Part shown: positions 1-56,817 of the stretch, in pieces
Position numbering within the stretch: position 1 is the first letter of the stretch
Layout of the letters: every line of letters begins with the position of its first letter
From: Lachnospiraceae bacterium
GTDB taxonomy: Bacteria > Bacillota > Clostridia > Lachnospirales > Lachnospiraceae
Assembly (NCBI GenBank): GCA_017938285.1
Contig: JAGBBW010000102.1
Location: 1-56,817, forward strand
Direction of reading: 5' to 3'
DNA: 56,817 bases
Translations under genes and position numbers: made by a program
The notes under the pieces: model-generated
Told to the model about the DNA's origin: nothing
Databases searched by the model: none
Seen by the model: only the letters and a program-made list of their open reading frames with translations

Positions 1-141
1 AGACCAAATACTTGCCTATTTCTTCCATAGTACAAATTCAAAAATCCTCAGCGTAGCCCGCTACGCCTACGTTTTTTGAATTGCACTCTGAAAGAAATAT
101 TCTGCGTATTTAGTCCAGTTATTAAGAAACCGATGTACTAG
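1..141. mobile_element. Palindromic MITE-like element, copy 1 (cut by window start)
   Basis: This stretch is the reverse-complement relative of 35231-35396. The left half (AAATACTTGCC...CTCAGCGTAGC) pairs imperfectly with the right half (GCTACGCCTACG...CGTATTTAG), so the RNA or DNA could fold into a hairpin about 120 nt long. The right terminus reads AAACCGATGTACTAG, as in the complete copy. The left terminus lies outside the window. There is no coding capacity. It sits 39 bp before the DUF2971 gene and could carry its promoter or a processing signal. Confidence 0.75.
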
Positions 142-180
142 CCAGACCATACTCCCAAAAACAGGAAAGGAATACGCACT

Positions 181-1002
181 ATGCTGTATCATTACACTGA
201 TTTCATTGCCTTTGACGGTATTATCCGCTGTGCGGAGCTGAGGCTGAACAATATATTAAATATGAATGATGCTTCCGAAATGCGGCTTTTTATGAACGGC
301 ATCTATAAGGCAGTCATAGAACGTATGAAAGAAAGCGGAGAAACTGGGAAACTGCCGGAAGCTGAGAAATTTTTCAAAAAAGAACTGGAAAAAGAATTTT
401 ATTACTCTGCCTATGCTGCCTGTTTCTCCAAATTTCGTGATGATGCTTCCCAATGGGAACGTTACGGTCACTTTGGACAGGGGGTCTGCATTGCTTTCCA
501 TGAAGATATGATGGAACGTATGACCGGAGGCGCCATTTCCCTGCAGGAAGTATTTTACCAGGAGGACATGCATGGACACCGTCTGGTAGATGAATTTTAC
601 CAGCAGATTACCCGTGCGGAAAAGCTTTCCGACCATCTGCCAAAATTGCAGGGACTTATGATTGAAGCCTGGCTCCAGTCTGCAGCTTTCAAGCATCCCT
701 CCTTTGCCAGTGAAAAGGAATCCCGTCTGGTGGTATCGCCCTTTATTTCTGACGAATTTGCAATAGAGCCAAAATACCATGTGGCAATGGACCGGATAAA
801 AAAATATTACCCACTGAATCTGAACCGGATGTGCAGCCGCCTGAATCTGCATTTATCCGATTTAGTCGGGGAAATCATTATTGGACCAACCTCCTCCCAG
901 TCGCTGCCGATTTTACAGGATTATCTGGCAGACTGCGGACTGAATGTACTGAAAAATAAAATCCACATGTCAAATTGTCCATTGAGGAAGCCTACTTCGT
1001 AA
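181..1002 (+). CDS. DUF2971 family protein
   Basis: The 273-residue protein starts LYHYTDFIAFDGIIRCAELRLNNI and continues with NMNDASEM, the hallmark N-terminal pattern of DUF2971 (a tyrosine-rich 'LYHYT' strand followed by an N-D-x-x-E motif). A central segment, ACFSKFRDDASQWERYG, matches the family's C-F-S...D-x-x-S-M/Q-W core, and the C-terminal IIIGPTSSQ segment is also typical. The length is normal for the family. There is no signal peptide or membrane segment, so it is probably cytoplasmic. The biochemical function is unknown; such genes often lie in accessory or defence-rich regions. AAAGGA lies 9 nt before the ATG. It is convergent with the lipoprotein gene downstream and separated from it by a bidirectional terminator. 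Confidence 0.85.
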   Translation: MLYHYTDFIAFDGIIRCAELRLNNILNMNDASEMRLFMNGIYKAVIERMKESGETGKLPEAEKFFKKELEKEFYYSAYAACFSKFRDDASQWERYGHFGQGVCIAFHEDMMERMTGGAISLQEVFYQEDMHGHRLVDEFYQQITRAEKLSDHLPKLQGLMIEAWLQSAAFKHPSFASEKESRLVVSPFISDEFAIEPKYHVAMDRIKKYYPLNLNRMCSRLNLHLSDLVGEIIIGPTSSQSLPILQDYLADCGLNVLKNKIHMSNCPLRKPTS

Positions 1003-1017
1003 TCTTCCCGGAAAAAT

Positions 1018-1063
1018 AATAACCGTCCCGCCATGCATAAAATACATGACCGGGACGGTTATT
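1018..1063. terminator. Bidirectional terminator
   Basis: A 13-bp perfect stem (AATAACCGTCCCG / CGGGACGGTTATT) lies between two converging genes and ends 4 bp before the stop of the lipoprotein gene. The A/T flanks on each side suit both strands. Confidence 0.8.
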
Positions 1064-1067
1064 CCAA

Positions 1068-1775
1068 TTATTTAACAGTTACATTTGTGATGTGTGGATT
1101 TACACCTTCATACCAGTATAAGAAACCTTCCATATCAACCACATCGCCCACCTTTAATTCCTTTACCGCCTTGTAAACATCGGTGGAACCGTCTGTCAGA
1201 TAGGACTCAACTGTGAATGTGTAAGTAGTTCCATTCAGGGAAACGTTGAAATAAAGGTCGTCACCGTACTGACCGGAACCATCCCACTTATAGATAGCCG
1301 CAGACTCTACTGTCATACCCTTAAATGCAACGAACATATTCTGCTTCTTGATCAGGTCATCTGTACCAAGCAGGCTGGTCACATCCTCTGCCTTTGCCAC
1401 ATAATTACCTTCCATAATTTCGAAGGTAGCGTCCATGATTTCTACTTCACCGGACCATTCTGCCTTATAACCGGTAACCTTAATCTTGGTACCTGTAGTC
1501 AGCTTGGCATAATCTTCTTCCGAACAAGCCATGCCATATACAAAGTAAGCACCGTCGCCATCCTGTAAGTAAACGGTAGCAGTGTTATCCCACCAGGACT
1601 GCTTTGCCTGTACATATGCTTCGATTGTAACCTTTGTCTCCAGCTCTGCTGCTTCATACTCAGCGTAAGTCATAACACCTTCGGACTTTTTGTTAATGTC
1701 CTCTTCCTTACCACCGCAGCCAACACAGCCAACTACCATAAGAAGTGCCATAAGTAATGCTGTTAATTTCTTCAT
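1068..1775 (-). CDS. Secreted lipoprotein with OB-fold-like domains
   Basis: The 235-residue protein has a clean lipoprotein signal (KK, hydrophobic LLMALLMVVG, lipobox VGCVGC), so it should be anchored outside the membrane. The mature part has two similar beta-rich halves of about 95 residues. Each has a 'V..E.yv......w......vYlqD..GayfvY....-l..G..v.v.Gy' pattern, as in nucleic-acid-binding or OB-like folds of bacterial surface lipoproteins. No catalytic motif is visible. GAGGAG lies 8 nt before the ATG. A long leader of about 170 nt separates it from the promoter at 1957-1984. It appears monocistronic. The OB-fold reading is inference from strand and turn pattern; the lipoprotein call is firm. 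Confidence 0.75.
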   Translation of the reverse strand: MKKLTALLMALLMVVGCVGCGGKEEDINKKSEGVMTYAEYEAAELETKVTIEAYVQAKQSWWDNTATVYLQDGDGAYFVYGMACSEEDYAKLTTGTKIKVTGYKAEWSGEVEIMDATFEIMEGNYVAKAEDVTSLLGTDDLIKKQNMFVAFKGMTVESAAIYKWDGSGQYGDDLYFNVSLNGTTYTFTVESYLTDGSTDVYKAVKELKVGDVVDMEGFLYWYEGVNPHITNVTVK

Positions 1776-1956
1776 TTTCGTGTCTCCTCTTCTTTAAAAT
1801 TGTTTTTGTAACTGTTTTCTGCAGAAACCGTTACTGTCTTTCCTGATTCCGATTCCATCTGCTCCGTACTGCCGGAACATTTTTTAACAGTCCTGCCATC
1901 TCCCATTCCCCGGCGGACTTTGTTAAAAATTTAATTTTCTCTGAATCATAACACAT

Positions 1957-1984
1957 ATTATAACGAAAATTTTCTATAAATCAA
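1957..1984 (-). promoter_or_regulatory. Promoter of the OB-like lipoprotein gene
   Basis: On the minus strand TTGATT (1979-1984) and TATAAT (1957-1962) are separated by 16 bp. Transcription would start about 170 nt before the coding region, leaving a long untranslated leader with no recognised riboswitch. Confidence 0.6.
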
Positions 1985-2046
1985 TAGGTTATTTTCTTTT
2001 TTTATGACTTTTTCATTACTGTTCTTTCGCGCCAGGACAGCAAGTG

Positions 2047-3669
2047 TCAGTGTGCTCTGCGGGCAGTAACCAGTTTCCTTCCCATATACAATCCAATCAG
2101 TATCCATGCCGACACAAGAACGCCAATCAGAACAGCCGAAGCAGCCGGCAAAGGTCCCAGATCCTCCTCCGCACTTACCGCTGCTCCACTCTGGCTGCGC
2201 GGCTGATCCAGACGGTACAGTGACATGGTATCACGGTATAATGTCTCCATATAAGCTTCATCTACTGTCTGACCTCTGCGGACCGCTTTGACCGTTGTTT
2301 CCACCAGCTGCCCGGCTGCGTCACGCAGCGAAGCCGAACCATTAAACACCGGCGTAACAAATGTCTTCTCTACATTGTCCAGCAGCAGCTGTGTCGCTTC
2401 TAACTTTATGCGATAATACAGTTCATTATCCTCTCCCGCCCGGGATAAATAATCCTGATACTCTGCGGACTCCTGTGCCTTGCTTGTCACCGGTACATAT
2501 CCTTCCGTCTGGGAATAGGCAGTCTGTACCTCATTTGTCAGCAGAAACTGCATAAACAGCCAGGACGCCAGTACTTCCTGCGGGTCCGATTTGTTAAACA
2601 CACACATGGACGGTCCCTGGGAAATCATCTGGGGATTTTCCGTATCAAACTGCGGCAGCATGCGGACTTCTGTTTCAAATTCCACGATCTTTTCCTCCGC
2701 AATATCACAAAGCGGTGCATCCGTCCCCATCCAGGTAGCTCCTGCCGTGGAATCAATGGCAAAAATACACTGGCCGGCATTCAAAAAATTCGCCGGATAA
2801 CTGGAAATTTTAAACGTGGAAAACGCTCTTGTGGCACCATGCTCTGCCACGGTATATAACAGTTCCCTGGTTGTATCATGAAACAGCTGGATTTCTCCCT
2901 CTTCTGTAGAATAACCTGCTCCCTTCTGACGCAGCATCTGAATCATCATATTGTCCGTTGACTTATAAATAAACGGAATCAGCACTTTCTGTCCATTCAC
3001 CAGAAAGTTTCCTTCGCCATCCTGTGCCATTGCTGCCTCCGAAACTTCCCAGATAAATTCCCATGTCAGTTTTTCCGGCAGGGTATAGCCTAACTTTTCT
3101 ACAAAGGTTTTATTAATATAACATGCTTCTGTGGAGCGCATATATGGCAGCGCATAATAATGTCCGCCAAAGGCGCATTCCTCCAGAAACTTTGGAATAA
3201 TCTCGTCCTGCACCGGAGCATCAAATGCCACTTCGCTGCCGCCAAGTCCATATTCTGCATCCGCCATCAGCTCATCCAGAGGTACTACCGTATTGACACC
3301 GGTAAGATAGGTCGCTATATGGTCCGGATACGTAATACAGACATTCGGTGTTGTATTGGTTGCAATATTCGTGATAACATCATTGTAAATTCTGCCGTAA
3401 TCCGTATACAGACGGAGAACCACCTTCACATTCGGATACAGTGCTTCAAAATCCGCAATGGCTTTTTCATAAATATCCACCTGGGTACGGTTTGTATCAT
3501 TCTTTGCCCAGAACGTAATCTCATAATTCTGCGAAGTATCGAATGTCTCCGGCATTACAAATTCTTTTAATCCACGGGAGCCATGACAGCCAGACAGACA
3601 GCCGAGCCCCCTTGCCAGAACTACCAGCAGAAGCACCCTGGACAGCAGCTTTTTCACACTCTTCATCAT
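2047..3669 (-). CDS. ABC sugar-type solute-binding lipoprotein with C-terminal membrane anchor
   Basis: The 540-residue protein is a family 1 (MalE-like) extracellular solute-binding protein: YEITFWAKNDTNRTQVDIYEKAIADFEALYPNVKV is followed by the usual periplasmic-binding lobes (LPYMRSTEACYINK, FAIDSTAGATWMG, PQMISQGPSMCVF). The N-terminus has a lipobox (GCLSGC). Unusually, residues around 505-530 form a hydrophobic helix followed by GRKLVTARRAH, which looks like a C-terminal transmembrane anchor with a positive cytoplasmic tail. It is the last gene of a three-gene importer operon; its ATG overlaps the TGA of the upstream permease by 4 bp (ATGA), implying translational coupling. The substrate is probably a carbohydrate, not determinable here. 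No ATPase is encoded nearby; a shared MsmX-type ATPase would be needed. Confidence 0.85.
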   Translation of the reverse strand: MMKSVKKLLSRVLLLVVLARGLGCLSGCHGSRGLKEFVMPETFDTSQNYEITFWAKNDTNRTQVDIYEKAIADFEALYPNVKVVLRLYTDYGRIYNDVITNIATNTTPNVCITYPDHIATYLTGVNTVVPLDELMADAEYGLGGSEVAFDAPVQDEIIPKFLEECAFGGHYYALPYMRSTEACYINKTFVEKLGYTLPEKLTWEFIWEVSEAAMAQDGEGNFLVNGQKVLIPFIYKSTDNMMIQMLRQKGAGYSTEEGEIQLFHDTTRELLYTVAEHGATRAFSTFKISSYPANFLNAGQCIFAIDSTAGATWMGTDAPLCDIAEEKIVEFETEVRMLPQFDTENPQMISQGPSMCVFNKSDPQEVLASWLFMQFLLTNEVQTAYSQTEGYVPVTSKAQESAEYQDYLSRAGEDNELYYRIKLEATQLLLDNVEKTFVTPVFNGSASLRDAAGQLVETTVKAVRRGQTVDEAYMETLYRDTMSLYRLDQPRSQSGAAVSAEEDLGPLPAASAVLIGVLVSAWILIGLYMGRKLVTARRAH

Positions 3670-4541
3670 CCTTTGGTCCCTCCTCTGGACACACCTTCCA
3701 TAATTTTATTGCGGAACACCAGAAACAGTACAATCAGCGGCAGGGTAATGACTACCACTGCTGCCATCATAGCCGGAATATTTTCACGTCCAAACCCGTT
3801 TTCCCGGATTTCCTGAATCCCATTGGACACCAGATAATACGCCTCATCATCCGTAATCAGACGCGGCCACACATAAGAATTCCAGCACTCAATCACCTTT
3901 AATATCGTAATTGTTACCAGAGTCGGTTTTGCCATCGGAACCATGACCCGGCACAAATATTTAAAATCCGAAGTACCATCCACCTTTGCCGCCTGATATA
4001 AATTATCCGGAATCTGCTGGAACGTTTCCTTCAGCAGATATAAATAAAAGACGGACATTACAGAGGGCAGAATCAGACCGGCAAACGTATTCCGCATATC
4101 CAGATCCGTAATTGTCACAAAATTAGTAATAATGACCAGTTCATTCGGAATCATCATCATGGAAAGAAACAATACAAATGCCGCATTCTTCCCCTTAAAT
4201 TCCAGACGTGCAAAAGCAAACGCTGCCAATGTAATCACCACCAGCATAACAGCGGTTGTCACCACGGTAAAAATCAGCGTATTTAAGAAATACTCTGCCA
4301 GAGGCACTGCAGTAAATGCTTCTATATAGTTTGACATGGTCGGGGAACTGGCATAAAATTTCGGAATATACTCCGAATTATACTCTCCATAGCTCTTAAT
4401 GGAAGTCAGCACCATCCAGAAAAACGGAAACAGCACCACCACGCCCCAGAATACCAGCAGCGTATAGGTCAGTGTTTTTACAATCCGCTGCTTTCTTTTC
4501 GTTTTTTGTTCAATTTTCTCATAATCCATCTCATGATTCAT
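3666..4541 (-). CDS. ABC sugar transporter permease (MalG/AraQ type)
   Basis: The 291-residue inner-membrane permease has six predicted helices and the EAA loop KVDGTSDFKYLCRVMVPMAKP that contacts the ATPase. An N-terminal TLLVFWGVVVLFPFFWMVLTSIK helix and a MMMIPNELVIITNF segment are characteristic of the MalG/AraQ half. It pairs with the gene at 4545-5450, from which it is separated by 3 bp, and overlaps the binding-protein start by 4 bp. The order permease-permease-binding protein without an ATPase is common in Clostridia that share one ATPase among sugar importers. Confidence 0.92.
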   Translation of the reverse strand: MNHEMDYEKIEQKTKRKQRIVKTLTYTLLVFWGVVVLFPFFWMVLTSIKSYGEYNSEYIPKFYASSPTMSNYIEAFTAVPLAEYFLNTLIFTVVTTAVMLVVITLAAFAFARLEFKGKNAAFVLFLSMMMIPNELVIITNFVTITDLDMRNTFAGLILPSVMSVFYLYLLKETFQQIPDNLYQAAKVDGTSDFKYLCRVMVPMAKPTLVTITILKVIECWNSYVWPRLITDDEAYYLVSNGIQEIRENGFGRENIPAMMAAVVVITLPLIVLFLVFRNKIMEGVSRGGTKG

Positions 4542-4544
4542 AAA

Positions 4545-5450
4545 CTAATAATGCACCTTCTTTTTGCTTACTATCAGATTAATACATGTAATTGTCAGTA
4601 CAATCGTAAACAGAATAACCGCTGCTGCCGATGCATAGGACGGATAACCGCCGCTGTCCCCGTACAGCATATCATACACATAGCCGACAATCGTATTCAT
4701 TTCGGCCGCATTTAAGTCCGTACCAAACAGCGCCACTGCGTCACTATACGCTTTAAATGCGCCAATACAGCCGGTAATGAACAGATAAAAAATCATTGGT
4801 GAAATCATCGGCAGGGTAATTCTCATAAACGTACGGAACCTGGATGTCCCATCCACCTTTGCCGAATTATAATACGTCTGGTCCACAGACAGCAGTGCAC
4901 TGGTAAGTATCAGAATCTTAAACGGCAGGACAATCCAGATGGTATACAGACAGAGAACAAACATCTTTGCCCAGTATGGCCCATCAATAAAATCCACCGC
5001 CGTACCGCCAAAGAAGGTAATCAGCAGATTCACCAGACCTTCCGTATATTCCGTCTTCTGGAACAGAATCATAAACACCAGACCAACTGCCAGCGTATTT
5101 GTCACGTACGGCAGAAAAAATACGGTCTGGAACAAATTCCGCAGTGCTTCAATGGAACTTAATGCCACGGAAAGCAGCAGCGCAATCAGCGTGGACAACG
5201 GTACTGTAACCGCCACCAGTATAAACGTATTTTTCAATGCCTGTAAAAAATAAGGGTCCCTGAGTACATAAGCATAATTATAACCACCCACCCCGAAAAA
5301 TGTCTGGGAAGCGGAATTGTACCCTTCTTCCAAAGAATAAATAAATACATCAATTAACGGATATACCATAAAAACGCCAAGAAATACGATGGCCGGCAGC
5401 AAATACAGCCAGCCTTTCAGTCCACTCAAATCCAGCTTTTTCTTTTTCAT
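4545..5450 (-). CDS. ABC sugar transporter permease (MalF/UgpA type)
   Basis: The 301-residue integral membrane protein begins MKKKKLDLSGLKGWLYLLPAIVFLGVFMVYPLIDVF, a typical MalF/UgpA/LacF first helix, and has the EAA loop AKVDGTSRFRTFMRITLPMISP. The start at 5450 was chosen because GGGAG lies 8 nt upstream; the frame is open for 29 more codons, but those look non-coding and lack a ribosome-binding site. It is the first gene of the importer operon. No regulator is adjacent, so the inducer is unknown. Confidence 0.92.
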   Translation of the reverse strand: MKKKKLDLSGLKGWLYLLPAIVFLGVFMVYPLIDVFIYSLEEGYNSASQTFFGVGGYNYAYVLRDPYFLQALKNTFILVAVTVPLSTLIALLLSVALSSIEALRNLFQTVFFLPYVTNTLAVGLVFMILFQKTEYTEGLVNLLITFFGGTAVDFIDGPYWAKMFVLCLYTIWIVLPFKILILTSALLSVDQTYYNSAKVDGTSRFRTFMRITLPMISPMIFYLFITGCIGAFKAYSDAVALFGTDLNAAEMNTIVGYVYDMLYGDSGGYPSYASAAAVILFTIVLTITCINLIVSKKKVHY

Positions 5451-5535
5451 AACGAAAACTCCCATCTGCCTGTGTTCTGTTTTGCAACTTTGACCGATTT
5501 TATCATAGCACAACCTCGTTAAATTATCAACAAGC

Positions 5536-5580
5536 AAAAAGGGGTACTGTCCACATCCCTTGTAAACAGTACCCTTTTTT
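5536..5580 (-). terminator. Rho-independent terminator after the chemoreceptor gene
   Basis: The stem GGGTACTGT (5542-5550) / ACAGTACCC (5566-5574) is flanked by A5 on the left and T6 on the right. It ends leftward transcription from the chemoreceptor gene before the importer operon and could work on both strands. Confidence 0.85.
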
Positions 5581-5586
5581 CCAGCA

Positions 5587-5615
5587 AGAGAAACGCTTTA
5601 AGCAGCTTTTCCCTA
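5587..5615. repeat. AAACGCT hairpin repeat, copy A
   Basis: AGAGAAACGCTTTAAGCAGC followed by TTTTCCCTA matches the 3' part of the fuller copies at 15467-15556 and 28063-28141. It lies 8 bp beyond the stop codon of the chemoreceptor gene. Confidence 0.6.
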
Positions 5616-5622
5616 AAGACCA

Positions 5623-7035
5623 TTACAACTTTTTAAAACGGTTTACCACAGTAATCATTTCATCGGAAACACTGCGGTTTACATTCGTTTCCTTCTGAAT
5701 TTCCATCATGGCTTCCACCAGTTCCGAAGCATCCGTTGCCACTGTAGTTACTGCATTCGCACTCTCTTCAATGGTTACAGCAATGTCATTAATACCGGAA
5801 GTCATATTCTGCATGGTTTTTGTCATACCGGAAGCCTCTGTGGCAAAACCGGAGAACATCTGACTCAGCATCCGGGCATCCTTCTGATACTGGTTCATAA
5901 TGTCCACAAAAGCATCGTAATCCTTAATGACATTTCCATCCATAAAAGACAACATTTCCTTGGAATTAGCCACCAGCTTATTTACTGCTGAAATAACCAG
6001 CCCGCTGATTTCCTGAATACTATTGGCCGCCTGATGGCTGTTATCTGCCAGAACACGGATTTCTTCTGCAACTACCGCAAAGCCACGGCCTGCCTCACCC
6101 GCTCTCGCCGCCTCAATAGACGCATTTAATGCCAGCAGGTTCGTCTGTCCGGCAATATCCAGAATTCCCTGGGTCAGCTCCTGAATTTTAATAACGCTGT
6201 TGCTTTCCTCCACGGCTGACTCCAACGCTCTCTGAATGTTGTCAACCACCGAAGTTGTTGTCTTCCTGCTGTTTACTACCGTATCACGCATGGTTGCCAC
6301 ACGCTCCTGCAGCGCTGTCACTGTTTCCACGCCGGAATCAGCCTCCTGACTAATCGTTTTTGCCTGATTCAGCACATTGGTACTGCCGCCTGCAATTTCC
6401 TGGATTGTGGCTGATACCGCCTGCATGCTGGCTGCCAGTTCTTCTGTGGAAGAGGACACATTGGTGACACTGCCATTCGAATCTTCTACCCGTTCCGCTA
6501 CTATTTCCATGGATTCCATCATGCGGTCAGCACTCTTTTTCATGGTAAGCATATTATTCTGTAACAGTTCCACAAAATTGTTGATATCTGTTGCCAGCTG
6601 GCCAATTTCATCATTGCTCTTTACATTTACCCTGACTGTCAGATCCCCCTCATTCCGCTGGATACCTGCTACAATATCTTCCAATGTAACGCTCACACGC
6701 CGGGTTGGAGTCGCAATCATGCGCATGGAAACAATAATCGCAATTACCGTCACTACCAGCGCCACTGCCAGCAGTACAATATCAAATATGTAAGTTCCTG
6801 CTATTTTAATATCAATACGTTCTAATAAATACTCTGCCTGCTCCGTCAGTTCTTCTGCTCCTTCTCCCGCCGCCTGACTTCCTAACTGATTTACCGTTTC
6901 CGCCAGAGATACACTGTATCCCTCCAGCACATCATATGCCATCACATTCAAAAAACACATCAGTGCTGTAATCAGTCCCAATACCACCAAAATAACAGTC
7001 ATTTTTCTTGCTACACTGGATTTTCTTTTCTTCAT
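5623..7035 (-). CDS. Methyl-accepting chemotaxis protein with minimal extracellular domain
   Basis: The 470-residue receptor has TM1 at about residues 11-30, an extracellular stretch of only about 45 residues, TM2 at about 78-103, a HAMP domain ([20 protein letters not shown], then [14 protein letters not shown]) and a long coiled-coil signalling domain with the conserved hairpin tip [20 protein letters not shown] (about residue 292) followed by [20 protein letters not shown]. The external loop is too short for a Cache or 4-helix-bundle ligand domain, so it may sense membrane state or a partner protein. No motility or che gene lies in the window. GAGGGAG-type ribosome-binding sequence precedes the ATG. 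Confidence 0.93.
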
Positions 7036-7175
7036 ACAATCTCCCTCCTCTTTCAGTCATACTATTATACTTATCAAAAGAAATAGTCTGACAATATCAC
7101 CTATATTGTAGCACCATTTCTGCTTTTATACAATAATAAAACTAAAAAAAGAAGGGTACCAAAACTATAAAGCAA

Positions 7176-7189
7176 GGCCGAATAGTTAC
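7176..7189. repeat. Solitary end of the GTAAC...GTTAC element
   Basis: GGCCGAATAGTTAC differs by one base from the terminal inverted repeat (GGCTGAATAGTTAC) of the complete element at 47289-47379. No matching left end is visible within several hundred bases, so this is at best a remnant or a chance match. Confidence 0.35.
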
Positions 7190-7197
7190 AAGACCAA

Positions 7198-8175
7198 TCA
7201 GCCTACATGCCGCTCAAACCGGTGGAAATCCAGTATTTTCTCAATTTCTTCCAGTGCATCCTGTGGAATTTCAAATCCACTGGCCGCCAGATTTCCTGCC
7301 AGCTGCTCTTTCTTACTTGCCCCTGTAATCACGCTGCTGATTATATTTTCCCGTAAAATCCAGGACAATGCCAGTACCGGCATGGAAACACCCAGCTCCC
7401 CGGCAATTTTTTTCAAAGCATCTACTTTGTTTAAATTCTCCTCCGTCAGCAGATTGTTAATCTGCTTATCTGCCTGGTGTGTTGCTCTGGAACCTTCCGG
7501 ATATGGCTGGTCTTTGCCGTACTTGCCAGTCAGGAGTCCCTGCGCCAGTGGCGAAAACGGTGTAATACCAATGCCATACTTCCGGCACACCTGCATAATT
7601 TCATGCTCAATATAACGGTCCATCATATGGTACTGCGGCTGCACCACCGTCATTGGATGCAGATGATATTCTTTAATAATTCCCTGCGCTTCCTCTAATC
7701 TGGCGGCTCCCCACTCCTCACTGACACCATAATACAGAATCTTTCCCTGGGTTACCAGATCACTCAGTACACGCAGAGTTTCTTCCATCGGTGTGGTCGG
7801 GTCAAACCGGTGACAGAAATACATATCCACATAGTCCATCTGCATATTCTTTAATGTCCGGTCGATATTTTCAATGATATGCTTTCTGGACAGTCCCCAC
7901 TCATTGGCACCACGTCCGGTCGGGAAAAACACTTTGCTGGATACTACATAACTGCTTCTCGCATAATCTTTCAACACACGTCCCAGAAAACGCTCTGCTT
8001 CCCCGCCACTATAGGCATCTGCACAGTCGAAAAAATTAACTCCATTATCATAGGCAAAGCGGATGGTTTCTTCCGCCACACGGGCTGCCTCGCCGCCCCG
8101 GAGGTCCGTCATCCAGCTTCCAAGGGAAATTTCACTTACTTTTAATCCTGATTTTCCTACGTTACGATACTTCAT
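7198..8175 (-). CDS. Aldo/keto reductase (KCNAB/YghZ-like)
   Basis: The 325-residue cytoplasmic oxidoreductase has the full aldo/keto reductase layout: the first strand MKYRNVGKSGLKVSEISLG, the catalytic Asp in FFDCADAYSGGEAERFLGRVL with Tyr of DAY, the Lys in VVSSKVFFP and the His in YFCHRFDP, then the NADP(H)-binding tail SSVITGASKKEQLAGNL. The length fits the tetrameric Kv-beta/YghZ branch, which reduces aldehydes and methylglyoxal. It is divergent from an AdhR-like MerR regulator. Its promoter has the 19-bp spacer typical of MerR activation, so induction by reactive aldehydes or other electrophiles is likely. AGGAG lies 8 nt before the ATG. Confidence 0.93.
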   Translation of the reverse strand: MKYRNVGKSGLKVSEISLGSWMTDLRGGEAARVAEETIRFAYDNGVNFFDCADAYSGGEAERFLGRVLKDYARSSYVVSSKVFFPTGRGANEWGLSRKHIIENIDRTLKNMQMDYVDMYFCHRFDPTTPMEETLRVLSDLVTQGKILYYGVSEEWGAARLEEAQGIIKEYHLHPMTVVQPQYHMMDRYIEHEIMQVCRKYGIGITPFSPLAQGLLTGKYGKDQPYPEGSRATHQADKQINNLLTEENLNKVDALKKIAGELGVSMPVLALSWILRENIISSVITGASKKEQLAGNLAASGFEIPQDALEEIEKILDFHRFERHVG

Positions 8176-8218
8176 GTTGATTCGCTCCTTTACTTTCTGA
8201 CATTTTTGTTCTGTACAA

Positions 8219-8249
8219 ATGGTAACACTTCAAGTATACTTGAAGTCAA
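8219..8249 (-). promoter_or_regulatory. MerR-type promoter and operator of the aldo/keto reductase
   Basis: On the minus strand TTGACT (8244-8249) and TACCAT (8219-8224) are 19 bp apart, the over-long spacer used by MerR-family activators. Centred in the spacer is a perfect 20-bp palindrome at 8227-8246 (core CTTCAAG-TATA-CTTGAAG). The CTTnAAG-N4-CTTnAAG form matches what is known for AdhR of Bacillus subtilis. Confidence 0.85.
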
Positions 8250-8321
8250 GAAGAAATGTATGTTTTTTAAAAAACTTCGTTTCAAAGAAGATGAAACAGT
8301 AACATCAGGAGGAATCCATCC

Positions 8322-8723
8322 ATGAAAACCTATACCATCCGGGAGCTGTCCCAACTGACAAATACCCCTGCCTCTGCCCTCCGTTACTACGAGGACATCG
8401 GCCTGCTCACAAACGTAGCCCGGGAAGGCAGCAAACGCATTTACAATGACTTCCACCTTGCACGCCTCCATGCCATCCAGTGCTTCAAAAACACCGGCAT
8501 GTCCATTGCCAAAATGCAGGACTTTTTCCGTTATGAAGAAAACATTCCGGAACACATTGATGCTATCATCCAGCTGGTGACAGAACATGAGGCAGATATC
8601 GAAAAACAGATTGCCATTTTACAGAAAGAACTGTCCCATATCCAGCACAAAGTACGTTTTTACAACGGCATCAAAAAAGCCATCACCGAAGACCGGTGCT
8701 GGCCTGAATGGGAGGAAGTATAA
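8322..8723 (+). CDS. MerR family regulator, AdhR-like
   Basis: The 133-residue regulator has the MerR winged helix (TIRELSQLTNTPASALRYYEDIGLL) and the sequence CFKNTGMSIAKMQDF, followed by a coiled-coil dimerisation helix (ITEHEADIEKQIAILQKELSHIQHK region). Cys54 falls where AdhR/NmlR-type regulators carry the redox cysteine that reacts with aldehydes and quinones; there is no metal-binding cysteine cluster in the tail. AGGAGG lies 7 nt before the ATG. Its divergent neighbour, the aldo/keto reductase, carries the matching operator, so this protein very probably activates that gene. Confidence 0.92.
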   Translation: MKTYTIRELSQLTNTPASALRYYEDIGLLTNVAREGSKRIYNDFHLARLHAIQCFKNTGMSIAKMQDFFRYEENIPEHIDAIIQLVTEHEADIEKQIAILQKELSHIQHKVRFYNGIKKAITEDRCWPEWEEV

Positions 8724-8730
8724 CTTCCTC

Positions 8731-8931
8731 CTAATTTGTTCTCTCCCTGTAATAGTTCGTATGGAACTCTGCGTTAATTTCCGCAATCTCCTTCTTTCCG
8801 TCGATGTAATCCCGGTACATATCCCAGAGGTCAATGCCGCAGTCCTCCAGACCGTCATCTACAGGAACCCACTCTTTGATGAGGGCAATACGTTCTTCTT
8901 TTGTGGTATCTTTGATTAAGGTGCTTTTCAT
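8731..8931 (-). CDS. Small acidic protein of unknown function
   Basis: The 66-residue protein (MKSTLIKDTTKEERIALIKE..., ending EFHTNYYRERTN) is charged and predicted helical, with no signal peptide. GGAG lies about 9 nt before the ATG. It begins 13 bp after the stop of the YgjP-type metallopeptidase and is probably cotranscribed with it. The tidy ribosome-binding site, codon usage and position argue that it is real. It could be a small regulator or an antitoxin-like partner, but nothing in the sequence establishes a function. Confidence 0.65.
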   Translation of the reverse strand: MKSTLIKDTTKEERIALIKEWVPVDDGLEDCGIDLWDMYRDYIDGKKEIAEINAEFHTNYYRERTN

Positions 8932-8944
8932 TTTTTTCTACTCC

Positions 8945-9781
8945 TTACGGTTTTTCCGCCTTTTCTATTTCAGGGAAGCACTCTGTCTTTTCCTGCTGAC
9001 ATGTTGTTTCCCCTTCGTTTTTTTCCGGACTGCCTGACTCCTTCAGCAGTTTCCGCACTGCTTTCCAGTCCGGATAGTACTTCCCGACCCGTTCCCAGAA
9101 CGCCTTGCTGTGGTTCGGCTCATACAGATGGGTCAGTTCATGGACAATGACATATTCCAGACACCTGGGATCCTTCTTCGCCAGATGAAGGGACAGCCAG
9201 ATACGCTTATCCACCACATTACAGGTTCCCCACCTCGTTTTCATGTTCCGAATGCGCCATTCTTCTGGTGCTTTGCCAACAATCCTGCTATACTTCTCCA
9301 TCAGGTTAGGAATAGCAGCTTTCAACTCGCTACGGTAAAACTCGTCCAGAAGATGTTTCCGCTGCTCCAGTGTGGAACCTGCAGGCGCACGCAGGAGAAT
9401 GGCAGGGGAGCTGTTTTCCTCCTGCTCCTCCCAAATCACTTTTGTGACCGCAGCACTGCTTCTTCCCGGTGTTTCCTCCACCACAAGAATATACGGCTGT
9501 CCCCAAAGGTAATGTTTTTCTCCGGTGGAATAAGTAAGCTCCTGCCGTGACACACTGTTTTTTCTGGAAAGCATCTTTCCCCGCTGGGTCTGAATCCAGT
9601 CAGACTTAGAAGTAAGGAAATCCCGAATGGCTTTATCAGAGAGTCGCTTCGGGGCAGAGAGTGTGACACGTCCATCGGGGTGGACACGGAGGTAGAGGTT
9701 CTTTATTTTTTTGCGGTGCAGTTCAATCTGAACCAAATTTTCTAATATAATGATTTTGTTTTCTTTATGATATTGTTCCAT
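8945..9781 (-). CDS. YgjP-like (DUF45/M48-type) zinc metallopeptidase
   Basis: The 278-residue protein has the YgjP layout: N-terminal IKNLYLRVHPDGRVTLSAPKRLSDKAIRDFL, then WGTCN...IWLSLHLAKKDPRCLEYVIVHELTHLYEPNHSKAFW. HELTH with the downstream NHS-x-x-FW histidine forms the zinc site. Family members are found alone or beside restriction-modification and other defence genes; the substrate is unknown. The last 40 residues are low-complexity and charged. It leads a two-gene unit with the 66-residue protein. Confidence 0.9.
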   Translation of the reverse strand: MEQYHKENKIIILENLVQIELHRKKIKNLYLRVHPDGRVTLSAPKRLSDKAIRDFLTSKSDWIQTQRGKMLSRKNSVSRQELTYSTGEKHYLWGQPYILVVEETPGRSSAAVTKVIWEEQEENSSPAILLRAPAGSTLEQRKHLLDEFYRSELKAAIPNLMEKYSRIVGKAPEEWRIRNMKTRWGTCNVVDKRIWLSLHLAKKDPRCLEYVIVHELTHLYEPNHSKAFWERVGKYYPDWKAVRKLLKESGSPEKNEGETTCQQEKTECFPEIEKAEKP

Positions 9782-9928
9782 TCATAGTGCCCCTATATAT
9801 CATTCTTTTATTAATTTTCATAACTAATCCGTACCCGTACAGTTATAAAACAAAATTTATTTAATATGGTTCAATTAACTTTCTATATCCAGCTCGAATT
9901 TCCATCCAGATTACCCAGACGTGCTAAA

Positions 9929-10321
9929 TCATTCCATTATGTTTCGAGAAGGTAAGATTTCCCATTTGCAATGTTCCTTATGCTTGTTCTCTTTCTCTTC
10001 AATCAGTTCATCAACTATTTCTTTATAATCTTTACAAAGATTTTCCTCCATGCTGTTATCAAAAAGAAGTTTCAATAACATCTTTGCACACAAGAAAACA
10101 AAAATTATTGTCAGAATTAGCACTACCAAATATATAACTATTTCCAATATCCACTTTTTCTGCTTTTCATCATTAAGTAGACTTGTAAATATATATGAAA
10201 AAAATGTTGAAAGAATTGCTGATATATACGGATTTGCAAATTCGGATATTGGCTTCATATTTCTTCCAAGATGATTCAAATATTTGCTAAACTCTTTTAG
10301 TTTATCTAATGATAAATCCAC
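9929..10321 (-). CDS. Small membrane protein, unknown
   Basis: The 130-residue protein starts with GTG at 10321 (AGGAG 7 nt upstream). It has two hydrophobic stretches, NPYISAILSTFFSYIFTSLL and a longer IVIYLVVLILTIIFVFLCAKMLLKLLF helix, followed by a lysine/glutamate-rich cytoplasmic tail. Composition is markedly AT-richer than the surrounding housekeeping genes, as in a recently acquired patch. No family is recognised. Its start overlaps the small reading frame at 10306-10458. Confidence 0.55.
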   Translation of the reverse strand: MDLSLDKLKEFSKYLNHLGRNMKPISEFANPYISAILSTFFSYIFTSLLNDEKQKKWILEIVIYLVVLILTIIFVFLCAKMLLKLLFDNSMEENLCKDYKEIVDELIEEKENKHKEHCKWEILPSRNIME

Positions 10322-10458
10322 ATACTTACTCCTAATATAGTTTTTCCATTCACTATACGTATTATATCGTTCTTCTTTTTTAATACTTTTCCACTGCTTT
10401 CTGGATAATTTTTCTTACCATTTTCTTTAACAAATTTCTTCCTTTTAGTTCTTATCAT
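10306..10458 (-). CDS. Possible 50-residue basic protein
   Basis: A short frame encodes a very basic 50-residue peptide (MIRTKRKKFVKENGKKNYPE...). GGGCGGAAA precedes the ATG at 10458, and the stop overlaps the GTG start of the membrane-protein gene by 16 nt, which would permit translational coupling. AT-rich composition makes chance frames likely here, so this is tentative. Confidence 0.3.
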   Translation of the reverse strand: MIRTKRKKFVKENGKKNYPESSGKVLKKKNDIIRIVNGKTILGVSMWIYH

Positions 10459-10477
10459 TTTCCGCCCTTTTCTTCTT

Positions 10478-11530
10478 CTAAACAATCCTATACTGCTTCT
10501 TCAGATTTTTATACCACCCATACTGCACATAGCCATACTTCTGAAGTCTTCCTAAAACAATTCCAGCATCAATCTCTTCCTCCGCCGCAAATTGCTTAAT
10601 TCTGTTCTCCGTAATGGTTCCACTCTGTGCAAAAGCGTTAAACTTTTTTTCTGGAATCAACGTCTCAGAAGCGTAAGAATCCGCTGCTTTTTCATCCTCA
10701 GACGTCGTTCCTTCTGTTTTACCAATGTGACCTAAAACAATATGACCCAGCTCATGAAACAGACTAAACCAGAACTTATCCGCATCTTTTCCTCTGACCG
10801 TCAAGCCTAATACAATTTTATTACTATCATAAAAGGTTGCACCATGCAAAAAGGAACCTCCGATATGTGGTAAAAAAACAATTGAAATTCCGCATTCTGC
10901 AAGCAGTTCTGATAATTTCACACAAAATTCTTTTGCGGGCATGCAGGTCATTTTTCTTATCTGCGGAATAGATTTCTCTAAAAGTTTTATATCTATCGGC
11001 TGGGTTTTCACTCTCCTGCTCTCCAGCTTTGCCTTTTGCGCCCAGGCAACCAGTGCATAATAACTCTTTTCGGTCTCTGAAAGCTTTCTGCACGCAATCC
11101 CAGCGGGAATTAGATTATTCTGCAACATATCCAGCTGTACTACTTCGAAAAATTTTCTCATATTGGTAACTTTCTCTTCTGCTTTCGTTGTTTCTTCCAC
11201 CCAGCCATTCTGTGCCATTTCCTGATATGGAAACTTTTTAATAAATGCCAGGTCTGCCTCCATTGCATTCTCTTCCTTAACCTTTGCTAATTTTTCACGA
11301 TATATTGTTTCCAGATTACACCAGAACTGGCATGGTACTCCTAAAACCAGTTCTAACCGTCTGGCCACTTCTACAGTAAGCTGCACTTCTCCATTAATCA
11401 ACTTACTAATATGCTTTTCTGACATCCCCATCCTTGCAGCAAATTCCTTCTGACTCATCCCACGATCATTAATCTGTTCCTTAATGGTTGCACCTGGGGG
11501 TGTTGCTATAAAACTGCGACTTCTCTCCAT
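10478..11530 (-). CDS. HigA-type antitoxin/regulator with ImmA/IrrE peptidase domain
   Basis: The 350-residue protein has an N-terminal XRE helix-turn-helix (TIKEQINDRGMSQKEFAARM...HISKLINGEVQLTVEVARRLE, about residues 15-62), typical of HigA antitoxins, and a C-terminal ImmA/IrrE metallopeptidase domain with FHELGHIVLGH (about residue 255) and a downstream E-K-A-A-D-S-YA helix that gives the third zinc ligand. The start at 11530 is set by AGGAGG 7 nt upstream; the longer frame would overlap the toxin gene. It lies 31 bp after the toxin gene and should repress their shared promoter. The peptidase domain may cleave a partner or respond to stress. Confidence 0.88.
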   Translation of the reverse strand: MERSRSFIATPPGATIKEQINDRGMSQKEFAARMGMSEKHISKLINGEVQLTVEVARRLELVLGVPCQFWCNLETIYREKLAKVKEENAMEADLAFIKKFPYQEMAQNGWVEETTKAEEKVTNMRKFFEVVQLDMLQNNLIPAGIACRKLSETEKSYYALVAWAQKAKLESRRVKTQPIDIKLLEKSIPQIRKMTCMPAKEFCVKLSELLAECGISIVFLPHIGGSFLHGATFYDSNKIVLGLTVRGKDADKFWFSLFHELGHIVLGHIGKTEGTTSEDEKAADSYASETLIPEKKFNAFAQSGTITENRIKQFAAEEEIDAGIVLGRLQKYGYVQYGWYKNLKKQYRIV

Positions 11531-11561
11531 CGTACTGCCTCCTATACCTTCAAATGCAATC

Positions 11562-11858
11562 TTAATGATAATCCACAACTTCTACTATATTCGCAATTTG
11601 AATTTCCTTTCCCTTTTTCTCAAAAACAAGCCGATATGGATGTACTAAATCTACTGCATACTGATTCTTTCTGTCACCTTCTAAACGATGACATCTGCCA
11701 ATTCCAAACTGCACCATCATCTCAACAGAAAGAGCAGCTTTGATTTCATCTATTCTTTGGTGTATTTTTTCTGCCATTTCACAACCATGTTTCTTTGTTG
11801 CTTCCGAAAAATTTGTACATATTTTTTCCATCTTTTTTGTTTTATATTCAATTTGCAA
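11562..11858 (-). CDS. HigB/RelE-type toxin
   Basis: The 98-residue protein (LQIEYKTKKMEKICTN...) carries the HigB 'killer' pattern: MVQFGIGRCHRLEGDRKNQYAVDLVHPYRLVFEKK, with the RelE-fold basic residues and the closing strand IANIVEVVDY. Family members are ribosome-dependent mRNA endonucleases. The TTG at 11858 is preferred as start because AAAGGTGG lies 7 nt upstream; another TTG at 11876 has no ribosome-binding site. Toxin-before-antitoxin order is the usual higBA arrangement. Confidence 0.85.
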   Translation of the reverse strand: MQIEYKTKKMEKICTNFSEATKKHGCEMAEKIHQRIDEIKAALSVEMMVQFGIGRCHRLEGDRKNQYAVDLVHPYRLVFEKKGKEIQIANIVEVVDYH

Positions 11859-11880
11859 TGGCAGACCACCTTTCAATTAC

Positions 11881-11958
11881 AATTTACCTTGCAGGTAAAT
11901 TAATTTTAGCATTCAACCTTAATATTGTCAACATTCAAATTAACCTGACAGGTAAATT
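11881..11958 (-). promoter_or_regulatory. higBA-type promoter with two operators
   Basis: On the minus strand TTGACA (11926-11931) and TAAAAT (11903-11908) have an ideal 17-bp spacer. Two 21-bp near-identical inverted repeats flank it: AATTTACC-TTGCA-GGTAAATT at 11881-11901, downstream of the -10, and AATTAACCTGACAGGTAAATT at 11938-11958, upstream of the -35. The arrangement suggests cooperative repression by the HTH protein. Confidence 0.85.
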
Positions 11959-12014
11959 CATTTTATTTTCAAAGCTCACTTTCCAACCCCTCTGCAATCC
12001 ACTTTTCTTTCCAC

Positions 12015-12070
12015 AAAAATATCCTCTTATCGCTATCGTCCATTTCCGATCACAATAAGAGGATATTTTT
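12015..12070. terminator. Terminator between lipoprotein operon and toxin-antitoxin module
   Basis: A 16-bp perfect stem (AAAAATATCCTCTTAT / ATAAGAGGATATTTTT) with A- and T-runs on both sides. It ends leftward transcription from 12097-14392 and insulates the toxin-antitoxin promoter. Confidence 0.85.
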
Positions 12071-12096
12071 ATTTTTTATTTCTTATTTCTTATTTC

Positions 12097-12486
12097 CTAT
12101 TTCTTCTTTCCTGTCTCCCGGAACTTCCACACCAGAAAATCCCCCAGGAGAATCAGCAGAATCACCGGCATCACAAAAAGCAGCAGCAGCATACCTGTCA
12201 TCCCTGCAAACCATCCGGTATCCGTCATAAAATCATACAGTGCATACGCCAGAACGCATACGCCTATGATTCCGTCCACAATGGCGAATATCCGGTAAGG
12301 GGAAGCATTTTTATTCCGCTTCTGGCTGATGGAAACCGCCAGAAAACATAGAAAGAGAATCATAAATGCAATAGCAAAAATCCCCAGCCAGACTTTCAGA
12401 CCGGCTGTATCCAGCAGCAGCGCCGTTATCCAGCAGAATACTGCCAGCACAAAACATAACCATGTTGTTTTTATGTATCTGGACAT
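12097..12486 (-). CDS. Four-helix membrane protein, unknown
   Basis: The 129-residue protein has four predicted membrane helices (WLCFVLAVFCWITALLL; VWLGIFAIAFMILFLCFLAV; IFAIVDGIIGVCVLAYALY; MLLLLFVMPVILLILLGDFLVW) and short basic ends. The start at 12486 has GGAGG 7 nt upstream; the longer frame would run into the preceding lipoprotein gene. It lies 31 bp after that gene and is probably cotranscribed. No family is recognised. Confidence 0.7.
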   Translation of the reverse strand: MSRYIKTTWLCFVLAVFCWITALLLDTAGLKVWLGIFAIAFMILFLCFLAVSISQKRNKNASPYRIFAIVDGIIGVCVLAYALYDFMTDTGWFAGMTGMLLLLFVMPVILLILLGDFLVWKFRETGKKK

Positions 12487-12517
12487 AACAGACCTCCTTC
12501 CGTTATGAAGCAGTGTA

Positions 12518-14392
12518 TTAATCCGTACTTCCTTCGTGTCCGTACACCGGCAGCAGTTCTTCATAGTATACTTCTTCCCCTGCTTCTATTGCATAAAATC
12601 CTTCCAGTGCCATATCCTGTACTACCTCTGTCCGGGTAATTTCTTCCCCATTCAGGTCATACATGTAAAAAACCGTCTCTCCATCTTTTAACAGTGCCAA
12701 GGTAAAGATATAATTTTCATTGCCCGGAATTCCTGTGCACATCAGATAAGGAGTCATTTTCTGGACCGTATATATGGTTTCCCGATAAGTCTCCCCATTA
12801 TAACAGATGAATATTTCCTCCTGTTCTTCCGTTTCAGCAGCTGTCCTGTATACATACAGGGAATCCCTCTGGTCATCTGAAATATTCCGGTCAAACCAGA
12901 TTTCTTCCCAAGGAAAAAATGACACCGTATATCCCTGCTCCGGCGCATAGGTATATTCCTCATAAAAAAGTGCCGGTGCCTCATCAAACCAGATAGTGGC
13001 AGTCAGTGTCCCCGCTACATAAGGAGCAATATCATACGGACTGAAATAAAAAGTAATTCCCTGATACCCAAGGGTCCATACAAGATTTTCCGTTGTGTAA
13101 TCTTCCAGAACCTTTCCTTTTTCTGCAAAAAATACTTCTTCCGGATATGTTTCAAACAATCTCTCTTCAATCCTTACCAGAAGGTCTGTGGTATCCGGCA
13201 TAATATCATCCAGGGTATATTTTTCCCCGGAGACCGGATTAAGATTCCATCCCAGCGTGCAGTTGTTCGGATGCATTCCACCGGAATAATCATAATACTT
13301 CTGACAGATACTCAATATGTTTTCATCCGCGCGCTCCACACTGAGGCTGCAGTCATCATAATATCCTTCCCTGCCCTCTTCTCTGGCCCACTGCTCCAGT
13401 TTTTCCACCTCACTGGTCATAGCCTCTAACTCTTCCTCCGCCTTCTTTTCCAGCACATCTGCCAGCGCCGGATAAAGGGCAGCAGCTTCTTCTCCCAGAC
13501 GCAGGGTTATACGGCTTCCACTGCTTAACAGACGGTCCTCTTCCCACCGTTCTATCTGGTTTTCTGCCAGGAAAATACGTATGGTATCTACCATTCCTCT
13601 TTCTGCATCCATAAAATTTTCATATTGCGTAAAGTCATAAACGCCTTCCGCTGTCTGAAGAAATCCATCCCTTAAACTTAACGCCGGACAATATGCCAGA
13701 CATTCCCCGGTATTCTTTGAAGCCGTAACCATCAGATTCGGCATAATGTCACTGATATTTCCACGCAGCAGTACCGGACTTCCGTCACCTACGTGCAGCA
13801 GTTCCTTCCCTGCTTTTAACGAGTAATCTGTTTCGTCAAATACTGTTTCATTTACCGTAAGGGCAGTATTGTTGTCTGCCGGCACTACGGCATACCATTC
13901 CTCACCTGCTGCCAGAACAGACCTCTCTTCTGCCAGTTCTTCCAGAAACGGGTACTCTGCCAGAACTCCCGCTACCTCCAGCCATTCATAAAACTCTGTA
14001 AATTCTCCTGACTGACAACCCAGATAAGCTACCGCACACAGGCTTCCCTCTGCCTGGATTTCTTTCTGGAACTCTGCCAGTGCCTGTTCACTTCTGCTTG
14101 GAGTTTCTTCTTTCTGTACACTCTGGGTTGGTGACACCACCGTTGTTTCCGCAGCCTGTGTTATCTCCGGTTCTTCTGTTATCTCTGGCTGCTTTGTTAT
14201 TTCCGGCTGCTCTGTTATTTCCGGCTGCTCTGTTATTTCTGGCTGCTCTGTTATTCCCGGCTGCCCTGCCATTTCCGGAGCAGTGGAAACCACTGGAGTT
14301 ATTGCATTTTCTGTTGTCCCACCGTTCTGCCCGCAGCCGCTTAGAATCAACACCAGAAACATAGAAAATAATACTGTCATTCTTTTTTTCAT
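12518..14392 (-). CDS. Large lipoprotein with DUF3298-type domain
   Basis: The 624-residue protein has a lipoprotein signal (MKKRMTVLFSMFLVLILSGC), then a Pro/Glu/Thr linker of about six E-I-T-E-Q-P repeats, an unassigned middle domain, and a C-terminal region (EKLEQWAREE...YYDYSGGMHPNNCTLGWNLNPVSGEKYTLDDIM, then ...GITFYFSPYDIAPYVAGT) that matches DUF3298, the domain of RsiV-type anti-sigma factors and of secreted lysozyme-binding-like proteins. GGGGGGA precedes the ATG at 14392. It has no transmembrane helix beyond the signal, so it is not itself an anti-sigma factor; a surface-ligand role is inference. Confidence 0.8.
   Translation of the reverse strand: MKKRMTVLFSMFLVLILSGCGQNGGTTENAITPVVSTAPEMAGQPGITEQPEITEQPEITEQPEITKQPEITEEPEITQAAETTVVSPTQSVQKEETPSRSEQALAEFQKEIQAEGSLCAVAYLGCQSGEFTEFYEWLEVAGVLAEYPFLEELAEERSVLAAGEEWYAVVPADNNTALTVNETVFDETDYSLKAGKELLHVGDGSPVLLRGNISDIMPNLMVTASKNTGECLAYCPALSLRDGFLQTAEGVYDFTQYENFMDAERGMVDTIRIFLAENQIERWEEDRLLSSGSRITLRLGEEAAALYPALADVLEKKAEEELEAMTSEVEKLEQWAREEGREGYYDDCSLSVERADENILSICQKYYDYSGGMHPNNCTLGWNLNPVSGEKYTLDDIMPDTTDLLVRIEERLFETYPEEVFFAEKGKVLEDYTTENLVWTLGYQGITFYFSPYDIAPYVAGTLTATIWFDEAPALFYEEYTYAPEQGYTVSFFPWEEIWFDRNISDDQRDSLYVYRTAAETEEQEEIFICYNGETYRETIYTVQKMTPYLMCTGIPGNENYIFTLALLKDGETVFYMYDLNGEEITRTEVVQDMALEGFYAIEAGEEVYYEELLPVYGHEGSTD
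14158..14274. repeat. 18-bp coding tandem repeat
   Basis: Six to seven degenerate 18-bp units (core GGCTGCTCTGTTATTTCC on the plus strand) encode the hexapeptide repeat EITEQP of the lipoprotein's linker. The most alike neighbours differ by one or two bases, so copy number may vary by slippage. Confidence 0.8.
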
Positions 14393-14525
14393 AACATCCC
14401 CCCATTTTCGCTTCATTTTCATCTGGAATTTGTATCTTCCAATGGCAGACATTTCTGTCTGCCATTTTCATTTTACCACACAAATTGAAAAAAAGCTATC
14501 ACTCCCGGATGTTTTCCACATCGTG

Positions 14526-15311
14526 TCATCTGTGCCGCGTCTGGTAATCCCTCTCTATCTCTTCTTTCCACCCGCGTCCCAGTGCCTCAGACATCTGCAC
14601 GGAACTCTGACAGCTCCTTACCTTACACACTGCCCTGCTGATAACATCATAATTCAACTGCGTTCCTCTGCTGTCACATTCAAAATTTACAGCCCGGTCT
14701 TCCTGGATTCCAAAACGTCCGGCCACCTCAATCGCATCAATATTCGCTCCTAAAAACAGAAATTCCCAACCTATTTCTTTTTTCTGTTCTACCAGCTGCT
14801 TTACTCTGTCATAGCTGTAACGGCGGCTGGCATTCTCCATACCGTCTGTTGTAATTATAAACAATGTCTTGTGTGGCCGGTCCTCCTCTCTTGCATACTG
14901 ATGCACGGTTCCAATCCGCGAAATGGCATCTCCCAATGCATCCAGCAGTGCGGTACATCCTCTGACATAATACTGCTTCTCTGTCATCAGCGGAATTTTA
15001 TGTAACGAAACCCGGTCATGAATCAGTTCCTGATGGTCATCAAACAGCACTGTCGAAATTACTGCGTCCCCCTCTTCTTTTTTCTGCTTTTCTATCAGCG
15101 AATTAAAACCACCTATGGTATCGGCCTCCAACCCTCTCATGGAACCGCTGCGGTCCAGAAGAAACACAAGTTCTGTCAGATTTTTTTCGTTACTCCTTCT
15201 TTTTCTATCCTCTTCCTCCGTTCCAGTTTTGCTGTTCTGCTCCATGGTCTGTTCCTGCACTTTTTTCTGCTTTCTTCCTTGGAATACTCTCTGCATTTTT
15301 CTGTTTTTCAT
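14526..15311 (-). CDS. von Willebrand factor A (vWA) domain protein
   Basis: The 261-residue cytoplasmic protein has a basic, glutamine-rich N-terminus (about 50 residues) and one vWA domain. The metal-ion-dependent adhesion site is intact: DRSGSM (DxSxS), the Thr of the CTALLDALG loop and the Asp of FIITTDGMENAS. The sequence is closest to stand-alone vWA proteins (TerY/YfbK-like region) used as protein-binding switches. The start at 15311 has GGTGG 7 nt upstream; the 43-codon extension runs through the terminator at 15392-15422 and is not coding. The gene upstream encodes an HTH-like protein that may be its partner. Confidence 0.88.
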   Translation of the reverse strand: MKNRKMQRVFQGRKQKKVQEQTMEQNSKTGTEEEDRKRRSNEKNLTELVFLLDRSGSMRGLEADTIGGFNSLIEKQKKEEGDAVISTVLFDDHQELIHDRVSLHKIPLMTEKQYYVRGCTALLDALGDAISRIGTVHQYAREEDRPHKTLFIITTDGMENASRRYSYDRVKQLVEQKKEIGWEFLFLGANIDAIEVAGRFGIQEDRAVNFECDSRGTQLNYDVISRAVCKVRSCQSSVQMSEALGRGWKEEIERDYQTRHR

Positions 15312-15355
15312 ACGTTTCCACCTTTCCTCTGATACCTGATCAGTCATACACACTA

Positions 15356-15383
15356 TTTTGTTACTGTCCCTACTATAACAAAA
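15356..15383. promoter_or_regulatory. Inverted repeat before the vWA gene
   Basis: A perfect 8-bp inverted repeat, TTTTGTTA-N12-TAACAAAA, lies 45 bp before the vWA start in the only space available for its promoter. It resembles a regulator binding site; no clear -35/-10 pair could be fixed. Confidence 0.4.
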
Positions 15384-15391
15384 ACGAACAT

Positions 15392-15422
15392 AAAAAAAGT
15401 CGCCTGTAGGGCGACTTTTTTT
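15392..15422. terminator. Bidirectional terminator
   Basis: The stem GTCGCC / GGCGAC is flanked by A7 on the left and T7 on the right, so it can end transcription on both strands. It separates the HTH-like gene from the vWA gene. Confidence 0.85.
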
Positions 15423-15426
15423 ACAG

Positions 15427-15556
15427 TTCTGAGGAAGCACTGATTAATTCACTGCTTCCTCAGAAGCCTCCGGCGGATCGCACGAATTTGCAGTAGAAAT
15501 TGCAGCTTCGCTGCGCAAATTCAGCGGGGAAAACGCTTTAATCAGCGTTTCCCTTA
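15427..15556. repeat. AAACGCT hairpin repeat, long copy B
   Basis: Two parts. 15427-15465 is a hairpin with an 11-bp stem (CTGAGGAAGCA / TGCTTCCTCAG) around CTGATTAATTCAC. 15467-15556 runs from CCTCCGGCGGATCGCACGAA through GCAGCTTCGCTGCGCAAATT to AACGCTTTAATCAGCGTTTC and CCTTA; it matches 28063-28141 almost base for base. Its final TTA is the stop codon of the HTH-like gene. Confidence 0.85.
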
Positions 15557-16201
15557 TTTCTGACAGCAAAAATACGCTTCTTCTCCCAGTTCGTATAAAA
15601 TGCAGTCAACCGTATATAAATCATAGATGTTATGTTCCAGCGCATACTTCACAATCAAATCAAAACGGCTGCACGGCGAAAAGGCAAATCCGGCACTGGC
15701 CAGCAGATCCACAGTTTCATCTACGGACAGTTCCAGCCCCAGTGCAAAAGCAAACACCGTATGCTTGCTTGGCTGGTAGGCAGGATTACTGCGTATTTTG
15801 TGAAAGAGTTTTTTATCCTTTCCTGCTTTTTTATATGCCTGTGCATCCGTCCAGCCCCGCTCATCAATCAGGCGCAGCAGACGGGCCTGAAAAGATTCTC
15901 CCATATTCTGAAAAAGTTCTTCCAGGGAACGATTTCTCTGCTCCGGAACAACTGCCACGGAACGGAAAGAATCCGGGTAACCGTATGGCTTCTCCATACG
16001 GAATACTTCTGCATTCGTTGTTTTTTCTTCCCGTATATTCTCCTGTATATCTGCGGTCTTTTTTATCTGTATGAAGTCCCGTGTATCAGGTTCCGTCTGT
16101 TCATAATCACAAAAGTTTTTGTTAATGTATTCCCTGACACGGTGGACAAGAGCATTATCCGGTGAAACAGGAGTTTTCTTTTGCTGCCTGCCAAATAGCA
16201 T
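15554..16201 (-). CDS. Helical/HTH-like domain protein
   Basis: The 215-residue protein has a charged N-terminal third of low complexity and a conserved C-terminal all-helical domain (SFQARLLRLIDERGWTDAQAYKKAGKDKKLFHKIRSN, then PSKHTVFAFALGLELSVDETVDLLASAGFAFSP). The A-Y-K-x-A-x-x-D-x-x-x-F-x-K-I segment resembles an XRE helix-turn-helix. This domain recurs in Firmicutes as a stand-alone protein or fused to macro (Appr-1''-p) domains; that statement is from memory. It lies upstream of the vWA gene, on the same strand. The stop codon overlaps the hairpin repeat. Confidence 0.7.
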   Translation of the reverse strand: MLFGRQQKKTPVSPDNALVHRVREYINKNFCDYEQTEPDTRDFIQIKKTADIQENIREEKTTNAEVFRMEKPYGYPDSFRSVAVVPEQRNRSLEELFQNMGESFQARLLRLIDERGWTDAQAYKKAGKDKKLFHKIRSNPAYQPSKHTVFAFALGLELSVDETVDLLASAGFAFSPCSRFDLIVKYALEHNIYDLYTVDCILYELGEEAYFCCQK

Positions 16202-16312
16202 ACCTTTCTCCTTTGACCTTTTCCTGTATTTTTACACTGTCTCTGTCTTCTCTTTTCTGCAGAACAAAAGAGAGCAGCCTGTTATTTTTTACGAAATACA
16301 AATGAAAGCACT

Positions 16313-16346
16313 GCTAAGGAAACACTGATTAATTCATTGCTTCCCT
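16313..16346. repeat. AAACGCT hairpin repeat, copy C
   Basis: TAAGGAAACACTGATTAATT followed by CATTGCTTCCCTG is a close relative of the hairpin at 15427-15465. It lies 12 bp past the stop of the ABC-F gene. Confidence 0.6.
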
Positions 16347-16358
16347 GTATCTGATTTC

Positions 16359-17597
16359 TTACATTTCAATCACTTTTGTCGCAATCCGTTTTCCAAACTG
16401 CACATCCGGCTCCACTACCAGCATGGTTGGCTGGAAATCCAGTATCAGTTTTTCAATCTGCATTCTGGAAAATACATCAATATAATTTAACGGTTCATCC
16501 CAGATATAAAGGTGCGCCGGTTTTAACAGACTGGCTGCAAGAAGCACCTTTTTTTTCTTGCCTTCGGTATAATCTTCCATCGGCATTGCAAACTGCTCCC
16601 GGTCAAAATCCAGCTGGCGCAGCAGCGTACGGAGCAGGCCTTCGGAAATGCCCTGCCGTTCGCAGAACTCTGTAATAGAGCCTTTTAAAAATCCGGTATC
16701 CTGATTCACATAGGAAATCACCAGACCAGAGGCAGTCTCCAGAAGTCCTGATTCGTTGTATTTTAATTCACCCTTCATCTCTGTACTGTTTGCCAGAATG
16801 GCACGCATCAACGTAGACTTGCCGCTTCCGCTTTTGCCGCGCAACACCACACGTTCTCCTTTGGAAATCGTAAAATTCAGGTTGGAAAACACAGGATGAA
16901 TCGCATCCTTATACGTGAGTCCGTATTCTCTGGCTTCCACCAGCAGTTCTCTTTCCAGCTGTGCCAGAGCATCCCATCTGCTCTTATTTTCCCACCAGTC
17001 AGAAAAATTGCCCTTCTGCACTTCCATGGTGTTGCTGTTTAAAATCAGCATATGGTCTACACAGGCATCCAGCAGATCCCTGTCATGGGAAACTAATAAA
17101 AATCCCTTCTTCTGTTCCAGATAGTTCTTTACCAGTTCCCTGTCTTCCGCAGACATTTTATTCGTCGGGTCATCAATCAGCAGAAACTCATTTTCTCCGG
17201 CAAACAAAAGTGCCAGCATAATTTTTCTCTGTTCCGTTCTGCCTAAGGTAATAAACGGACTATATAACAGTTCCGCAGACAAATGCAGCAGCTCCATCTC
17301 GGTCGTCAGACGCCACAGCTCCGCTCCCGGTTTTAACTGCTTATAACTTTCTGCAAAAGGATATGCTTTCTGGGCATCTGTCATCGGATATGGAAAACAG
17401 TCAAAAGCTACCGGGGAACTGACCGTTCCGGTATACTCTTCTTTTCCCATCAGAATCCGCAAAAAGGTAGTCTTGCCTTCGCCGTTTCGTCCAATAAAGC
17501 CAATCTTCCAGTCAGTGTCAAATGCGAAGGTTACCTGTTCAAACATGTTGCCGCCTTCGTACTTAAGGGATACCTTCGATACATTAATCTGTGCCAT
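16359..17597 (-). CDS. ABC-F ATPase (Lsa-like) lacking the inter-domain arm
   Basis: The 412-residue protein has two ATP-binding cassettes and no membrane helices. Cassette 1 opens as in Lsa-type ribosome-protection proteins (INVSKVSLKYEGGNMFEQV, FDTDWKIGFIGRNGEGKTTF) and ends FLLIDDPTNKMS...LLVSHDRDLLDACVDHMLIL; the catalytic Glu of Walker B is Asp (LIDDPTN) and the signature loop is degenerate (TLGRTEQRK). Cassette 2 has GKSGSGKST, YTEGKKKK and IWDEPLN. Between WWENKSRWDALAQLERE and the second cassette only about 20 residues remain; family members carry about 80-100 there, the arm that reaches the ribosomal peptidyl centre. At about 412 instead of 490-540 residues, it is probably not a classical antibiotic-resistance protein. 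AGGAG lies 8 nt before the ATG, which overlaps the end of the preceding small frame. Confidence 0.82.
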   Translation of the reverse strand: MAQINVSKVSLKYEGGNMFEQVTFAFDTDWKIGFIGRNGEGKTTFLRILMGKEEYTGTVSSPVAFDCFPYPMTDAQKAYPFAESYKQLKPGAELWRLTTEMELLHLSAELLYSPFITLGRTEQRKIMLALLFAGENEFLLIDDPTNKMSAEDRELVKNYLEQKKGFLLVSHDRDLLDACVDHMLILNSNTMEVQKGNFSDWWENKSRWDALAQLERELLVEAREYGLTYKDAIHPVFSNLNFTISKGERVVLRGKSGSGKSTLMRAILANSTEMKGELKYNESGLLETASGLVISYVNQDTGFLKGSITEFCERQGISEGLLRTLLRQLDFDREQFAMPMEDYTEGKKKKVLLAASLLKPAHLYIWDEPLNYIDVFSRMQIEKLILDFQPTMLVVEPDVQFGKRIATKVIEM

Positions 17598-17900
17598 AGA
17601 CAATCTCCTCTCCATCCACGTATTTGCGTTCCATCTTATGACGCAGTTTCCGGACTTCCACTGTATCAAACACAATGGAATTTTCTTATCCGGATAAACC
17701 ATAACGCTGTCACCCTGGTGAAAACGCTGCTCCTTCCGGCGAATCTCTTTCTTTTTCTGAACCTTTGGAACAGACATTCTCTCACTCTTATTTTCGCTTA
17801 TTTCGACGGATTTTGCAAGCATAACTTTCTGTATTTCAAATTCTTTTGAAGACTCTCCACAGGCGGCCTTTGCTGCCCATAAAAGCATTGCTTCGGACAT
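17584..17900 (-). pseudogene. Small gene with a single-base frameshift
   Basis: From ATG 17900 (AGGG about 8 nt upstream, 9 bp after the fused-transporter stop) a frame reads MSEAMLLWAAKAACGESSKE through a basic region to GDSVMVYPDK. At about 17688 the protein-like signal switches to another frame, continuing NSIVFDTVEVRKLRHKMERK and ending at TAA 17584-17586, inside the first codons of the ABC-F gene. Restoring one A in the AAGAAAATTCC run joins the two into a protein of about 105 residues. The tail faintly recalls the C-terminal end of some MutS-related proteins, from memory only. Either a recent inactivation, a sequencing error, or a recoding site. Confidence 0.5.
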
Positions 17901-17909
17901 TTCCAGTCC

Positions 17910-19304
17910 CTACACCCGTACTATCCGGCAGCCGAAATACTCCGCCTCTGTTTCTTCGTGGGTTACATAAAGCACCGTCCGCCCCTGCATTTTTTCCTTC
18001 ATAAATTCCATGACAGCAGTCTTGGTACGATCATCCAGTCCTTTTAACGGCTCATCCAGCAGAAGTATCCGGCGGTCCGCCAGCAGCGCCCTGGCAATCG
18101 CCACGCGGCGCTTCATACCACCGCTTAAAACCCCGGCTTTCTTTTCCCCACAGCCTGCCAGTCCCAGACATCCAAGCAGGTTTTCTATCTGTCCCAGCTG
18201 TTCCGGTGTCCGGCATACCATGGCAAGATTATGATATACACTCACCTTTTCACACAGACGGTCTTCCTGAAACACTACCGCCATTGCCTGTTCATCTGCT
18301 TCTATCCGGCCGCAGTCCGGCGTTTCCAGCTTCAACAGCATACGGAGCAGGGTAGTCTTTCCTTTGCCGGAAGATCCCATTAACGCCACTGCTTCGCCAC
18401 CCGATGCCTTCATGGAAAAATCCACACAGACAATCACATCATCAAAATGCTTTGTTACACTGTCCATCCAGAATCCCGGTGACTCTGCCACAACAGGTTC
18501 TGCCTGCGGCACCAGTTTCCTGTCCCATCTGCCCTCCGTTACTTTCTCTGCTGCCAACAGACGGTATTCCATCAGACGCACCATGCCCAGGATCCCCAGT
18601 TCAAACAACAGACTAAGGCAGATAATCACCGCTGTCCAGGCAAACAGTTCCGGCATTTCCAGATAAATTTTCGCCTGATACAGCTGGTTTCCTATCGTAT
18701 TGCGCACCACACCGATTACTTCTGCCGCAATACCGGATTTCCATGCCACTCCGGCAGCTACGGAACAGGCGGAAAGAAAGTAAGGTATCAGCTCTGGCAG
18801 ATAAATAAAACGAAGGGTATGATACCAGCGCACCTGGTAGACTTTTGCCATCTCCAGCAGTTTCTGGTCTGCTGCCTCGATTCCCTTCCTGACATTCGAA
18901 TACATCAACGGAAATACCATGAAAAACGAAACCAATACGGAAAGTTTCCCTGCATCCAGCCAGAACAACGCCAGAATCGTAAAAGAAGCCACCGGAACCG
19001 CCTGCATCATGCGCACCGGCAGACCAAAAAACAATCTTAAAAACAGAACCCTGGAAGAAACTGCTGCCAGAAGTGCTCCCAGAATACAGGCTCCGCCTGC
19101 TCCCAGAACTATATTTCCAAGGGAATTTAAAATACTCTGGTAAAATTCCGGAGATGCCATCAGCTTCCGCAAGGCATTCCAGACTTCCCACGGAGACGGC
19201 AGAAACATTGTCTGGTCTATTTTCCGGGACATGATCTGCCAGAACATGACCCACAACACCACCGACACCATGCCATATCCGATTTTCTTCCACTGCTTGT
19301 TCAT
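17910..19304 (-). CDS. Fused ABC permease-ATPase (SsuC-SsuB type)
   Basis: The 464-residue protein joins two subunits that are normally separate. Residues 1-250 are a BPD-type permease with about six helices and the EAA-like loop AKVYQVRWYHTLRFIYLPELIP, as in SsuC/TauC/NrtB. Residues 275-464 are a compact ATPase: Walker A GSSGKGKTT, Q-loop VFQEDRL, signature LSGGMKRRVAIARALL, Walker B ILLLDEPLKGLD and switch YVTHEE. Family transporters import nitrate, sulfonates, taurine, bicarbonate or thiamine precursors. It follows the binding lipoprotein by 21 bp (GAGGAAACATTC before ATG), so the two genes form a complete importer. Confidence 0.92.
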   Translation of the reverse strand: MNKQWKKIGYGMVSVVLWVMFWQIMSRKIDQTMFLPSPWEVWNALRKLMASPEFYQSILNSLGNIVLGAGGACILGALLAAVSSRVLFLRLFFGLPVRMMQAVPVASFTILALFWLDAGKLSVLVSFFMVFPLMYSNVRKGIEAADQKLLEMAKVYQVRWYHTLRFIYLPELIPYFLSACSVAAGVAWKSGIAAEVIGVVRNTIGNQLYQAKIYLEMPELFAWTAVIICLSLLFELGILGMVRLMEYRLLAAEKVTEGRWDRKLVPQAEPVVAESPGFWMDSVTKHFDDVIVCVDFSMKASGGEAVALMGSSGKGKTTLLRMLLKLETPDCGRIEADEQAMAVVFQEDRLCEKVSVYHNLAMVCRTPEQLGQIENLLGCLGLAGCGEKKAGVLSGGMKRRVAIARALLADRRILLLDEPLKGLDDRTKTAVMEFMKEKMQGRTVLYVTHEETEAEYFGCRIVRV

Positions 19305-19325
19305 GAATGTTTCCTCTGTCCGTTT

Positions 19326-20303
19326 TTATTCTGCCATATAAAACAGTTCTGCTCCCGGCATAATGCCGCCTACCGCTGCCGGTTTCTGGTCATACAGAAC
19401 CTGCAGATATGCCAGTACTTTTTTCTGCATTTCCTCTCCATCAATATAAGTCACATTGCAATAAGGAATTGCTGTTTTGGCAATGGCCGCCTTAAAAATA
19501 TTAAAATGTTCCAGTTGTTCTGCTGTCTCTTCTACCTGTTCCTTGGCGTATGCCACAGACGCTTCGTATTCTTCCAGAAACTTTGCAAATGCAGCCTCCT
19601 GCTCCTGAATATAAGAGTTTCTTGCCACAAGAACTCCGGTAACTACCGTACTGTCCTCATTTCGCTTTTCCCACTCTTCTGTCACACTCAACGCAATCCG
19701 CAGCGAAGCATTCTGCTTCATCGCCGCCGTTACATACGGCTGCGGAAGCATAGCCACGGCGTCTGTCGCTTCTGCCAGCAGTGCCGCCACCTCTGCCGCC
19801 TCCGACTTATATTCAATAGTCACATCCTTATCCGGGTCAATTCCTGCCGAAGATAACAGGTAGCGGAGGGTAAATTCCGGTGTCGTTCCCTGGCCGGTGG
19901 AATAAATGGTCTTTCCACGCAGATCTTCCACACACTGGATTTCTGTCCCTGTTTCCACCAGATACAGAACCCCCAGCGTATTCACAGCCACCGTCACGAT
20001 TTCTCCTTCTGACTTCTGATGCAGCACAGCCGCCAGATTACATGGTACACAGGCTGCATCCAGATTTCCTTTTAACAGTTCTGCTGCAATCTCATCTCCC
20101 GTACCATATACACTAAACGTATAATTATTTGCTGCTGTTCCTGCTTCCATATCAGACATTACTTTTACCATGCCAATCGCCGTCGGTCCTGTCATAACCG
20201 CAATCTTCATATCCGCAGGCTCTGCATCTTCCTTTTGTCCACAGCCGGCACACCCAAATGCCAGCATAACCGTCATAAACAGTAACCATATATTCCGTTT
20301 CAT
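19326..20303 (-). CDS. SsuA/NMT1-like ABC substrate-binding lipoprotein
   Basis: The 325-residue protein has a lipobox (AFGCAGC after a 20-residue signal) and an NMT1/SsuA-type periplasmic-binding fold: KIAVMTGPTAIGMVKVM, LDAACVPCNLAAVL, LRGKTIYSTGQGTTPEFTLRYLLSSAGIDP and AMLPQPYVTAAM. The ligand cannot be read from the sequence; the fold binds sulfonates, pyrimidine precursors, nitrate and small organic acids. The start at 20303 has GGAG 8 nt upstream. It lies between the hydrogenase-like chemoreceptor and the fused permease-ATPase, so ligand uptake and redox sensing may be linked. Confidence 0.9.
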   Translation of the reverse strand: MKRNIWLLFMTVMLAFGCAGCGQKEDAEPADMKIAVMTGPTAIGMVKVMSDMEAGTAANNYTFSVYGTGDEIAAELLKGNLDAACVPCNLAAVLHQKSEGEIVTVAVNTLGVLYLVETGTEIQCVEDLRGKTIYSTGQGTTPEFTLRYLLSSAGIDPDKDVTIEYKSEAAEVAALLAEATDAVAMLPQPYVTAAMKQNASLRIALSVTEEWEKRNEDSTVVTGVLVARNSYIQEQEAAFAKFLEEYEASVAYAKEQVEETAEQLEHFNIFKAAIAKTAIPYCNVTYIDGEEMQKKVLAYLQVLYDQKPAAVGGIMPGAELFYMAE

Positions 20304-20349
20304 ATTCTGTCTCCTCTCACGTCGTAATCTTTCCTCACCCAAAGGTAAA

Positions 20350-20403
20350 GCTGCTGTAACACGGTTCCGGCCGCCTGTTGCAGCCAGACCCTTTACAGCA
20401 GCC
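20350..20403. other. Hairpin in the 162-bp gap before the binding-protein gene
   Basis: GCTGCTGTAA pairs with TTACAGCAGC across a GC-rich loop. It lies in the longest spacer of the operon and may moderate expression of the transporter relative to the chemoreceptor. No known riboswitch core (TPP, SAM, cobalamin, Moco) was recognised. Confidence 0.35.
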
Positions 20404-20465
20404 CTGCTTATTATACGAAATCATTTTTCCATTGACCCAGCCGCCGGATCGTCTGGTCATGCACT

Positions 20466-22349
20466 TTAAATACGCTTTACTGCATCCTGGATTTCATCCG
20501 ACAGACTCCGGATACTGTCACTTTGTGCAGAAACTTCTTCTGTCGTTGCAGCAATGCTTGTAATACGGTCTCCCATCGCCTGAATCTGTTCCAGCAGATT
20601 CTTGATGCCCTCAATGCTTGCCGTAATTCTCGGAACCGTGTCTTCTGCCTGCTGGTTATTTTCTTCAATCAGGCTCTTGGTGGACGCTGCCAGATTACGG
20701 ATTTGCCCGGCAACTACCGAGAAACCTTTCCCGTTTTCTCCTGCTCTGGCTGCCTCAATGCTGGCATTCAACGATAACAGATTCGTCTTATTGGCAATCC
20801 CCGCAATATCATCATTACTGCCTTTATAAACTTCCACAAACTCGTAGAAAAATGCCAGGGATTCTTTGATACGTTCACATTCTTCCGTCAGTTCATTTAC
20901 CACTCTGGTAATTTCACTGGTATCATCGGCAATCATGGTATTTGCCTCCGATAATGTCATTACACCTTCATTCAGTGCACCAAACTGACCGATAATTTCC
21001 TGCAGATGCTCATTGTGAACTTCCTGCTCCCGTAAATTCTTTTCATGAAGTTCTTCAATCTGTGCACGTTCAATTTCTGCAAGTCCCTTAATATAGTGGA
21101 TACAGTTTTCTTTGACATTTACACCATTATGAATCGCAGCCACCATCTCCATACAGGTAGCATAACCGCAGCAGGAACAGTCAATATGCTTTGATTCGTC
21201 CGTTGTCTTGTTCATATCGCGGAAAATGGCACTCTGCTCCTGTATCGTCGGCACCTTTACTATTACCTTTTTATTTGTATAGGCTCTGGCAAAATCTTTT
21301 ATATCCAGTGCCTTAAACTGCTCACAGAAATACTCCCATCTCTTTTCCGGCGGAATCGTACTGTTCCACGGATTGTGAACCCCTCTCTTTTCTTTTTCCG
21401 TAGCCACCAGCTTATTCATTTCATTAATGGCCAGTTCCACATCCGTATCATCTATGGTTTCATCCGTTGCCGTACCACGGATACAGCCCTTCTGGCAGTT
21501 CAGGATATCCACCATAAACGGAAGCCGGCTTCTGCGTTCCGCATATTCCTTTAAAAATTTATACGCTTCCTCTTCTCCTTCTACCTGAAGTACTGCCGCC
21601 TGGTTTCCAAGGAAGAAATGCACACATTCCTTTAAACCGCCCGGTTTCGGGTATCTGGCACCAAGACCATAGGTGGACTCTTCCTCTGCCTCTGCTGCAT
21701 TCTGGTACTTTGTTCCGACTGCCTCCATCAGCTTTTTGAAAGTAACATTATACTTTACATAGCCTCCGGTATTTTTATCGTTTATCTCCATGCGCTTTGC
21801 AATACACGGACTTAAAAATACCAGTTCCTCGGATGCCTTTTTATATTTCTTTAAATAAATGGCCTCTGCCATCATCGGACTATGTAACGGCACCAGCATT
21901 GGAATCAGTTCCGGCTGGTATTTCTCAATATAATTCACAATTGCAGGGCATGGCTGGCTGATTAAACCCTGCTGTCCCGTTTCTTTCAGGTAACTGATGT
22001 ACGCCCATGTCGTAATATCCGCACCAAAGCTGACACTGTAAATGTGGGCAACCCCCAGGGATTTCAGATAACCATACACTTTTTTATAAATCTTTGGATA
22101 GTTTGCAATAAAAGCAGGTGCTACAATAACCGAAAATTTCTTTCCGTTCCGCAGATCCTCAAGGAACCGCCATGTATCATCTTCAAAATCTCTGGCAGCA
22201 TGATGACAGTGGTCAAAACATGCCCCGCACTGGATACATTTTTCTTCATCCACTTCAATTCTTCCATTATGGGCTACATTTGCTGTCAACGCCGGACAAC
22301 TGCGGATACATTTGTTACACCCGACACACTTTTCGTTTGTGAATACCAT
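20466..22349 (-). CDS. [FeFe]-hydrogenase-like Fe-S protein fused to chemotaxis signalling domain
   Basis: The 627-residue soluble protein has, in order: two [4Fe-4S] ferredoxin motifs (C8-C11-C14-C18 and C38-C41-C44-C48); an [FeFe]-hydrogenase large-subunit-like domain (about 70-350); a further Fe-S domain ([14 protein letters not shown]..., about 385-415); a coiled coil; and a methyl-accepting signalling tip ([20 protein letters not shown]). H-cluster loops are present in altered form: SQPCP (C134) replaces [14 protein letters not shown] (C182) replaces MPCxxK, and [12 protein letters not shown] (C285, C289) replaces ExMxCxGGCxxG. The four cluster-binding cysteines survive, but the proton-relay cysteine is Pro. 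That fits a sensory, not catalytic, hydrogenase-type domain. No membrane helix is seen. GGAGG lies 5 nt before the ATG. Confidence 0.9.
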
Positions 22350-22431
22350 AGTCCCCTCCAAAATATTTTCGCCATAGTAACTATCTTACTGGTTGCAAAA
22401 CAACGATTCTTTTTACAATATATTCTCTTTC

Positions 22432-22460
22432 ATTTTACCAAATTCCATAAACAATTTCAA
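22432..22460 (-). promoter_or_regulatory. Promoter of the hydrogenase-like chemoreceptor operon
   Basis: On the minus strand TTGAAA (22455-22460) and TAAAAT (22432-22437) have a 17-bp spacer, about 80 nt before the start codon. A short inverted repeat, GTAA-CTATC-TTAC, follows near 22377-22389. Confidence 0.65.
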
Positions 22461-22532
22461 GTCAGTACGATATTTCTTTACCACATTATATTATAATTCC
22501 TGTAATTATGCTCCCCGTATATCATCCCTCGT

Positions 22533-23969
22533 CTACAGCACCCAGATACGTACATTTTCCGGAAATGCCTGTTTACTTACCGCTGTTCCGGCACCTTTTA
22601 AACATATCCTCTGCAGTGCCGGACAGTTTTCTGCCATTCCTGCCTCCAGACGTTCTATTTTTTCGGGTATAATCAGTTCTTTTAACCGGTCACATTCTTT
22701 TATCACCGGTGCATGCAGAATCAGTCCGGACCGGTTTGGAAACTCAATCTCTGTCACTCCGGCATGATAAAATGCATCCGTATCGATTTCCTGTACACTG
22801 TCCGGAAGTTTTATCCGGTATACTTCGCTCAGATAAAATGCATGGGAGGAAATCCGCCGGATGGTCTCCGGCAGGTTTGCTTCTAATACCATGCTGTCAT
22901 AATAGGCAGAAATCAGAATCCCATTTACCACCACGCAGCTGCTCTTTTTCCGTTCTCCGGACAGCCATGCCGTTCCTTCAAAAGTCTTTTTACCGATATA
23001 GGAAACACTGGCCGGAAACCTGATTTCCCGGAGATTCTCCATTCCATAACAGGCCCTTTCCCCAATGTATTCCACGCCTTCCGGAAATTCCAGACACTCC
23101 AGAAGCTCCCGTTTCAGCGAACCGGAAAAAGCTTCCGGTGCAATGACTTTTACCCCCTGCGGCACCATCACATGGGCACACCCGATTTCACACCGCTCCA
23201 GAACCCCCTCCCGGATACAGAATTCCGTATTGGCATTAAGTTCTGTTTCTTTCTGTGGCCGGCTCTCCGGTTTCCATGAGGACTTTTTCTGAAGCTCCTC
23301 CACCTGCTCCTGCCTGTCCTGCCCTGCCACAGGCTCCACCGGAACTTCTTTTTCTTTTTTCTGCCCGCTTTTTTTCTTCCCAAGTCCCTGAAACAACTCG
23401 TATTTCGCCTGTCTTTTCCGTTCTTCTTCCTCTTTTCTCTGTCTGGTATCCCGAAGAACTGCCGCCTCAATCTGCTTGTGTTTCAGACAGGGACAGTTCA
23501 AAAAAGCATCCTCTCTTACAATCACATAGGGGGAAGCAAGCTCCACATCCTTCAGCCGGATACAGTTTTCAAACGCCCGGCTTTCTATTTTTCTTATGGA
23601 AGCCGGCAGCACTGCCCGCTCCAGACTGGTACAGTTTCTGAACAACCCCGGTTCCAGAACTTTCAGCAGGGAATCAGACGCAATTTCCACACACCGCAGA
23701 CTCTCCATTCCTGCAAAGGACAGACGGTCAATTTTTTTTACTGCTGCCGGCAGAACCAGTGTCTCCATCCGGTTCTGCAGACGCACATTCAAAAACGCCT
23801 GGCGCCGTATTTCCCGCACCGATTCAGGAAGCAGTACCGTTTCACACAACAGCTCCACATCTTTTAACACACCATGATATATAAGAAAACGGTTTCCCTC
23901 ATATTCCTGATAGTCCAGTTCTTCTTTTTCCACAGCTTCCTCATTTGAATTTCTTTCCTCCTGATCCAA
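22533..23969 (-). CDS. Intracellular BspA-type leucine-rich-repeat protein
   Basis: The 478-residue protein starts with TTG (AAGGAGG 7 nt upstream). It has two blocks of LRR_5 (BspA-type) repeats, at about 30-165 and 255-478, with motifs such as LPASIRKIESRAFENC and FPEGVEYIGERACYGMENLREI. They are separated by a highly charged, K/E/Q-rich linker (about 168-240). It has no signal peptide, cell-wall anchor or membrane helix, whereas most BspA-type proteins are secreted. A cytoplasmic scaffold role is inference. It is divergent from carB and appears monocistronic. Confidence 0.88.
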   Translation of the reverse strand: MDQEERNSNEEAVEKEELDYQEYEGNRFLIYHGVLKDVELLCETVLLPESVREIRRQAFLNVRLQNRMETLVLPAAVKKIDRLSFAGMESLRCVEIASDSLLKVLEPGLFRNCTSLERAVLPASIRKIESRAFENCIRLKDVELASPYVIVREDAFLNCPCLKHKQIEAAVLRDTRQRKEEEERKRQAKYELFQGLGKKKSGQKKEKEVPVEPVAGQDRQEQVEELQKKSSWKPESRPQKETELNANTEFCIREGVLERCEIGCAHVMVPQGVKVIAPEAFSGSLKRELLECLEFPEGVEYIGERACYGMENLREIRFPASVSYIGKKTFEGTAWLSGERKKSSCVVVNGILISAYYDSMVLEANLPETIRRISSHAFYLSEVYRIKLPDSVQEIDTDAFYHAGVTEIEFPNRSGLILHAPVIKECDRLKELIIPEKIERLEAGMAENCPALQRICLKGAGTAVSKQAFPENVRIWVL

Positions 23970-24109
23970 TGCACAGCCTCCTTCCTGTTTTGCATCTAAA
24001 AAAGCGTATCCTTAGCTTCATTATATCAATTTTTCCCCTTTTATACAATGTTACCAAAGAAAAATTCCAAATCATAAAAAATTTTTCTCTCTGCTTCGAT
24101 AAATTCCTC

Positions 24110-24137
24110 TTGTGCTTTTTCATATTTTCGTTATAAT
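24110..24137 (+). promoter_or_regulatory. carB promoter
   Basis: TTGTGC (24110-24115) and TATAAT (24132-24137), 16 bp apart, sit about 70 bp before the carB start. The leader holds a short inverted repeat (TGGAA-cacgt-TTTCCA); no PyrR-type attenuator terminator was seen. Confidence 0.65.
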
Positions 24138-24207
24138 ATTATATTGAGAAAAAATGAAAATTTCCATGGAACACGTTTTCCATTGGATAAACGAGGAGGA
24201 TACATCA

Positions 24208-27200
24208 ATGCCAAAACGCGAAGACATTAATAAAGTTCTTATCATTGGTTCCGGTCCTATCATTATCGGACAGGCATGTGAGTTTGACTACTCCGGTACA
24301 CAGGCTTGTAAAGCATTAAAGAGCCTTGGTTATGAAATCGTACTGGTAAACTCCAACCCGGCTACTATCATGACTGACCCGGAAACTGCGGATGTAACTT
24401 ATATCGAGCCACTGAATGTGGAAAGACTCGAACAGATCATCGCCAAAGAACGTCCGGATGCCCTGCTTCCAAACCTTGGCGGTCAGTCCGGCTTAAACCT
24501 TTGCTCCGAGTTGAATCAGGCAGGTATTCTTGATAAATATAATGTAAAGGTTATCGGTGTCCAGGTTGATGCCATCGAACGCGGAGAAGACCGTATCGAA
24601 TTCAAAAAAGCAATGAATGCCCTTGGTATCGAAATGGCAAGAAGTGAAGTTGCCTACACAGTAGAAGAAGCCCTTGCTATCGCTGATACTCTTGGCTACC
24701 CTGTAGTACTTCGTCCTGCTTACACCATGGGCGGTGCCGGCGGCGGCTTAGTTTACAACAAAGAAGAATTAAGCACTGTCTGTGCAAGAGGTTTACAGGC
24801 TTCCTTAGTTGGACAGGTTCTCGTGGAAGAATCCATCCTTGGCTGGGAAGAGTTAGAAGTTGAAGTTGTTCGTGACGCAGATAACAACATGATTACCGTC
24901 TGCTTCATTGAAAATATTGACCCACTGGGTGTTCATACCGGTGACTCCTTCTGTTCCGCTCCAATGCTTACCATTTCCAAGGAGTGCCAGGACAGATTAA
25001 AAGAACAGGCATTTAAGATCGTAGAATCTGTTGAGGTTATCGGTGGTACCAACGTACAGTTCGCACACGATCCTGTGTCCGACCGTATCATTGTTATCGA
25101 AATCAACCCTCGTACTTCCCGTTCCTCCGCATTAGCAAGTAAGGCAACCGGTTTCCCAATCGCCCTGGTTTCCGCACTGCTGGCAGCAGGTCTGACCTTA
25201 AAGGACATTCCATGCGGCAAGTACGGCACACTGGATAAATACGTTCCGGACGGCGATTATGTCGTAATCAAGTTCGCACGCTGGGCGTTCGAAAAGTTCA
25301 AGGGCGTGGAAGACAAGCTTGGTACCCAGATGCGCGCCGTTGGTGAAGTCATGAGTATCGGTAAGACCTACAAGGAAGCATTCCAGAAGGCTATCCGTTC
25401 CTTAGAAACCGGCCGTTATGGTCTTGGTTATGCCAAGAACTTCAACTCCTTAACCAAGGACGAATTATTAAAGCTTTTAATCACCCCTTCCAGCGAGCGT
25501 CATTTCATTATGTATGAAGCACTCAGAAAGGGTGCCACCGTTGATGAAATCTTCAACATTACCAAGGTAAAGCACTTCTTCATCAAGCAGATGCAGGAAT
25601 TAGTAGAAGAAGAAGAGGCTCTTGCCGCAAATAAGGGCAAACTTCCGGCAGATGACGCTTTGGTTGCTGCCAAGAAGAATGGTTTCTCCGACAAGTACTT
25701 AAGCCAGATTTTAGAGATTCCGGAGGCTGACATCCGTAACCGCCGTATCGAGCTTGGCTGTGAAGAAGCATGGGAAGGCGTACATGTAAGCGGCACCCAG
25801 GACAGAGAATACTACTACTCTACCTACAATGCCGAGGACAAGAGCACCGTAACAAACAATAAGAAGATTATGATTCTTGGCGGCGGTCCAAACCGTATCG
25901 GCCAGGGTATCGAATTTGACTACTGCTGCGTACATGCTTCCCTCGCCTTAAAGAAGATGGGCTTCGAAACCATTATTGTAAACTGTAATCCGGAAACCGT
26001 ATCCACCGACTACGATACTTCCGATAAGTTATACTTCGAGCCTCTCACACTGGAAGATGTATTAAGCATTTATAAGAAGGAACAGCCGCTTGGCGTTATC
26101 GCACAGTTCGGCGGTCAGACTCCACTGAATCTGGCAGCAGACTTAGAGAAGAACGGCGTCAAGATTCTCGGTACTTCCCCAGCCGTTATCGACCTGGCAG
26201 AAGACCGTGACTTATTCCGTGAAATGATGGATAAGTTAGAAATTCCTATGCCGGAATCCGGTATGGCTACTACTGTAGAGGAAGCGCTGGAAATCGCCCA
26301 CAAGATTGGCTACCCAACCATGGTTCGTCCGTCCTACGTACTTGGCGGCCGCGGCATGGAAGTAGTCTACGATGACGAAAGCATGATTAACTACATGAAT
26401 GCTGCTGTTGGTGTCACACCTGACCGTCCAATCCTCATCGACCGTTTCTTAAATCACGCACTGGAATGTGAAGCTGACGCTATCAGCGATGGTACCCACG
26501 CTTTCGTTCCTGCGGTTATGGAACATATCGAGCTTGCCGGCGTACACTCCGGTGACTCTGCCTGCATTCTTCCTTCCGTACATATCTCCGAAGAGAATGT
26601 GGCTACGATTAAGGAATACACAAGAAAGATTGCAGAAGAAATGCACGTTAAGGGCTTAATGAATATGCAGTATGCTATCGAAAACGGCAAGGTATATGTG
26701 CTGGAAGCAAATCCAAGAGCCTCCCGTACCGTACCTCTGGTTTCCAAGGTTTGTAACATCCGCATGGTGCCACTGGCAACAGAAATCATCACTTCTGAGC
26801 TGACCGGCAACCCATCCCCTGTTCCAGACTTAAAGGAACAGTACATTCCAAACTACGGTGTTAAGGAAGCTGTTTTCCCATTCAACATGTTCCCTGAGGT
26901 TGACCCAATCTTAGGTCCGGAAATGCGTTCCACCGGTGAAGTATTAGGTCTGTCTGCTTCCTATGGTGAAGCCTTCTACAAGGCACAGGAAGCAACCCAG
27001 TCCAAGCTTCCGTTAGAAGGAACGGTTCTCATCTCTGTGAACAGAAAGGATAAGGAAGAAGTAGTTGAGGTAGCAAGAAGCCTTGCCAATGACGGTTTTG
27101 AAGTACTGGCTACCGGTGGCACCTGTGACCTGTTAAATGCCAACGGAGTTCAGGCAACCAGAGTCAACAAGCTCTCTGAAGGCCGTCCGAACATCCTTGA

Positions 27201-27429
27201 CCTGGTTACCAACGGCAAGATTCAGCTGATTATTAACTCTCCGGTTGGTAAGGACAGTGTAAATGATGACAGCTATCTGCGTAAGGCAGCCATCAAAGCC
27301 AAGATTCCTTACATGACCACAGTTGCAGCAGCAAAAGCTACCGCAGATGGTATCCACTATCTGAAGAAACATGGCAGCAGTGAAGTAAAGTCCTTACAGG
27401 AACTGCACAGCGAAATTCATGACAAATAA
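24208..27429 (+). CDS. carB: Carbamoyl-phosphate synthase large subunit
   Basis: The 1073-residue protein starts MPKREDINKVLIIGSGPIIIGQACEFDYSGTQACKALKSLGYE, with GAGGAGG upstream. It has the full CarB layout: two homologous ATP-grasp halves (HPAYTMGG-type loop LRPAYTMGGAGGG near 180 and VRPSYVLGGRGM near 710), the oligomerisation domain between them, and the C-terminal MGS-like allosteric domain (VLATGGTCDLLNANGV, MTTVAAAKATADGIHYL). It makes carbamoyl phosphate from bicarbonate, ATP and ammonia for pyrimidine and arginine synthesis. The glutaminase subunit gene carA, usually immediately upstream, is absent; the neighbours are an LRR gene and a MarR regulator. The small subunit must be encoded elsewhere. 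Confidence 0.98.
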   Translation: MPKREDINKVLIIGSGPIIIGQACEFDYSGTQACKALKSLGYEIVLVNSNPATIMTDPETADVTYIEPLNVERLEQIIAKERPDALLPNLGGQSGLNLCSELNQAGILDKYNVKVIGVQVDAIERGEDRIEFKKAMNALGIEMARSEVAYTVEEALAIADTLGYPVVLRPAYTMGGAGGGLVYNKEELSTVCARGLQASLVGQVLVEESILGWEELEVEVVRDADNNMITVCFIENIDPLGVHTGDSFCSAPMLTISKECQDRLKEQAFKIVESVEVIGGTNVQFAHDPVSDRIIVIEINPRTSRSSALASKATGFPIALVSALLAAGLTLKDIPCGKYGTLDKYVPDGDYVVIKFARWAFEKFKGVEDKLGTQMRAVGEVMSIGKTYKEAFQKAIRSLETGRYGLGYAKNFNSLTKDELLKLLITPSSERHFIMYEALRKGATVDEIFNITKVKHFFIKQMQELVEEEEALAANKGKLPADDALVAAKKNGFSDKYLSQILEIPEADIRNRRIELGCEEAWEGVHVSGTQDREYYYSTYNAEDKSTVTNNKKIMILGGGPNRIGQGIEFDYCCVHASLALKKMGFETIIVNCNPETVSTDYDTSDKLYFEPLTLEDVLSIYKKEQPLGVIAQFGGQTPLNLAADLEKNGVKILGTSPAVIDLAEDRDLFREMMDKLEIPMPESGMATTVEEALEIAHKIGYPTMVRPSYVLGGRGMEVVYDDESMINYMNAAVGVTPDRPILIDRFLNHALECEADAISDGTHAFVPAVMEHIELAGVHSGDSACILPSVHISEENVATIKEYTRKIAEEMHVKGLMNMQYAIENGKVYVLEANPRASRTVPLVSKVCNIRMVPLATEIITSELTGNPSPVPDLKEQYIPNYGVKEAVFPFNMFPEVDPILGPEMRSTGEVLGLSASYGEAFYKAQEATQSKLPLEGTVLISVNRKDKEEVVEVARSLANDGFEVLATGGTCDLLNANGVQATRVNKLSEGRPNILDLVTNGKIQLIINSPVGKDSVNDDSYLRKAAIKAKIPYMTTVAAAKATADGIHYLKKHGSSEVKSLQELHSEIHDK

Positions 27430-27454
27430 GAACCGGGAGATCCCGTTCTGATAT

Positions 27455-27522
27455 AAAACTCTCCATTGCCTAAAAACAATCTATCCATAACTGCTTTGTT
27501 TTTAAGACAATGGGGAGTTTTT
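27455..27522 (+). terminator. carB terminator
   Basis: A long stem, AAAACTCTCCATTG / CAATGGGGAGTTTT with inner AAAACA/TGTTTT pairing, is followed by a T-run. It ends 6 bp before the -35 of the MarR promoter. Confidence 0.8.
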
Positions 27523-27527
27523 CTTAC

Positions 27528-27586
27528 TTGACTTTTCTCTTCTGCTGTGCTACGATAAAGCAAACTTTAGTTCATACTATGAACTA
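27528..27586 (+). promoter_or_regulatory. Promoter and operator of the MarR-family gene
   Basis: TTGACT (27528-27533) and TACGAT (27551-27556) have a 17-bp spacer. Just downstream lies a perfect inverted repeat, TAGTTCATA-C-TATGAACTA (27568-27586), at the expected start of transcription, well placed for autorepression. Confidence 0.8.
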
Positions 27587-27604
27587 TTATAGGAGGTAAT
27601 GACA

Positions 27605-28081
27605 TTGCAGCTAAATGAAATACTGTTAGGTGCATGGCTCAGATTATCGACTTCTATTAACAACAACCGTGTCGTGTCAGAAATTTCTTACAATGAATCC
27701 CTGATTTGTAATATTCTTTACCGGAATATGATTCAGAATCCAGGACAGGATCTTACTGCCACAGACCTATGCTCTGAGACAAAAATACTGAAGTCACAAA
27801 TGAACCGCATCCTGACCCAATTAGAAAATAAAAACCTGATTACAAGAGTGCGCTCCGAAGACGATCATAGAAAGCTGTTTGTCCGGCTGAACTCAGATGC
27901 TTCCAATGCCTATTTAATGCAGCATAAAAAAATTCTGGCCCTTCTGGACGCCATTATCAGTAAAATCGGTGAAGCCAGAACTCTGGAAACCATTCGTTCC
28001 CTGAATGAAATTTCCGGTGTAGCTGAAGAATTTATGCGGCTGAATCAGCAGCCTCCGGAGGATAGCACGAATTTGCAGTAG
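27605..28081 (+). CDS. MarR family transcriptional regulator
   Basis: The 158-residue regulator has a winged helix of the MarR type: TATDLCSETKILKSQMNRILTQLENKNLITRVRSEDDHRKLFVRL, including the D-x-R wing (EDDHRK). TTG at 27605 is preferred as start, because AGGAGG is 8 nt away; an ATG 6 nt earlier would be only 2 nt from the Shine-Dalgarno. The last ten or so residues (PPEDSTNLQ) and the stop are encoded by the hairpin repeat at 28063-28141, so the native C-terminus has been replaced by repeat sequence. It probably autoregulates; the downstream aminotransferase has its own promoter. Confidence 0.88.
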   Translation: MQLNEILLGAWLRLSTSINNNRVVSEISYNESLICNILYRNMIQNPGQDLTATDLCSETKILKSQMNRILTQLENKNLITRVRSEDDHRKLFVRLNSDASNAYLMQHKKILALLDAIISKIGEARTLETIRSLNEISGVAEEFMRLNQQPPEDSTNLQ

Positions 28082-28141
28082 AATTTGCAGCTTCGCTGCG
28101 CAAATTCGGCGGGAGAAACGCTTTCATCAGCGTTTCCCTTA
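28063..28141. repeat. AAACGCT hairpin repeat, copy D
   Basis: From CCTCCGGAGGATAGCACGAA through GCAGCTTCGCTGCGCAAATT to AACGCTTTCATCAGCGTTTC it matches 15467-15556 with only a few differences. It contains two hairpins (GCAGC-TTC-GCTGC and AAACGCT...AGCGTTT) and overlaps the 3' end of the MarR gene. Confidence 0.85.
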
Positions 28142-28166
28142 GAATACACAGACTACCTGGTACGGC

Positions 28167-28195
28167 TTGACAGAACAGGTATTTTGCTCTATTAT
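28167..28195 (+). promoter_or_regulatory. Aminotransferase promoter
   Basis: TTGACA (28167-28172) and TATTAT (28190-28195) are 17 bp apart, 42 bp before the start codon. Confidence 0.7.
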
Positions 28196-28236
28196 TACAC
28201 TAACGTAATAAATTTTTGCACGAATGGAGGATTCTT

Positions 28237-29427
28237 ATGTTAAATGAAAGAATGGTCGCTCTCGGTACCCAGCGTTCTGTGATCCGTGAGCTGTTTGAAT
28301 TTGGTAAGATCCGCGCTGCTGAAGTTGGCGCAGAAAATATTTTTGACTTTTCCATTGGAAACCCAAGTGTGGCAGCTCCTGACTGCGTGAACGAAACTGC
28401 CATGCGATTAATTAAAGAGCTTGACCCGGTTGTACTTCACGGTTATACCAGTGCCCAGGGCGACGCCGGAGTACGCTCCCTGATTGCTGATTCTTTGAAT
28501 GCCCGCTTTGATATGAAGCTGCGGCCAGAAAACCTGTACATTACAGTAGGTGCTGCTGCTGCTCTCTGCTGCTGCCTGAACGGTATCTGCACTCCCGGGG
28601 CTTCTGACGAGGTTATTGTATTTGCTCCTTACTTCCCGGAATACAAAGTATTCATTGAAGGTGCCGGTGCAAAAATGACACTGATTCCTGCGGATATTGA
28701 AGCGTTCCAGATTGACTTTGCTGCTTTTGAAGCTTCCATCAACGAACATACCATGGCAGTTATTGTTAATTCCCCAAACAACCCATGTGGTGCAGTCTAC
28801 TCAGAAGAAACCGTAAAGAAACTGGCTGCCGTACTGGAAGCAGCTTCCGCAAAATACGGTCACCCAATTTACTTAATTTCCGATGAACCTTATCGTGAAA
28901 TCGTTTTTGGCGGTGTGGTAGTTCCATTCCTGCCAAAGTATTATAAGAACACTCTGGTCTGCTATTCCTGGTCCAAGTCCCTCTCCCTGCCGGGTGAGCG
29001 TCTGGGTTATGTACTGGTGCCGGATTCTGTCGAAAACCAGTCTCTCGTTTATGCGGCTGTTGCCGGTGCGGGACGTTCTCTCGGCTATGTCAATGCACCA
29101 AGCCTCTTCCAGAGAGTCTGTGCAGAATGCGCAGGAGAAACTGCGGACATTACCATTTATGAAACAAACAAGAACCTCCTGACCAAGGGACTCCGGGATT
29201 TAGGTTACCATGTAGTAGAGCCACAGGGCACCTTTTACTTATTCCCTAGAACACTGATTCCGGATGATATTGCATTCTGCGAAAAAGCAAAAGATTTTAA
29301 TCTGCTGATTGTACCTGGCACCGGATTTGGATGTCCGGGACATACACGTATTTCTTTCTGTGTACCAACAGAACGTGTGGAACGTTCCCTGGCAGCCTTT
29401 GAAAAACTGGCAAAATTCTATCAGTAA
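28237..29427 (+). CDS. PLP-dependent class I/II aminotransferase (AspB-like)
   Basis: The 396-residue enzyme has the fold-type I signatures: FDFSIGNPSVAAPD, YTSAQGDAGVRSLIAD, NSPNNPCGAVYSEE, SDEPYREIVF and the Schiff-base lysine in CYSWSKSLSLPGERLGYV, then the substrate-carboxylate Arg in HTRISFC. It is closest to aspartate-type aminotransferases of the AspB group, but substrate specificity is not secure. TGGAGG lies 6 nt before the ATG. It has its own promoter and a strong terminator, so it is transcribed alone. Confidence 0.93.
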   Translation: MLNERMVALGTQRSVIRELFEFGKIRAAEVGAENIFDFSIGNPSVAAPDCVNETAMRLIKELDPVVLHGYTSAQGDAGVRSLIADSLNARFDMKLRPENLYITVGAAAALCCCLNGICTPGASDEVIVFAPYFPEYKVFIEGAGAKMTLIPADIEAFQIDFAAFEASINEHTMAVIVNSPNNPCGAVYSEETVKKLAAVLEAASAKYGHPIYLISDEPYREIVFGGVVVPFLPKYYKNTLVCYSWSKSLSLPGERLGYVLVPDSVENQSLVYAAVAGAGRSLGYVNAPSLFQRVCAECAGETADITIYETNKNLLTKGLRDLGYHVVEPQGTFYLFPRTLIPDDIAFCEKAKDFNLLIVPGTGFGCPGHTRISFCVPTERVERSLAAFEKLAKFYQ

Positions 29428-29462
29428 TACCTGTGCTGATACAACATTCTTACCTTATATGT

Positions 29463-29500
29463 CATTGGGCTGCAGCAAACAATATTGCTGCAGCCCATGA
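29463..29500. terminator. Bidirectional terminator
   Basis: The stem ATTGGGCTGCAGCAA / TTGCTGCAGCCCAT is followed by TTATATTTTTATTTTT. It lies between converging genes. Confidence 0.88.
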
Positions 29501-29534
29501 TTATATTTTTATTTTTATTTTCATTTTCCATCTT

Positions 29535-30917
29535 CTATTTGGTAAACATATCACCAAACGTACTATATAATCCCAGAAGGAAAATCACCACCAGTACCAC
29601 CGGCAGTACAAAGGTCATATAACCCCGCATCCAGTTTGCCACCTTCAACCCCTTTCCTTCGTTGGCTTCTTTCATAAACTTCTTCCAACCCCAGCCATAC
29701 CGGGTCGTACAGAACAAAACAAAAATTAAGGAGCCAAGGGGAAGAATCAGGTTGCTTACCACAAAATCTTCCAGATCCATTACATTACTTCCTGAACCGA
29801 GCGGTTCAAAGGATTTAAATACATTGAATCCCAATACACATGGAATGGACAAAAGAAACAGTGCAATACCGTTGATGAAGCATGCTTTTTTTCTTCCCCA
29901 GCCAAATAAATCAATTGTACAGGAAACCAGATTCTCAAATACTGCCAGCACCGTCGAAAGTGCTGCAAAAGACATGAAAATAAAGAACAGGCTGCCCCAT
30001 ACCCTTCCCAGCGGAAGGTTGTTAAATATATTTGGCAATGTAATGAATATCAGACTTTTTCCACTGTCCACCTGTACTCCATAAGCCATGCATGCCGGGA
30101 AAATAATCAGTCCCGAAGCAAATGCCACAAAAGTATCCAGCACCGCTACATGGATGGCTTCCCCCATAAGAGCACGTTCTTTACCGATATAGCTTCCGAA
30201 TATAGCCATACTTCCCATCCCAATGCTCAGTGTAAAAAATGCCTGGTTCATCGCTCCAACAATAATATTTCCAATACCGACTTCTTTCATACGTGCTATA
30301 TCCGGTAACAGATAAAAACGCAGACCTTCGCTGCTGCCCTCCAGGGTCACACTGTTTATGGAAAGCACCACCATAATGCCAAGCAGCAGCAACATCATCC
30401 ATTTCGTGATACGTTCCAGTCCCTTCTCTACACCGATGGAACAGACCGTCACTGCAAGTACAATGGCAATTCCCGTATAAAGCAGCAACGTCACCGGTTC
30501 TGCCAGCATTTCCTCATACGCTGCCTTAATCCCTGTACTATCCAGTCCATCAAAAACTCCAGTGGCAGTATCCACAAAATATTGCAGCAGCCAGCCTGCC
30601 ACACTGGTATAAAACATCAATAACAGATAATTTCCCAGCAGGGAAACATACCCATGCATATGCCACTTACTCCCCTGTGGCTCCAATTCCTGATAGAGCT
30701 TCACCGGGCTTTTCTGACTGGCACGCCCAACAGCAAACTCCATGGTAAGCACCGGAACCCCCAGTACAATAAGAAAAAAAGCATAAATCAGTACAAAGGC
30801 ACCTCCACCGTACTGTCCTGTCATATACGGAAACTTCCATACATTACCAATCCCTATTGCACAGCCTGCACTAAGTAAAATGAAACCAAGACGGCTTCCT
30901 AACCGTTCTCTCTGCAT
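29535..30917 (-). CDS. Sodium-dependent transporter, NSS (SNF) family
   Basis: The 460-residue protein begins with the NSS signature GSRLGFILLSAGCAIGIGNVWKFPYMTGQYGGGAFVLIY, whose unwound TM1 residues form the Na+ and substrate sites. About 11-12 helices follow, with the TM6 motif FTLSIGMGSMAIFGSY and TM8 FAALSTVLAVFENLV. Bacterial relatives (LeuT, TnaT, MhsT) take up amino acids with Na+. The exact amino acid is unknown. It is monocistronic and convergent with the aminotransferase. Confidence 0.95.
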   Translation of the reverse strand: MQRERLGSRLGFILLSAGCAIGIGNVWKFPYMTGQYGGGAFVLIYAFFLIVLGVPVLTMEFAVGRASQKSPVKLYQELEPQGSKWHMHGYVSLLGNYLLLMFYTSVAGWLLQYFVDTATGVFDGLDSTGIKAAYEEMLAEPVTLLLYTGIAIVLAVTVCSIGVEKGLERITKWMMLLLLGIMVVLSINSVTLEGSSEGLRFYLLPDIARMKEVGIGNIIVGAMNQAFFTLSIGMGSMAIFGSYIGKERALMGEAIHVAVLDTFVAFASGLIIFPACMAYGVQVDSGKSLIFITLPNIFNNLPLGRVWGSLFFIFMSFAALSTVLAVFENLVSCTIDLFGWGRKKACFINGIALFLLSIPCVLGFNVFKSFEPLGSGSNVMDLEDFVVSNLILPLGSLIFVLFCTTRYGWGWKKFMKEANEGKGLKVANWMRGYMTFVLPVVLVVIFLLGLYSTFGDMFTK

Positions 30918-30985
30918 AATCTGTTATTCTCACTTTCCCACTCTGGTTCTATCATTTCCACTTCTTTTTTCTTTTATAGTATTCC

Positions 30986-31444
30986 CTATTTTTTATGAAG
31001 AAAATGCATTTTTCCTTCTTTCAGCTTCGGACTGCTTTTTGGACATTCTCCTGTATCTTCATGAAACAATGCCTGAATACCGCCAAGAAGCTCCCTGGCA
31101 CAATGCGGGCAGAATCGCCCATAACGGATGGCACAGCCACATTTTTCACAAGTAATGTAATATTTGGAATTTTCAATAATCTCCAGTCGTCCCTTTCTCA
31201 AAAACAAATCAATGATGTCTAAACTTACTCCGGTTTTCTCTGCAATCAGAAGCGCCGGAGAAGGACCGTTTAACTCAAGAAACTCCTTCACCTTTCCAAA
31301 ATCATCGTACACTTCTGTTTCACAGGAAGCACACTTATATTTTCCACTGCCAATATAAAATAACTTTCCATTACAGATTTTACAAGCAACCGGTCTGTTT
31401 GCCAGGAATACATTTTCTAACACTTTCTTATCTTTTTCTGTCAT
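30986..31444 (-). CDS. Double zinc-ribbon protein with central helical domain
   Basis: The 152-residue protein has an N-terminal zinc ribbon (CKICNGK...KCASCETEV), a central helical segment (FGKVKEFLELNGPSPALLIAEKTGVSLDIIDLFLRKGRLEI) that looks like a winged helix, and a C-terminal ribbon (CEKCGCAIRYGRFCPHCAREL). This matches the YvyF/TIGR03826 type of flagellar-region proteins. No flagellar genes are nearby, so the role is open. GGAGG lies 8 nt before the ATG at 31444; the ATG two codons earlier is too close to the Shine-Dalgarno. Confidence 0.8.
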   Translation of the reverse strand: MTEKDKKVLENVFLANRPVACKICNGKLFYIGSGKYKCASCETEVYDDFGKVKEFLELNGPSPALLIAEKTGVSLDIIDLFLRKGRLEIIENSKYYITCEKCGCAIRYGRFCPHCARELLGGIQALFHEDTGECPKSSPKLKEGKMHFLHKK

Positions 31445-31575
31445 AGGCATTCCCTCCTTCTGCATTCCACATGCCACTGTGTCTGTTACTATTATTTTAC
31501 AATGTTATGCATACGGATGCAATATGTCTTTTAGACCTATTGTTAGAACTTATCTTATTTAGAAGAAAAAAAATG

Positions 31576-31640
31576 TTGATTTCTTGTCCCACTTTTATTA
31601 TAATAGTCATATCTTTTTTTCCGGAGATACTTTTCTCCGG
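31576..31640 (+). promoter_or_regulatory. guaA promoter and leader hairpin
   Basis: TTGATT (31576-31581) and TATAAT (31599-31604) have a 17-bp spacer. The 85-nt leader carries the hairpin CCGGAG-N8-CTCCGG (31621-31640) followed by a T-rich run, a possible attenuator. No purine-riboswitch core was recognised. Confidence 0.65.
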
Positions 31641-31695
31641 TGTTTACATTTTTTAACATTTATGATTTTATGAAATGATGGAGGTTAAGGTTATC

Positions 31696-32679
31696 ATGGA
31701 TTCTAACAAACGACCGGAAACTATGGAACGTATCACCACACCTGAACTCGCTGCAAAGTTCATCGACGAGCAGGTTGCTGCTGTTCGCGAGCAGGTTGGC
31801 GACAAGAAAGTATTATTAGCACTGTCCGGAGGTGTAGACAGCTCTGTTGTTGCCGCACTCTTAATCAAGGCTATTGGCAAACAGTTAGTATGTGTACATG
31901 TAAATCACGGTTTAATGCGCAAGGGTGAAAGCGAAAGCGTTGTTGAGGTATTCCGTAACCAGTTAGATGCCAACCTTATTTATATTGACGCTACCGACCG
32001 TTTCCTGGATAAGTTAGTAGATGTAGAAGAACCGGAAACAAAGAGAAAAATCATCGGCGGCGAATTTGTTCGTGTATTCGAGGAAGAAGCACGCAAGTTA
32101 GAAGGCATCTCTTTCCTTGCACAGGGTACAATTTATCCTGACATTTTAGAGAGTGACGGTGTTAAGGCACACCATAACGTAGGCGGACTTCCTGAAGACA
32201 TGCAGTTTGAGGGCTTAGTTGAGCCTGTTAAGTTATTATATAAAGACGAGGTTCGTGTAGTCGGTAAGGCACTTGGTCTTCCGGTTGCCATGGTAGACCG
32301 TCAGCCATTCCCAGGTCCTGGTCTTGGCGTTCGTTGTACTGGTGCCATTACAAGAGACCGTCTGGCAGCTCTTCGTGAATCTGACGCCATCCTGCGTGAA
32401 GAGTTTGACAAAGCCGGTTTAACAGACAAGGTATGGCAGTTCTTCACCGTTGTTCCGGATTTCCGTTCCACCGGTGTAAGAAACGGCAAGCGTGTATTTG
32501 ACTGGCCGGTTATCATCCGCGCTGTCAATACGGTAGATGCCATGACTGCCACTGTTCCGGAAATTGACTATGATATTTTAAAGAAGATTACCATCCGTAT
32601 TTTAGCAGAAGTTCCAGGAGTATGCCGTGTATTATACGACCTCTCTCCAAAGGGACCAGCTACTATTGAGTGGGAATAA
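31696..32679 (+). CDS. guaA: GMP synthase, ATP-pyrophosphatase subunit only
   Basis: The 327-residue protein holds the ATP-PPase (SGGVDSS at 44-50) and C-terminal dimerisation domain of GMP synthetase (RQPFPGPGLGVRCTGAITRDRLAALRESDAIL, ending KGPATIEWE). It converts XMP to GMP. Bacterial GuaA is normally about 510-520 residues with an N-terminal class I glutaminase; here that domain is missing and the upstream 200 bp is non-coding, so this is a split-type (archaeal GuaAb-like arrangement) enzyme needing a separate GuaAa-like glutaminase or ammonia. AAGG lies 5 nt before ATG 31696. Gene and context are intact, so truncation by mutation is unlikely. Confidence 0.95.
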   Translation: MDSNKRPETMERITTPELAAKFIDEQVAAVREQVGDKKVLLALSGGVDSSVVAALLIKAIGKQLVCVHVNHGLMRKGESESVVEVFRNQLDANLIYIDATDRFLDKLVDVEEPETKRKIIGGEFVRVFEEEARKLEGISFLAQGTIYPDILESDGVKAHHNVGGLPEDMQFEGLVEPVKLLYKDEVRVVGKALGLPVAMVDRQPFPGPGLGVRCTGAITRDRLAALRESDAILREEFDKAGLTDKVWQFFTVVPDFRSTGVRNGKRVFDWPVIIRAVNTVDAMTATVPEIDYDILKKITIRILAEVPGVCRVLYDLSPKGPATIEWE

Positions 32680-32807
32680 TCGCGAAAACTGCGAGCCACA
32701 CAAGTCAAGTAGAACAAAGAGTTCTGCTTGCAGAACTCTCGCGCCGAGCGCGGTCGCTTGCGACAAACTTCATCTTCGCGCGAGTGCGCATCCTTGCGGA
32801 GCATTTT
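32680..32807. repeat. CG-rich structured block after guaA
   Basis: A non-coding stretch, rich in CpG unlike its surroundings, with nested hairpins: GAGTTCTG-cttg-CAGAACTC, GTCGC-tt-GCGAC, and several GCGCG/CGCGC partners. It looks like a structured RNA or a dispersed repeat. No coding frame or known RNA family is recognised. Confidence 0.45.
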
Positions 32808-32841
32808 TGTGATATAGGAAAGAGTACTTTCCTATATCACA
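32808..32841. other. Perfect 15-bp hairpin
   Basis: TGTGATATAGGAAAG and its exact complement flank a 4-nt loop. A T-run precedes it but no T-run follows on either strand, so it is not a standard terminator. Confidence 0.6.
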
Positions 32842-32844
32842 ATA

Positions 32845-32870
32845 AAAACGCGGGCAACAGCCCGCGTTTT
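32845..32870. terminator. Terminator shared by guaA and the MFS gene
   Basis: AAAACGCGGGC / GCCCGCGTTTT forms an 11-bp stem. On the minus strand it lies at the MFS stop codon and is followed by a T-run (TTTTTATTG); on the plus strand TTTT follows. Confidence 0.85.
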
Positions 32871-34047
32871 ACTTAATTTTTTTCATCTTTTTTAATTTTC
32901 TGACCGCAAACACCGTTCCCACTGCCATAACCACAAACATCACAACCAGATAAAACGGATACAGACCAAGTCCAAACCGCTGTGCCAGCCAGCCAAACAA
33001 AATCGGTGCCAGCATAACTCCAAGGGTGGAGGCCGCCATATTGGTTCCCATAATAGACTGGGATACATCCCTGCCAAATACCAGTGGCGTAATGTGCATC
33101 AGATTCGGATAGATGGTACTGTTTCCAAGACCGACCAGAAACAGACCTACTCCAGCCATCATCGGAGACACGGAAGCAATCAGCACTACCAGGGCTGCTG
33201 CTGTAATTCCCTGACCAAGAATAATCAACTGCCAGCTGGATAGTTTCACAGAGAGCAGCCCGGACACAAATCGTCCTACCGCAATGCCAAGATAATAAAA
33301 CATCACCGTTCCGGCTGCCAGTCCTACCTCCATTCCTTTGTATTCTACAAGAAAGGTACTGCCCCAGGCACCACAGGTTGTTTCCACGGCACAGCTTCCA
33401 AAAAACATCAGCCAGATAAATGGCAATACCGGAAGTTTTACTGTTTCCTTTAAAGGCAGTGTTTTTGGTTTTTCTTCATCCGGAATACTTTCCTCCGGAT
33501 GAACTTTTTTCCACATCGGAATGGAAAGGAATAAAACCAGGGCAATCCCGGCCTGCAGCCATGCAACAATATGATAACCGCCTCTCCACCCACTCTCGCC
33601 GTCAATCACCATGGACATCAGATAGGGGCTGATTGTCACTCCCACTCCATAAAAGCAATGAAGGAAATTCATATGGATTGCCTTGTAATGCACTGCCACA
33701 TAATTATTCAGTCCGGAATCAATGGCTCCGCCTCCCAGTCCCAGCGGTACTGCCAGAAGACAGATAAACCAGAATTCCTTCGTCCATGCATAACCAAGCA
33801 TACCAAAAGCCGTAAATAATGTGCTGACTGCCGCCACCAGCGGAGTCCCAAACTTATTTAACAGCCGTGGACTGACCAGACTGGAAACCAGTGTACCACA
33901 GGTAATCAGAAATGTCACATAATTTGCCCAGGAAAGCGGAATGTCAAATTCCCGGTAAATTGCCGGCCATGCCGTACCAAACAAAGAATCCGGAAGTCCC
34001 AGACCAATAAATGCAATATAAATAATCAGTAACAAAATTGTTGCCAT
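32869..34047 (-). CDS. Major facilitator superfamily transporter
   Basis: The 392-residue protein has 12 predicted helices, starting MATILLLIIYIAFIGLGLPDSLFGTAWPAIYREF, with an acidic/basic cytoplasmic loop after helix 6 (KKVHPEESIPDEEKPKTLPLKE). The pattern resembles the fucose/glucose permease-like (FucP/YfkF-type) MFS group in Firmicutes, but the substrate is unknown. The start at 34047 has GGGAGAG about 9 nt upstream. It is monocistronic, and its stop codon touches the terminator stem. Confidence 0.88.
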   Translation of the reverse strand: MATILLLIIYIAFIGLGLPDSLFGTAWPAIYREFDIPLSWANYVTFLITCGTLVSSLVSPRLLNKFGTPLVAAVSTLFTAFGMLGYAWTKEFWFICLLAVPLGLGGGAIDSGLNNYVAVHYKAIHMNFLHCFYGVGVTISPYLMSMVIDGESGWRGGYHIVAWLQAGIALVLFLSIPMWKKVHPEESIPDEEKPKTLPLKETVKLPVLPFIWLMFFGSCAVETTCGAWGSTFLVEYKGMEVGLAAGTVMFYYLGIAVGRFVSGLLSVKLSSWQLIILGQGITAAALVVLIASVSPMMAGVGLFLVGLGNSTIYPNLMHITPLVFGRDVSQSIMGTNMAASTLGVMLAPILFGWLAQRFGLGLYPFYLVVMFVVMAVGTVFAVRKLKKMKKIK

Positions 34048-34220
34048 GTTTACTTCTCTCCCTAAGTCCATTCTGCGTTCTCATGCAAATTTTCACTCAC
34101 TGAAACCACCTTATTATACCTCTTTTTTCTCAGAAATCAACTCTCCTTCTTGCTGTTTTATCCAGTCAAAAATACAATATAATACCATCGGGCTCTTTGC
34201 TCCGTTTTCCCATCCTGCAG

Positions 34221-34300
34221 GTATTTAGAAAAAATTCTAAATACCTCTTGACATTTTTCTTCAAAGGATATACTCTGTATTTAGATTTTTTTCTAAATAG
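34221..34300 (+). promoter_or_regulatory. SdpR-type promoter with two operators
   Basis: Two inverted repeats share the half-site GTATTTAGA: GTATTTAGAA-AAAA-TTCTAAATAC (34221-34244, perfect) and GTATTTAGA-N6-TCTAAATAG (34277-34300). Between them lie TTGACA (34248-34253) and TACTCT (34271-34276, 17-bp spacer). Repression by the ArsR-family product is likely. Confidence 0.85.
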
Positions 34301-34327
34301 TTTTTTATTTTTACGGAGGAGATTACC

Positions 34328-34606
34328 ATGGGCTTTGCAGAAACTTTCAAGGCACTATCTGACCCGGTCCGGCGGGATATTCTTGTCCTGCTGAAACAAG
34401 GTTCCCTGTCCGCTGGGGAAATCGGCAGTCATTTTGATATGACCGGTGCTACTATTTCCTATCACCTAAACATTTTGAAAAAAGCTGATTTAATTTTTGA
34501 AAACAGACAGAAAAACTTTATTTACTACGAACTGAACGTATCCGTGGTAGAAGAGGTCATGCTCTGGCTGGCAGAATTAAAAGGAGGAAACGAACATGAA
34601 GCATAA
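34328..34606 (+). CDS. sdpR: ArsR-family autorepressor, SdpR-like
   Basis: The 92-residue winged-helix protein (FAETFKALSDPVRRDILVLLKQGSLSAGEIGSHF...ATISYHLNILKKADLI) matches SdpR. It lacks the metal-binding CxC of ArsR/SmtB sensors. GGAGGA lies 8 nt before the ATG. It overlaps the sdpI-like gene by 11 nt. In Bacillus subtilis SdpR represses sdpRI until SdpI sequesters it at the membrane; here the two operators upstream fit that scheme. The sdpABC toxin genes are not in the window. Confidence 0.9.
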   Translation: MGFAETFKALSDPVRRDILVLLKQGSLSAGEIGSHFDMTGATISYHLNILKKADLIFENRQKNFIYYELNVSVVEEVMLWLAELKGGNEHEA

Positions 34607-35234
34607 ACATACGATACTGGTTACATCCTTCCTTGTATTAATACCAATATTAGCCGGCCTGCTCCTCTGGCAGAGACTGCCGGAAGAGCTGCCCATTCAT
34701 TTTAACGCAGAAGGAAATGCGGATAACTGGGGTTCCAAAACATTTGTTGTATTTGGAATGCCGCTGTTTCTGCTGGCCATGCACCTGCTCTGCACTTTTC
34801 TTACCCTGCATGACCCAAAGAAGCAGAATATCAGTGACAAAATGTTCTTTCTGACTGCGATGATTATTCCGGTTACATCCCTGATTGGTGCCGTACTCAC
34901 CTATTCCGGTGCTCTGGGACTGGACATTTCCGTCAACATGGTCATGCACCTGTTTCTTGGCCTGCTTTTTGTCATTATCGGTAACTATATGCCAAAAAGC
35001 CGCCAGAACTATACGATTGGTATCAAGCTGCCCTGGACCTTAAGTGACAGTCACAACTGGAACAGAACCCACCGTTTTGCCGGAATTCTCTGGGTATTCT
35101 GTGGACTGGTACTACTGATAAATGCCTTTAGTAATATTATTTTTTTACCGTTTATTGTTATTCTTCTGGCCGTAGTACTGCCTGTTCTGTATTCCTTTCT
35201 TCTTTACAGGAAGCAAAAAACGGAAGACAACTAG
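34596..35234 (+). CDS. sdpI: SdpI family immunity/signal-transduction membrane protein
   Basis: The 212-residue protein has the SdpI core: LPIHFNAEGNADNWGSK (DUF1648-type loop after TM1), LGLLFVIIGNYMPKSRQNYTIGIKLPWTLSDSHNWNRTHRFAG and a final pair of helices; six helices in all. SdpI proteins protect against the SDP peptide toxin and bind SdpR. Without a toxin gene nearby, this may be an orphan immunity or envelope-stress pair. The MITE begins 3 bp before its stop codon ends, at 35231. Confidence 0.9.
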   Translation: MKHKHTILVTSFLVLIPILAGLLLWQRLPEELPIHFNAEGNADNWGSKTFVVFGMPLFLLAMHLLCTFLTLHDPKKQNISDKMFFLTAMIIPVTSLIGAVLTYSGALGLDISVNMVMHLFLGLLFVIIGNYMPKSRQNYTIGIKLPWTLSDSHNWNRTHRFAGILWVFCGLVLLINAFSNIIFLPFIVILLAVVLPVLYSFLLYRKQKTEDN

Positions 35235-35396
35235 TACAGCGGTTTCTTAATAACTGGACTAAATACGCAGAATATTTCTTTCAGAGTTCAATTCAAAAAA
35301 CGTAGGCGTAGCGGGCTACGCTGAGGATTTTTGAATTTGTACTATGGAAGAAATAGGCAAGTATTTGGTCTAGTTAATTAAAAACCGATGTACTAG
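35231..35396. mobile_element. Palindromic MITE-like element, complete copy 2
   Basis: The 166-bp element begins CTAGTACAGCGGTTTCTTAA and ends with the inverted form (AAACCGATGTACTAG), giving imperfect terminal repeats of about 25 bp. Its centre (GTAGGCGTAGC-ggg-CTACGCTGAGG) extends the palindrome through nearly the whole length. It matches 1-141 in reverse orientation. No frame is coded. CTAG or TA at both ends may be target duplication. It separates sdpI from the ABC exporter genes. Confidence 0.85.
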
Positions 35397-35441
35397 TTAG
35401 AGCGTGTTTGAAAATTCAAATATTTCAGAATGGAGGACGTT

Positions 35442-36152
35442 ATGTTAGAAATCAAGAATTTAACCAAAACCTACAAAGGCGGCAAGGAAGCCGTCAGCAG
35501 CTTAACCCTTACTGTCAATGCCGGTGACATCTGTGCATTTATCGGACACAACGGTGCCGGAAAGACTTCCACCATCAAGTGCATCGTGGGCATTCACGAC
35601 TTTGACAAAGGAGAAATTCTGGTAAACGGTATGTCCGTTAAGGAAAAACCGTTGGAATGCAAACAGATTATGGCCTACATTCCGGATAACCCGGACTTAT
35701 ATGAATACCTGACTGGCATCCAGTACTTAAACTTTATTGCAGACATTTACGGTGTTTCTGCCGCAGACCGGGAACAGCGCATTAAGGAAGAAGCCACTGC
35801 TTTTGAAATCGAACACGCTCTGGGCGATCTGATTTCCTCCTACTCCCACGGCATGAAACAGAAACTTGCCATTATCAACGCCTTGATTCACAAGCCAAAA
35901 CTCCTGATTCTGGATGAGCCGTTTGTTGGTCTGGACCCGATAGCCACTCTGCATTTAAAGAACCGTATGCACTCCCTCTGCAAGGAAGGCACCGCCATCT
36001 TTTTCTCCACCCACGTTCTGGATGTAGCAGAAAAGCTCTGTAACAAGGTTGCCATAATCCGGGGAGGGAAACTGATGGCAGCCGGTGATACCAAAGACCT
36101 GACCAACGGTGACTCCTTAGAGTCCGTCTTCATGGAGGTGACAAAGGAATGA
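35442..36152 (+). CDS. ABC transporter ATPase (ABC-2 export type)
   Basis: The 236-residue ATPase has Walker A GHNGAGKTST, signature YSHGMKQKLAIINALI (with SHG in place of SGG), Walker B LLILDEPFVGLDP and the H-loop FFSTHVLD. The domain matches the drug/lantibiotic-exporter group. GGAGG lies 5 nt before ATG 35442. Its stop overlaps the permease start (ATGA). A TTTGAA-AA-TTCAAA palindrome at 35407-35420 lies between the MITE and the start and could be an operator. Confidence 0.92.
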   Translation: MLEIKNLTKTYKGGKEAVSSLTLTVNAGDICAFIGHNGAGKTSTIKCIVGIHDFDKGEILVNGMSVKEKPLECKQIMAYIPDNPDLYEYLTGIQYLNFIADIYGVSAADREQRIKEEATAFEIEHALGDLISSYSHGMKQKLAIINALIHKPKLLILDEPFVGLDPIATLHLKNRMHSLCKEGTAIFFSTHVLDVAEKLCNKVAIIRGGKLMAAGDTKDLTNGDSLESVFMEVTKE

Positions 36153-37747
36153 TGAAACAAATCCTGACCCTCAGCCGGGTACAGTTAAAGAACCTGTTTG
36201 GTATCAATGAAATGCGCTATTCGAAGGATAAGAAAAAAAAGGCGGCCTTCGCCCTTCTTGCCGTGGCATACCTGCTGGTTTTTCTCATGGTTACTGCCTA
36301 TGTCAGTTCCATGTCCTATGCCTTTCATTTCATGGAACTGGGCGAAATTGTTCCGATGTATCTGTATACCATCATCAGCCTTGTTATGCTGGTACTGTCC
36401 TTTTTTAAAGCAGGAAGCGTCCTGTTTTCCATGAAATCCTACGATATCATGGTATCCCTGCCTGTAACAAAATCCGCTATTTTAATCAGCCGATTTGTCA
36501 CCATGTATGTAACAAACCTGCTGTTTTCTTCCATTGTTATGCTGCCGGGACTGGCGGTACACATTTACTTTGCAAAACCAGGATTGTCCTTTTATCTGAC
36601 CAGCATTCCGGTGATACTGCTTGCCCCACTGCTGCCTCTGACGATTTCCTCCATTCTCGGTGCGCTGATTAAAGGAATCAGCTCCCGCATGAAACACAAA
36701 TCCCTGGTGGAGGTTCTTCTTACCATGCTGCTTGTCGTTGCTGTCATGCTCGGCAGCGTTGGTATGGGCGAACAGGCAGAAACCATGGATTTAGAAGCAG
36801 TCAAAGAACTTCTCTCCATAGTAACCGTGGAACTTGGCGGCATTTTTCCTCCGGCTCTCTGGTATCATAACGCCCTGCAGGGAAATCTGGCACAGCTTCT
36901 TCTGCTGCTGGCTCTGCCGACCATCATTTTCCTGGTCTTTGTCTGGATACTGGCTAAGAACTTTCTGGAAATCTGTGCCGGCTTAAACGCCTCTTATGCC
37001 AAACAGAATTACAGACTGGAAACTTTGAAAGCAGAGCATACTCTGATTGCCCTATTAAAAAAAGAAGCCAAACTATACTTTTCTTCCAGCCTTTATGTCA
37101 CCAACACCATCATTGGCTATATTCTTGCCCTGCTTCTGGCAGGTGCCGTTGCCGTTATGGGTATCGAACCACTGGCAGAATATATGGGAGCCTCCGACTA
37201 TCTTCCGCTGGTAGTACAGCTGATGCCGTTTATTCTGTCCCTGCCGCTCTGCATGACCAGTACCACATCCTGCACCATTTCCATGGAAGGTAAAACTTTC
37301 TGGCAGCTGCAGGTACTTCCGATAAAAGCAGCTGACATTTATAAAGGAAAGCTCTTATGGAACCTGGTTCTGGCAGCCCCATTTTATATCCTCTGCGTTA
37401 GTTTACTGCTGATTGGTACAAAACCGGATATCATAACCGCCCTGCACTATATCCTGCTGCCGCTGGTCTTTCTTCTGTTTACGATTGTCCTTGGACTGGC
37501 AGTCAATCTGCTTTTTCCGGTTCTTAACTGGGATAATGAAGCAAGAGTGGTAAAACAGAGTGCCTCCACCTTTGTTTCCATGCTGGTGGGCATTGTTTCA
37601 ATTTTAGTTCCGGCAGGAACAGCCGTAGGACTTCAACTGGAAAGTTATTCCTTCTTCCATGCAGTGGTAGAACTTCTTTTCCTGGCTGTTACTGTAGTAT
37701 TGTATCTGCTGATTTTCAGGAAGGAACTGATTAGTATCATGAAATAA
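36149..37747 (+). CDS. ABC-2-like permease, 532 residues
   Basis: The large membrane protein has about 12 hydrophobic segments in two halves, each resembling an ABC-2 unit: a soluble N-terminus, FALLAVAYLLVFLMVTAYVSS, an SYDIMVSLPVTKSAILISRFV cytoplasmic loop typical of the family, and a second half with FWQLQVLPIKAADIYKGKLL. It is coupled to the ATPase gene through a 4-bp ATGA overlap. A possible role is export of peptides or antibiotics; the substrate is unknown. Confidence 0.88.
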   Translation: MMKQILTLSRVQLKNLFGINEMRYSKDKKKKAAFALLAVAYLLVFLMVTAYVSSMSYAFHFMELGEIVPMYLYTIISLVMLVLSFFKAGSVLFSMKSYDIMVSLPVTKSAILISRFVTMYVTNLLFSSIVMLPGLAVHIYFAKPGLSFYLTSIPVILLAPLLPLTISSILGALIKGISSRMKHKSLVEVLLTMLLVVAVMLGSVGMGEQAETMDLEAVKELLSIVTVELGGIFPPALWYHNALQGNLAQLLLLLALPTIIFLVFVWILAKNFLEICAGLNASYAKQNYRLETLKAEHTLIALLKKEAKLYFSSSLYVTNTIIGYILALLLAGAVAVMGIEPLAEYMGASDYLPLVVQLMPFILSLPLCMTSTTSCTISMEGKTFWQLQVLPIKAADIYKGKLLWNLVLAAPFYILCVSLLLIGTKPDIITALHYILLPLVFLLFTIVLGLAVNLLFPVLNWDNEARVVKQSASTFVSMLVGIVSILVPAGTAVGLQLESYSFFHAVVELLFLAVTVVLYLLIFRKELISIMK

Positions 37748-37763
37748 TGGATTTTTCAGCAGA

Positions 37764-37812
37764 AATCCGGCAGACTGGTTTTTTAGTAAGCAACTCATCA
37801 GCCTGCCGGATT
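37764..37812 (+). terminator. Hairpin after the ABC permease gene
   Basis: AATCCGGCAG-a-CTG pairs with CAG-c-CTGCCGGATT across a loop of about 21 nt. The T-run after it is weak, so termination strength is uncertain. Confidence 0.55.
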
Positions 37813-37874
37813 CTGGTAGTTTTCATCATAATTCCATCTTTTACAGATAATTTCAGAACAGTATTATACGTTTT

Positions 37875-38306
37875 TTACATTTCATTTTCATATTTCATCC
37901 GGTAGTAAAGCCCATAACCCAATACAAAAAGCTGGGCACAAACCAACATAACCACCGGTACAATACCTGTTTCCATCAAAACAAAGGAAATAATCAGTGC
38001 ACCAAACACAAACACCATCATATCATATGCCTTTGCCTTCGCCCGGTAACCAATGACCAGATTTCGTTCATCTTTTTCTGCAATCTCCTTCTGTTTCTTT
38101 GCTTCCGGATTGTTTTCCAGAATCCTTCTGCCGCTTAAGCTTCCCATGCCTCCACCAAAAATACCACAGCCATAACCAATACAGAGAAACGGCAGATACC
38201 GCATAATGCCCTCCGGCTCCTTTATGGTGACTGCCAGCACCACACCAGCCACTAAAAGCACCAGCCCTGTCACCACCATTACTACATCTTTTCTCTTCCC
38301 AGCCAT
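37875..38306 (-). CDS. Membrane protein paired with XRE regulator
   Basis: The 143-residue protein has four predicted helices in two pairs (VVMVVTGLVLLVAGVVLAV; LPFLCIGYGCGIFGGGMGSL; MMVFVFGALIISFVLM; VPVVMLVCAQLFVLGYGLYY) with a charged middle loop. GGAGG is 9 nt before ATG 38306. It lies 1 bp after the XRE gene, an arrangement common in Firmicutes in which a small regulator controls a DUF6442/DUF2178-like membrane protein. The function is unknown. Confidence 0.75.
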   Translation of the reverse strand: MAGKRKDVVMVVTGLVLLVAGVVLAVTIKEPEGIMRYLPFLCIGYGCGIFGGGMGSLSGRRILENNPEAKKQKEIAEKDERNLVIGYRAKAKAYDMMVFVFGALIISFVLMETGIVPVVMLVCAQLFVLGYGLYYRMKYENEM

Positions 38307-38307
38307 A

Positions 38308-38508
38308 TTATTCTTCCTCCTCATAAATGAAAATGTCCTCAATACTCATGTCAAAATACTTTGCAATCTTAAACGCCAGTAAAATCGAAGGATTATACCG
38401 GCCATTTTCCAGTGACCCGATGGTCTGCCTGGATACTTCCAATGCTTCTGCCAGTTCCTCCTGCCGGATTCCACGGCTCTTTCGTAATTCTTCTAAACGG
38501 TTTTTCAA
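38308..38508 (-). CDS. Small XRE-family regulator (YozG-like)
   Basis: The 66-residue protein is a single helix-turn-helix (LEELRKSRGIRQEELAEALEVSRQTIGSLENGRYNPS) with a short acidic tail (SIEDIFIYEEEE), typical of YozG/YgzD-type regulators. The promoter carries matching inverted repeats, so it probably represses itself and the downstream membrane-protein gene. Confidence 0.93.
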   Translation of the reverse strand: MKNRLEELRKSRGIRQEELAEALEVSRQTIGSLENGRYNPSILLAFKIAKYFDMSIEDIFIYEEEE

Positions 38509-38523
38509 GATAGGCCTCCTTTC

Positions 38524-38589
38524 ATGGAAAGTTCACTTTCCATCCATAGTATATGCGATAATCCCAGAAATGTCAAGTTTACTTTCCAT
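38524..38589 (-). promoter_or_regulatory. XRE promoter with operators
   Basis: On the minus strand TTGACA (38571-38576) and TATACT (38548-38553) have a 17-bp spacer. Downstream of the -10 is a perfect inverted repeat, ATGGAAAGT-TC-ACTTTCCAT (38524-38543). A second ATGGAAAGT half-site abuts the -35 (38581-38589). Confidence 0.85.
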
Positions 38590-38640
38590 ATTTTTTATTT
38601 TACTTTTCTTTCCATTTCTACATATTTTTCTATAAAGCAA

Positions 38641-38684
38641 AAAAAGCCTGGAATATATGTTTTTACATACATCCCAGGCTTTTC
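38641..38684. terminator. Terminator before the XRE promoter
   Basis: AAAAGCCTGG / CCAGGCTTTT with partial inner pairing (ATATATG/CATACAT). It ends leftward transcription of the ferritin-like gene. Confidence 0.8.
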
Positions 38685-38732
38685 CCATCTCATTTTATAA
38701 CTCTTTCCTGCTTCTACAGCTACTGTTTCTCT

Positions 38733-39167
38733 TTACAAATACTTTCTCAAATCCTTTTCCAGACGTTCCTCAATTGCAATCAGACGTTCACAGATTCCTT
38801 TGGATTCCTGGTCTGCCGCCTGATACTGGTTCATATATCGGTACAATGATTTAATACCCATGTCACAGCCGTCCGTCAAAAGGTCCGCCACAGTGGCATC
38901 ACTTTCATCCATCGTCATTTTCATGTTGGTCTTCATCCAGGACATTCCCTTTGCCATCATATTTGGTTCTTTATCCTCTGCACCATGCTGGCTTAACAAA
39001 CGACTGGTATCTTCCTCCAGCTTTTCATGGTGTGCCTTGCTCTCTTCCAACAGCTTCTTTAATTTTTCGTCCTGTACCTTATCCAGAATTTCATCAATGG
39101 AGCTGATTCCCATTTTTGTTCCGGCATCACATTCCTGTAAGAGCTTAATTGTATCTGCATTTTCCAT
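38733..39167 (-). CDS. Four-helix, DUF2383-like protein
   Basis: The 144-residue, methionine-rich, all-helical protein begins MENADTIKLLQECDAGTKMGISSIDEILDKV and continues with ...DEKLKKLLEESKAHHEKLEE and DGCDMGIKSLYRYMNQY. The pattern of four long helices with E-x-x-H-like spacing suggests a ferritin-like or DUF2383 bundle, but a full set of metal ligands is not evident. The start at 39167 has only a weak ribosome-binding site (AAGCGAG). The gene is monocistronic. Confidence 0.75.
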   Translation of the reverse strand: MENADTIKLLQECDAGTKMGISSIDEILDKVQDEKLKKLLEESKAHHEKLEEDTSRLLSQHGAEDKEPNMMAKGMSWMKTNMKMTMDESDATVADLLTDGCDMGIKSLYRYMNQYQAADQESKGICERLIAIEERLEKDLRKYL

Positions 39168-39370
39168 GGCTGTTCTCGCTTTCTTTTTTATTACGATTCT
39201 GTACAGAATCATTACTTTGATAGTATTGCAGAACAGTAGAAAACTTATGCAAATCGTACTTTACCAGCTTTATTTCCCCAGCTATAATAAAATTTTCAAA
39301 ATTTTTACTGTTTTCATCACTCGAAGAAAGTTCCTCTTTTCCTTATCAATCTATGGTTTCTTGTATACTA

Positions 39371-40726
39371 CTATCCATTTACAGCAGTCACCCGCTTCTC
39401 CGCATCTTTCTTCAAATACGGACTCCGCAAAATCTGGAAAATCAGCGGAATCACCATCAGTATCCACACCACCGGTTCTGCCAGTATGACGCCCCAGTAT
39501 CCCAGCTGCGGTACCATCACTCTGGCAAATACCACCTTGCCTGCCAGTTCCACAAAACTGGATACAATTGGTGTAATGTGGTTTCCAAGCCCCTGCAACA
39601 CATTTCGCAGCAGCGTAATCAGAGCCGCCACCATATAAAATATCGTATCAAATTTTAAATACCTTGCCCCGGTTTCCAGCACTTCTTTTGTATCACTTCC
39701 GGTAATCATACGGATCAAATCCTCCGCCACCGTATTGGCAAGCACAATCACCAGCAGCACCCAGCAGGCTAAAAATCCGATGGCGCCAAACACACCTTTC
39801 CTGATTCTGTCATACTTTCCGGCACCCAGATTCTGCCCCGTGAACGTACACATGGCAGAGCCGGTAATACTGAACGCCATCATAAAGATTTCCGTCACCT
39901 TTCTGGCGGCCGTATGGGCAACAATAATATTCTGGCCAAGACCATTAATCGCTGTCTGGAGCATTAACGTTCCAAACTGTACCAGAGAACTCATAAACGC
40001 CATGGAGCAGCCTGCTGCCAGCAGTTCTCTCAGAATCGAAAATTCCGGCTTCAGGTCCTGTTTTGTAAAATGAAGCACCGGGTACTTCCGGGCTAAATAA
40101 ATAATACACAGAACAGCGGAAACACCCTGGGCAATAACGGTTGCCAGACCTGCTCCAAATACACCCAGATGCAGTCCGTTAATAAAGTAAATATCCAGAC
40201 CTACATTTAAAAAGCTGGAACAAATTAACAAAACAAGTGGTGTCACCGAATTGCCAAGTGCACGAAGGGTTGATGCGCCGAGATTGTACGCAAAGGTAAA
40301 AAACAGACCACAAATCAGTACTGTGCAGTAACTTCTGGCGTCTTCCAGCAAATGGGCTTCGATTTCCATAAATCTCATCAGTGGTTCCATGAAAAGCAGA
40401 CACGCCGTTACCAGAACGACACATAGTATCAGTCCCACACTGACCGCAGAAGCAAACGCCTTCTTAAGCCGGTCATACTTTTTACCTCCATAAAAACGTG
40501 CCATAGGCACTGCAAATCCCAATGTCATGCCGTTCATAAAACCAATCAGCAAATTGCTTAACACGCTGGTGCCACCTACTGCCGCCAGTGCCTGCTCGCC
40601 AAGATAGCTCCCTACAATCCGGGTATCTGCCAGCGAATAAAACAGCTGGAACAGGTTTCCGAAAAATATCGGTATGGCAAAGAAAAGTAATGTTTTAAAT
40701 AATGGTCCTTTCGTTAAATCCTTCAT
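39371..40726 (-). CDS. MATE family efflux transporter
   Basis: The 451-residue protein has 12 helices with the duplicated MATE pattern: KTLLFFAIPIFFGNLFQLFYSLADTRIVGSYLGEQALAAVGG in the first half and NIIVAHTAARKVTEIFMMAFSITGSAMCTFTGQNLGAGKYDR in the second. It exports drugs or metabolites with Na+ or H+. The ATG at 40726 (AAGGA 9 nt upstream) lies inside the end of tcdA, giving a 32-bp overlap and probable translational coupling. Confidence 0.95.
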   Translation of the reverse strand: MKDLTKGPLFKTLLFFAIPIFFGNLFQLFYSLADTRIVGSYLGEQALAAVGGTSVLSNLLIGFMNGMTLGFAVPMARFYGGKKYDRLKKAFASAVSVGLILCVVLVTACLLFMEPLMRFMEIEAHLLEDARSYCTVLICGLFFTFAYNLGASTLRALGNSVTPLVLLICSSFLNVGLDIYFINGLHLGVFGAGLATVIAQGVSAVLCIIYLARKYPVLHFTKQDLKPEFSILRELLAAGCSMAFMSSLVQFGTLMLQTAINGLGQNIIVAHTAARKVTEIFMMAFSITGSAMCTFTGQNLGAGKYDRIRKGVFGAIGFLACWVLLVIVLANTVAEDLIRMITGSDTKEVLETGARYLKFDTIFYMVAALITLLRNVLQGLGNHITPIVSSFVELAGKVVFARVMVPQLGYWGVILAEPVVWILMVIPLIFQILRSPYLKKDAEKRVTAVNG

Positions 40727-41465
40727 CGTTTTGTCCTTTCTCCCGCACATCCTTTGTCAGATCCTTAATGACTTCTGATGCAATAATCAATCCTGCTACT
40801 GACGGTACAAATGCCGTACTTGCCGGAGTTCCCCTCCTCTTTGCCACCGGGTCAACTCCTTCCAGTGCAAACTTGGGCACTACCGGCTGTTCTTTGGAAT
40901 ACACGACCTTTACCCCTTTGATTCCCCGGTCTTTTAATTCCTTGCGCATAACTTTTGCCAGCGGACAAACGGAGGTTTTGGAAATATCCGTCACTTCCAG
41001 CTCCATCGGATTTAACTTATTTCCGGTACCCATGCTGCTGATAACCGGTACTCCTGCTTCCTTGGACAACTGGATTATCGCAATTTTTGCCGTTACCGTA
41101 TCTACTGCATCCACCACATAGGAATACTCTTTAAAATCATACTGATCCTTGTTCTCCGGCAGAAAAAAACTTTGCCGTACCGTTATCTCAGCCTCTGGAT
41201 TAATGGAAAGAATTCTCTCCTTCATGACTTCTACCTTAGGTTTGCCAATTGTATCTATAGTTGCGATAATCTGACGGTTTAAATTAGACACCGACACCGT
41301 ATCATTGTCAATCAGATCAAAGGCACCTATGCCACTTCTTGCCAGTGCTTCCACGGCATAGCCGCCCACACCACCAATTCCAAAGACTGCCACCCTGGCA
41401 TTCTGTAATACTTCCATGGCGTCACCGCCAAGTAAGGCTTCTATTCTTGAAAATTGCTCTTTCAT
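40695..41465 (-). CDS. tcdA: tRNA threonylcarbamoyladenosine dehydratase (TcdA/CsdL)
   Basis: The 256-residue E1-like enzyme has the adenylation P-loop GIGGVGGYAVEALARSGIG, the D-x-D-x-V-x-x-x-N-x-N-R-Q motif (DNDTVSVSNLNRQ), and the VDAVDTVTAKIAII segment. TcdA uses ATP to cyclise t6A37 to ct6A in tRNAs. It lies between aspS2 and the MATE gene; its last 32 bp overlap the MATE start. Confidence 0.95.
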   Translation of the reverse strand: MKEQFSRIEALLGGDAMEVLQNARVAVFGIGGVGGYAVEALARSGIGAFDLIDNDTVSVSNLNRQIIATIDTIGKPKVEVMKERILSINPEAEITVRQSFFLPENKDQYDFKEYSYVVDAVDTVTAKIAIIQLSKEAGVPVISSMGTGNKLNPMELEVTDISKTSVCPLAKVMRKELKDRGIKGVKVVYSKEQPVVPKFALEGVDPVAKRRGTPASTAFVPSVAGLIIASEVIKDLTKDVREKGQNDEGFNERTII

Positions 41466-41538
41466 TACTGCTCCATTTCCGGAATCCCGGATTCTTCTTC
41501 CGGGATTCCTTTCCGATTATGATTAATTCCTTGTCTTC

Positions 41539-41563
41539 TTAAGGAAACGCTGATTAAAGTGTT
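41539..41563. repeat. AAACGCT hairpin repeat, copy E
   Basis: TAAGGAAACGCTGATTAAAG followed by TGTTT in the aspS2-tcdA spacer is the core of the hairpin family, partly degraded. Confidence 0.6.
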
Positions 41564-41621
41564 TGACCATAATACGTCTTTATTATGCAACAGGAAACAC
41601 AGATTTTCAAGTGAAATCTGT

Positions 41622-42968
41622 CTACGGTGTCACCCGGTTCATATCCCTTGGAAACAGGGCTGCATACCGCACATTTTCCTGCCCAAGCAGTCTGCCTGTC
41701 AGCCTCTCCAGTCCAAGTCCCAGACCGCCATGCGGCGGCATTCCAGCCTTATGCATCATCAGGTAACTTTCAAATGCTTCCACCTTCATCCCACGGCGCT
41801 CCATTTTTTCCACCTGTTCCCGGTAATTGTGGATACGCTGTCCACCGGTGGTCACTTCCAATCCACGGAACAGCAGGTCAAAACTTAAGGTTTCCTCCGG
41901 ATTTTCCCCACATTCTTTTGCATAAAACGGACGTTTTGCACTCGGATAGTGGGTGACAAACACAAACTCACTGCCCGTCTTTTTCTTTATCAGCTCACAC
42001 AGCAGTTTCTCCTCCTCCGGTTCAAAGTCTGAAACATCCCTGATTTCACGCTGGTACGCTTTCGCCACCAGTTCTTTGGCTTCCATAAATTTCACCGCCG
42101 GAATGGAAGTAATTTCCGGAAGCTGTACCTTTAATAACGCCAGCTCCAGCTCGTAATGCATCTGCAGGTACTGCATGGTAAAAGCAAGCATTCCGGTTTC
42201 CATCTGCATGATTTCCTCAAAGCTTTCGATAAATCCCATCTCAAAGTCCACGCTGGTATACTCATTCAAATGTCTTGCCGTGTCGTGTTTTTCTGCCCGG
42301 AACACCGGAGCAATTTCAAATACTCTCTCAAACACCCCCACCATCATCTGCTTATAAAACTGCGGGCTCTGTGCCAGATACGCCTGCTTTCCAAAGTAGT
42401 CCAGTTTAAAAATATTGGCACCACCCTCTGCACCTTCCGCCACGATTTTTGGTGTGTGAATCTCTGTGAACCCTTCTTTATACAAAAACTCCCGGAACGC
42501 CCGGCAGATTCCTTCCTGCAATTTAAACACTGCCCGTTCCTTTTCATTCCGCAGTGTCACCGGACGGTAATTTAATAAATTCTCCAGGGAAGTGTCCACC
42601 TTTTTGTTATTAATCACAATCGGGGATATTTCCTCCGGCAGGGACAGCACTTCCGCAGACAACAACTGCAACTCGTATCCCATTCTGGAACGTTCCTCAG
42701 CAATGACCTTTGCAGTCATTCGTACCGCGCTCTCCTCCTGTAACTGCTCCAAAGGAAACGTACTGTATTCCCTGCTGTAAATACACTGTACTATGGAACG
42801 TTTTGTCCGCAGCAGCACAAATGCAAAGTCACTCATCTTCCGGATTTTATACACCATGCCATGAATCTGTACTGTTTCGCCGATGTACTGTTCCAGTTCT
42901 CCAGCCTCCACTTCCTTTCTATATTTTGTATGTTCTGAGTAATACTCTGTCCAATTCATCTTTTTCAT
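41622..42968 (-). CDS. aspS2: Aspartate-tRNA ligase, archaeal type (AspS2)
   Basis: The 448-residue class II synthetase has an N-terminal OB anticodon-binding domain (VQIHGMVYKIRKMSDFAFVLLRT) and the catalytic core with motif 2 (FEIAPVFRAEKHDTARHLNEYTSVDFEMGF) and motif 3 (GGLGLGLERLTGRLLG). It lacks the bacterial GAD insertion, so the length matches the archaeal/eukaryotic AspRS. Clostridia often carry such a second, non-discriminating AspRS that makes Asp-tRNA(Asn) for amidation. The start at 42968 has AAGGA 8 nt upstream. It leads a possible operon with tcdA and the MATE gene and has a structured leader. Confidence 0.95.
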   Translation of the reverse strand: MKKMNWTEYYSEHTKYRKEVEAGELEQYIGETVQIHGMVYKIRKMSDFAFVLLRTKRSIVQCIYSREYSTFPLEQLQEESAVRMTAKVIAEERSRMGYELQLLSAEVLSLPEEISPIVINNKKVDTSLENLLNYRPVTLRNEKERAVFKLQEGICRAFREFLYKEGFTEIHTPKIVAEGAEGGANIFKLDYFGKQAYLAQSPQFYKQMMVGVFERVFEIAPVFRAEKHDTARHLNEYTSVDFEMGFIESFEEIMQMETGMLAFTMQYLQMHYELELALLKVQLPEITSIPAVKFMEAKELVAKAYQREIRDVSDFEPEEEKLLCELIKKKTGSEFVFVTHYPSAKRPFYAKECGENPEETLSFDLLFRGLEVTTGGQRIHNYREQVEKMERRGMKVEAFESYLMMHKAGMPPHGGLGLGLERLTGRLLGQENVRYAALFPRDMNRVTP

Positions 42969-43331
42969 ATCCTTGTTCCTTTCTTTCAAAATTTTTCATT
43001 TATGATAAAGAAACCGGATATGATTTTCCTGCCTGCCCGGGCCCTGAACATACAAAAAGACCACTCTGGTTTCTCTATTTCCAGTGTGGTCCTCATCCTT
43101 CTATCTGCCACACAGGTACAACACAAACAGCGCCTGTACCTGTGAACTATTATCAGTAAGATATCCTCTGATACATTTCACCGCTACAAGCGCTGTCTAT
43201 CATCGTCCCTGTTCAGCTTTACAAATGGAATATTTCTCATGATAACAGCTTCTTTCTTTTTTTCTGACAATGGGAAAATTCCTTAAATCTCCCTTTGTTA
43301 GAACAGAGTCTATCACTCTTTTTTCCATTTG
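42969..43331 (-). promoter_or_regulatory. Structured non-coding leader upstream of aspS2
   Basis: In this 363-bp gap the minus strand shows three hairpins in order: TATCAG-N11-CTGATA (43151-43173), CACAGGTACA-N14-TGTACCTGTG (43111-43144), and a terminator, GACCACaCTGG / CCAGaGTGGTC, followed by TTTTTG (43053-43091). It ends 85 nt before the aspS2 start. This may be an attenuation leader for aspS2, or simply the end of the OhrR operon. A canonical T-box sequence (TGGNACCGCG) is absent, although a TGTGTGGCAG stretch could pair with GCCA tRNA ends. Confidence 0.5.
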
Positions 43332-43763
43332 TCAAATACTTTTCAAAATTTTCTGTAAAATTTCATACAGCTTTACTGCCTCTTCCGGCTCCAGATTCAC
43401 ACAGCCTCCGATTCTGGGCGGAATTCCCACTGCTTTCTCTTTCAACTGCTCTCCCTCTGCCGTAATCGTTACCTGTAACATCCGTTCATCCTGTGCATCT
43501 CTCTTTCTTACCACATATCCCTTCTGCTCCAGCTTCTTTAACACCGGTGTCAACGTACCGGAATCCAGATACAGGTATGCTCCCAGGTCTTTCACATTAA
43601 TTTCCTTATGTTCCCATAATACCATCATGGCAATATACTGCGTATAAGTCAGATCTATTTCATCCAGAAACGGCTTGTATTTCCGGACAATTTCCTTGGC
43701 ACAGGCATACAGTGGAAAGCACAGCTGATTTTCCAGTTTTAACACATCATATCTGTTATCCAT
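43332..43763 (-). CDS. ohrR: MarR-family peroxide sensor, OhrR-like
   Basis: The 143-residue regulator has Cys15 in LENQLCFPLYACAKEIVRKYKPFL, the position of the redox cysteine of OhrR, and the OhrR-type wing (TYTQYIAMMVLWEHKEINVKDLGAYLYLDSGTLTPVLKKLEQKGYVVRKRDAQDERML). It is the last gene of a four-gene run with two glutathione peroxidases and a TSCPD protein; OhrR-type boxes lie at the run's promoter. Oxidation of Cys15 by organic hydroperoxides should release repression. Confidence 0.9.
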   Translation of the reverse strand: MDNRYDVLKLENQLCFPLYACAKEIVRKYKPFLDEIDLTYTQYIAMMVLWEHKEINVKDLGAYLYLDSGTLTPVLKKLEQKGYVVRKRDAQDERMLQVTITAEGEQLKEKAVGIPPRIGGCVNLEPEEAVKLYEILQKILKSI

Positions 43764-43848
43764 AAGTTCCTCTTTTCTTCTCTTAATCTGATTGCTGTTT
43801 TCCAGACTACCATTGTACCACTTCTTTTCCGGCTATGCAAATGATTTT

Positions 43849-43876
43849 AAGGAACCCCTGATTAAAGCGTTTCCTG
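43849..43876. repeat. AAACGCT hairpin repeat, copy F
   Basis: AAGGAACCCCTGATTAAAGC followed by GTTTCCTG. It supplies the TAA stop and last codons of the TSCPD protein. Confidence 0.65.
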
Positions 43877-44122
43877 CGCCTCATAAGCCTCTCTTACTGC
43901 ACAGGTAAGCTGGTCTGCACAGGAGGTTGGCCGTCTGCCGCAGGTAATTCCCTTACATTTCTCTTCAATCTGTTCCACGGTCCAGCCATCCACCAGAAGC
44001 GGAATCGCTTTCAGATTACCGTTACATCCGCCGGTAAATACAATATTTCTGACAACATTTCCTTCTATATCCAGTTTAATTTCTGTAGAGCAGGTATTTT
44101 TTGTTCTGTAACAATATTCCAT
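43862..44122 (-). CDS. TSCPD domain protein (TIGR03905 type)
   Basis: The 86-residue protein contains NTCSTEIKLDIEGNVVRNIVFTGGCNGNLKAI and TCGRRPTSCADQL, the cysteine-rich core of the small TSCPD family, which is related to a domain at the end of some ribonucleotide reductases. It may bind metal or act in redox. It lies between a glutathione peroxidase and OhrR in the same operon. The last codons and stop come from the hairpin repeat. Confidence 0.9.
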   Translation of the reverse strand: MEYCYRTKNTCSTEIKLDIEGNVVRNIVFTGGCNGNLKAIPLLVDGWTVEQIEEKCKGITCGRRPTSCADQLTCAVREAYEAQETL

Positions 44123-44146
44123 GATATCTTCCTCCGTTTTTCCACT

Positions 44147-44692
44147 TTATAATAATTCTTTCACTACTTTTTCAATTACCTCAATTTCATCCGTTGGCTC
44201 AAAACGTGCCACTATATTGCCTGCTCTGTCTACCAGGAATTTTGTAAAATTCCACTTGATATCCGGCTCATTCTTATAGTTTGGATTACTTCTTTCCAGC
44301 ATGCTTTCTACAATGGCTGCCAGCGGATGCTCCGGATTAAATCCTGCAAATCCCTTTTCCTGCTTCAAAAAATCAAACAATGGAAGCGCTTTTTCTCCAT
44401 TTACATCTACCTTGGAAAACTGTGGAAATGTAATTCCATATCTGGAGTCACAGAAGCTGGCAATTTCTTCACTGCTGCCCGGTGCCTGGTTTCCAAACTG
44501 ATTACATGGGAAATCCAGTATTTCCAGACCGTTCTGTTCGTATTTTTCATATAAATCCTGTAAATCATCGTACTGTGGAGTAAAGCCGCATTCTGTTGCC
44601 GTATTGACAATTAAAACCACCTTTCCTGCATATTCTCTCATGGAAATATTCACTCCATATCTGTCCGCTGCTTCAAATTCATAAAATCTCAT
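44147..44692 (-). CDS. Glutathione peroxidase family thiol peroxidase, longer paralogue
   Basis: The 181-residue protein has the peroxidatic Cys35 in NTATECGFTPQY, then FPCNQFGNQAPGSSEEI (Gln and the resolving Cys) and IKWNFTKFLVDRAGNIVARF (Trp and Asn), the complete Gpx tetrad with Cys in place of selenocysteine. A loop of about 25 residues (EKGFAGFNPEHPLAAIVE...) before IKWNF is missing in the neighbour. Non-selenium Gpx of bacteria are usually thioredoxin-linked. Confidence 0.95.
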   Translation of the reverse strand: MRFYEFEAADRYGVNISMREYAGKVVLIVNTATECGFTPQYDDLQDLYEKYEQNGLEILDFPCNQFGNQAPGSSEEIASFCDSRYGITFPQFSKVDVNGEKALPLFDFLKQEKGFAGFNPEHPLAAIVESMLERSNPNYKNEPDIKWNFTKFLVDRAGNIVARFEPTDEIEVIEKVVKELL

Positions 44693-44753
44693 CTTTTTTC
44701 TTCTCCTTTACTATGATTTAAATTCTTTCTGACTGTTTTTATTTTTCGCAGGA

Positions 44754-45227
44754 TTATAACAATTTTTCTATCGCTGCCGCCAGGTCCTCCGGTGCCTTGA
44801 CCGGTGCAAAACGCTCTACGACAGTTCCCGTTCTGTCTACCAGAAACTTGGTAAAATTCCACTTGATATTACTTCCCATAAGCCCCTTCTTCCGGGATTT
44901 CAGATAGGTAAACAAGGGAGCCTCCTGTGTTCCATTTACATCAATTTTTGCAAACTGCGGAAATGTGATTCCATATCTGGAACTGCAGAACTCCATGATT
45001 TCTTCATTACTGCCCGGTGCCTGGTTTCCAAACTGGTTACACGGAAAATCCAGAATTTCAAACCCCTTCTGCTGATACTTCTCATATAAATCCTGTAAAC
45101 CTTCAAACTGTGGTGTAAATCCACAACCGGTAGCCGTGTTGACAATCAGAAGCACCTTACCTTCATAATCTTTTAATGAAACTTCTTCGCCCTGTTTGTC
45201 CTTTACCTTGTAATCATAAATACTCAT
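44754..45227 (-). CDS. Glutathione peroxidase family thiol peroxidase, shorter paralogue
   Basis: The 157-residue protein has Cys35 in NTATGCGFTPQF, then FPCNQFGNQAPGSNEEI and IKWNFTKFLVDRTGTV. It is highly similar to the downstream paralogue and lacks its extra loop. AGGAGG lies 7 nt before ATG 45227. It is the first gene behind the OhrR-box promoter and begins the peroxide-defence operon. Confidence 0.96.
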   Translation of the reverse strand: MSIYDYKVKDKQGEEVSLKDYEGKVLLIVNTATGCGFTPQFEGLQDLYEKYQQKGFEILDFPCNQFGNQAPGSNEEIMEFCSSRYGITFPQFAKIDVNGTQEAPLFTYLKSRKKGLMGSNIKWNFTKFLVDRTGTVVERFAPVKAPEDLAAAIEKLL

Positions 45228-45275
45228 GTTCCTTCCTCCTGACATGCAGTTTCACCATCCGATGAATTGTTATCG

Positions 45276-45337
45276 ATTTAATTGTATGCAATTTATTAGG
45301 TTGGTTTGATTGTACACAATTAAATTGTTTTTGTCAA
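45276..45337 (-). promoter_or_regulatory. Promoter with two OhrR-type boxes
   Basis: On the minus strand TTGACA (45332-45337) and TACAAT (45309-45314) are 17 bp apart. Overlapping the spacer and -10 is TTTGATTGTACACAATTAAA + TT (45305-45326); downstream is ATTTAATTGTATGCAATTTA + TT (45276-45297). Both resemble the known OhrR box (TACAATTAAATTGTA-type). Confidence 0.85.
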
Positions 45338-45348
45338 CACTTTTTTAA

Positions 45349-45388
45349 AAAAACACCCTGCAGAATTTTGCTTCTGCAGGGTGTTTTT
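45349..45388. terminator. Terminator of the diguanylate cyclase gene
   Basis: AAACACCCTGCAGAA / TTCTGCAGGGTGTTT with flanking A- and T-runs. It separates the GGDEF gene from the peroxidase promoter. Confidence 0.9.
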
Positions 45389-45393
45389 AACTT

Positions 45394-47127
45394 TTATACC
45401 AATACATATCCCGACAATATTTTCGCCATCAGCCGGAAATAATGTACTTTTTCCATATTCCAGGCAATCTTTTTATTTACTGCCTCCAGTGCCAGAACAC
45501 AGTCCCTTCCATTCCTATCCTGAAACGGAATGTGAATACAGGACAGAACTCCCTGTGCTTTCATTTGTACATACACTCTCTCATCCTCTTCTGCCACCGT
45601 CGTAATATCGTTAATAACTGTCTGTGGATTGGCATAACGTTTCTGCCAGTATTCACTGAGAATATACTGCTCTGTCCGGGCAATTAAGGCATCCGAAGGC
45701 ACCTGCTGTCCGGCCATATACAATACATGCCCGGCCTTCCTGTCATATACCGAAATCCGGGGAACCTCAAAATTTTCAATATAATCATCCAGCAGACGCT
45801 CCACCGGATAGACTTTTCCACTGAATGCCCTATCCATAATAACACACATAATCTCTCCCATGGACATGTCCCCACGGGTATTGATTCTTGTTGTCGTATT
45901 GGTTGTTTTTTTGATTTCCGTAATGGTTCCGTGTTTTTCCTTATTGTAAATAATATACCTGTTTCTTCCCTTTTCTTTGGCGCGGTACAGGGCAAAATCT
46001 GCCAGAGCGAACAGTTCCTCATAATTGGAAGCATCTTTTGGATATGCCGCACAGCCGATGGACAAGGTAATTGCCGGCTGTCCCGGAACATCTGCCGGAT
46101 ATCTGGCGCTGACCGTATTTTTAATACTGCGCAGCCGCTCTCTGGAGTTTTCCAGATCATAGGCATTATAAAATAAAATCATAAATTCATCGCCGCCGAT
46201 TCTGCCTGCCAGTCCCTCATTTCCAACTTCTTCTGAAATAATTGTTGCCACCTGCTGGATTACTGTATCTCCTGTCATGTGGCCAAACTCATCATTTACC
46301 CGTTTAAAATGGTCAATGTCCACAATAGCCAGGGAAACATTCTGACGCTTTTCCATGTCAATGGTACGTATTACCATGTTAGTTATCTCGCCTTTGGCAA
46401 TCAGTCCCGTCAGGGAATCAATTTCAATCTTTCTTGTATCACTATAGGTACGTTCCATATACTCATGCAGATATCCGACTGTCATGGTATGTACACCACG
46501 CTCATAAAAACCGGAACATTTAATAATGCTGTGCTTCATTTCGCTTTCGGTAGTTTTAATACTGCCATTCAATTTAATGAACAGATATCTGCTCCCGCTG
46601 CGCAGTCCGCCAATAAAATCACTTACTGTGTTTTTATCCTCTGCCAGATTCTCCAGCTTCTGCTGCAACTGTTCCAGTGTCATCGTCTGTACATAACGGT
46701 TTGCCCCGGTTCCGGTACTGATTTCCACCTCATTCCGGGCAGGGTAATAAAAAAACATATCATCCGCATACAGACTGTTAATCGTATCGTTAATCCTGCA
46801 CTGCTTGCTCATTTCCCACTCAGAGTCTGAAATCATGGCAATATCCAGTACAACCAGTTCCAGGTTGTCCGAAGCCGGAATCTCCTCCATCAGAAGATAA
46901 CACGGAATCTTTGCTCCGTCCAGTGCCTCCAGATGAACCACAAACCATCCCGTAAAACCGGCCGCTACATTATCCGTAAATTTTTTCCGGTCCTCCTCAC
47001 AAATCAGACGTTCAAAGGAATAATACAGTCTGGAATCATCCACAAATTTATAAAAGTCCGTATCTGCAGACAACACCGTATATTTCTCTTTATTCACTAC
47101 AAGCTTATGCTTTTTTGATTTCTCCAT
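45394..47127 (-). CDS. Diguanylate cyclase (GGDEF) with flanking sensor-like domains
   Basis: The 577-residue soluble protein has an N-terminal PAS-like segment (about 1-190), a GGDEF domain (about 240-400) with an intact active site RIGGDEFMILF and the end YPKDASNYEELFALADFALYRAKEKGRNRY, and a C-terminal GAF-like region (SEYWQKRYANPQT...LSCIHIPFQDRNGRDCVLALEAVN). It makes cyclic di-GMP from GTP. No EAL domain or transmembrane helix is seen. The start is either ATG 47127 or GTG 47133 (AGGA upstream); the two differ by two codons. Confidence 0.9.
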   Translation of the reverse strand: MEKSKKHKLVVNKEKYTVLSADTDFYKFVDDSRLYYSFERLICEEDRKKFTDNVAAGFTGWFVVHLEALDGAKIPCYLLMEEIPASDNLELVVLDIAMISDSEWEMSKQCRINDTINSLYADDMFFYYPARNEVEISTGTGANRYVQTMTLEQLQQKLENLAEDKNTVSDFIGGLRSGSRYLFIKLNGSIKTTESEMKHSIIKCSGFYERGVHTMTVGYLHEYMERTYSDTRKIEIDSLTGLIAKGEITNMVIRTIDMEKRQNVSLAIVDIDHFKRVNDEFGHMTGDTVIQQVATIISEEVGNEGLAGRIGGDEFMILFYNAYDLENSRERLRSIKNTVSARYPADVPGQPAITLSIGCAAYPKDASNYEELFALADFALYRAKEKGRNRYIIYNKEKHGTITEIKKTTNTTTRINTRGDMSMGEIMCVIMDRAFSGKVYPVERLLDDYIENFEVPRISVYDRKAGHVLYMAGQQVPSDALIARTEQYILSEYWQKRYANPQTVINDITTVAEEDERVYVQMKAQGVLSCIHIPFQDRNGRDCVLALEAVNKKIAWNMEKVHYFRLMAKILSGYVLV

Positions 47128-47280
47128 CGTCACCCATTCCTATCGTAATTGCTCTGTCTTTTGTAACCGTTCCATACCCTCACAGTTACATACCTTCTAT
47201 CTGCCCCAATCAATAAATCGAACGTTTTCATTATAACATTTTCATTCTCTATTTCCAACTATTTTTTTCGAAAGTTCCTA

Positions 47281-47387
47281 ACTCTCGTGTAACTATTCAG
47301 CCTTATATGCTATATATACGGACTGCAAGCTTGCTGGCAGGTTTTACGAATGCGGATTTGGGTTGGGCTGAATAGTTACACTCTCGT
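47281..47387. mobile_element. 91-bp MITE with GTAA ends and 8-bp target duplication
   Basis: The element 47289-47379 has perfect 14-bp terminal inverted repeats (GTAACTATTCAGCC / GGCTGAATAGTTAC) and no coding frame. It is flanked on both sides by ACTCTCGT (47281-47288 and 47380-47387). GTAA termini and an 8-bp duplication are the known hallmarks of IS66-family transposition. It lies directly at the stop codon of the MATE gene. Confidence 0.85.
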
Positions 47388-48718
47388 TACAACCGTTTAT
47401 ACACCGTTCTCCACATCGTTACAAAGCAGATCAGCCCACCAATGACATTGGATATTGGCTCCGCAAGAAAGACACCGTTTACCCCAAATCCCAGCACTGG
47501 AAGCAGCAGGGTCAGTGGCACTACAATAATCACCTTGCGCAGCAGGGAGAAAAAGATTGCCTTTTTACTTTTTCCCAGACCCTGAAACGTAGACTGCCCC
47601 GCAAACTGAAAGGACATAAACACAAAGCCAAAAAAGTAAACGGATAATGCCTTTGCTCCTTCTGCTATCATCAATTCATCATTGGAAAAAATACGGAATA
47701 TGTATTGTGGAATGAGAAGCACCACCAGCCAGGCAAACACCGTGTACACACTTCCAATCAGCGTCATAAACCGAATGCCCTCTTTCACCCTCTCTTTTTC
47801 CCCTGCGCCATAATTATAACCTAACACCGGCTGGGAGCCGCTGCTGATTCCCATAACCGGCAGGGAAATCATTTCCCGGACAGAATTCAATACCGTCATA
47901 ATTCCAACATATAAATCACCGCCATAGGTCTGCAGGGAATTATTGCACACCACCTGTACCAGACAGTTTGATCCCTGCATGACAAAGGATGGAATTCCCA
48001 GGCTTACCATACGTTTTACACGTTCAGCCTCCAGACGGAAACACTCCTTCTTCAGTTTTAAAATTGCTTTTTTCCCAGTCAGAAAGCGGAACACCCAAAC
48101 CGCTGAAACCGCCTGGCTGATGACCGTTGCCAGGGCAGCTCCCTGTACACCCATGTGGAATCCAAAAATAAATACCGGGTCCAGTACAATATTTATAACT
48201 GCGCCAACCACCGTTGTCAGCATTCCCACTCTTGGAAATCCCTGGGCGTTAATAAAACCGTTCATACCGGTAGCCATCATGGAACATACCGTTCCAAACA
48301 AATAAATCTGCAGATACTGGTCGGCATACTCATAAGACGCTTCACTGGCTCCAAACAAAAACAAAATTGGTCGCCGGAACAGATAACAGACGGCAAATAA
48401 AAGAACCGCAGCTATCATTAAAAGCGTAAAAGCATTCCCCATAATGTTTTCTGCTTCGTCATCCCTCTTGTTTCCACGGGTGATGGAAAACAATGGTACC
48501 GCACCATTGCCAAAAAGCCCGGTGAAGGCGGCAATCAGTACAATAATCGGAAACGTAATGCCAACTCCGGTCAAAGCCAGGTCACCAGTTTCCGGCAGAT
48601 GTCCTATATAAATGCGGTCCACCATGTTGTAAAGAAGCTGGACAATCTGTGCCAGTGTCAGCGGGATGGCCTGTTCTATAATTCGCTTTTTTACGGAACC
48701 TTGGGAAAAATCGTTCAT
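47387..48718 (-). CDS. MATE family efflux transporter
   Basis: The 443-residue protein has 12 helices: VKKRIIEQAIPLTLAQIVQLLYNMVDRIYIGHLP in TM1 and the second-half repeat VYVGIMTVLNSVREMISLPVMGISSGSQPVLGYNYGAG. It is typical of Na+-driven multidrug or metabolite efflux. It is only distantly similar to the other MATE gene here. The stop codon lies in the target duplication of the IS66-like MITE. Confidence 0.95.
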   Translation of the reverse strand: MNDFSQGSVKKRIIEQAIPLTLAQIVQLLYNMVDRIYIGHLPETGDLALTGVGITFPIIVLIAAFTGLFGNGAVPLFSITRGNKRDDEAENIMGNAFTLLMIAAVLLFAVCYLFRRPILFLFGASEASYEYADQYLQIYLFGTVCSMMATGMNGFINAQGFPRVGMLTTVVGAVINIVLDPVFIFGFHMGVQGAALATVISQAVSAVWVFRFLTGKKAILKLKKECFRLEAERVKRMVSLGIPSFVMQGSNCLVQVVCNNSLQTYGGDLYVGIMTVLNSVREMISLPVMGISSGSQPVLGYNYGAGEKERVKEGIRFMTLIGSVYTVFAWLVVLLIPQYIFRIFSNDELMIAEGAKALSVYFFGFVFMSFQFAGQSTFQGLGKSKKAIFFSLLRKVIIVVPLTLLLPVLGFGVNGVFLAEPISNVIGGLICFVTMWRTVYKRL

Positions 48719-48804
48719 GGTGTCTCCTTTTCTTCACTTTTCTATTACCACTATTTCTTTTTTTTAAATTTTCTACTACAATCCTATAGAACAACAACAC
48801 AGCT

Positions 48805-50241
48805 TTATTTAGAAAAATATTTCTGATTTCTGCTACTCGGTTTTTCAGGAATCGTCATTTCAATTTTTCCTTCTTTCAGCAATGGCTTCAGATGATTTTT
48901 AGCAAAGCTTTTTACATCCTTATACCCTAAAAATGCCGCAATTTCTTTCTTACTTCGCGGCAATCTGCAATACTTGATAATCTTATCCTGGGTGTTTTCC
49001 TGGGTGTTTTCTTGGGTGTTTTCTTGGGTGTTATTATTTATACTTTCTCTTTTTTCCACGTTAAATTTTTTATTTTTTATTGTTGCATATACCATAAATG
49101 ACTCCGTTCTATATTCTGGTTCTGGCAATCCTGCCTGTCTCATTTCCAGATACATACGGTCAATACCTTCTCCAAATTCACGGACATATTCGTATTCATG
49201 AAGAAATTCAGCAATTTTTGGATTTCTCGAAAAATGAATGTCTCTCATATTATTCAGGCGAACAATACCTGGAAGAGTTCCTGGACTTTCCACAGTAATA
49301 TGATCATCAAACATCTTAATTTGAATATCAGTTCCCTTAATACTGTAATCCCTGTGGGTAATAGCATTAATAATAATTTCCTTCCATACAAATTCCGGAT
49401 ATTCCGGCTCTGTAACAAATCTTGCATCCGGTCCAAGGTATGTGTGCTCTTTTATCTGACTTCTTACAAATTCAATTGTATTCTCTACCAGTTCTAAAAT
49501 ACGTCCCTGAAAAATTTTGTCTTTAACTACATTCATCTCTGCGCCAACTTTAACCTCCGTACCTTCATATCGTATAAAACGTACTCTTGCACGCTCAAAA
49601 AATAACTGAGGCTGTCTGCCAAATAATAAAATAGCAGCTCCGCTCATCTCCTGGCGTCCATTCACCTCAACAATAAATTTTTTATTTTGCCTGATATATT
49701 CTTCTGGTGTTTTTCCATATCCAATCTTCTTACAATACTCTGTAACAGCTGACATTTCAATATCCTCTACGCAACTGCCATATACCGGTTCATTTTCATA
49801 ATACCTTGTACCCTTTGCATACATCAACTGCAGTCTTTCATCAAATGTCAGTTTCTTTGATTTATCCCCCACTCAAAGAAAAACTTCATCCCGATGATTT
49901 GCATGTAACTCACTGCTCTGGGGAATCTTAATCAGTAAAATATGATTTTCCCTTCCTTTGCTGTCTTTACAAGGAATCACCTCTGTTTCAACCATAACAG
50001 ACGGCCGGCAATAATCAAAAGGAGCACGCAGAATTTCATTTACATTTTTCATATATTCATCTATTCCTGTGATTTCACCATTATCCTCTATCCCAACGGC
50101 CAATACCCCTCCATCCGCATTTGCAAAAGCAATGACTGGCGTTGCTATTGCAGTCGCTTCAATTTTCGCACTTTTACGATCAAACGACTGCTTTTCTGTT
50201 ATTTTACACATTTTTTCTATTGTCATATTCGTAAGCTTCAT
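48805..50241 (-). pseudogene. AlbA_2/Schlafen-type ATP-binding protein interrupted by one TGA
   Basis: Both halves lie in the same frame. The first (ATG 50241, AGGGA 5 nt upstream) carries an AlbA_2 N-domain: RKSAKIEATAIATPVIAFANADGGVLAVGIEDNGEITGID. It ends ELHANHRDEVFL, then TGA (49873-49875), then continues in frame as VGDKSKKLTFDERLQLMYAKGT, through an ATPase-like HATPase_c_4 region (VWKEIIINAITHRDYSIKGTDIQIKMFDDHITVESPG) and an ENTQ-repeat linker to a winged helix. Family members have a residue such as Arg at the stop (VYLRVGD), so CGA to TGA is the simplest explanation. The 3' half otherwise has no decay. Confidence 0.85.
48988..49032. repeat. 12-bp coding tandem repeat (ENTQ)
   Basis: Nearly identical 12-bp units (TGGGTGTTTTCC / TT) encode ENTQ repeated four times between the ATPase-like part and the winged helix. 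Such linkers are common in AlbA_2 proteins and expand by slippage. Confidence 0.85.
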
Positions 50242-50258
50242 CTGCTTCCCTGTCTCCT

Positions 50259-51587
50259 TTAAATATCTAAATACCACACCAACTGCACCTCGTCCCGTAC
50301 CTCCGGCTCCATATAATAGGCATGCATATCCACCTTACAAAGTACCGCTCCCTGCTTATGGTAAAAATGGCAGGCCGGCACATTATTATTCTGGCACTCA
50401 ATCACCATCTGACGGTATCCGTCCTTCTTTGCCCCGTCAACCACCATATCAAACAGGCTCTGCCCAATTCCCCGGTACTTGTAACCATCGGCAACCCGGA
50501 TATCCCACAGCACACAGGCATCCTCTCTGCCATACAGCATATTCATGCCCCTGGTTGGCCCGGCCACCGTTGCCGCACCGATGGCAGTTTCTCCGTCAAA
50601 GGCCATATAAAACCGCCAGGTGGAAATATCAAACTGCTCTTCATAGGTGGTGGCACATTCATACTTTCCAAAATCCTTGACGTATGGTTCTACAGGACAT
50701 TCCTCGAAAACTAACCCGCCAAGCCCATTGTCCAGACGTTTTATCTTGTATTCCGAGTTCACCTCTACACGCATGGGAATTTTGTCATATATTTCAAAAT
50801 AAGTTTTGTCTACTTCCTTCACTGTAATTGACTGCTCACTCCGTCCTGCTTCTTCCATCTCACACAGCAGATTGTAGAGCACATCCTGGGATAATACACC
50901 ACGTTTTAAATCTACGGGCAATTCTCCACGTTCGTCTGCTTCATAATCCTGCAGCCACTGTCCACCGTCAAGGTACTGTGTTAATTCCCGCACCTTTTTC
51001 TGAAGGTCTGCATTTTTGCTTACTTCTTCCGGACAATGGTTCCATACTTCCGAAACTTCGTCCAGGTACTGCTCCATTTTCATTATTCTATCCATCATTT
51101 CCTGCTTATGCACCAATTTTCTGAGTCCTGCCTCGGACCCTAAGTAAACATAACTCTGTTCTGTCAAATCCATTGATTCCCACTCCATAATCTCAACCAA
51201 TTCTTTTACCATGGGAGGTATTTCTTTCTCAAACTGTATCAAACTAAGCTCATGATGACCTCTCATGGCATAGTCCGATGGTTGTGTTCGAAATGCAGTA
51301 AAAACACATAACACTTTGGAATGACATTTTTGTATGGAGTCCGGTTGTATTTTCCCACCTTTGCTATATGCAATTGCTTCATATTCCTGCCCCATTGGTA
51401 TGTCCTTTTCCGCATACTGGTGATGAAAGTACATACTGTTCTCTGCCCATTTATTTTCTTGGAATACCTTACATGCTGCCTGTGAAAAAACACCGTATTT
51501 CTCACAATTTCTCTCAATCTCCGGAATCAGTTTCTGTTCCACAAACAAGGAACTTAACCTGACCCATAAAACTAAATAATCCTCCAT
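50259..51587 (-). CDS. DUF4298-GNAT acetyltransferase fusion
   Basis: The 442-residue protein has three parts: an unassigned N-terminus of about 160 residues; a DUF4298 domain (RIMKMEQYLDEVSEVWNHCPEE...LKRGVLSQDVLYNLLCEMEE); and a C-terminal GNAT acetyltransferase (YMAFDGETAIGAATVAGPTRG, VLWDIRVADGYKYRGIGQSLFDMVVDGAKKDGYRQMVIECQNNNVPACHFYHKQGA) with an intact acetyl-CoA loop RGIGQS. The start at 51587 has GGTGG 8 nt upstream. DUF4298 often occurs alone; this three-part fusion is unusual. The substrate is unknown. Confidence 0.85.
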   Translation of the reverse strand: MEDYLVLWVRLSSLFVEQKLIPEIERNCEKYGVFSQAACKVFQENKWAENSMYFHHQYAEKDIPMGQEYEAIAYSKGGKIQPDSIQKCHSKVLCVFTAFRTQPSDYAMRGHHELSLIQFEKEIPPMVKELVEIMEWESMDLTEQSYVYLGSEAGLRKLVHKQEMMDRIMKMEQYLDEVSEVWNHCPEEVSKNADLQKKVRELTQYLDGGQWLQDYEADERGELPVDLKRGVLSQDVLYNLLCEMEEAGRSEQSITVKEVDKTYFEIYDKIPMRVEVNSEYKIKRLDNGLGGLVFEECPVEPYVKDFGKYECATTYEEQFDISTWRFYMAFDGETAIGAATVAGPTRGMNMLYGREDACVLWDIRVADGYKYRGIGQSLFDMVVDGAKKDGYRQMVIECQNNNVPACHFYHKQGAVLCKVDMHAYYMEPEVRDEVQLVWYLDI

Positions 51588-51628
51588 TACATTTCCACCC
51601 CATCCACAGATATTTGGCACTGTTTTGA

Positions 51629-51777
51629 TTATACTATATTTTCGTGCGCTTCAGCGCACACTCAATTCAGTAGTGATAAAGCGAAGCTTTTTCACATTAT
51701 ACCATATTTTTCGTGCGCTTCAGCGCACACTCGATTCAGTAGTGATAAAGCGAAGCTTTTTCACATTATACCATACT
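51629..51777. repeat. 69-bp direct duplication
   Basis: Two nearly identical 69-bp units (period from TCGTGCGCTT at 51642 to 51711) each carry hairpins GTGCGC-TTCA-GCGCAC and AAAGC-GAA-GCTTT. The third unit begins with ATTATACCATA and stops. No coding frame is seen. It may be a tandem duplication of one short palindromic element. Confidence 0.85.
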
Positions 51778-51794
51778 TTGAAAAAAGAAAAAAT

Positions 51795-51842
51795 AAAAAG
51801 CTGACAAATTCCAGCCTGTTCACCGGAATTCATCAGCTTTTT
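51795..51842 (-). terminator. Terminator of the GH43 operon
   Basis: AAAAAGCTGA / TCAGCTTTTT (10 bp) with inner AATTCC/GGAATT pairing. Confidence 0.88.
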
Positions 51843-51864
51843 CACTTCAAACATTAGTACATCA

Positions 51865-54333
51865 CTATTTTCCCGAAAGCGCCTGAACCTCACTCTGGGA
51901 AAGTGCGGTATTGTAAATAGCCACATTGTCCATCTTTCCACAGAAATCCGGGTCATTATAATAGGAACCGCCAAGGTAATTATTTTCTGCAACCTTAAAC
52001 GTATCCATAATCATACTGTAATTACCCTTTCCGGACTGTACCAGCTTACCATTGATATAGGTGTTCATTTCAGACTCTGTAATTGTCACGGTAATGGTAT
52101 GCCATACATTCTGTGCGGAATTCTGGCTGAAATAGTCCCAGGTATACGGCTGTTTGATGTCCACACCGTAATAGCCACTCTTCTCATTCTTTGCATCGTC
52201 CGTCACACTGCTGAAGCCCTGGGTAAAATGATAACCAAGGGTCTTACAGCCACCGCCAAGCGTACCGTCACCCAGCATAAAAAGTGCTGTCCAGTCTGTA
52301 GCATACTTGCTCACCAGCACATCGGCAGTTATGGTAATTCCTTCGGAAAAACCATAGGAAGTCAGCCCCGGCAGTACCGCATACGTCTTCCCATAGGAAG
52401 AAGCGTTCTTTGCCAGACATAACACACCATCCTCTACTTTGGCATCTCCTGCCAGTTCCACACCATCTGTATTATCAAAGGTCATCTTTACTACCGGCTG
52501 TTTTTCAATGGCAGCAAAGTCTGTAGATGGCGTTCCTTTTTCCTCCACCTTGCGCTCCACATACTCTGTTCCTTCGGCATATTTCACACCCCAGATAGTC
52601 TCATTATTTGTGCCGATTGCAGTAAAGGTCATAACCTCTGTGCTTGGATTCTGCTCATCATGCTGTTTGAAGAATATACCTTTATAGGTAACTCCGTTCA
52701 CTTCAAACGTAGCCAGATAGCTCTTTTCCTTTTCTGTCCACGTACCAGTATAATCCCCGGAAATGGTTCCATCTTCTTTTAAGACAAGTATCTCCGGAGT
52801 TCTTACCCCGGCACCGTCCGAACCGGTTCCATGATTGATAAATTCATATACACCTGCAATCTCACTGTACTCATAACCTTCCAGTGCAATCCGGTCATTT
52901 CTGTTTTCAAATACTGCTGTCACCGGCCATCCATCTTCATTGATAAACTGCTGGTGTACCCGCACCTCAAAGCCTTCTCCGCCGGTTTCAAACCGGGTAT
53001 GATACAACAGATAACGGTGACCGTCTTTATCAATAAAGGCAGAACAGTGGCCCGGCGAACGATAGCCGCGGTTTAAATTGGACATCGTGTAATTGCCCAT
53101 TACCTTAATACCAATCTGGTACTGGTTCGTTCTGGAAGATTCAAATACTGCATTATTTCCTGCCGCATCGAGATACGGTCCTTCCGGACGCTCGGAACGG
53201 AACAGACGCATATTGTATCCGCTGACCGAATCCAGATAATTATAGGTTGTATACAAATAAAAATACTTTGTTTCTTCATCATACAGAATGTACGGACCTT
53301 CGCCGGATATCGTATGTCCTCCGGCAATTCTTGTTCCAAAATATTTGTCAATGACCCGGCCGTCTGCGGTAGTACCATCCTTGCCCGGATAAATGGCATC
53401 CCCGGTTTCCGGGTTCAGTTCCAGCAGATAAATACCGCCGGACCAGGAACCGTAGCACATCCACATCTTTCCTTCGGTATCTGTAAAAATTGTTGGGTCA
53501 ATGGCATTCGGTGCATAATCCGTGTTATAATTTTTGGTTCCCCAGATGGTATTGTAGTCCCCTTCAATTCTGCCTGCTACCATCAGTTCATCAATATTCG
53601 TATTCGTCCAGATTTTATCAATCTTACTGCGGCTGTCCTTGGCACTTACCTGGGTAAAACCGGAATACACCAGCGTTCCCTTGTACGTAAAAGGACCTTC
53701 CACATTGTCTGCCACCGCATAACCAATGGCAGAACGGCAGTAGGTGGAAGACACTGAATAATACAGCATATATGCCCCCTTGCTTCCGTCCTCATTCACA
53801 TAGTTTTCATTATAAAACAAATCCGGTGCCCATACAGCAAAACCACCCTTACAGTCTGCATCATTTTCTCCTGCCCAGGCAAAGGATTCCTTTAAATTTT
53901 CTGATAAATCCCCGTACAGGGTATTGTTCTTTTTCTGGTAACCGTTCGTAAAGATTGTCCAGTCCACCAGATTGTCAGACTTTGCAGATGTAATATGGGT
54001 TCCATATATGTAATAGGTCACCTTTCCGTTTTCATCCTCTTCCCGGAAAATAGATGGGTCATGTACTGCCACACGTGCAATTTTTCCTTCTTTTACTTCC
54101 TTCCAGTCAGACATTGCTGCCACTTTTCCGGCATCCCGGCTGCCTGTTGTACTGTTTCCGGTATTCTGGTCATCTTGCACCGGCTGACTATTATTTTCAT
54201 TTTCCTGACTACTGTTTTCCATCTGGTTATTCACCTTCTGACCTTCTTCCGTCGTTTCCTTTGTACAGCCCACGCCGCCAACCAGCACTCCTGCCATGGT
54301 CACTGCCAGAAGACCCTTTTTCCAATTTCTCAT
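51865..54333 (-). CDS. Secreted GH43 arabinanase-type lipoprotein with LamG domain
   Basis: The 822-residue protein has a lipobox (LVGGVGC), a Ser/Asn/Gln-rich linker, a five-bladed propeller of glycoside hydrolase family 43 (about 75-480), a beta-rich segment (about 500-610), and a C-terminal LamG-like concanavalin domain (VKMTFDNTDGVEL... to the end). GH43 marks are VHDPSIFREE (base Asp), AIDPTIFTD (pKa-modulating Asp), SGEGPYILYDE (acid Glu) and the HCSAFIDKDGHRYLLYHTRF metal-site His. This pattern fits endo/exo-arabinanases. It should act on the cell surface, on arabinan or arabinoxylan. It is the last gene of the MarR-linked operon. Confidence 0.92.
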   Translation of the reverse strand: MRNWKKGLLAVTMAGVLVGGVGCTKETTEEGQKVNNQMENSSQENENNSQPVQDDQNTGNSTTGSRDAGKVAAMSDWKEVKEGKIARVAVHDPSIFREEDENGKVTYYIYGTHITSAKSDNLVDWTIFTNGYQKKNNTLYGDLSENLKESFAWAGENDADCKGGFAVWAPDLFYNENYVNEDGSKGAYMLYYSVSSTYCRSAIGYAVADNVEGPFTYKGTLVYSGFTQVSAKDSRSKIDKIWTNTNIDELMVAGRIEGDYNTIWGTKNYNTDYAPNAIDPTIFTDTEGKMWMCYGSWSGGIYLLELNPETGDAIYPGKDGTTADGRVIDKYFGTRIAGGHTISGEGPYILYDEETKYFYLYTTYNYLDSVSGYNMRLFRSERPEGPYLDAAGNNAVFESSRTNQYQIGIKVMGNYTMSNLNRGYRSPGHCSAFIDKDGHRYLLYHTRFETGGEGFEVRVHQQFINEDGWPVTAVFENRNDRIALEGYEYSEIAGVYEFINHGTGSDGAGVRTPEILVLKEDGTISGDYTGTWTEKEKSYLATFEVNGVTYKGIFFKQHDEQNPSTEVMTFTAIGTNNETIWGVKYAEGTEYVERKVEEKGTPSTDFAAIEKQPVVKMTFDNTDGVELAGDAKVEDGVLCLAKNASSYGKTYAVLPGLTSYGFSEGITITADVLVSKYATDWTALFMLGDGTLGGGCKTLGYHFTQGFSSVTDDAKNEKSGYYGVDIKQPYTWDYFSQNSAQNVWHTITVTITESEMNTYINGKLVQSGKGNYSMIMDTFKVAENNYLGGSYYNDPDFCGKMDNVAIYNTALSQSEVQALSGK

Positions 54334-54355
54334 GTATACCTCCACTTATATTCAT

Positions 54356-54802
54356 TTAAATTTGATTCTCTGCCCCACAACTTTTATTCAGATTTTCACG
54401 TACCCTCCGAAGCAGTGCAAACAACTGCTGCTTCTCTTCTTCAGATATTCCCTGGAAACATTCTTCTTCAATCGTCTCCATCAACTGGAACACCCGCTCT
54501 GCCATCTCCCTGCCTTCCTTTGTCAGAAAAACACGAAACGCCCGTTTGCCACCGGAAACCCTGGTTTCTTCCCGTCTGACATATCCTTTCCGTTCCAGTC
54601 CGTCCAGCATAACCGTCATGGACGACGGTTTGATGTCACAGGCCTTTGCCAGTTCCTTCTGTACACAGCCATCCATGGCTCTTAAAATATACAACGTCTT
54701 TGGCTGCCCATCGGACAAATCAAGTTCCTGAAATCCCTTCCGGCTGCGGTTCCAGTGTGCTTTCTGGGTATCCTGCAGTGCTAAAAAAATAATTTCCCGC
54801 AT
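54356..54802 (-). CDS. MarR family regulator of the glycan operon
   Basis: The 148-residue regulator has a typical winged helix: SDGQPKTLYILRAMDGCVQKELAKACDIKPSSMTVMLDGLERKGYVRREETRVSGGKRAFRVFLTKEG. GGAGAAG precedes the ATG. It lies between the esterase and GH43 genes; the operon promoter carries an AATTAGA-GT-TCTAATT inverted repeat suited to a MarR dimer. A phenolic acid such as ferulate is a plausible ligand given the esterase partners, but is inference. Confidence 0.92.
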   Translation of the reverse strand: MREIIFLALQDTQKAHWNRSRKGFQELDLSDGQPKTLYILRAMDGCVQKELAKACDIKPSSMTVMLDGLERKGYVRREETRVSGGKRAFRVFLTKEGREMAERVFQLMETIEEECFQGISEEEKQQLFALLRRVRENLNKSCGAENQI

Positions 54803-54834
54803 CTTTCTTCTCCAATACCATATCCCTTTTTATA

Positions 54835-55707
54835 CTATCCGGCAAAAAAATACGGCAATGCGTTATAAATGTACTGGTAGCAGTATTCATACGAGTGGGT
54901 GCCTCCGGCTGCCACACAGTAAATCACATTTCCTTCTGAAAAATTCTGACCAAATACAAAATAACCGGTATGCTTTTCCATTTCCTGCATCATGGTATGT
55001 AACGGCTGATACGCCACACCATTATCTCCAACGCAGACAAACAACGCATAGTCTTCTTTTCCTCTGCCGGATGTTTTTACTGCATTTTCCAGATATTCCA
55101 CCGTTTCCTTTGGACACTTTAAACCACCCTGGAGTTCCACACCCCAGCAGTCACCGCTCATCGGAAGAAAATACTGAAACACTGCCAGACATTTGGCAAA
55201 TACATTCCATGTTGCTTCGGAGCCCATGGAGTACCCTCCAAATGCCCTGTGTTCTCTTCCTGTTTTCACACGAAACTCCGCTTCCACCTTGGGAATCAGA
55301 TCCTTTACCAGCTCATGATGAAAGTTCTGGGTGAGAAGTCCTGCCGCTTTTGTGGATGTCTTCGCTTCTGTGGTTCCTTTATAATAAAAAGACGGTGCAA
55401 CCACAATCAAGGGTTCTATGATTTTTTTCTCTATCATATTGTCCAGAATCGTTTTTAATGCTGTTTTTGCTTCCATTCCGCCAAATACTTCATCCGAATT
55501 TCCGCCGCCTCCATGCATCAGGTAAAATACATTATAATCTCCGGATTCTGTTTCATAACCATACGGAAGATATACCAGTGCATCTTTTTCAATCTCCATC
55601 CCCGCTTCATCATAGGTATTGGATATATACTTCAGGCGCTGCATGGTGCCCTGGTTCTGTGCCGGCTGGTAATACTCCTGCGGCACTGCTATAAATTCTT
55701 TCTGCAT
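54835..55707 (-). CDS. CE1-like esterase (feruloyl esterase type)
   Basis: The 290-residue alpha/beta hydrolase has VYLPYGYETESGDYNVFYLMHGGGGNSDEV, the nucleophile elbow GGYSMGSEATW and a late catalytic His in AAGGTHSYEYCYQYIYNALPYF, the layout of CE1 (XynZ-like) feruloyl esterases. It has no signal peptide, so it acts on imported feruloylated oligosaccharides. It lies 11 bp after the alpha/beta hydrolase gene in the same operon. Confidence 0.9.
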   Translation of the reverse strand: MQKEFIAVPQEYYQPAQNQGTMQRLKYISNTYDEAGMEIEKDALVYLPYGYETESGDYNVFYLMHGGGGNSDEVFGGMEAKTALKTILDNMIEKKIIEPLIVVAPSFYYKGTTEAKTSTKAAGLLTQNFHHELVKDLIPKVEAEFRVKTGREHRAFGGYSMGSEATWNVFAKCLAVFQYFLPMSGDCWGVELQGGLKCPKETVEYLENAVKTSGRGKEDYALFVCVGDNGVAYQPLHTMMQEMEKHTGYFVFGQNFSEGNVIYCVAAGGTHSYEYCYQYIYNALPYFFAG

Positions 55708-55718
55708 ACCGTTTCCTC

Positions 55719-56474
55719 CTATCTGTGCTCCATAACAAAATCATACACCATCTTTGTCATCACTCTGGTTCCTTCCGGTGAAAATCCATGGCCTTCTCCT
55801 TCAAAAACCTCCAGCCGGACCTGCGGATAGGTCTGCTTCAGCCGCTCACTGTATCCCACATCCACAATCGGATCTTTATCGCCATGCATAACCAGTACCT
55901 TATTCTGATATTTTCCAACCTGGGCAAATACATCATATCCATGAATCGTTTCAAAAAAGATTCTTCCCAGTTTCATATCCCAGAGTTCTTCCACATCCGG
56001 AATATCCTTTTTATCCGGGAAACGGCTGGTCCAGTTATCCGGAATACAGAATGCCGGATATAACAAAAGCATTCCCCGGATATCCTCACTGCGTCCATCC
56101 ACCGTCAGTGCTGTCACCAGTCCCCCCTGGCTTCCACCAAACGTAAATACCTTATCCGCATCTACCTGTTCCAGCTGCTTTACATACGCAATCACTGCCG
56201 TCAAATCTTCCATTTCCGTAAAAATGGTCATCTCCGTGGTCGGTTTACCACTAATGTCTCTTGTCGAACCGCCACAGAAAGTATAACAAAACGCTGCCAC
56301 TCCACGCTCTGCCAGATATCTTGCCGTTTCATCAAAATCCATTTTGTAACCGTTATAACCATGACTGAAAATCACAACAGGAAACCTTCCCTCCTGTTTT
56401 GGCATATACAGAATACCGTCAATTTCCCAGCTGCCATTTGGCACCTTTACATCCTTAACCATTATTTCACCCAT
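55719..56474 (-). CDS. Alpha/beta hydrolase (cinnamoyl-esterase-like)
   Basis: The 251-residue cytoplasmic hydrolase has the oxyanion strand VIFSHGYNGYKMDFDETARYL, nucleophile GGSQGGLVTALT, Asp in HGDKDPIVDVGYSE and His in FEGEGHGFS, a full Ser-Asp-His triad. The fold resembles cinnamoyl esterases such as LJ0536. The start at 56474 was chosen because AGGAGG lies 10 nt upstream; the longer frame begins before that ribosome-binding site. It is the first gene of the MarR operon. Confidence 0.9.
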   Translation of the reverse strand: MGEIMVKDVKVPNGSWEIDGILYMPKQEGRFPVVIFSHGYNGYKMDFDETARYLAERGVAAFCYTFCGGSTRDISGKPTTEMTIFTEMEDLTAVIAYVKQLEQVDADKVFTFGGSQGGLVTALTVDGRSEDIRGMLLLYPAFCIPDNWTSRFPDKKDIPDVEELWDMKLGRIFFETIHGYDVFAQVGKYQNKVLVMHGDKDPIVDVGYSERLKQTYPQVRLEVFEGEGHGFSPEGTRVMTKMVYDFVMEHR

Positions 56475-56503
56475 TTGTACCGTACCTCCTCCATTCACCA
56501 TCT

Positions 56504-56549
56504 AATTAGAGTTCTAATTTATTATAAACGATTTCGAGAGTAAAGGCAA
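56504..56549 (-). promoter_or_regulatory. Operon promoter and MarR-type operator
   Basis: On the minus strand TTGCCT (56544-56549) and TATAAT (56521-56526) have a 17-bp spacer. Immediately downstream is a perfect inverted repeat, AATTAGA-GT-TCTAATT (56504-56519), well placed for repression. Confidence 0.85.
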
Positions 56550-56817
56550 GTAATTTGTGAAACAATCGTTTTCTTCTCTATGCTGCTTTCATGACTGCCT
56601 GCGCAGACACACCAGTGCTTTTTCCTGCACTCCGATGTCCTCTGCTATCACCTTACACTTCGTCATCAGCAGAAAATAAACCTAAATTATTCACGGCAAT
56701 GCCACAAAAATGGCTAAAAGCCGCATAGATACTGTGTTTTAACTGTATATTGCTTTTCAACTGATAAGTGAATGCAAAAAGAGCATCCATTTGTGGTAAA
56801 ATTAAGGTGCCGAATCT
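56550..56817. other. Non-coding right edge
   Basis: No gene is supported in the last 268 bp. Two modest hairpins are visible (AGTGC-N8-GCACT near 56614-56631; TCTGCT...AGCAGA near 56639-56671). TTGTGGTAAAATTAAGG near 56791-56807 could be the promoter or end of an element beyond the window, but cannot be assigned. Confidence 0.4.

Follow-up and report, generated by a model that had tools for sequence, protein, structure and literature searches.

A hydrogenase-fold chemoreceptor encoded beside an ABC importer that may stand in for HydEFG in Lachnospiraceae

The receptor and its neighboring importer

The window, i.e., the whole stretch of 56,817 nucleotides analyzed here, carries on its minus strand a gene for a hydrogenase-like chemoreceptor, which is followed by the genes of an ABC importer. 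The receptor and lipoprotein genes are separated by 162 bp and the lipoprotein and permease genes by 21 bp. The features of the locus are as follows.

22432..22460, minus strand: promoter-like site 5' of the receptor gene, TTGAAA-17-TAAAAT with TG preceding the second hexamer (consensus match only)
20466..22349, minus strand: C2-type chemoreceptor gene, 627 amino acids, ATG at 22349
22194..22346, minus strand: two ferredoxin-type [4Fe-4S] motifs, C8/C11/C14/C18 and C38/C41/C44/C48 (Pfam; Fer4-type clusters within amino acids 2-52)
21474..22142, minus strand: H-domain PF02906 (Fe_hyd_lg_C), amino acids 70-292 (Pfam, 115.5 bits, cut-off 22.1)
21099..21185, minus strand: C-terminal FeS domain PF04060, amino acids 389-417 (Pfam, 22.3 bits, slightly below the cut-off of 23)
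20472..20909, minus strand: MCP signalling domain with hairpin tip (MCPsignal PF00015, amino acids 481-626; Pfam, 78.8 bits, cut-off 34.6)
20347..20405, minus strand: strong hairpin in the receptor/lipoprotein gap (169-nt region, -55.9 kcal/mol, z -3.6; no T tract)
19326..20303, minus strand: substrate-binding lipoprotein gene (SsuA/NMT1-like) of the hydrogenase-associated importer
17910..19304, minus strand: fused permease-ATPase gene (BPD_transp_1 and ABC_tran, Pfam)

The receptor thus comprises, in this order, two [4Fe-4S] ferredoxin clusters, an [FeFe]-hydrogenase H-domain, a C-terminal [4Fe-4S] domain (C391-x2-C394-x4-C399-x16-C416) and an MCP signalling domain that scores above the gathering threshold. 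Pfam and motif searches therefore bear out an earlier note on this DNA, which had described a soluble protein with these domains and a chemotaxis tip, followed by a binding lipoprotein and a fused permease-ATPase. The same note had proposed that the H-cluster cysteines are kept and that a proline occupies the site of the proton-relay cysteine, and this was confirmed with identical numbering: C134, C182, C285 and C289 are all present, and P133 lies at the relay position. By motif, we take P133, S180 and K185 to correspond to C299 (relay), M353 and K358 in CpI numbering. Among 30 homologues, all eight ferredoxin cysteines are invariant, and the tip residues E532 and R535 are kept in at least 90%.

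Common transcription of the receptor and importer genes, the 162-bp first junction included, is predicted and likely; promoter-like sites numbered 11 in the whole stretch versus 8.1 expected. Riboswitch control of the importer was considered and dropped, as no riboswitch family matched between positions 14000 and 26000 at E values up to 1. Two sub-threshold sRNA matches lie in the same interval, neither of them close to the importer.

An AF2 model of the receptor built from a 30-sequence alignment (mean pLDDT, 79.5) matched experimentally solved [FeFe]-hydrogenases best in Foldseek (CbA5H, E 6.5e-16, TM 0.47 by query length), so that the structure prediction suggested in the earlier note agrees with PF02906 and the four H-cluster cysteines in placing the protein within the [FeFe]-hydrogenase fold. 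It is not a member of the group B1 monomeric hydrogenases (TIGR04105, 162.5 bits, cut-off 450) or of group A (TIGR02512, 82.8 bits, cut-off 405.95). The marks of group D (M2e), namely, a lost relay Cys, Ser at M353 and Cx2Cx4Cx16C, are all present, but group D proteins have no further signalling domain, which excludes a receptor with an MCP domain. TamHydS from Thermoanaerobacter mathranii (group D, M2e) shares with the receptor the two N-terminal clusters and the lost relay Cys as well as the Ser at M353 and the C-terminal Cx2Cx4Cx16C cluster (PMC8163306, PMC13104023); as far as these descriptions go, it is without a signalling domain, and the naming of the C299, M353 and K358 sites partly follows PMC8163306. 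TmHydS (group C, M2f) is described, like the receptor, as a putative sensory hydrogenase with a C-terminal cluster but carries a PAS domain where the receptor has its MCP tip (PMC13104023). By architecture, compared with the text of the HydDB table, the receptor fits [FeFe] group C2, a class listed there as "Chemotactic (putative)," with proposed H2 sensing via methyl-accepting chemotaxis proteins and a role given as "undetermined" (PMC5037454). The receptor class is hence already known, and in this respect the earlier proposal of a new sensing module is not supported as stated. The new part of the finding is the importer next to the receptor; neither an importer nor a maturase pattern appears in the C2 description of that source, as far as its table text goes.

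Receptors, CheA and maturases across the family

The comparison set consisted of 299 genomes of the window genome's family, Lachnospiraceae, in which HydF was scored as present at E < 1e-60, with one threshold case (G085, 2.6e-65) counted as HydF positive. CheA was found in 60 of 63 receptor genomes versus 94 of 236 others, and HydF was found in 35 of 63 versus 125 of 236. Receptor presence therefore tracks CheA and not the maturase HydF, which upholds the reading of the protein as a cytosolic hydrogenase-like chemoreceptor and ties the C2 class to CheA across a bacterial family. The window genome itself (G000) has two CheA matches (PF02895). No HydF or HydG over the cut-off was found in it, nor any [FeFe]-hydrogenase (PF02906) protein besides the receptor and one paralogue; since this is an 87% complete draft, maturases could be absent by chance.

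"HydEFG-less" status, as used here, rests on searches for HydF and HydG, the latter covering 96 of the 139 HydF-less genomes. HydF is lacking in 28 of the 63 receptor genomes, and HydG scored over the cut-off in none of these 28 and in 2 of the 68 further HydF-less genomes. Hydrogenases of groups A and B were scored as present at E < 1e-35 and group A was scored at E < 1e-80, with "B-like" denoting values between about 1e-35 and 1e-52, a range in which few proteins were inspected and three that were scored lay over the TIGR04105 cut-off. Two HydF-less receptor genomes, G233 (100% complete) and G255 (99%), are also without an A/B hydrogenase signal. A group A hydrogenase is nevertheless encoded in 73 of the 139 HydF-less genomes, and HydG is absent as well from 70 of the 72 such genomes in which it was checked (13 plus 59 genomes). 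For this reason, we gave up the firm inference that a genome without maturases has no H-cluster: group A and B hydrogenases persist in genomes without HydF and HydG, and thus missing maturases alone do not mean an empty site. Maturase-less genomes with a group A enzyme imply another route to the H-cluster, uptake of the cofactor or proteins that work without it.

The idea that the H-domain pocket decays in hosts without HydF was rejected, since its residues are retained to the same extent whether or not HydF is present. In a comparison of 78 rows, with some genomes contributing more than one row, the H-cluster cysteines are present in 35 to 36 of 36 and 41 to 42 of 42 sequences from the two sets of hosts divided by HydF status, and K185 is present in 33 of 36 versus 40 of 42 (distant hydrogenase rows from G202, G272 and G110 were excluded beforehand, and one distant row, G249, was counted as HydF-less). 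Some C2 receptor genes lie inside hydE-hydG-hydF runs (L041 and L143), before hydE-hydG (L042) or before hydE (L043). The largest group of conserved receptor neighbors, found in one clade, resembles amino acid biosynthesis genes by eye, and no functional link to the receptor was found for them.

Distribution and gene neighbors of the importer

Importer presence was scored as a binding protein match at E < 1e-40. By this measure, the importer occurs in 89 of 139 HydF-less versus 30 of 160 HydF-positive genomes (odds ratio, 7.7; p 7e-16) and, among genomes with an A/B hydrogenase, in 83 of 110 versus 30 of 154. Within the HydF-less genomes, it is found in 59 of 73 with group A, 24 of 37 with B-like proteins only and 6 of 29 with neither. 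The association holds in both CheA-positive (odds ratio, 9.4) and CheA-negative (6.4) genomes, and CheA itself, used as a control, showed no association with HydF (odds ratio, 1.02). On a CheA tree of 57 receptor genomes, HydF changed at least 11 times. Among 8 independent HydF-differing pairs on supported branches, the importer differed in the opposite direction in 6.0, in the same direction in 0 and was equal in 2 (median p 0.031); the test run in the other direction, with 10 pairs, gave 5.5, 0 and 4.5, respectively (median p 0.0625). The tree omits G060 (wrong frame) and G267 and G077 (long rows), and a first 60-row tree including these gave a median p of 0.0625. These pairs, few as they are (8), support the conclusion that HydF and the importer were repeatedly swapped. 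The swap is not strict, given that 27 of the 110 HydF-less genomes with a hydrogenase, one of them a single-contig assembly (G282), are without the importer and 30 of the 160 HydF-positive genomes have it; among HydF-less receptor genomes, 8 of 28 lack it. As a trend, therefore, the importer is present where cofactor users exist without maturases.

It is also gene linked to such users. We examined the 60 importer loci ranked best by similarity to the window's protein, which together with the window and three further loci cover 64 of the 119 importer genomes. TM1266 is a regulator of the hydrogenase system. Its gene lies directly upstream of the importer genes in 11 of the 60 best-ranked loci, all HydF-less and including one from the window's genus (G288), the call being made with TIGR03959 (115.3 bits for the L275 copy, cut-off 60.8); in one HydF-positive genome (L292), it is situated downstream, at 2.3 kb from the binding protein gene. 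A hydrogenase-type gene was found near 12 of 63 importer loci, the window excluded, whereas a rough calculation from four hydrogenase genes per 2.9 Mb predicts about 1.3. The neighbors are hydrogenase-type proteins of four kinds, groups A, B, C and C2. In G218 (L286), the importer adjoins HydABC genes in a single co-oriented, close-packed run of binding protein, permease, ATPase, NuoE, NuoF-like and HydA (A6) genes; in G013 (L298), a group B hydrogenase gene overlaps that of the binding protein, with the fused permease-ATPase next; and in G221 (L182), the window's three-gene order is repeated with a 12-bp gap at 36 to 48% identity. Divided by HydF status, the linkage amounts to 8 of 42 HydF-less and 1 of 18 HydF-positive loci, a difference that is not significant (p 0.26). 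The recurring partner of the importer is thus the [FeFe]-hydrogenase system in general, mostly in HydF-less genomes, and the aside in the earlier note that the importer may bring in a precursor gains support from both the distribution and the linkage. What did not hold is the idea of receptor and importer as one fixed unit across the family: the importer lies near a receptor gene in only 4 of 161 locus rows (a total that includes at least three non-C2 rows and counts some genomes twice) and was not seen in the DNA surrounding the closest receptor orthologues (L024-L030, L134 and L135), where some contigs are short.

The binding protein's broad family has known members that transport sulfonates, nitrate or pyrimidines. 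The window's protein resembles NMT1 and Phosphonate-bd as well as the SsuA family, of which it is not a member (TIGR01728, 71.5 bits, cut-off 163.5), and its nearest solved relative is PDB 3hn0, named a nitrate transport protein. Like SsuA/NMT1-type importers, the system has one permease and one ATPase. Unlike them, it has the two fused in the window, is linked to hydrogenase genes and carries a Cys close to the C terminus of the binding protein that is invariant in 64 of 64 sequences. A single-sequence fold of this protein was unusable (pLDDT, 36.6).

Possible role of the importer

The reading that we tentatively prefer, while holding it short of probable, is that a receptor for H2, or possibly redox, is encoded with an importer standing in for HydEFG and perhaps importing a [2Fe] precursor. 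The cytosolic hydrogenase-fold receptor would pass its signal via the C-terminal [4Fe-4S] domain and the helical hairpin to CheA and would thereby direct motility in response to H2 or to the redox state reported by its clusters. The importer would belong to the [FeFe]-hydrogenase system and replace HydE, HydF and HydG. Its cargo would most likely be a [2Fe] subsite precursor, finished or half finished, or some essential fragment of one, and the receptor and hydrogenases could then be completed without cofactor synthesis of their own. Relatives of the importer adjoin hydrogenase genes in maturase-less bacteria, a hint that the cofactor, whole or in part, may come from outside. Our inferences here are the presence of an H-cluster in the receptor, H2 as its cue and the cargo of the importer. 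HydE-HydG-HydF makes the [2Fe] subsite and shares TM1266 and C2 receptors as gene neighbors with the importer, which mostly occurs where these maturases are missing.

It is rather unlikely, in our estimate, that the receptor has no [2Fe] subsite and is instead a four-cluster [4Fe-4S] receptor for redox (ferredoxin, O2) on a hydrogenase fold, with the importer incidental. The window genome, whose only PF02906 proteins are two such receptors, and the 28 receptor genomes with neither HydF nor HydG, G233 and G255 among them, would fit such a protein, as would the lack of an H2 response from the C-terminal cluster of TamHydS described in PMC13104023. Yet K185, S180 and the four ligands are kept regardless of HydF, some receptors are encoded inside hydE-hydG-hydF runs, and group A and B hydrogenases, too, persist without these maturases. 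We give about the same low weight to an importer that serves H2 metabolism in HydEFG-less lineages with an ordinary substrate (bicarbonate or another anion, a C1 acid or the precursor of a vitamin) while the cofactor is made by an unrecognized maturation route. The resemblance of the binding protein to SsuA, NMT1, Phosphonate-bd and 3hn0 speaks for it, as does a CO-dehydrogenase-like gene, named from its sequence by eye, on the same 15-kb stretch as the importer in L295; alone, it does not explain the rarity of the importer in HydF-positive genomes and in those with neither HydF nor a hydrogenase. That a known C2 receptor is next to an unrelated ABC importer by chance and that the genome-wide association reflects lineage structure seems improbable. 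The rarity of the pair, the different neighbors of the nearest orthologues and the few pairs behind the tree control would agree with chance, but the idea is already strained by the linkage data, i.e., the repeated gene order in G221, the excess of hydrogenase-type genes and the TM1266 loci, and by the control in which CheA shows no association with HydF.

Extended to the family, the import reading would make many gut Lachnospiraceae H-cluster auxotrophs that kept [FeFe] hydrogenases and hydrogenase-type receptors while losing HydE, HydF and HydG. They would take up the [2Fe] subsite, or a precursor of it, released by neighbors, using an ABC importer dedicated to this task and often controlled by TM1266, and the window's importer would serve an H2-sensing chemoreceptor; this is possible but doubtful. 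Vitamin salvage importers such as BtuFCD occur where a cofactor is used but its biosynthesis is absent, and the analogy is one of logic only. We know of no importer for an H-cluster precursor, and open-access papers, a limit that makes such negatives weak, yielded nothing on TM1266 alongside an ABC importer, on gut hydrogenases without HydEFG or on the uptake of H-cluster precursors. For five of eight clostridial acetogens, all carrying HydE and HydF, PMC9431212 reports no detectable HydG. The gene context of the C2 class points to cofactor supply. The importer offers a concrete candidate that can be tested, and genome-based inference of hydrogen turnover in gut communities would change with it.

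Receptor and importer genes

The receptor, the binding lipoprotein and the fused permease-ATPase lie on the minus strand, matching the description in the earlier note:

22349-20466, minus strand: receptor, 627 aa (Pfam domains)
20303-19326, minus strand: binding lipoprotein of the SsuA/NMT1 kind (profile matches)
19304-17910, minus strand: fused permease-ATPase (profile matches)

In a profile search, the N-terminal part of the receptor matched a pair of ferredoxin-type clusters, followed by an H-domain of the [FeFe]-hydrogenase type. Its C-terminal part has an FeS domain, which at 22.3 bits falls just short of the cut-off of 23, and then a signalling domain of the MCP type. The H-cluster ligands C134, C182, C285 and C289 are indeed at the positions previously assigned to them, with Pro133 preceding C134 and with Ser180 and Lys185 flanking C182. 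The C-terminal cluster motif is C391-x2-C394-x4-C399-x16-C416, a spacing identical to the Cx2Cx4Cx16C that the consulted part of Land et al. (PMC8163306) gives for group D, together with loss of the relay Cys and a hydroxyl residue at M353 (CpI numbering). The nearest solved structures to the receptor model (AF2, 30 sequences, pLDDT 79.5) are [FeFe]-hydrogenases. The architecture agrees with HydDB group C2, "chemotactic (putative)", and the receptor is of a known but uncharacterised kind. Some relatives have open frames of ~870 to 1340 aa (L185-L188, L196, L204 and L206) and may carry other input or output parts.

The receptor and lipoprotein genes are separated by 162 bp, within which lies a strong hairpin lacking a T tract, and therefore the receptor and importer genes are likely transcribed together. 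The importer's binding protein has GTTP, Cys and AVGG motifs in common with PDB 3hn0, a Parabacteroides protein whose naming as a nitrate transport protein may be wrong.

Hydrogenases and maturases across the family

Among 299 family genomes (298 genera), relatives of the receptor (hydrogenase part, E < 1e-70) were found in 63. CheA was present in 60 of these compared with 94 of the 236 others (p 6e-17), whereas HydF showed no tie (35/63 versus 125/236; p 0.78). HydG exceeded the cut-off in 30 of the 35 receptor genomes with HydF and in none of the 28 without it; among nine close named relatives that were checked (L024-L032), it did so in four and not in five. The receptor's pocket residues do not differ by the HydF status of the host: in alignment rows without and with HydF, respectively, P133 is kept in 33/36 and 40/42, S180 in 34/36 and 39/42, and K185 in 33/36 and 40/42.

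The window's own genome (3.2 Mb, 86.7% complete) has two CheA proteins and 39 matches to the receptor, almost all against its MCP part. Exactly two PF02906 proteins are encoded, both receptor-type, namely, the window's and a paralogue with 44% identity across the full length. In this incomplete genome, neither HydF (best match, 99.9 versus 325.55 bits) nor HydG (180.3 versus 312.15 bits) exceeded the cut-off.

Our first reading of the missing maturases, a receptor without the [2Fe] subsite, was revised to a rival explanation because group A hydrogenases (TIGR02512) occur in 73 of the 139 HydF-less genomes. Another 37 have B-like hydrogenases alone. When 68 more HydF-less genomes were searched for HydG, with the HydF-positive genome G001 as positive control, only 2 had a match over the cut-off. 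The group A enzyme at importer locus L262 has the expected motifs TSCCPGW, MPCTAKK and MACPGGC, and that at L286 differs only by Ile at M353. Thus, enzymes expected to need the H-cluster persist in this family without HydF and HydG. At L303 (11298-13070), in the HydF-less, importer-containing draft genome G279, a group A-type hydrogenase has TSCSPGW, with Ser at the C300 ligand.

Distribution and neighbours of the importer

Lipoprotein orthologues (E < 1e-40) were present in 119/299 genomes: 89/139 without HydF versus 30/160 with HydF (odds ratio 7.7, p 7e-16). The HydF-less genomes divide into 59/73 with group A, 24/37 with B-like hydrogenases only and 6/29 with neither. Among genomes with an A or B hydrogenase, the lipoprotein was present in 83/110 without HydF and in 30/154 with it (odds ratio 12.7); the corresponding counts within receptor genomes were 20/28 and 4/35. 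CheA, taken as a control gene, showed no tie to either HydF (odds ratio 1.02) or the lipoprotein (0.88). When CheA-positive and CheA-negative genomes were analysed separately, the link between lipoprotein and HydF persisted in both (odds ratios 9.4 and 6.4, respectively). A tree of CheA from 57 receptor genomes (sixty fetched, three rows dropped) requires a minimum of 11 changes in HydF and 17 in the lipoprotein. Across 8 independent HydF-differing pairs on supported branches, the lipoprotein was opposite in 6.0, the same in 0.0 and equal in 2.0 (median p 0.031); the reverse test on 10 lipoprotein-differing pairs gave 5.5, 0.0 and 4.5 (median p 0.0625), and a quick tree with no rows dropped gave a median p of 0.0625 in both directions. 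G085 has a binding-protein relative with six in-frame stops and a weak HydF match (2.6e-65).

The sixty importer loci ranking highest by similarity were fetched (64 with the window and three others). In 11 of the 60, a protein of ~80 residues matching TIGR03959 hyd_TM1266, "iron-only hydrogenase system putative regulator", lies directly upstream on the same strand, starting 265 to 669 bp ahead of the binding-protein match (115.3 and 104.6 bits in the two copies that were scored, against a cut-off of 60.8). All 11 loci, including one from G288 of the window genome's genus, are HydF-less, and none of the 18 HydF-positive loci has this arrangement (p 0.024). TM1266 is more distant in L281 (HydF-less) and L292 (HydF-positive); no match was found in the window. 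A hydrogenase-type gene lies within ~7 kb in 13/64 loci.

Table. Hydrogenase-type genes near the importer
Window, L145, L156, L182: C2 receptors
L283, L284, L287: group C-like with PAS-like tail (by eye) and group B
L301: group C-like fragment
L295, L298: group B
L262, L286, L303: group A

At L286, the binding protein, permease, ATPase, NuoE, NuoF-like protein and HydA (group A6) are encoded in the same direction, either overlapping or no more than 50 bp apart, in a 99% complete genome (G218) with neither HydF nor HydG over the cut-off. At L298 (G013, HydF-less), a group B hydrogenase gene shares 4 bp with the binding-protein gene, and a fused permease-ATPase comes next. L182 (G221) repeats the window order of receptor, 12 bp, binding protein and fused permease-ATPase, with proteins 36 to 48% identical to the window's. 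C2 genes also adjoin maturase genes, as C2-hydE-hydG-hydF (L041), C2-hydE-hydG with a HydF-like next frame by eye (L042), C2-hydE (L043) and hydE-hydG-hydF-C2 (L143). Taken together, maturases and importer have common neighbours and mostly exclude one another.

The earlier note would have counted unconserved neighbours in relatives as a refutation, and this partly applies: the pair occurs in 4/161 locus rows, and no importer was seen beside the receptor's nearest orthologues in the DNA examined. The interpretation stands in altered form, with the importer recurring beside the hydrogenase system in general rather than beside this receptor. A putative membrane histidine kinase and response regulator (by eye) lie near the importer, mostly upstream on the same strand, in nine loci (L246, L247, L248, L250, L252, L253, L255, L257 and L270).

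A possible role for the importer

Architecture, predicted fold, the CheA tie, maturase absence, complementary distribution and linkage are established, and the comparative features assign the importer to the [FeFe]-hydrogenase system, as a likely stand-in for HydEFG. We infer that it may supply the [2Fe] subsite, whether complete, as a precursor or as an essential fragment; the imported material would be taken up by apo-proteins, and the receptor, once loaded, would sense H2 and signal to CheA. In the part of PMC8163306 consulted, apo-TamHydS was activated by a synthetic [2Fe] complex. Supply by import is weakened by the 27/110 HydF-less hydrogenase genomes without the importer, by its presence in 30 HydF-positive genomes, by a hydrogenase linkage not significantly different between HydF-less and HydF-positive loci (8/42 versus 1/18) and by the incompleteness of the window's genome. 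Among the 27, single-contig G282, with a B-like hydrogenase signal and no HydF, HydG or importer match, is a counter-example to salvage via the importer.

Three rival explanations bear on this. The importer could carry an ordinary hydrogen-metabolism substrate, with H-cluster maturation by an unknown route; taken alone, this does not account for the rarity of the importer in HydF-positive genomes. A redox receptor with [4Fe-4S] only would fit the missing maturases, but group A hydrogenases persist in such genomes too. Plain neighbourhood of receptor and importer is consistent with the rarity of the pair, against which stand the repeated order at L182 and the TM1266 genes next to the importer. 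The importer as a putative stand-in for HydEFG is the part meriting bench time.

Elsewhere in the window, an ABC-F protein (16359-17900, minus strand) starts 9 bp past the permease-ATPase stop; its nearest match is to Lsa-type proteins, at 445.3 bits against a family cut-off of 750, and no close copy was seen adjoining other receptors in the loci compared. A sub-threshold Rfam match to STnc230 (15350-15428, plus strand; 42.8 versus 50 bits, E 0.001) is unexpected in this lineage, and a DUF3298 protein (12518-14452, minus strand) has a PEITEQ-like repeat run close to its start.
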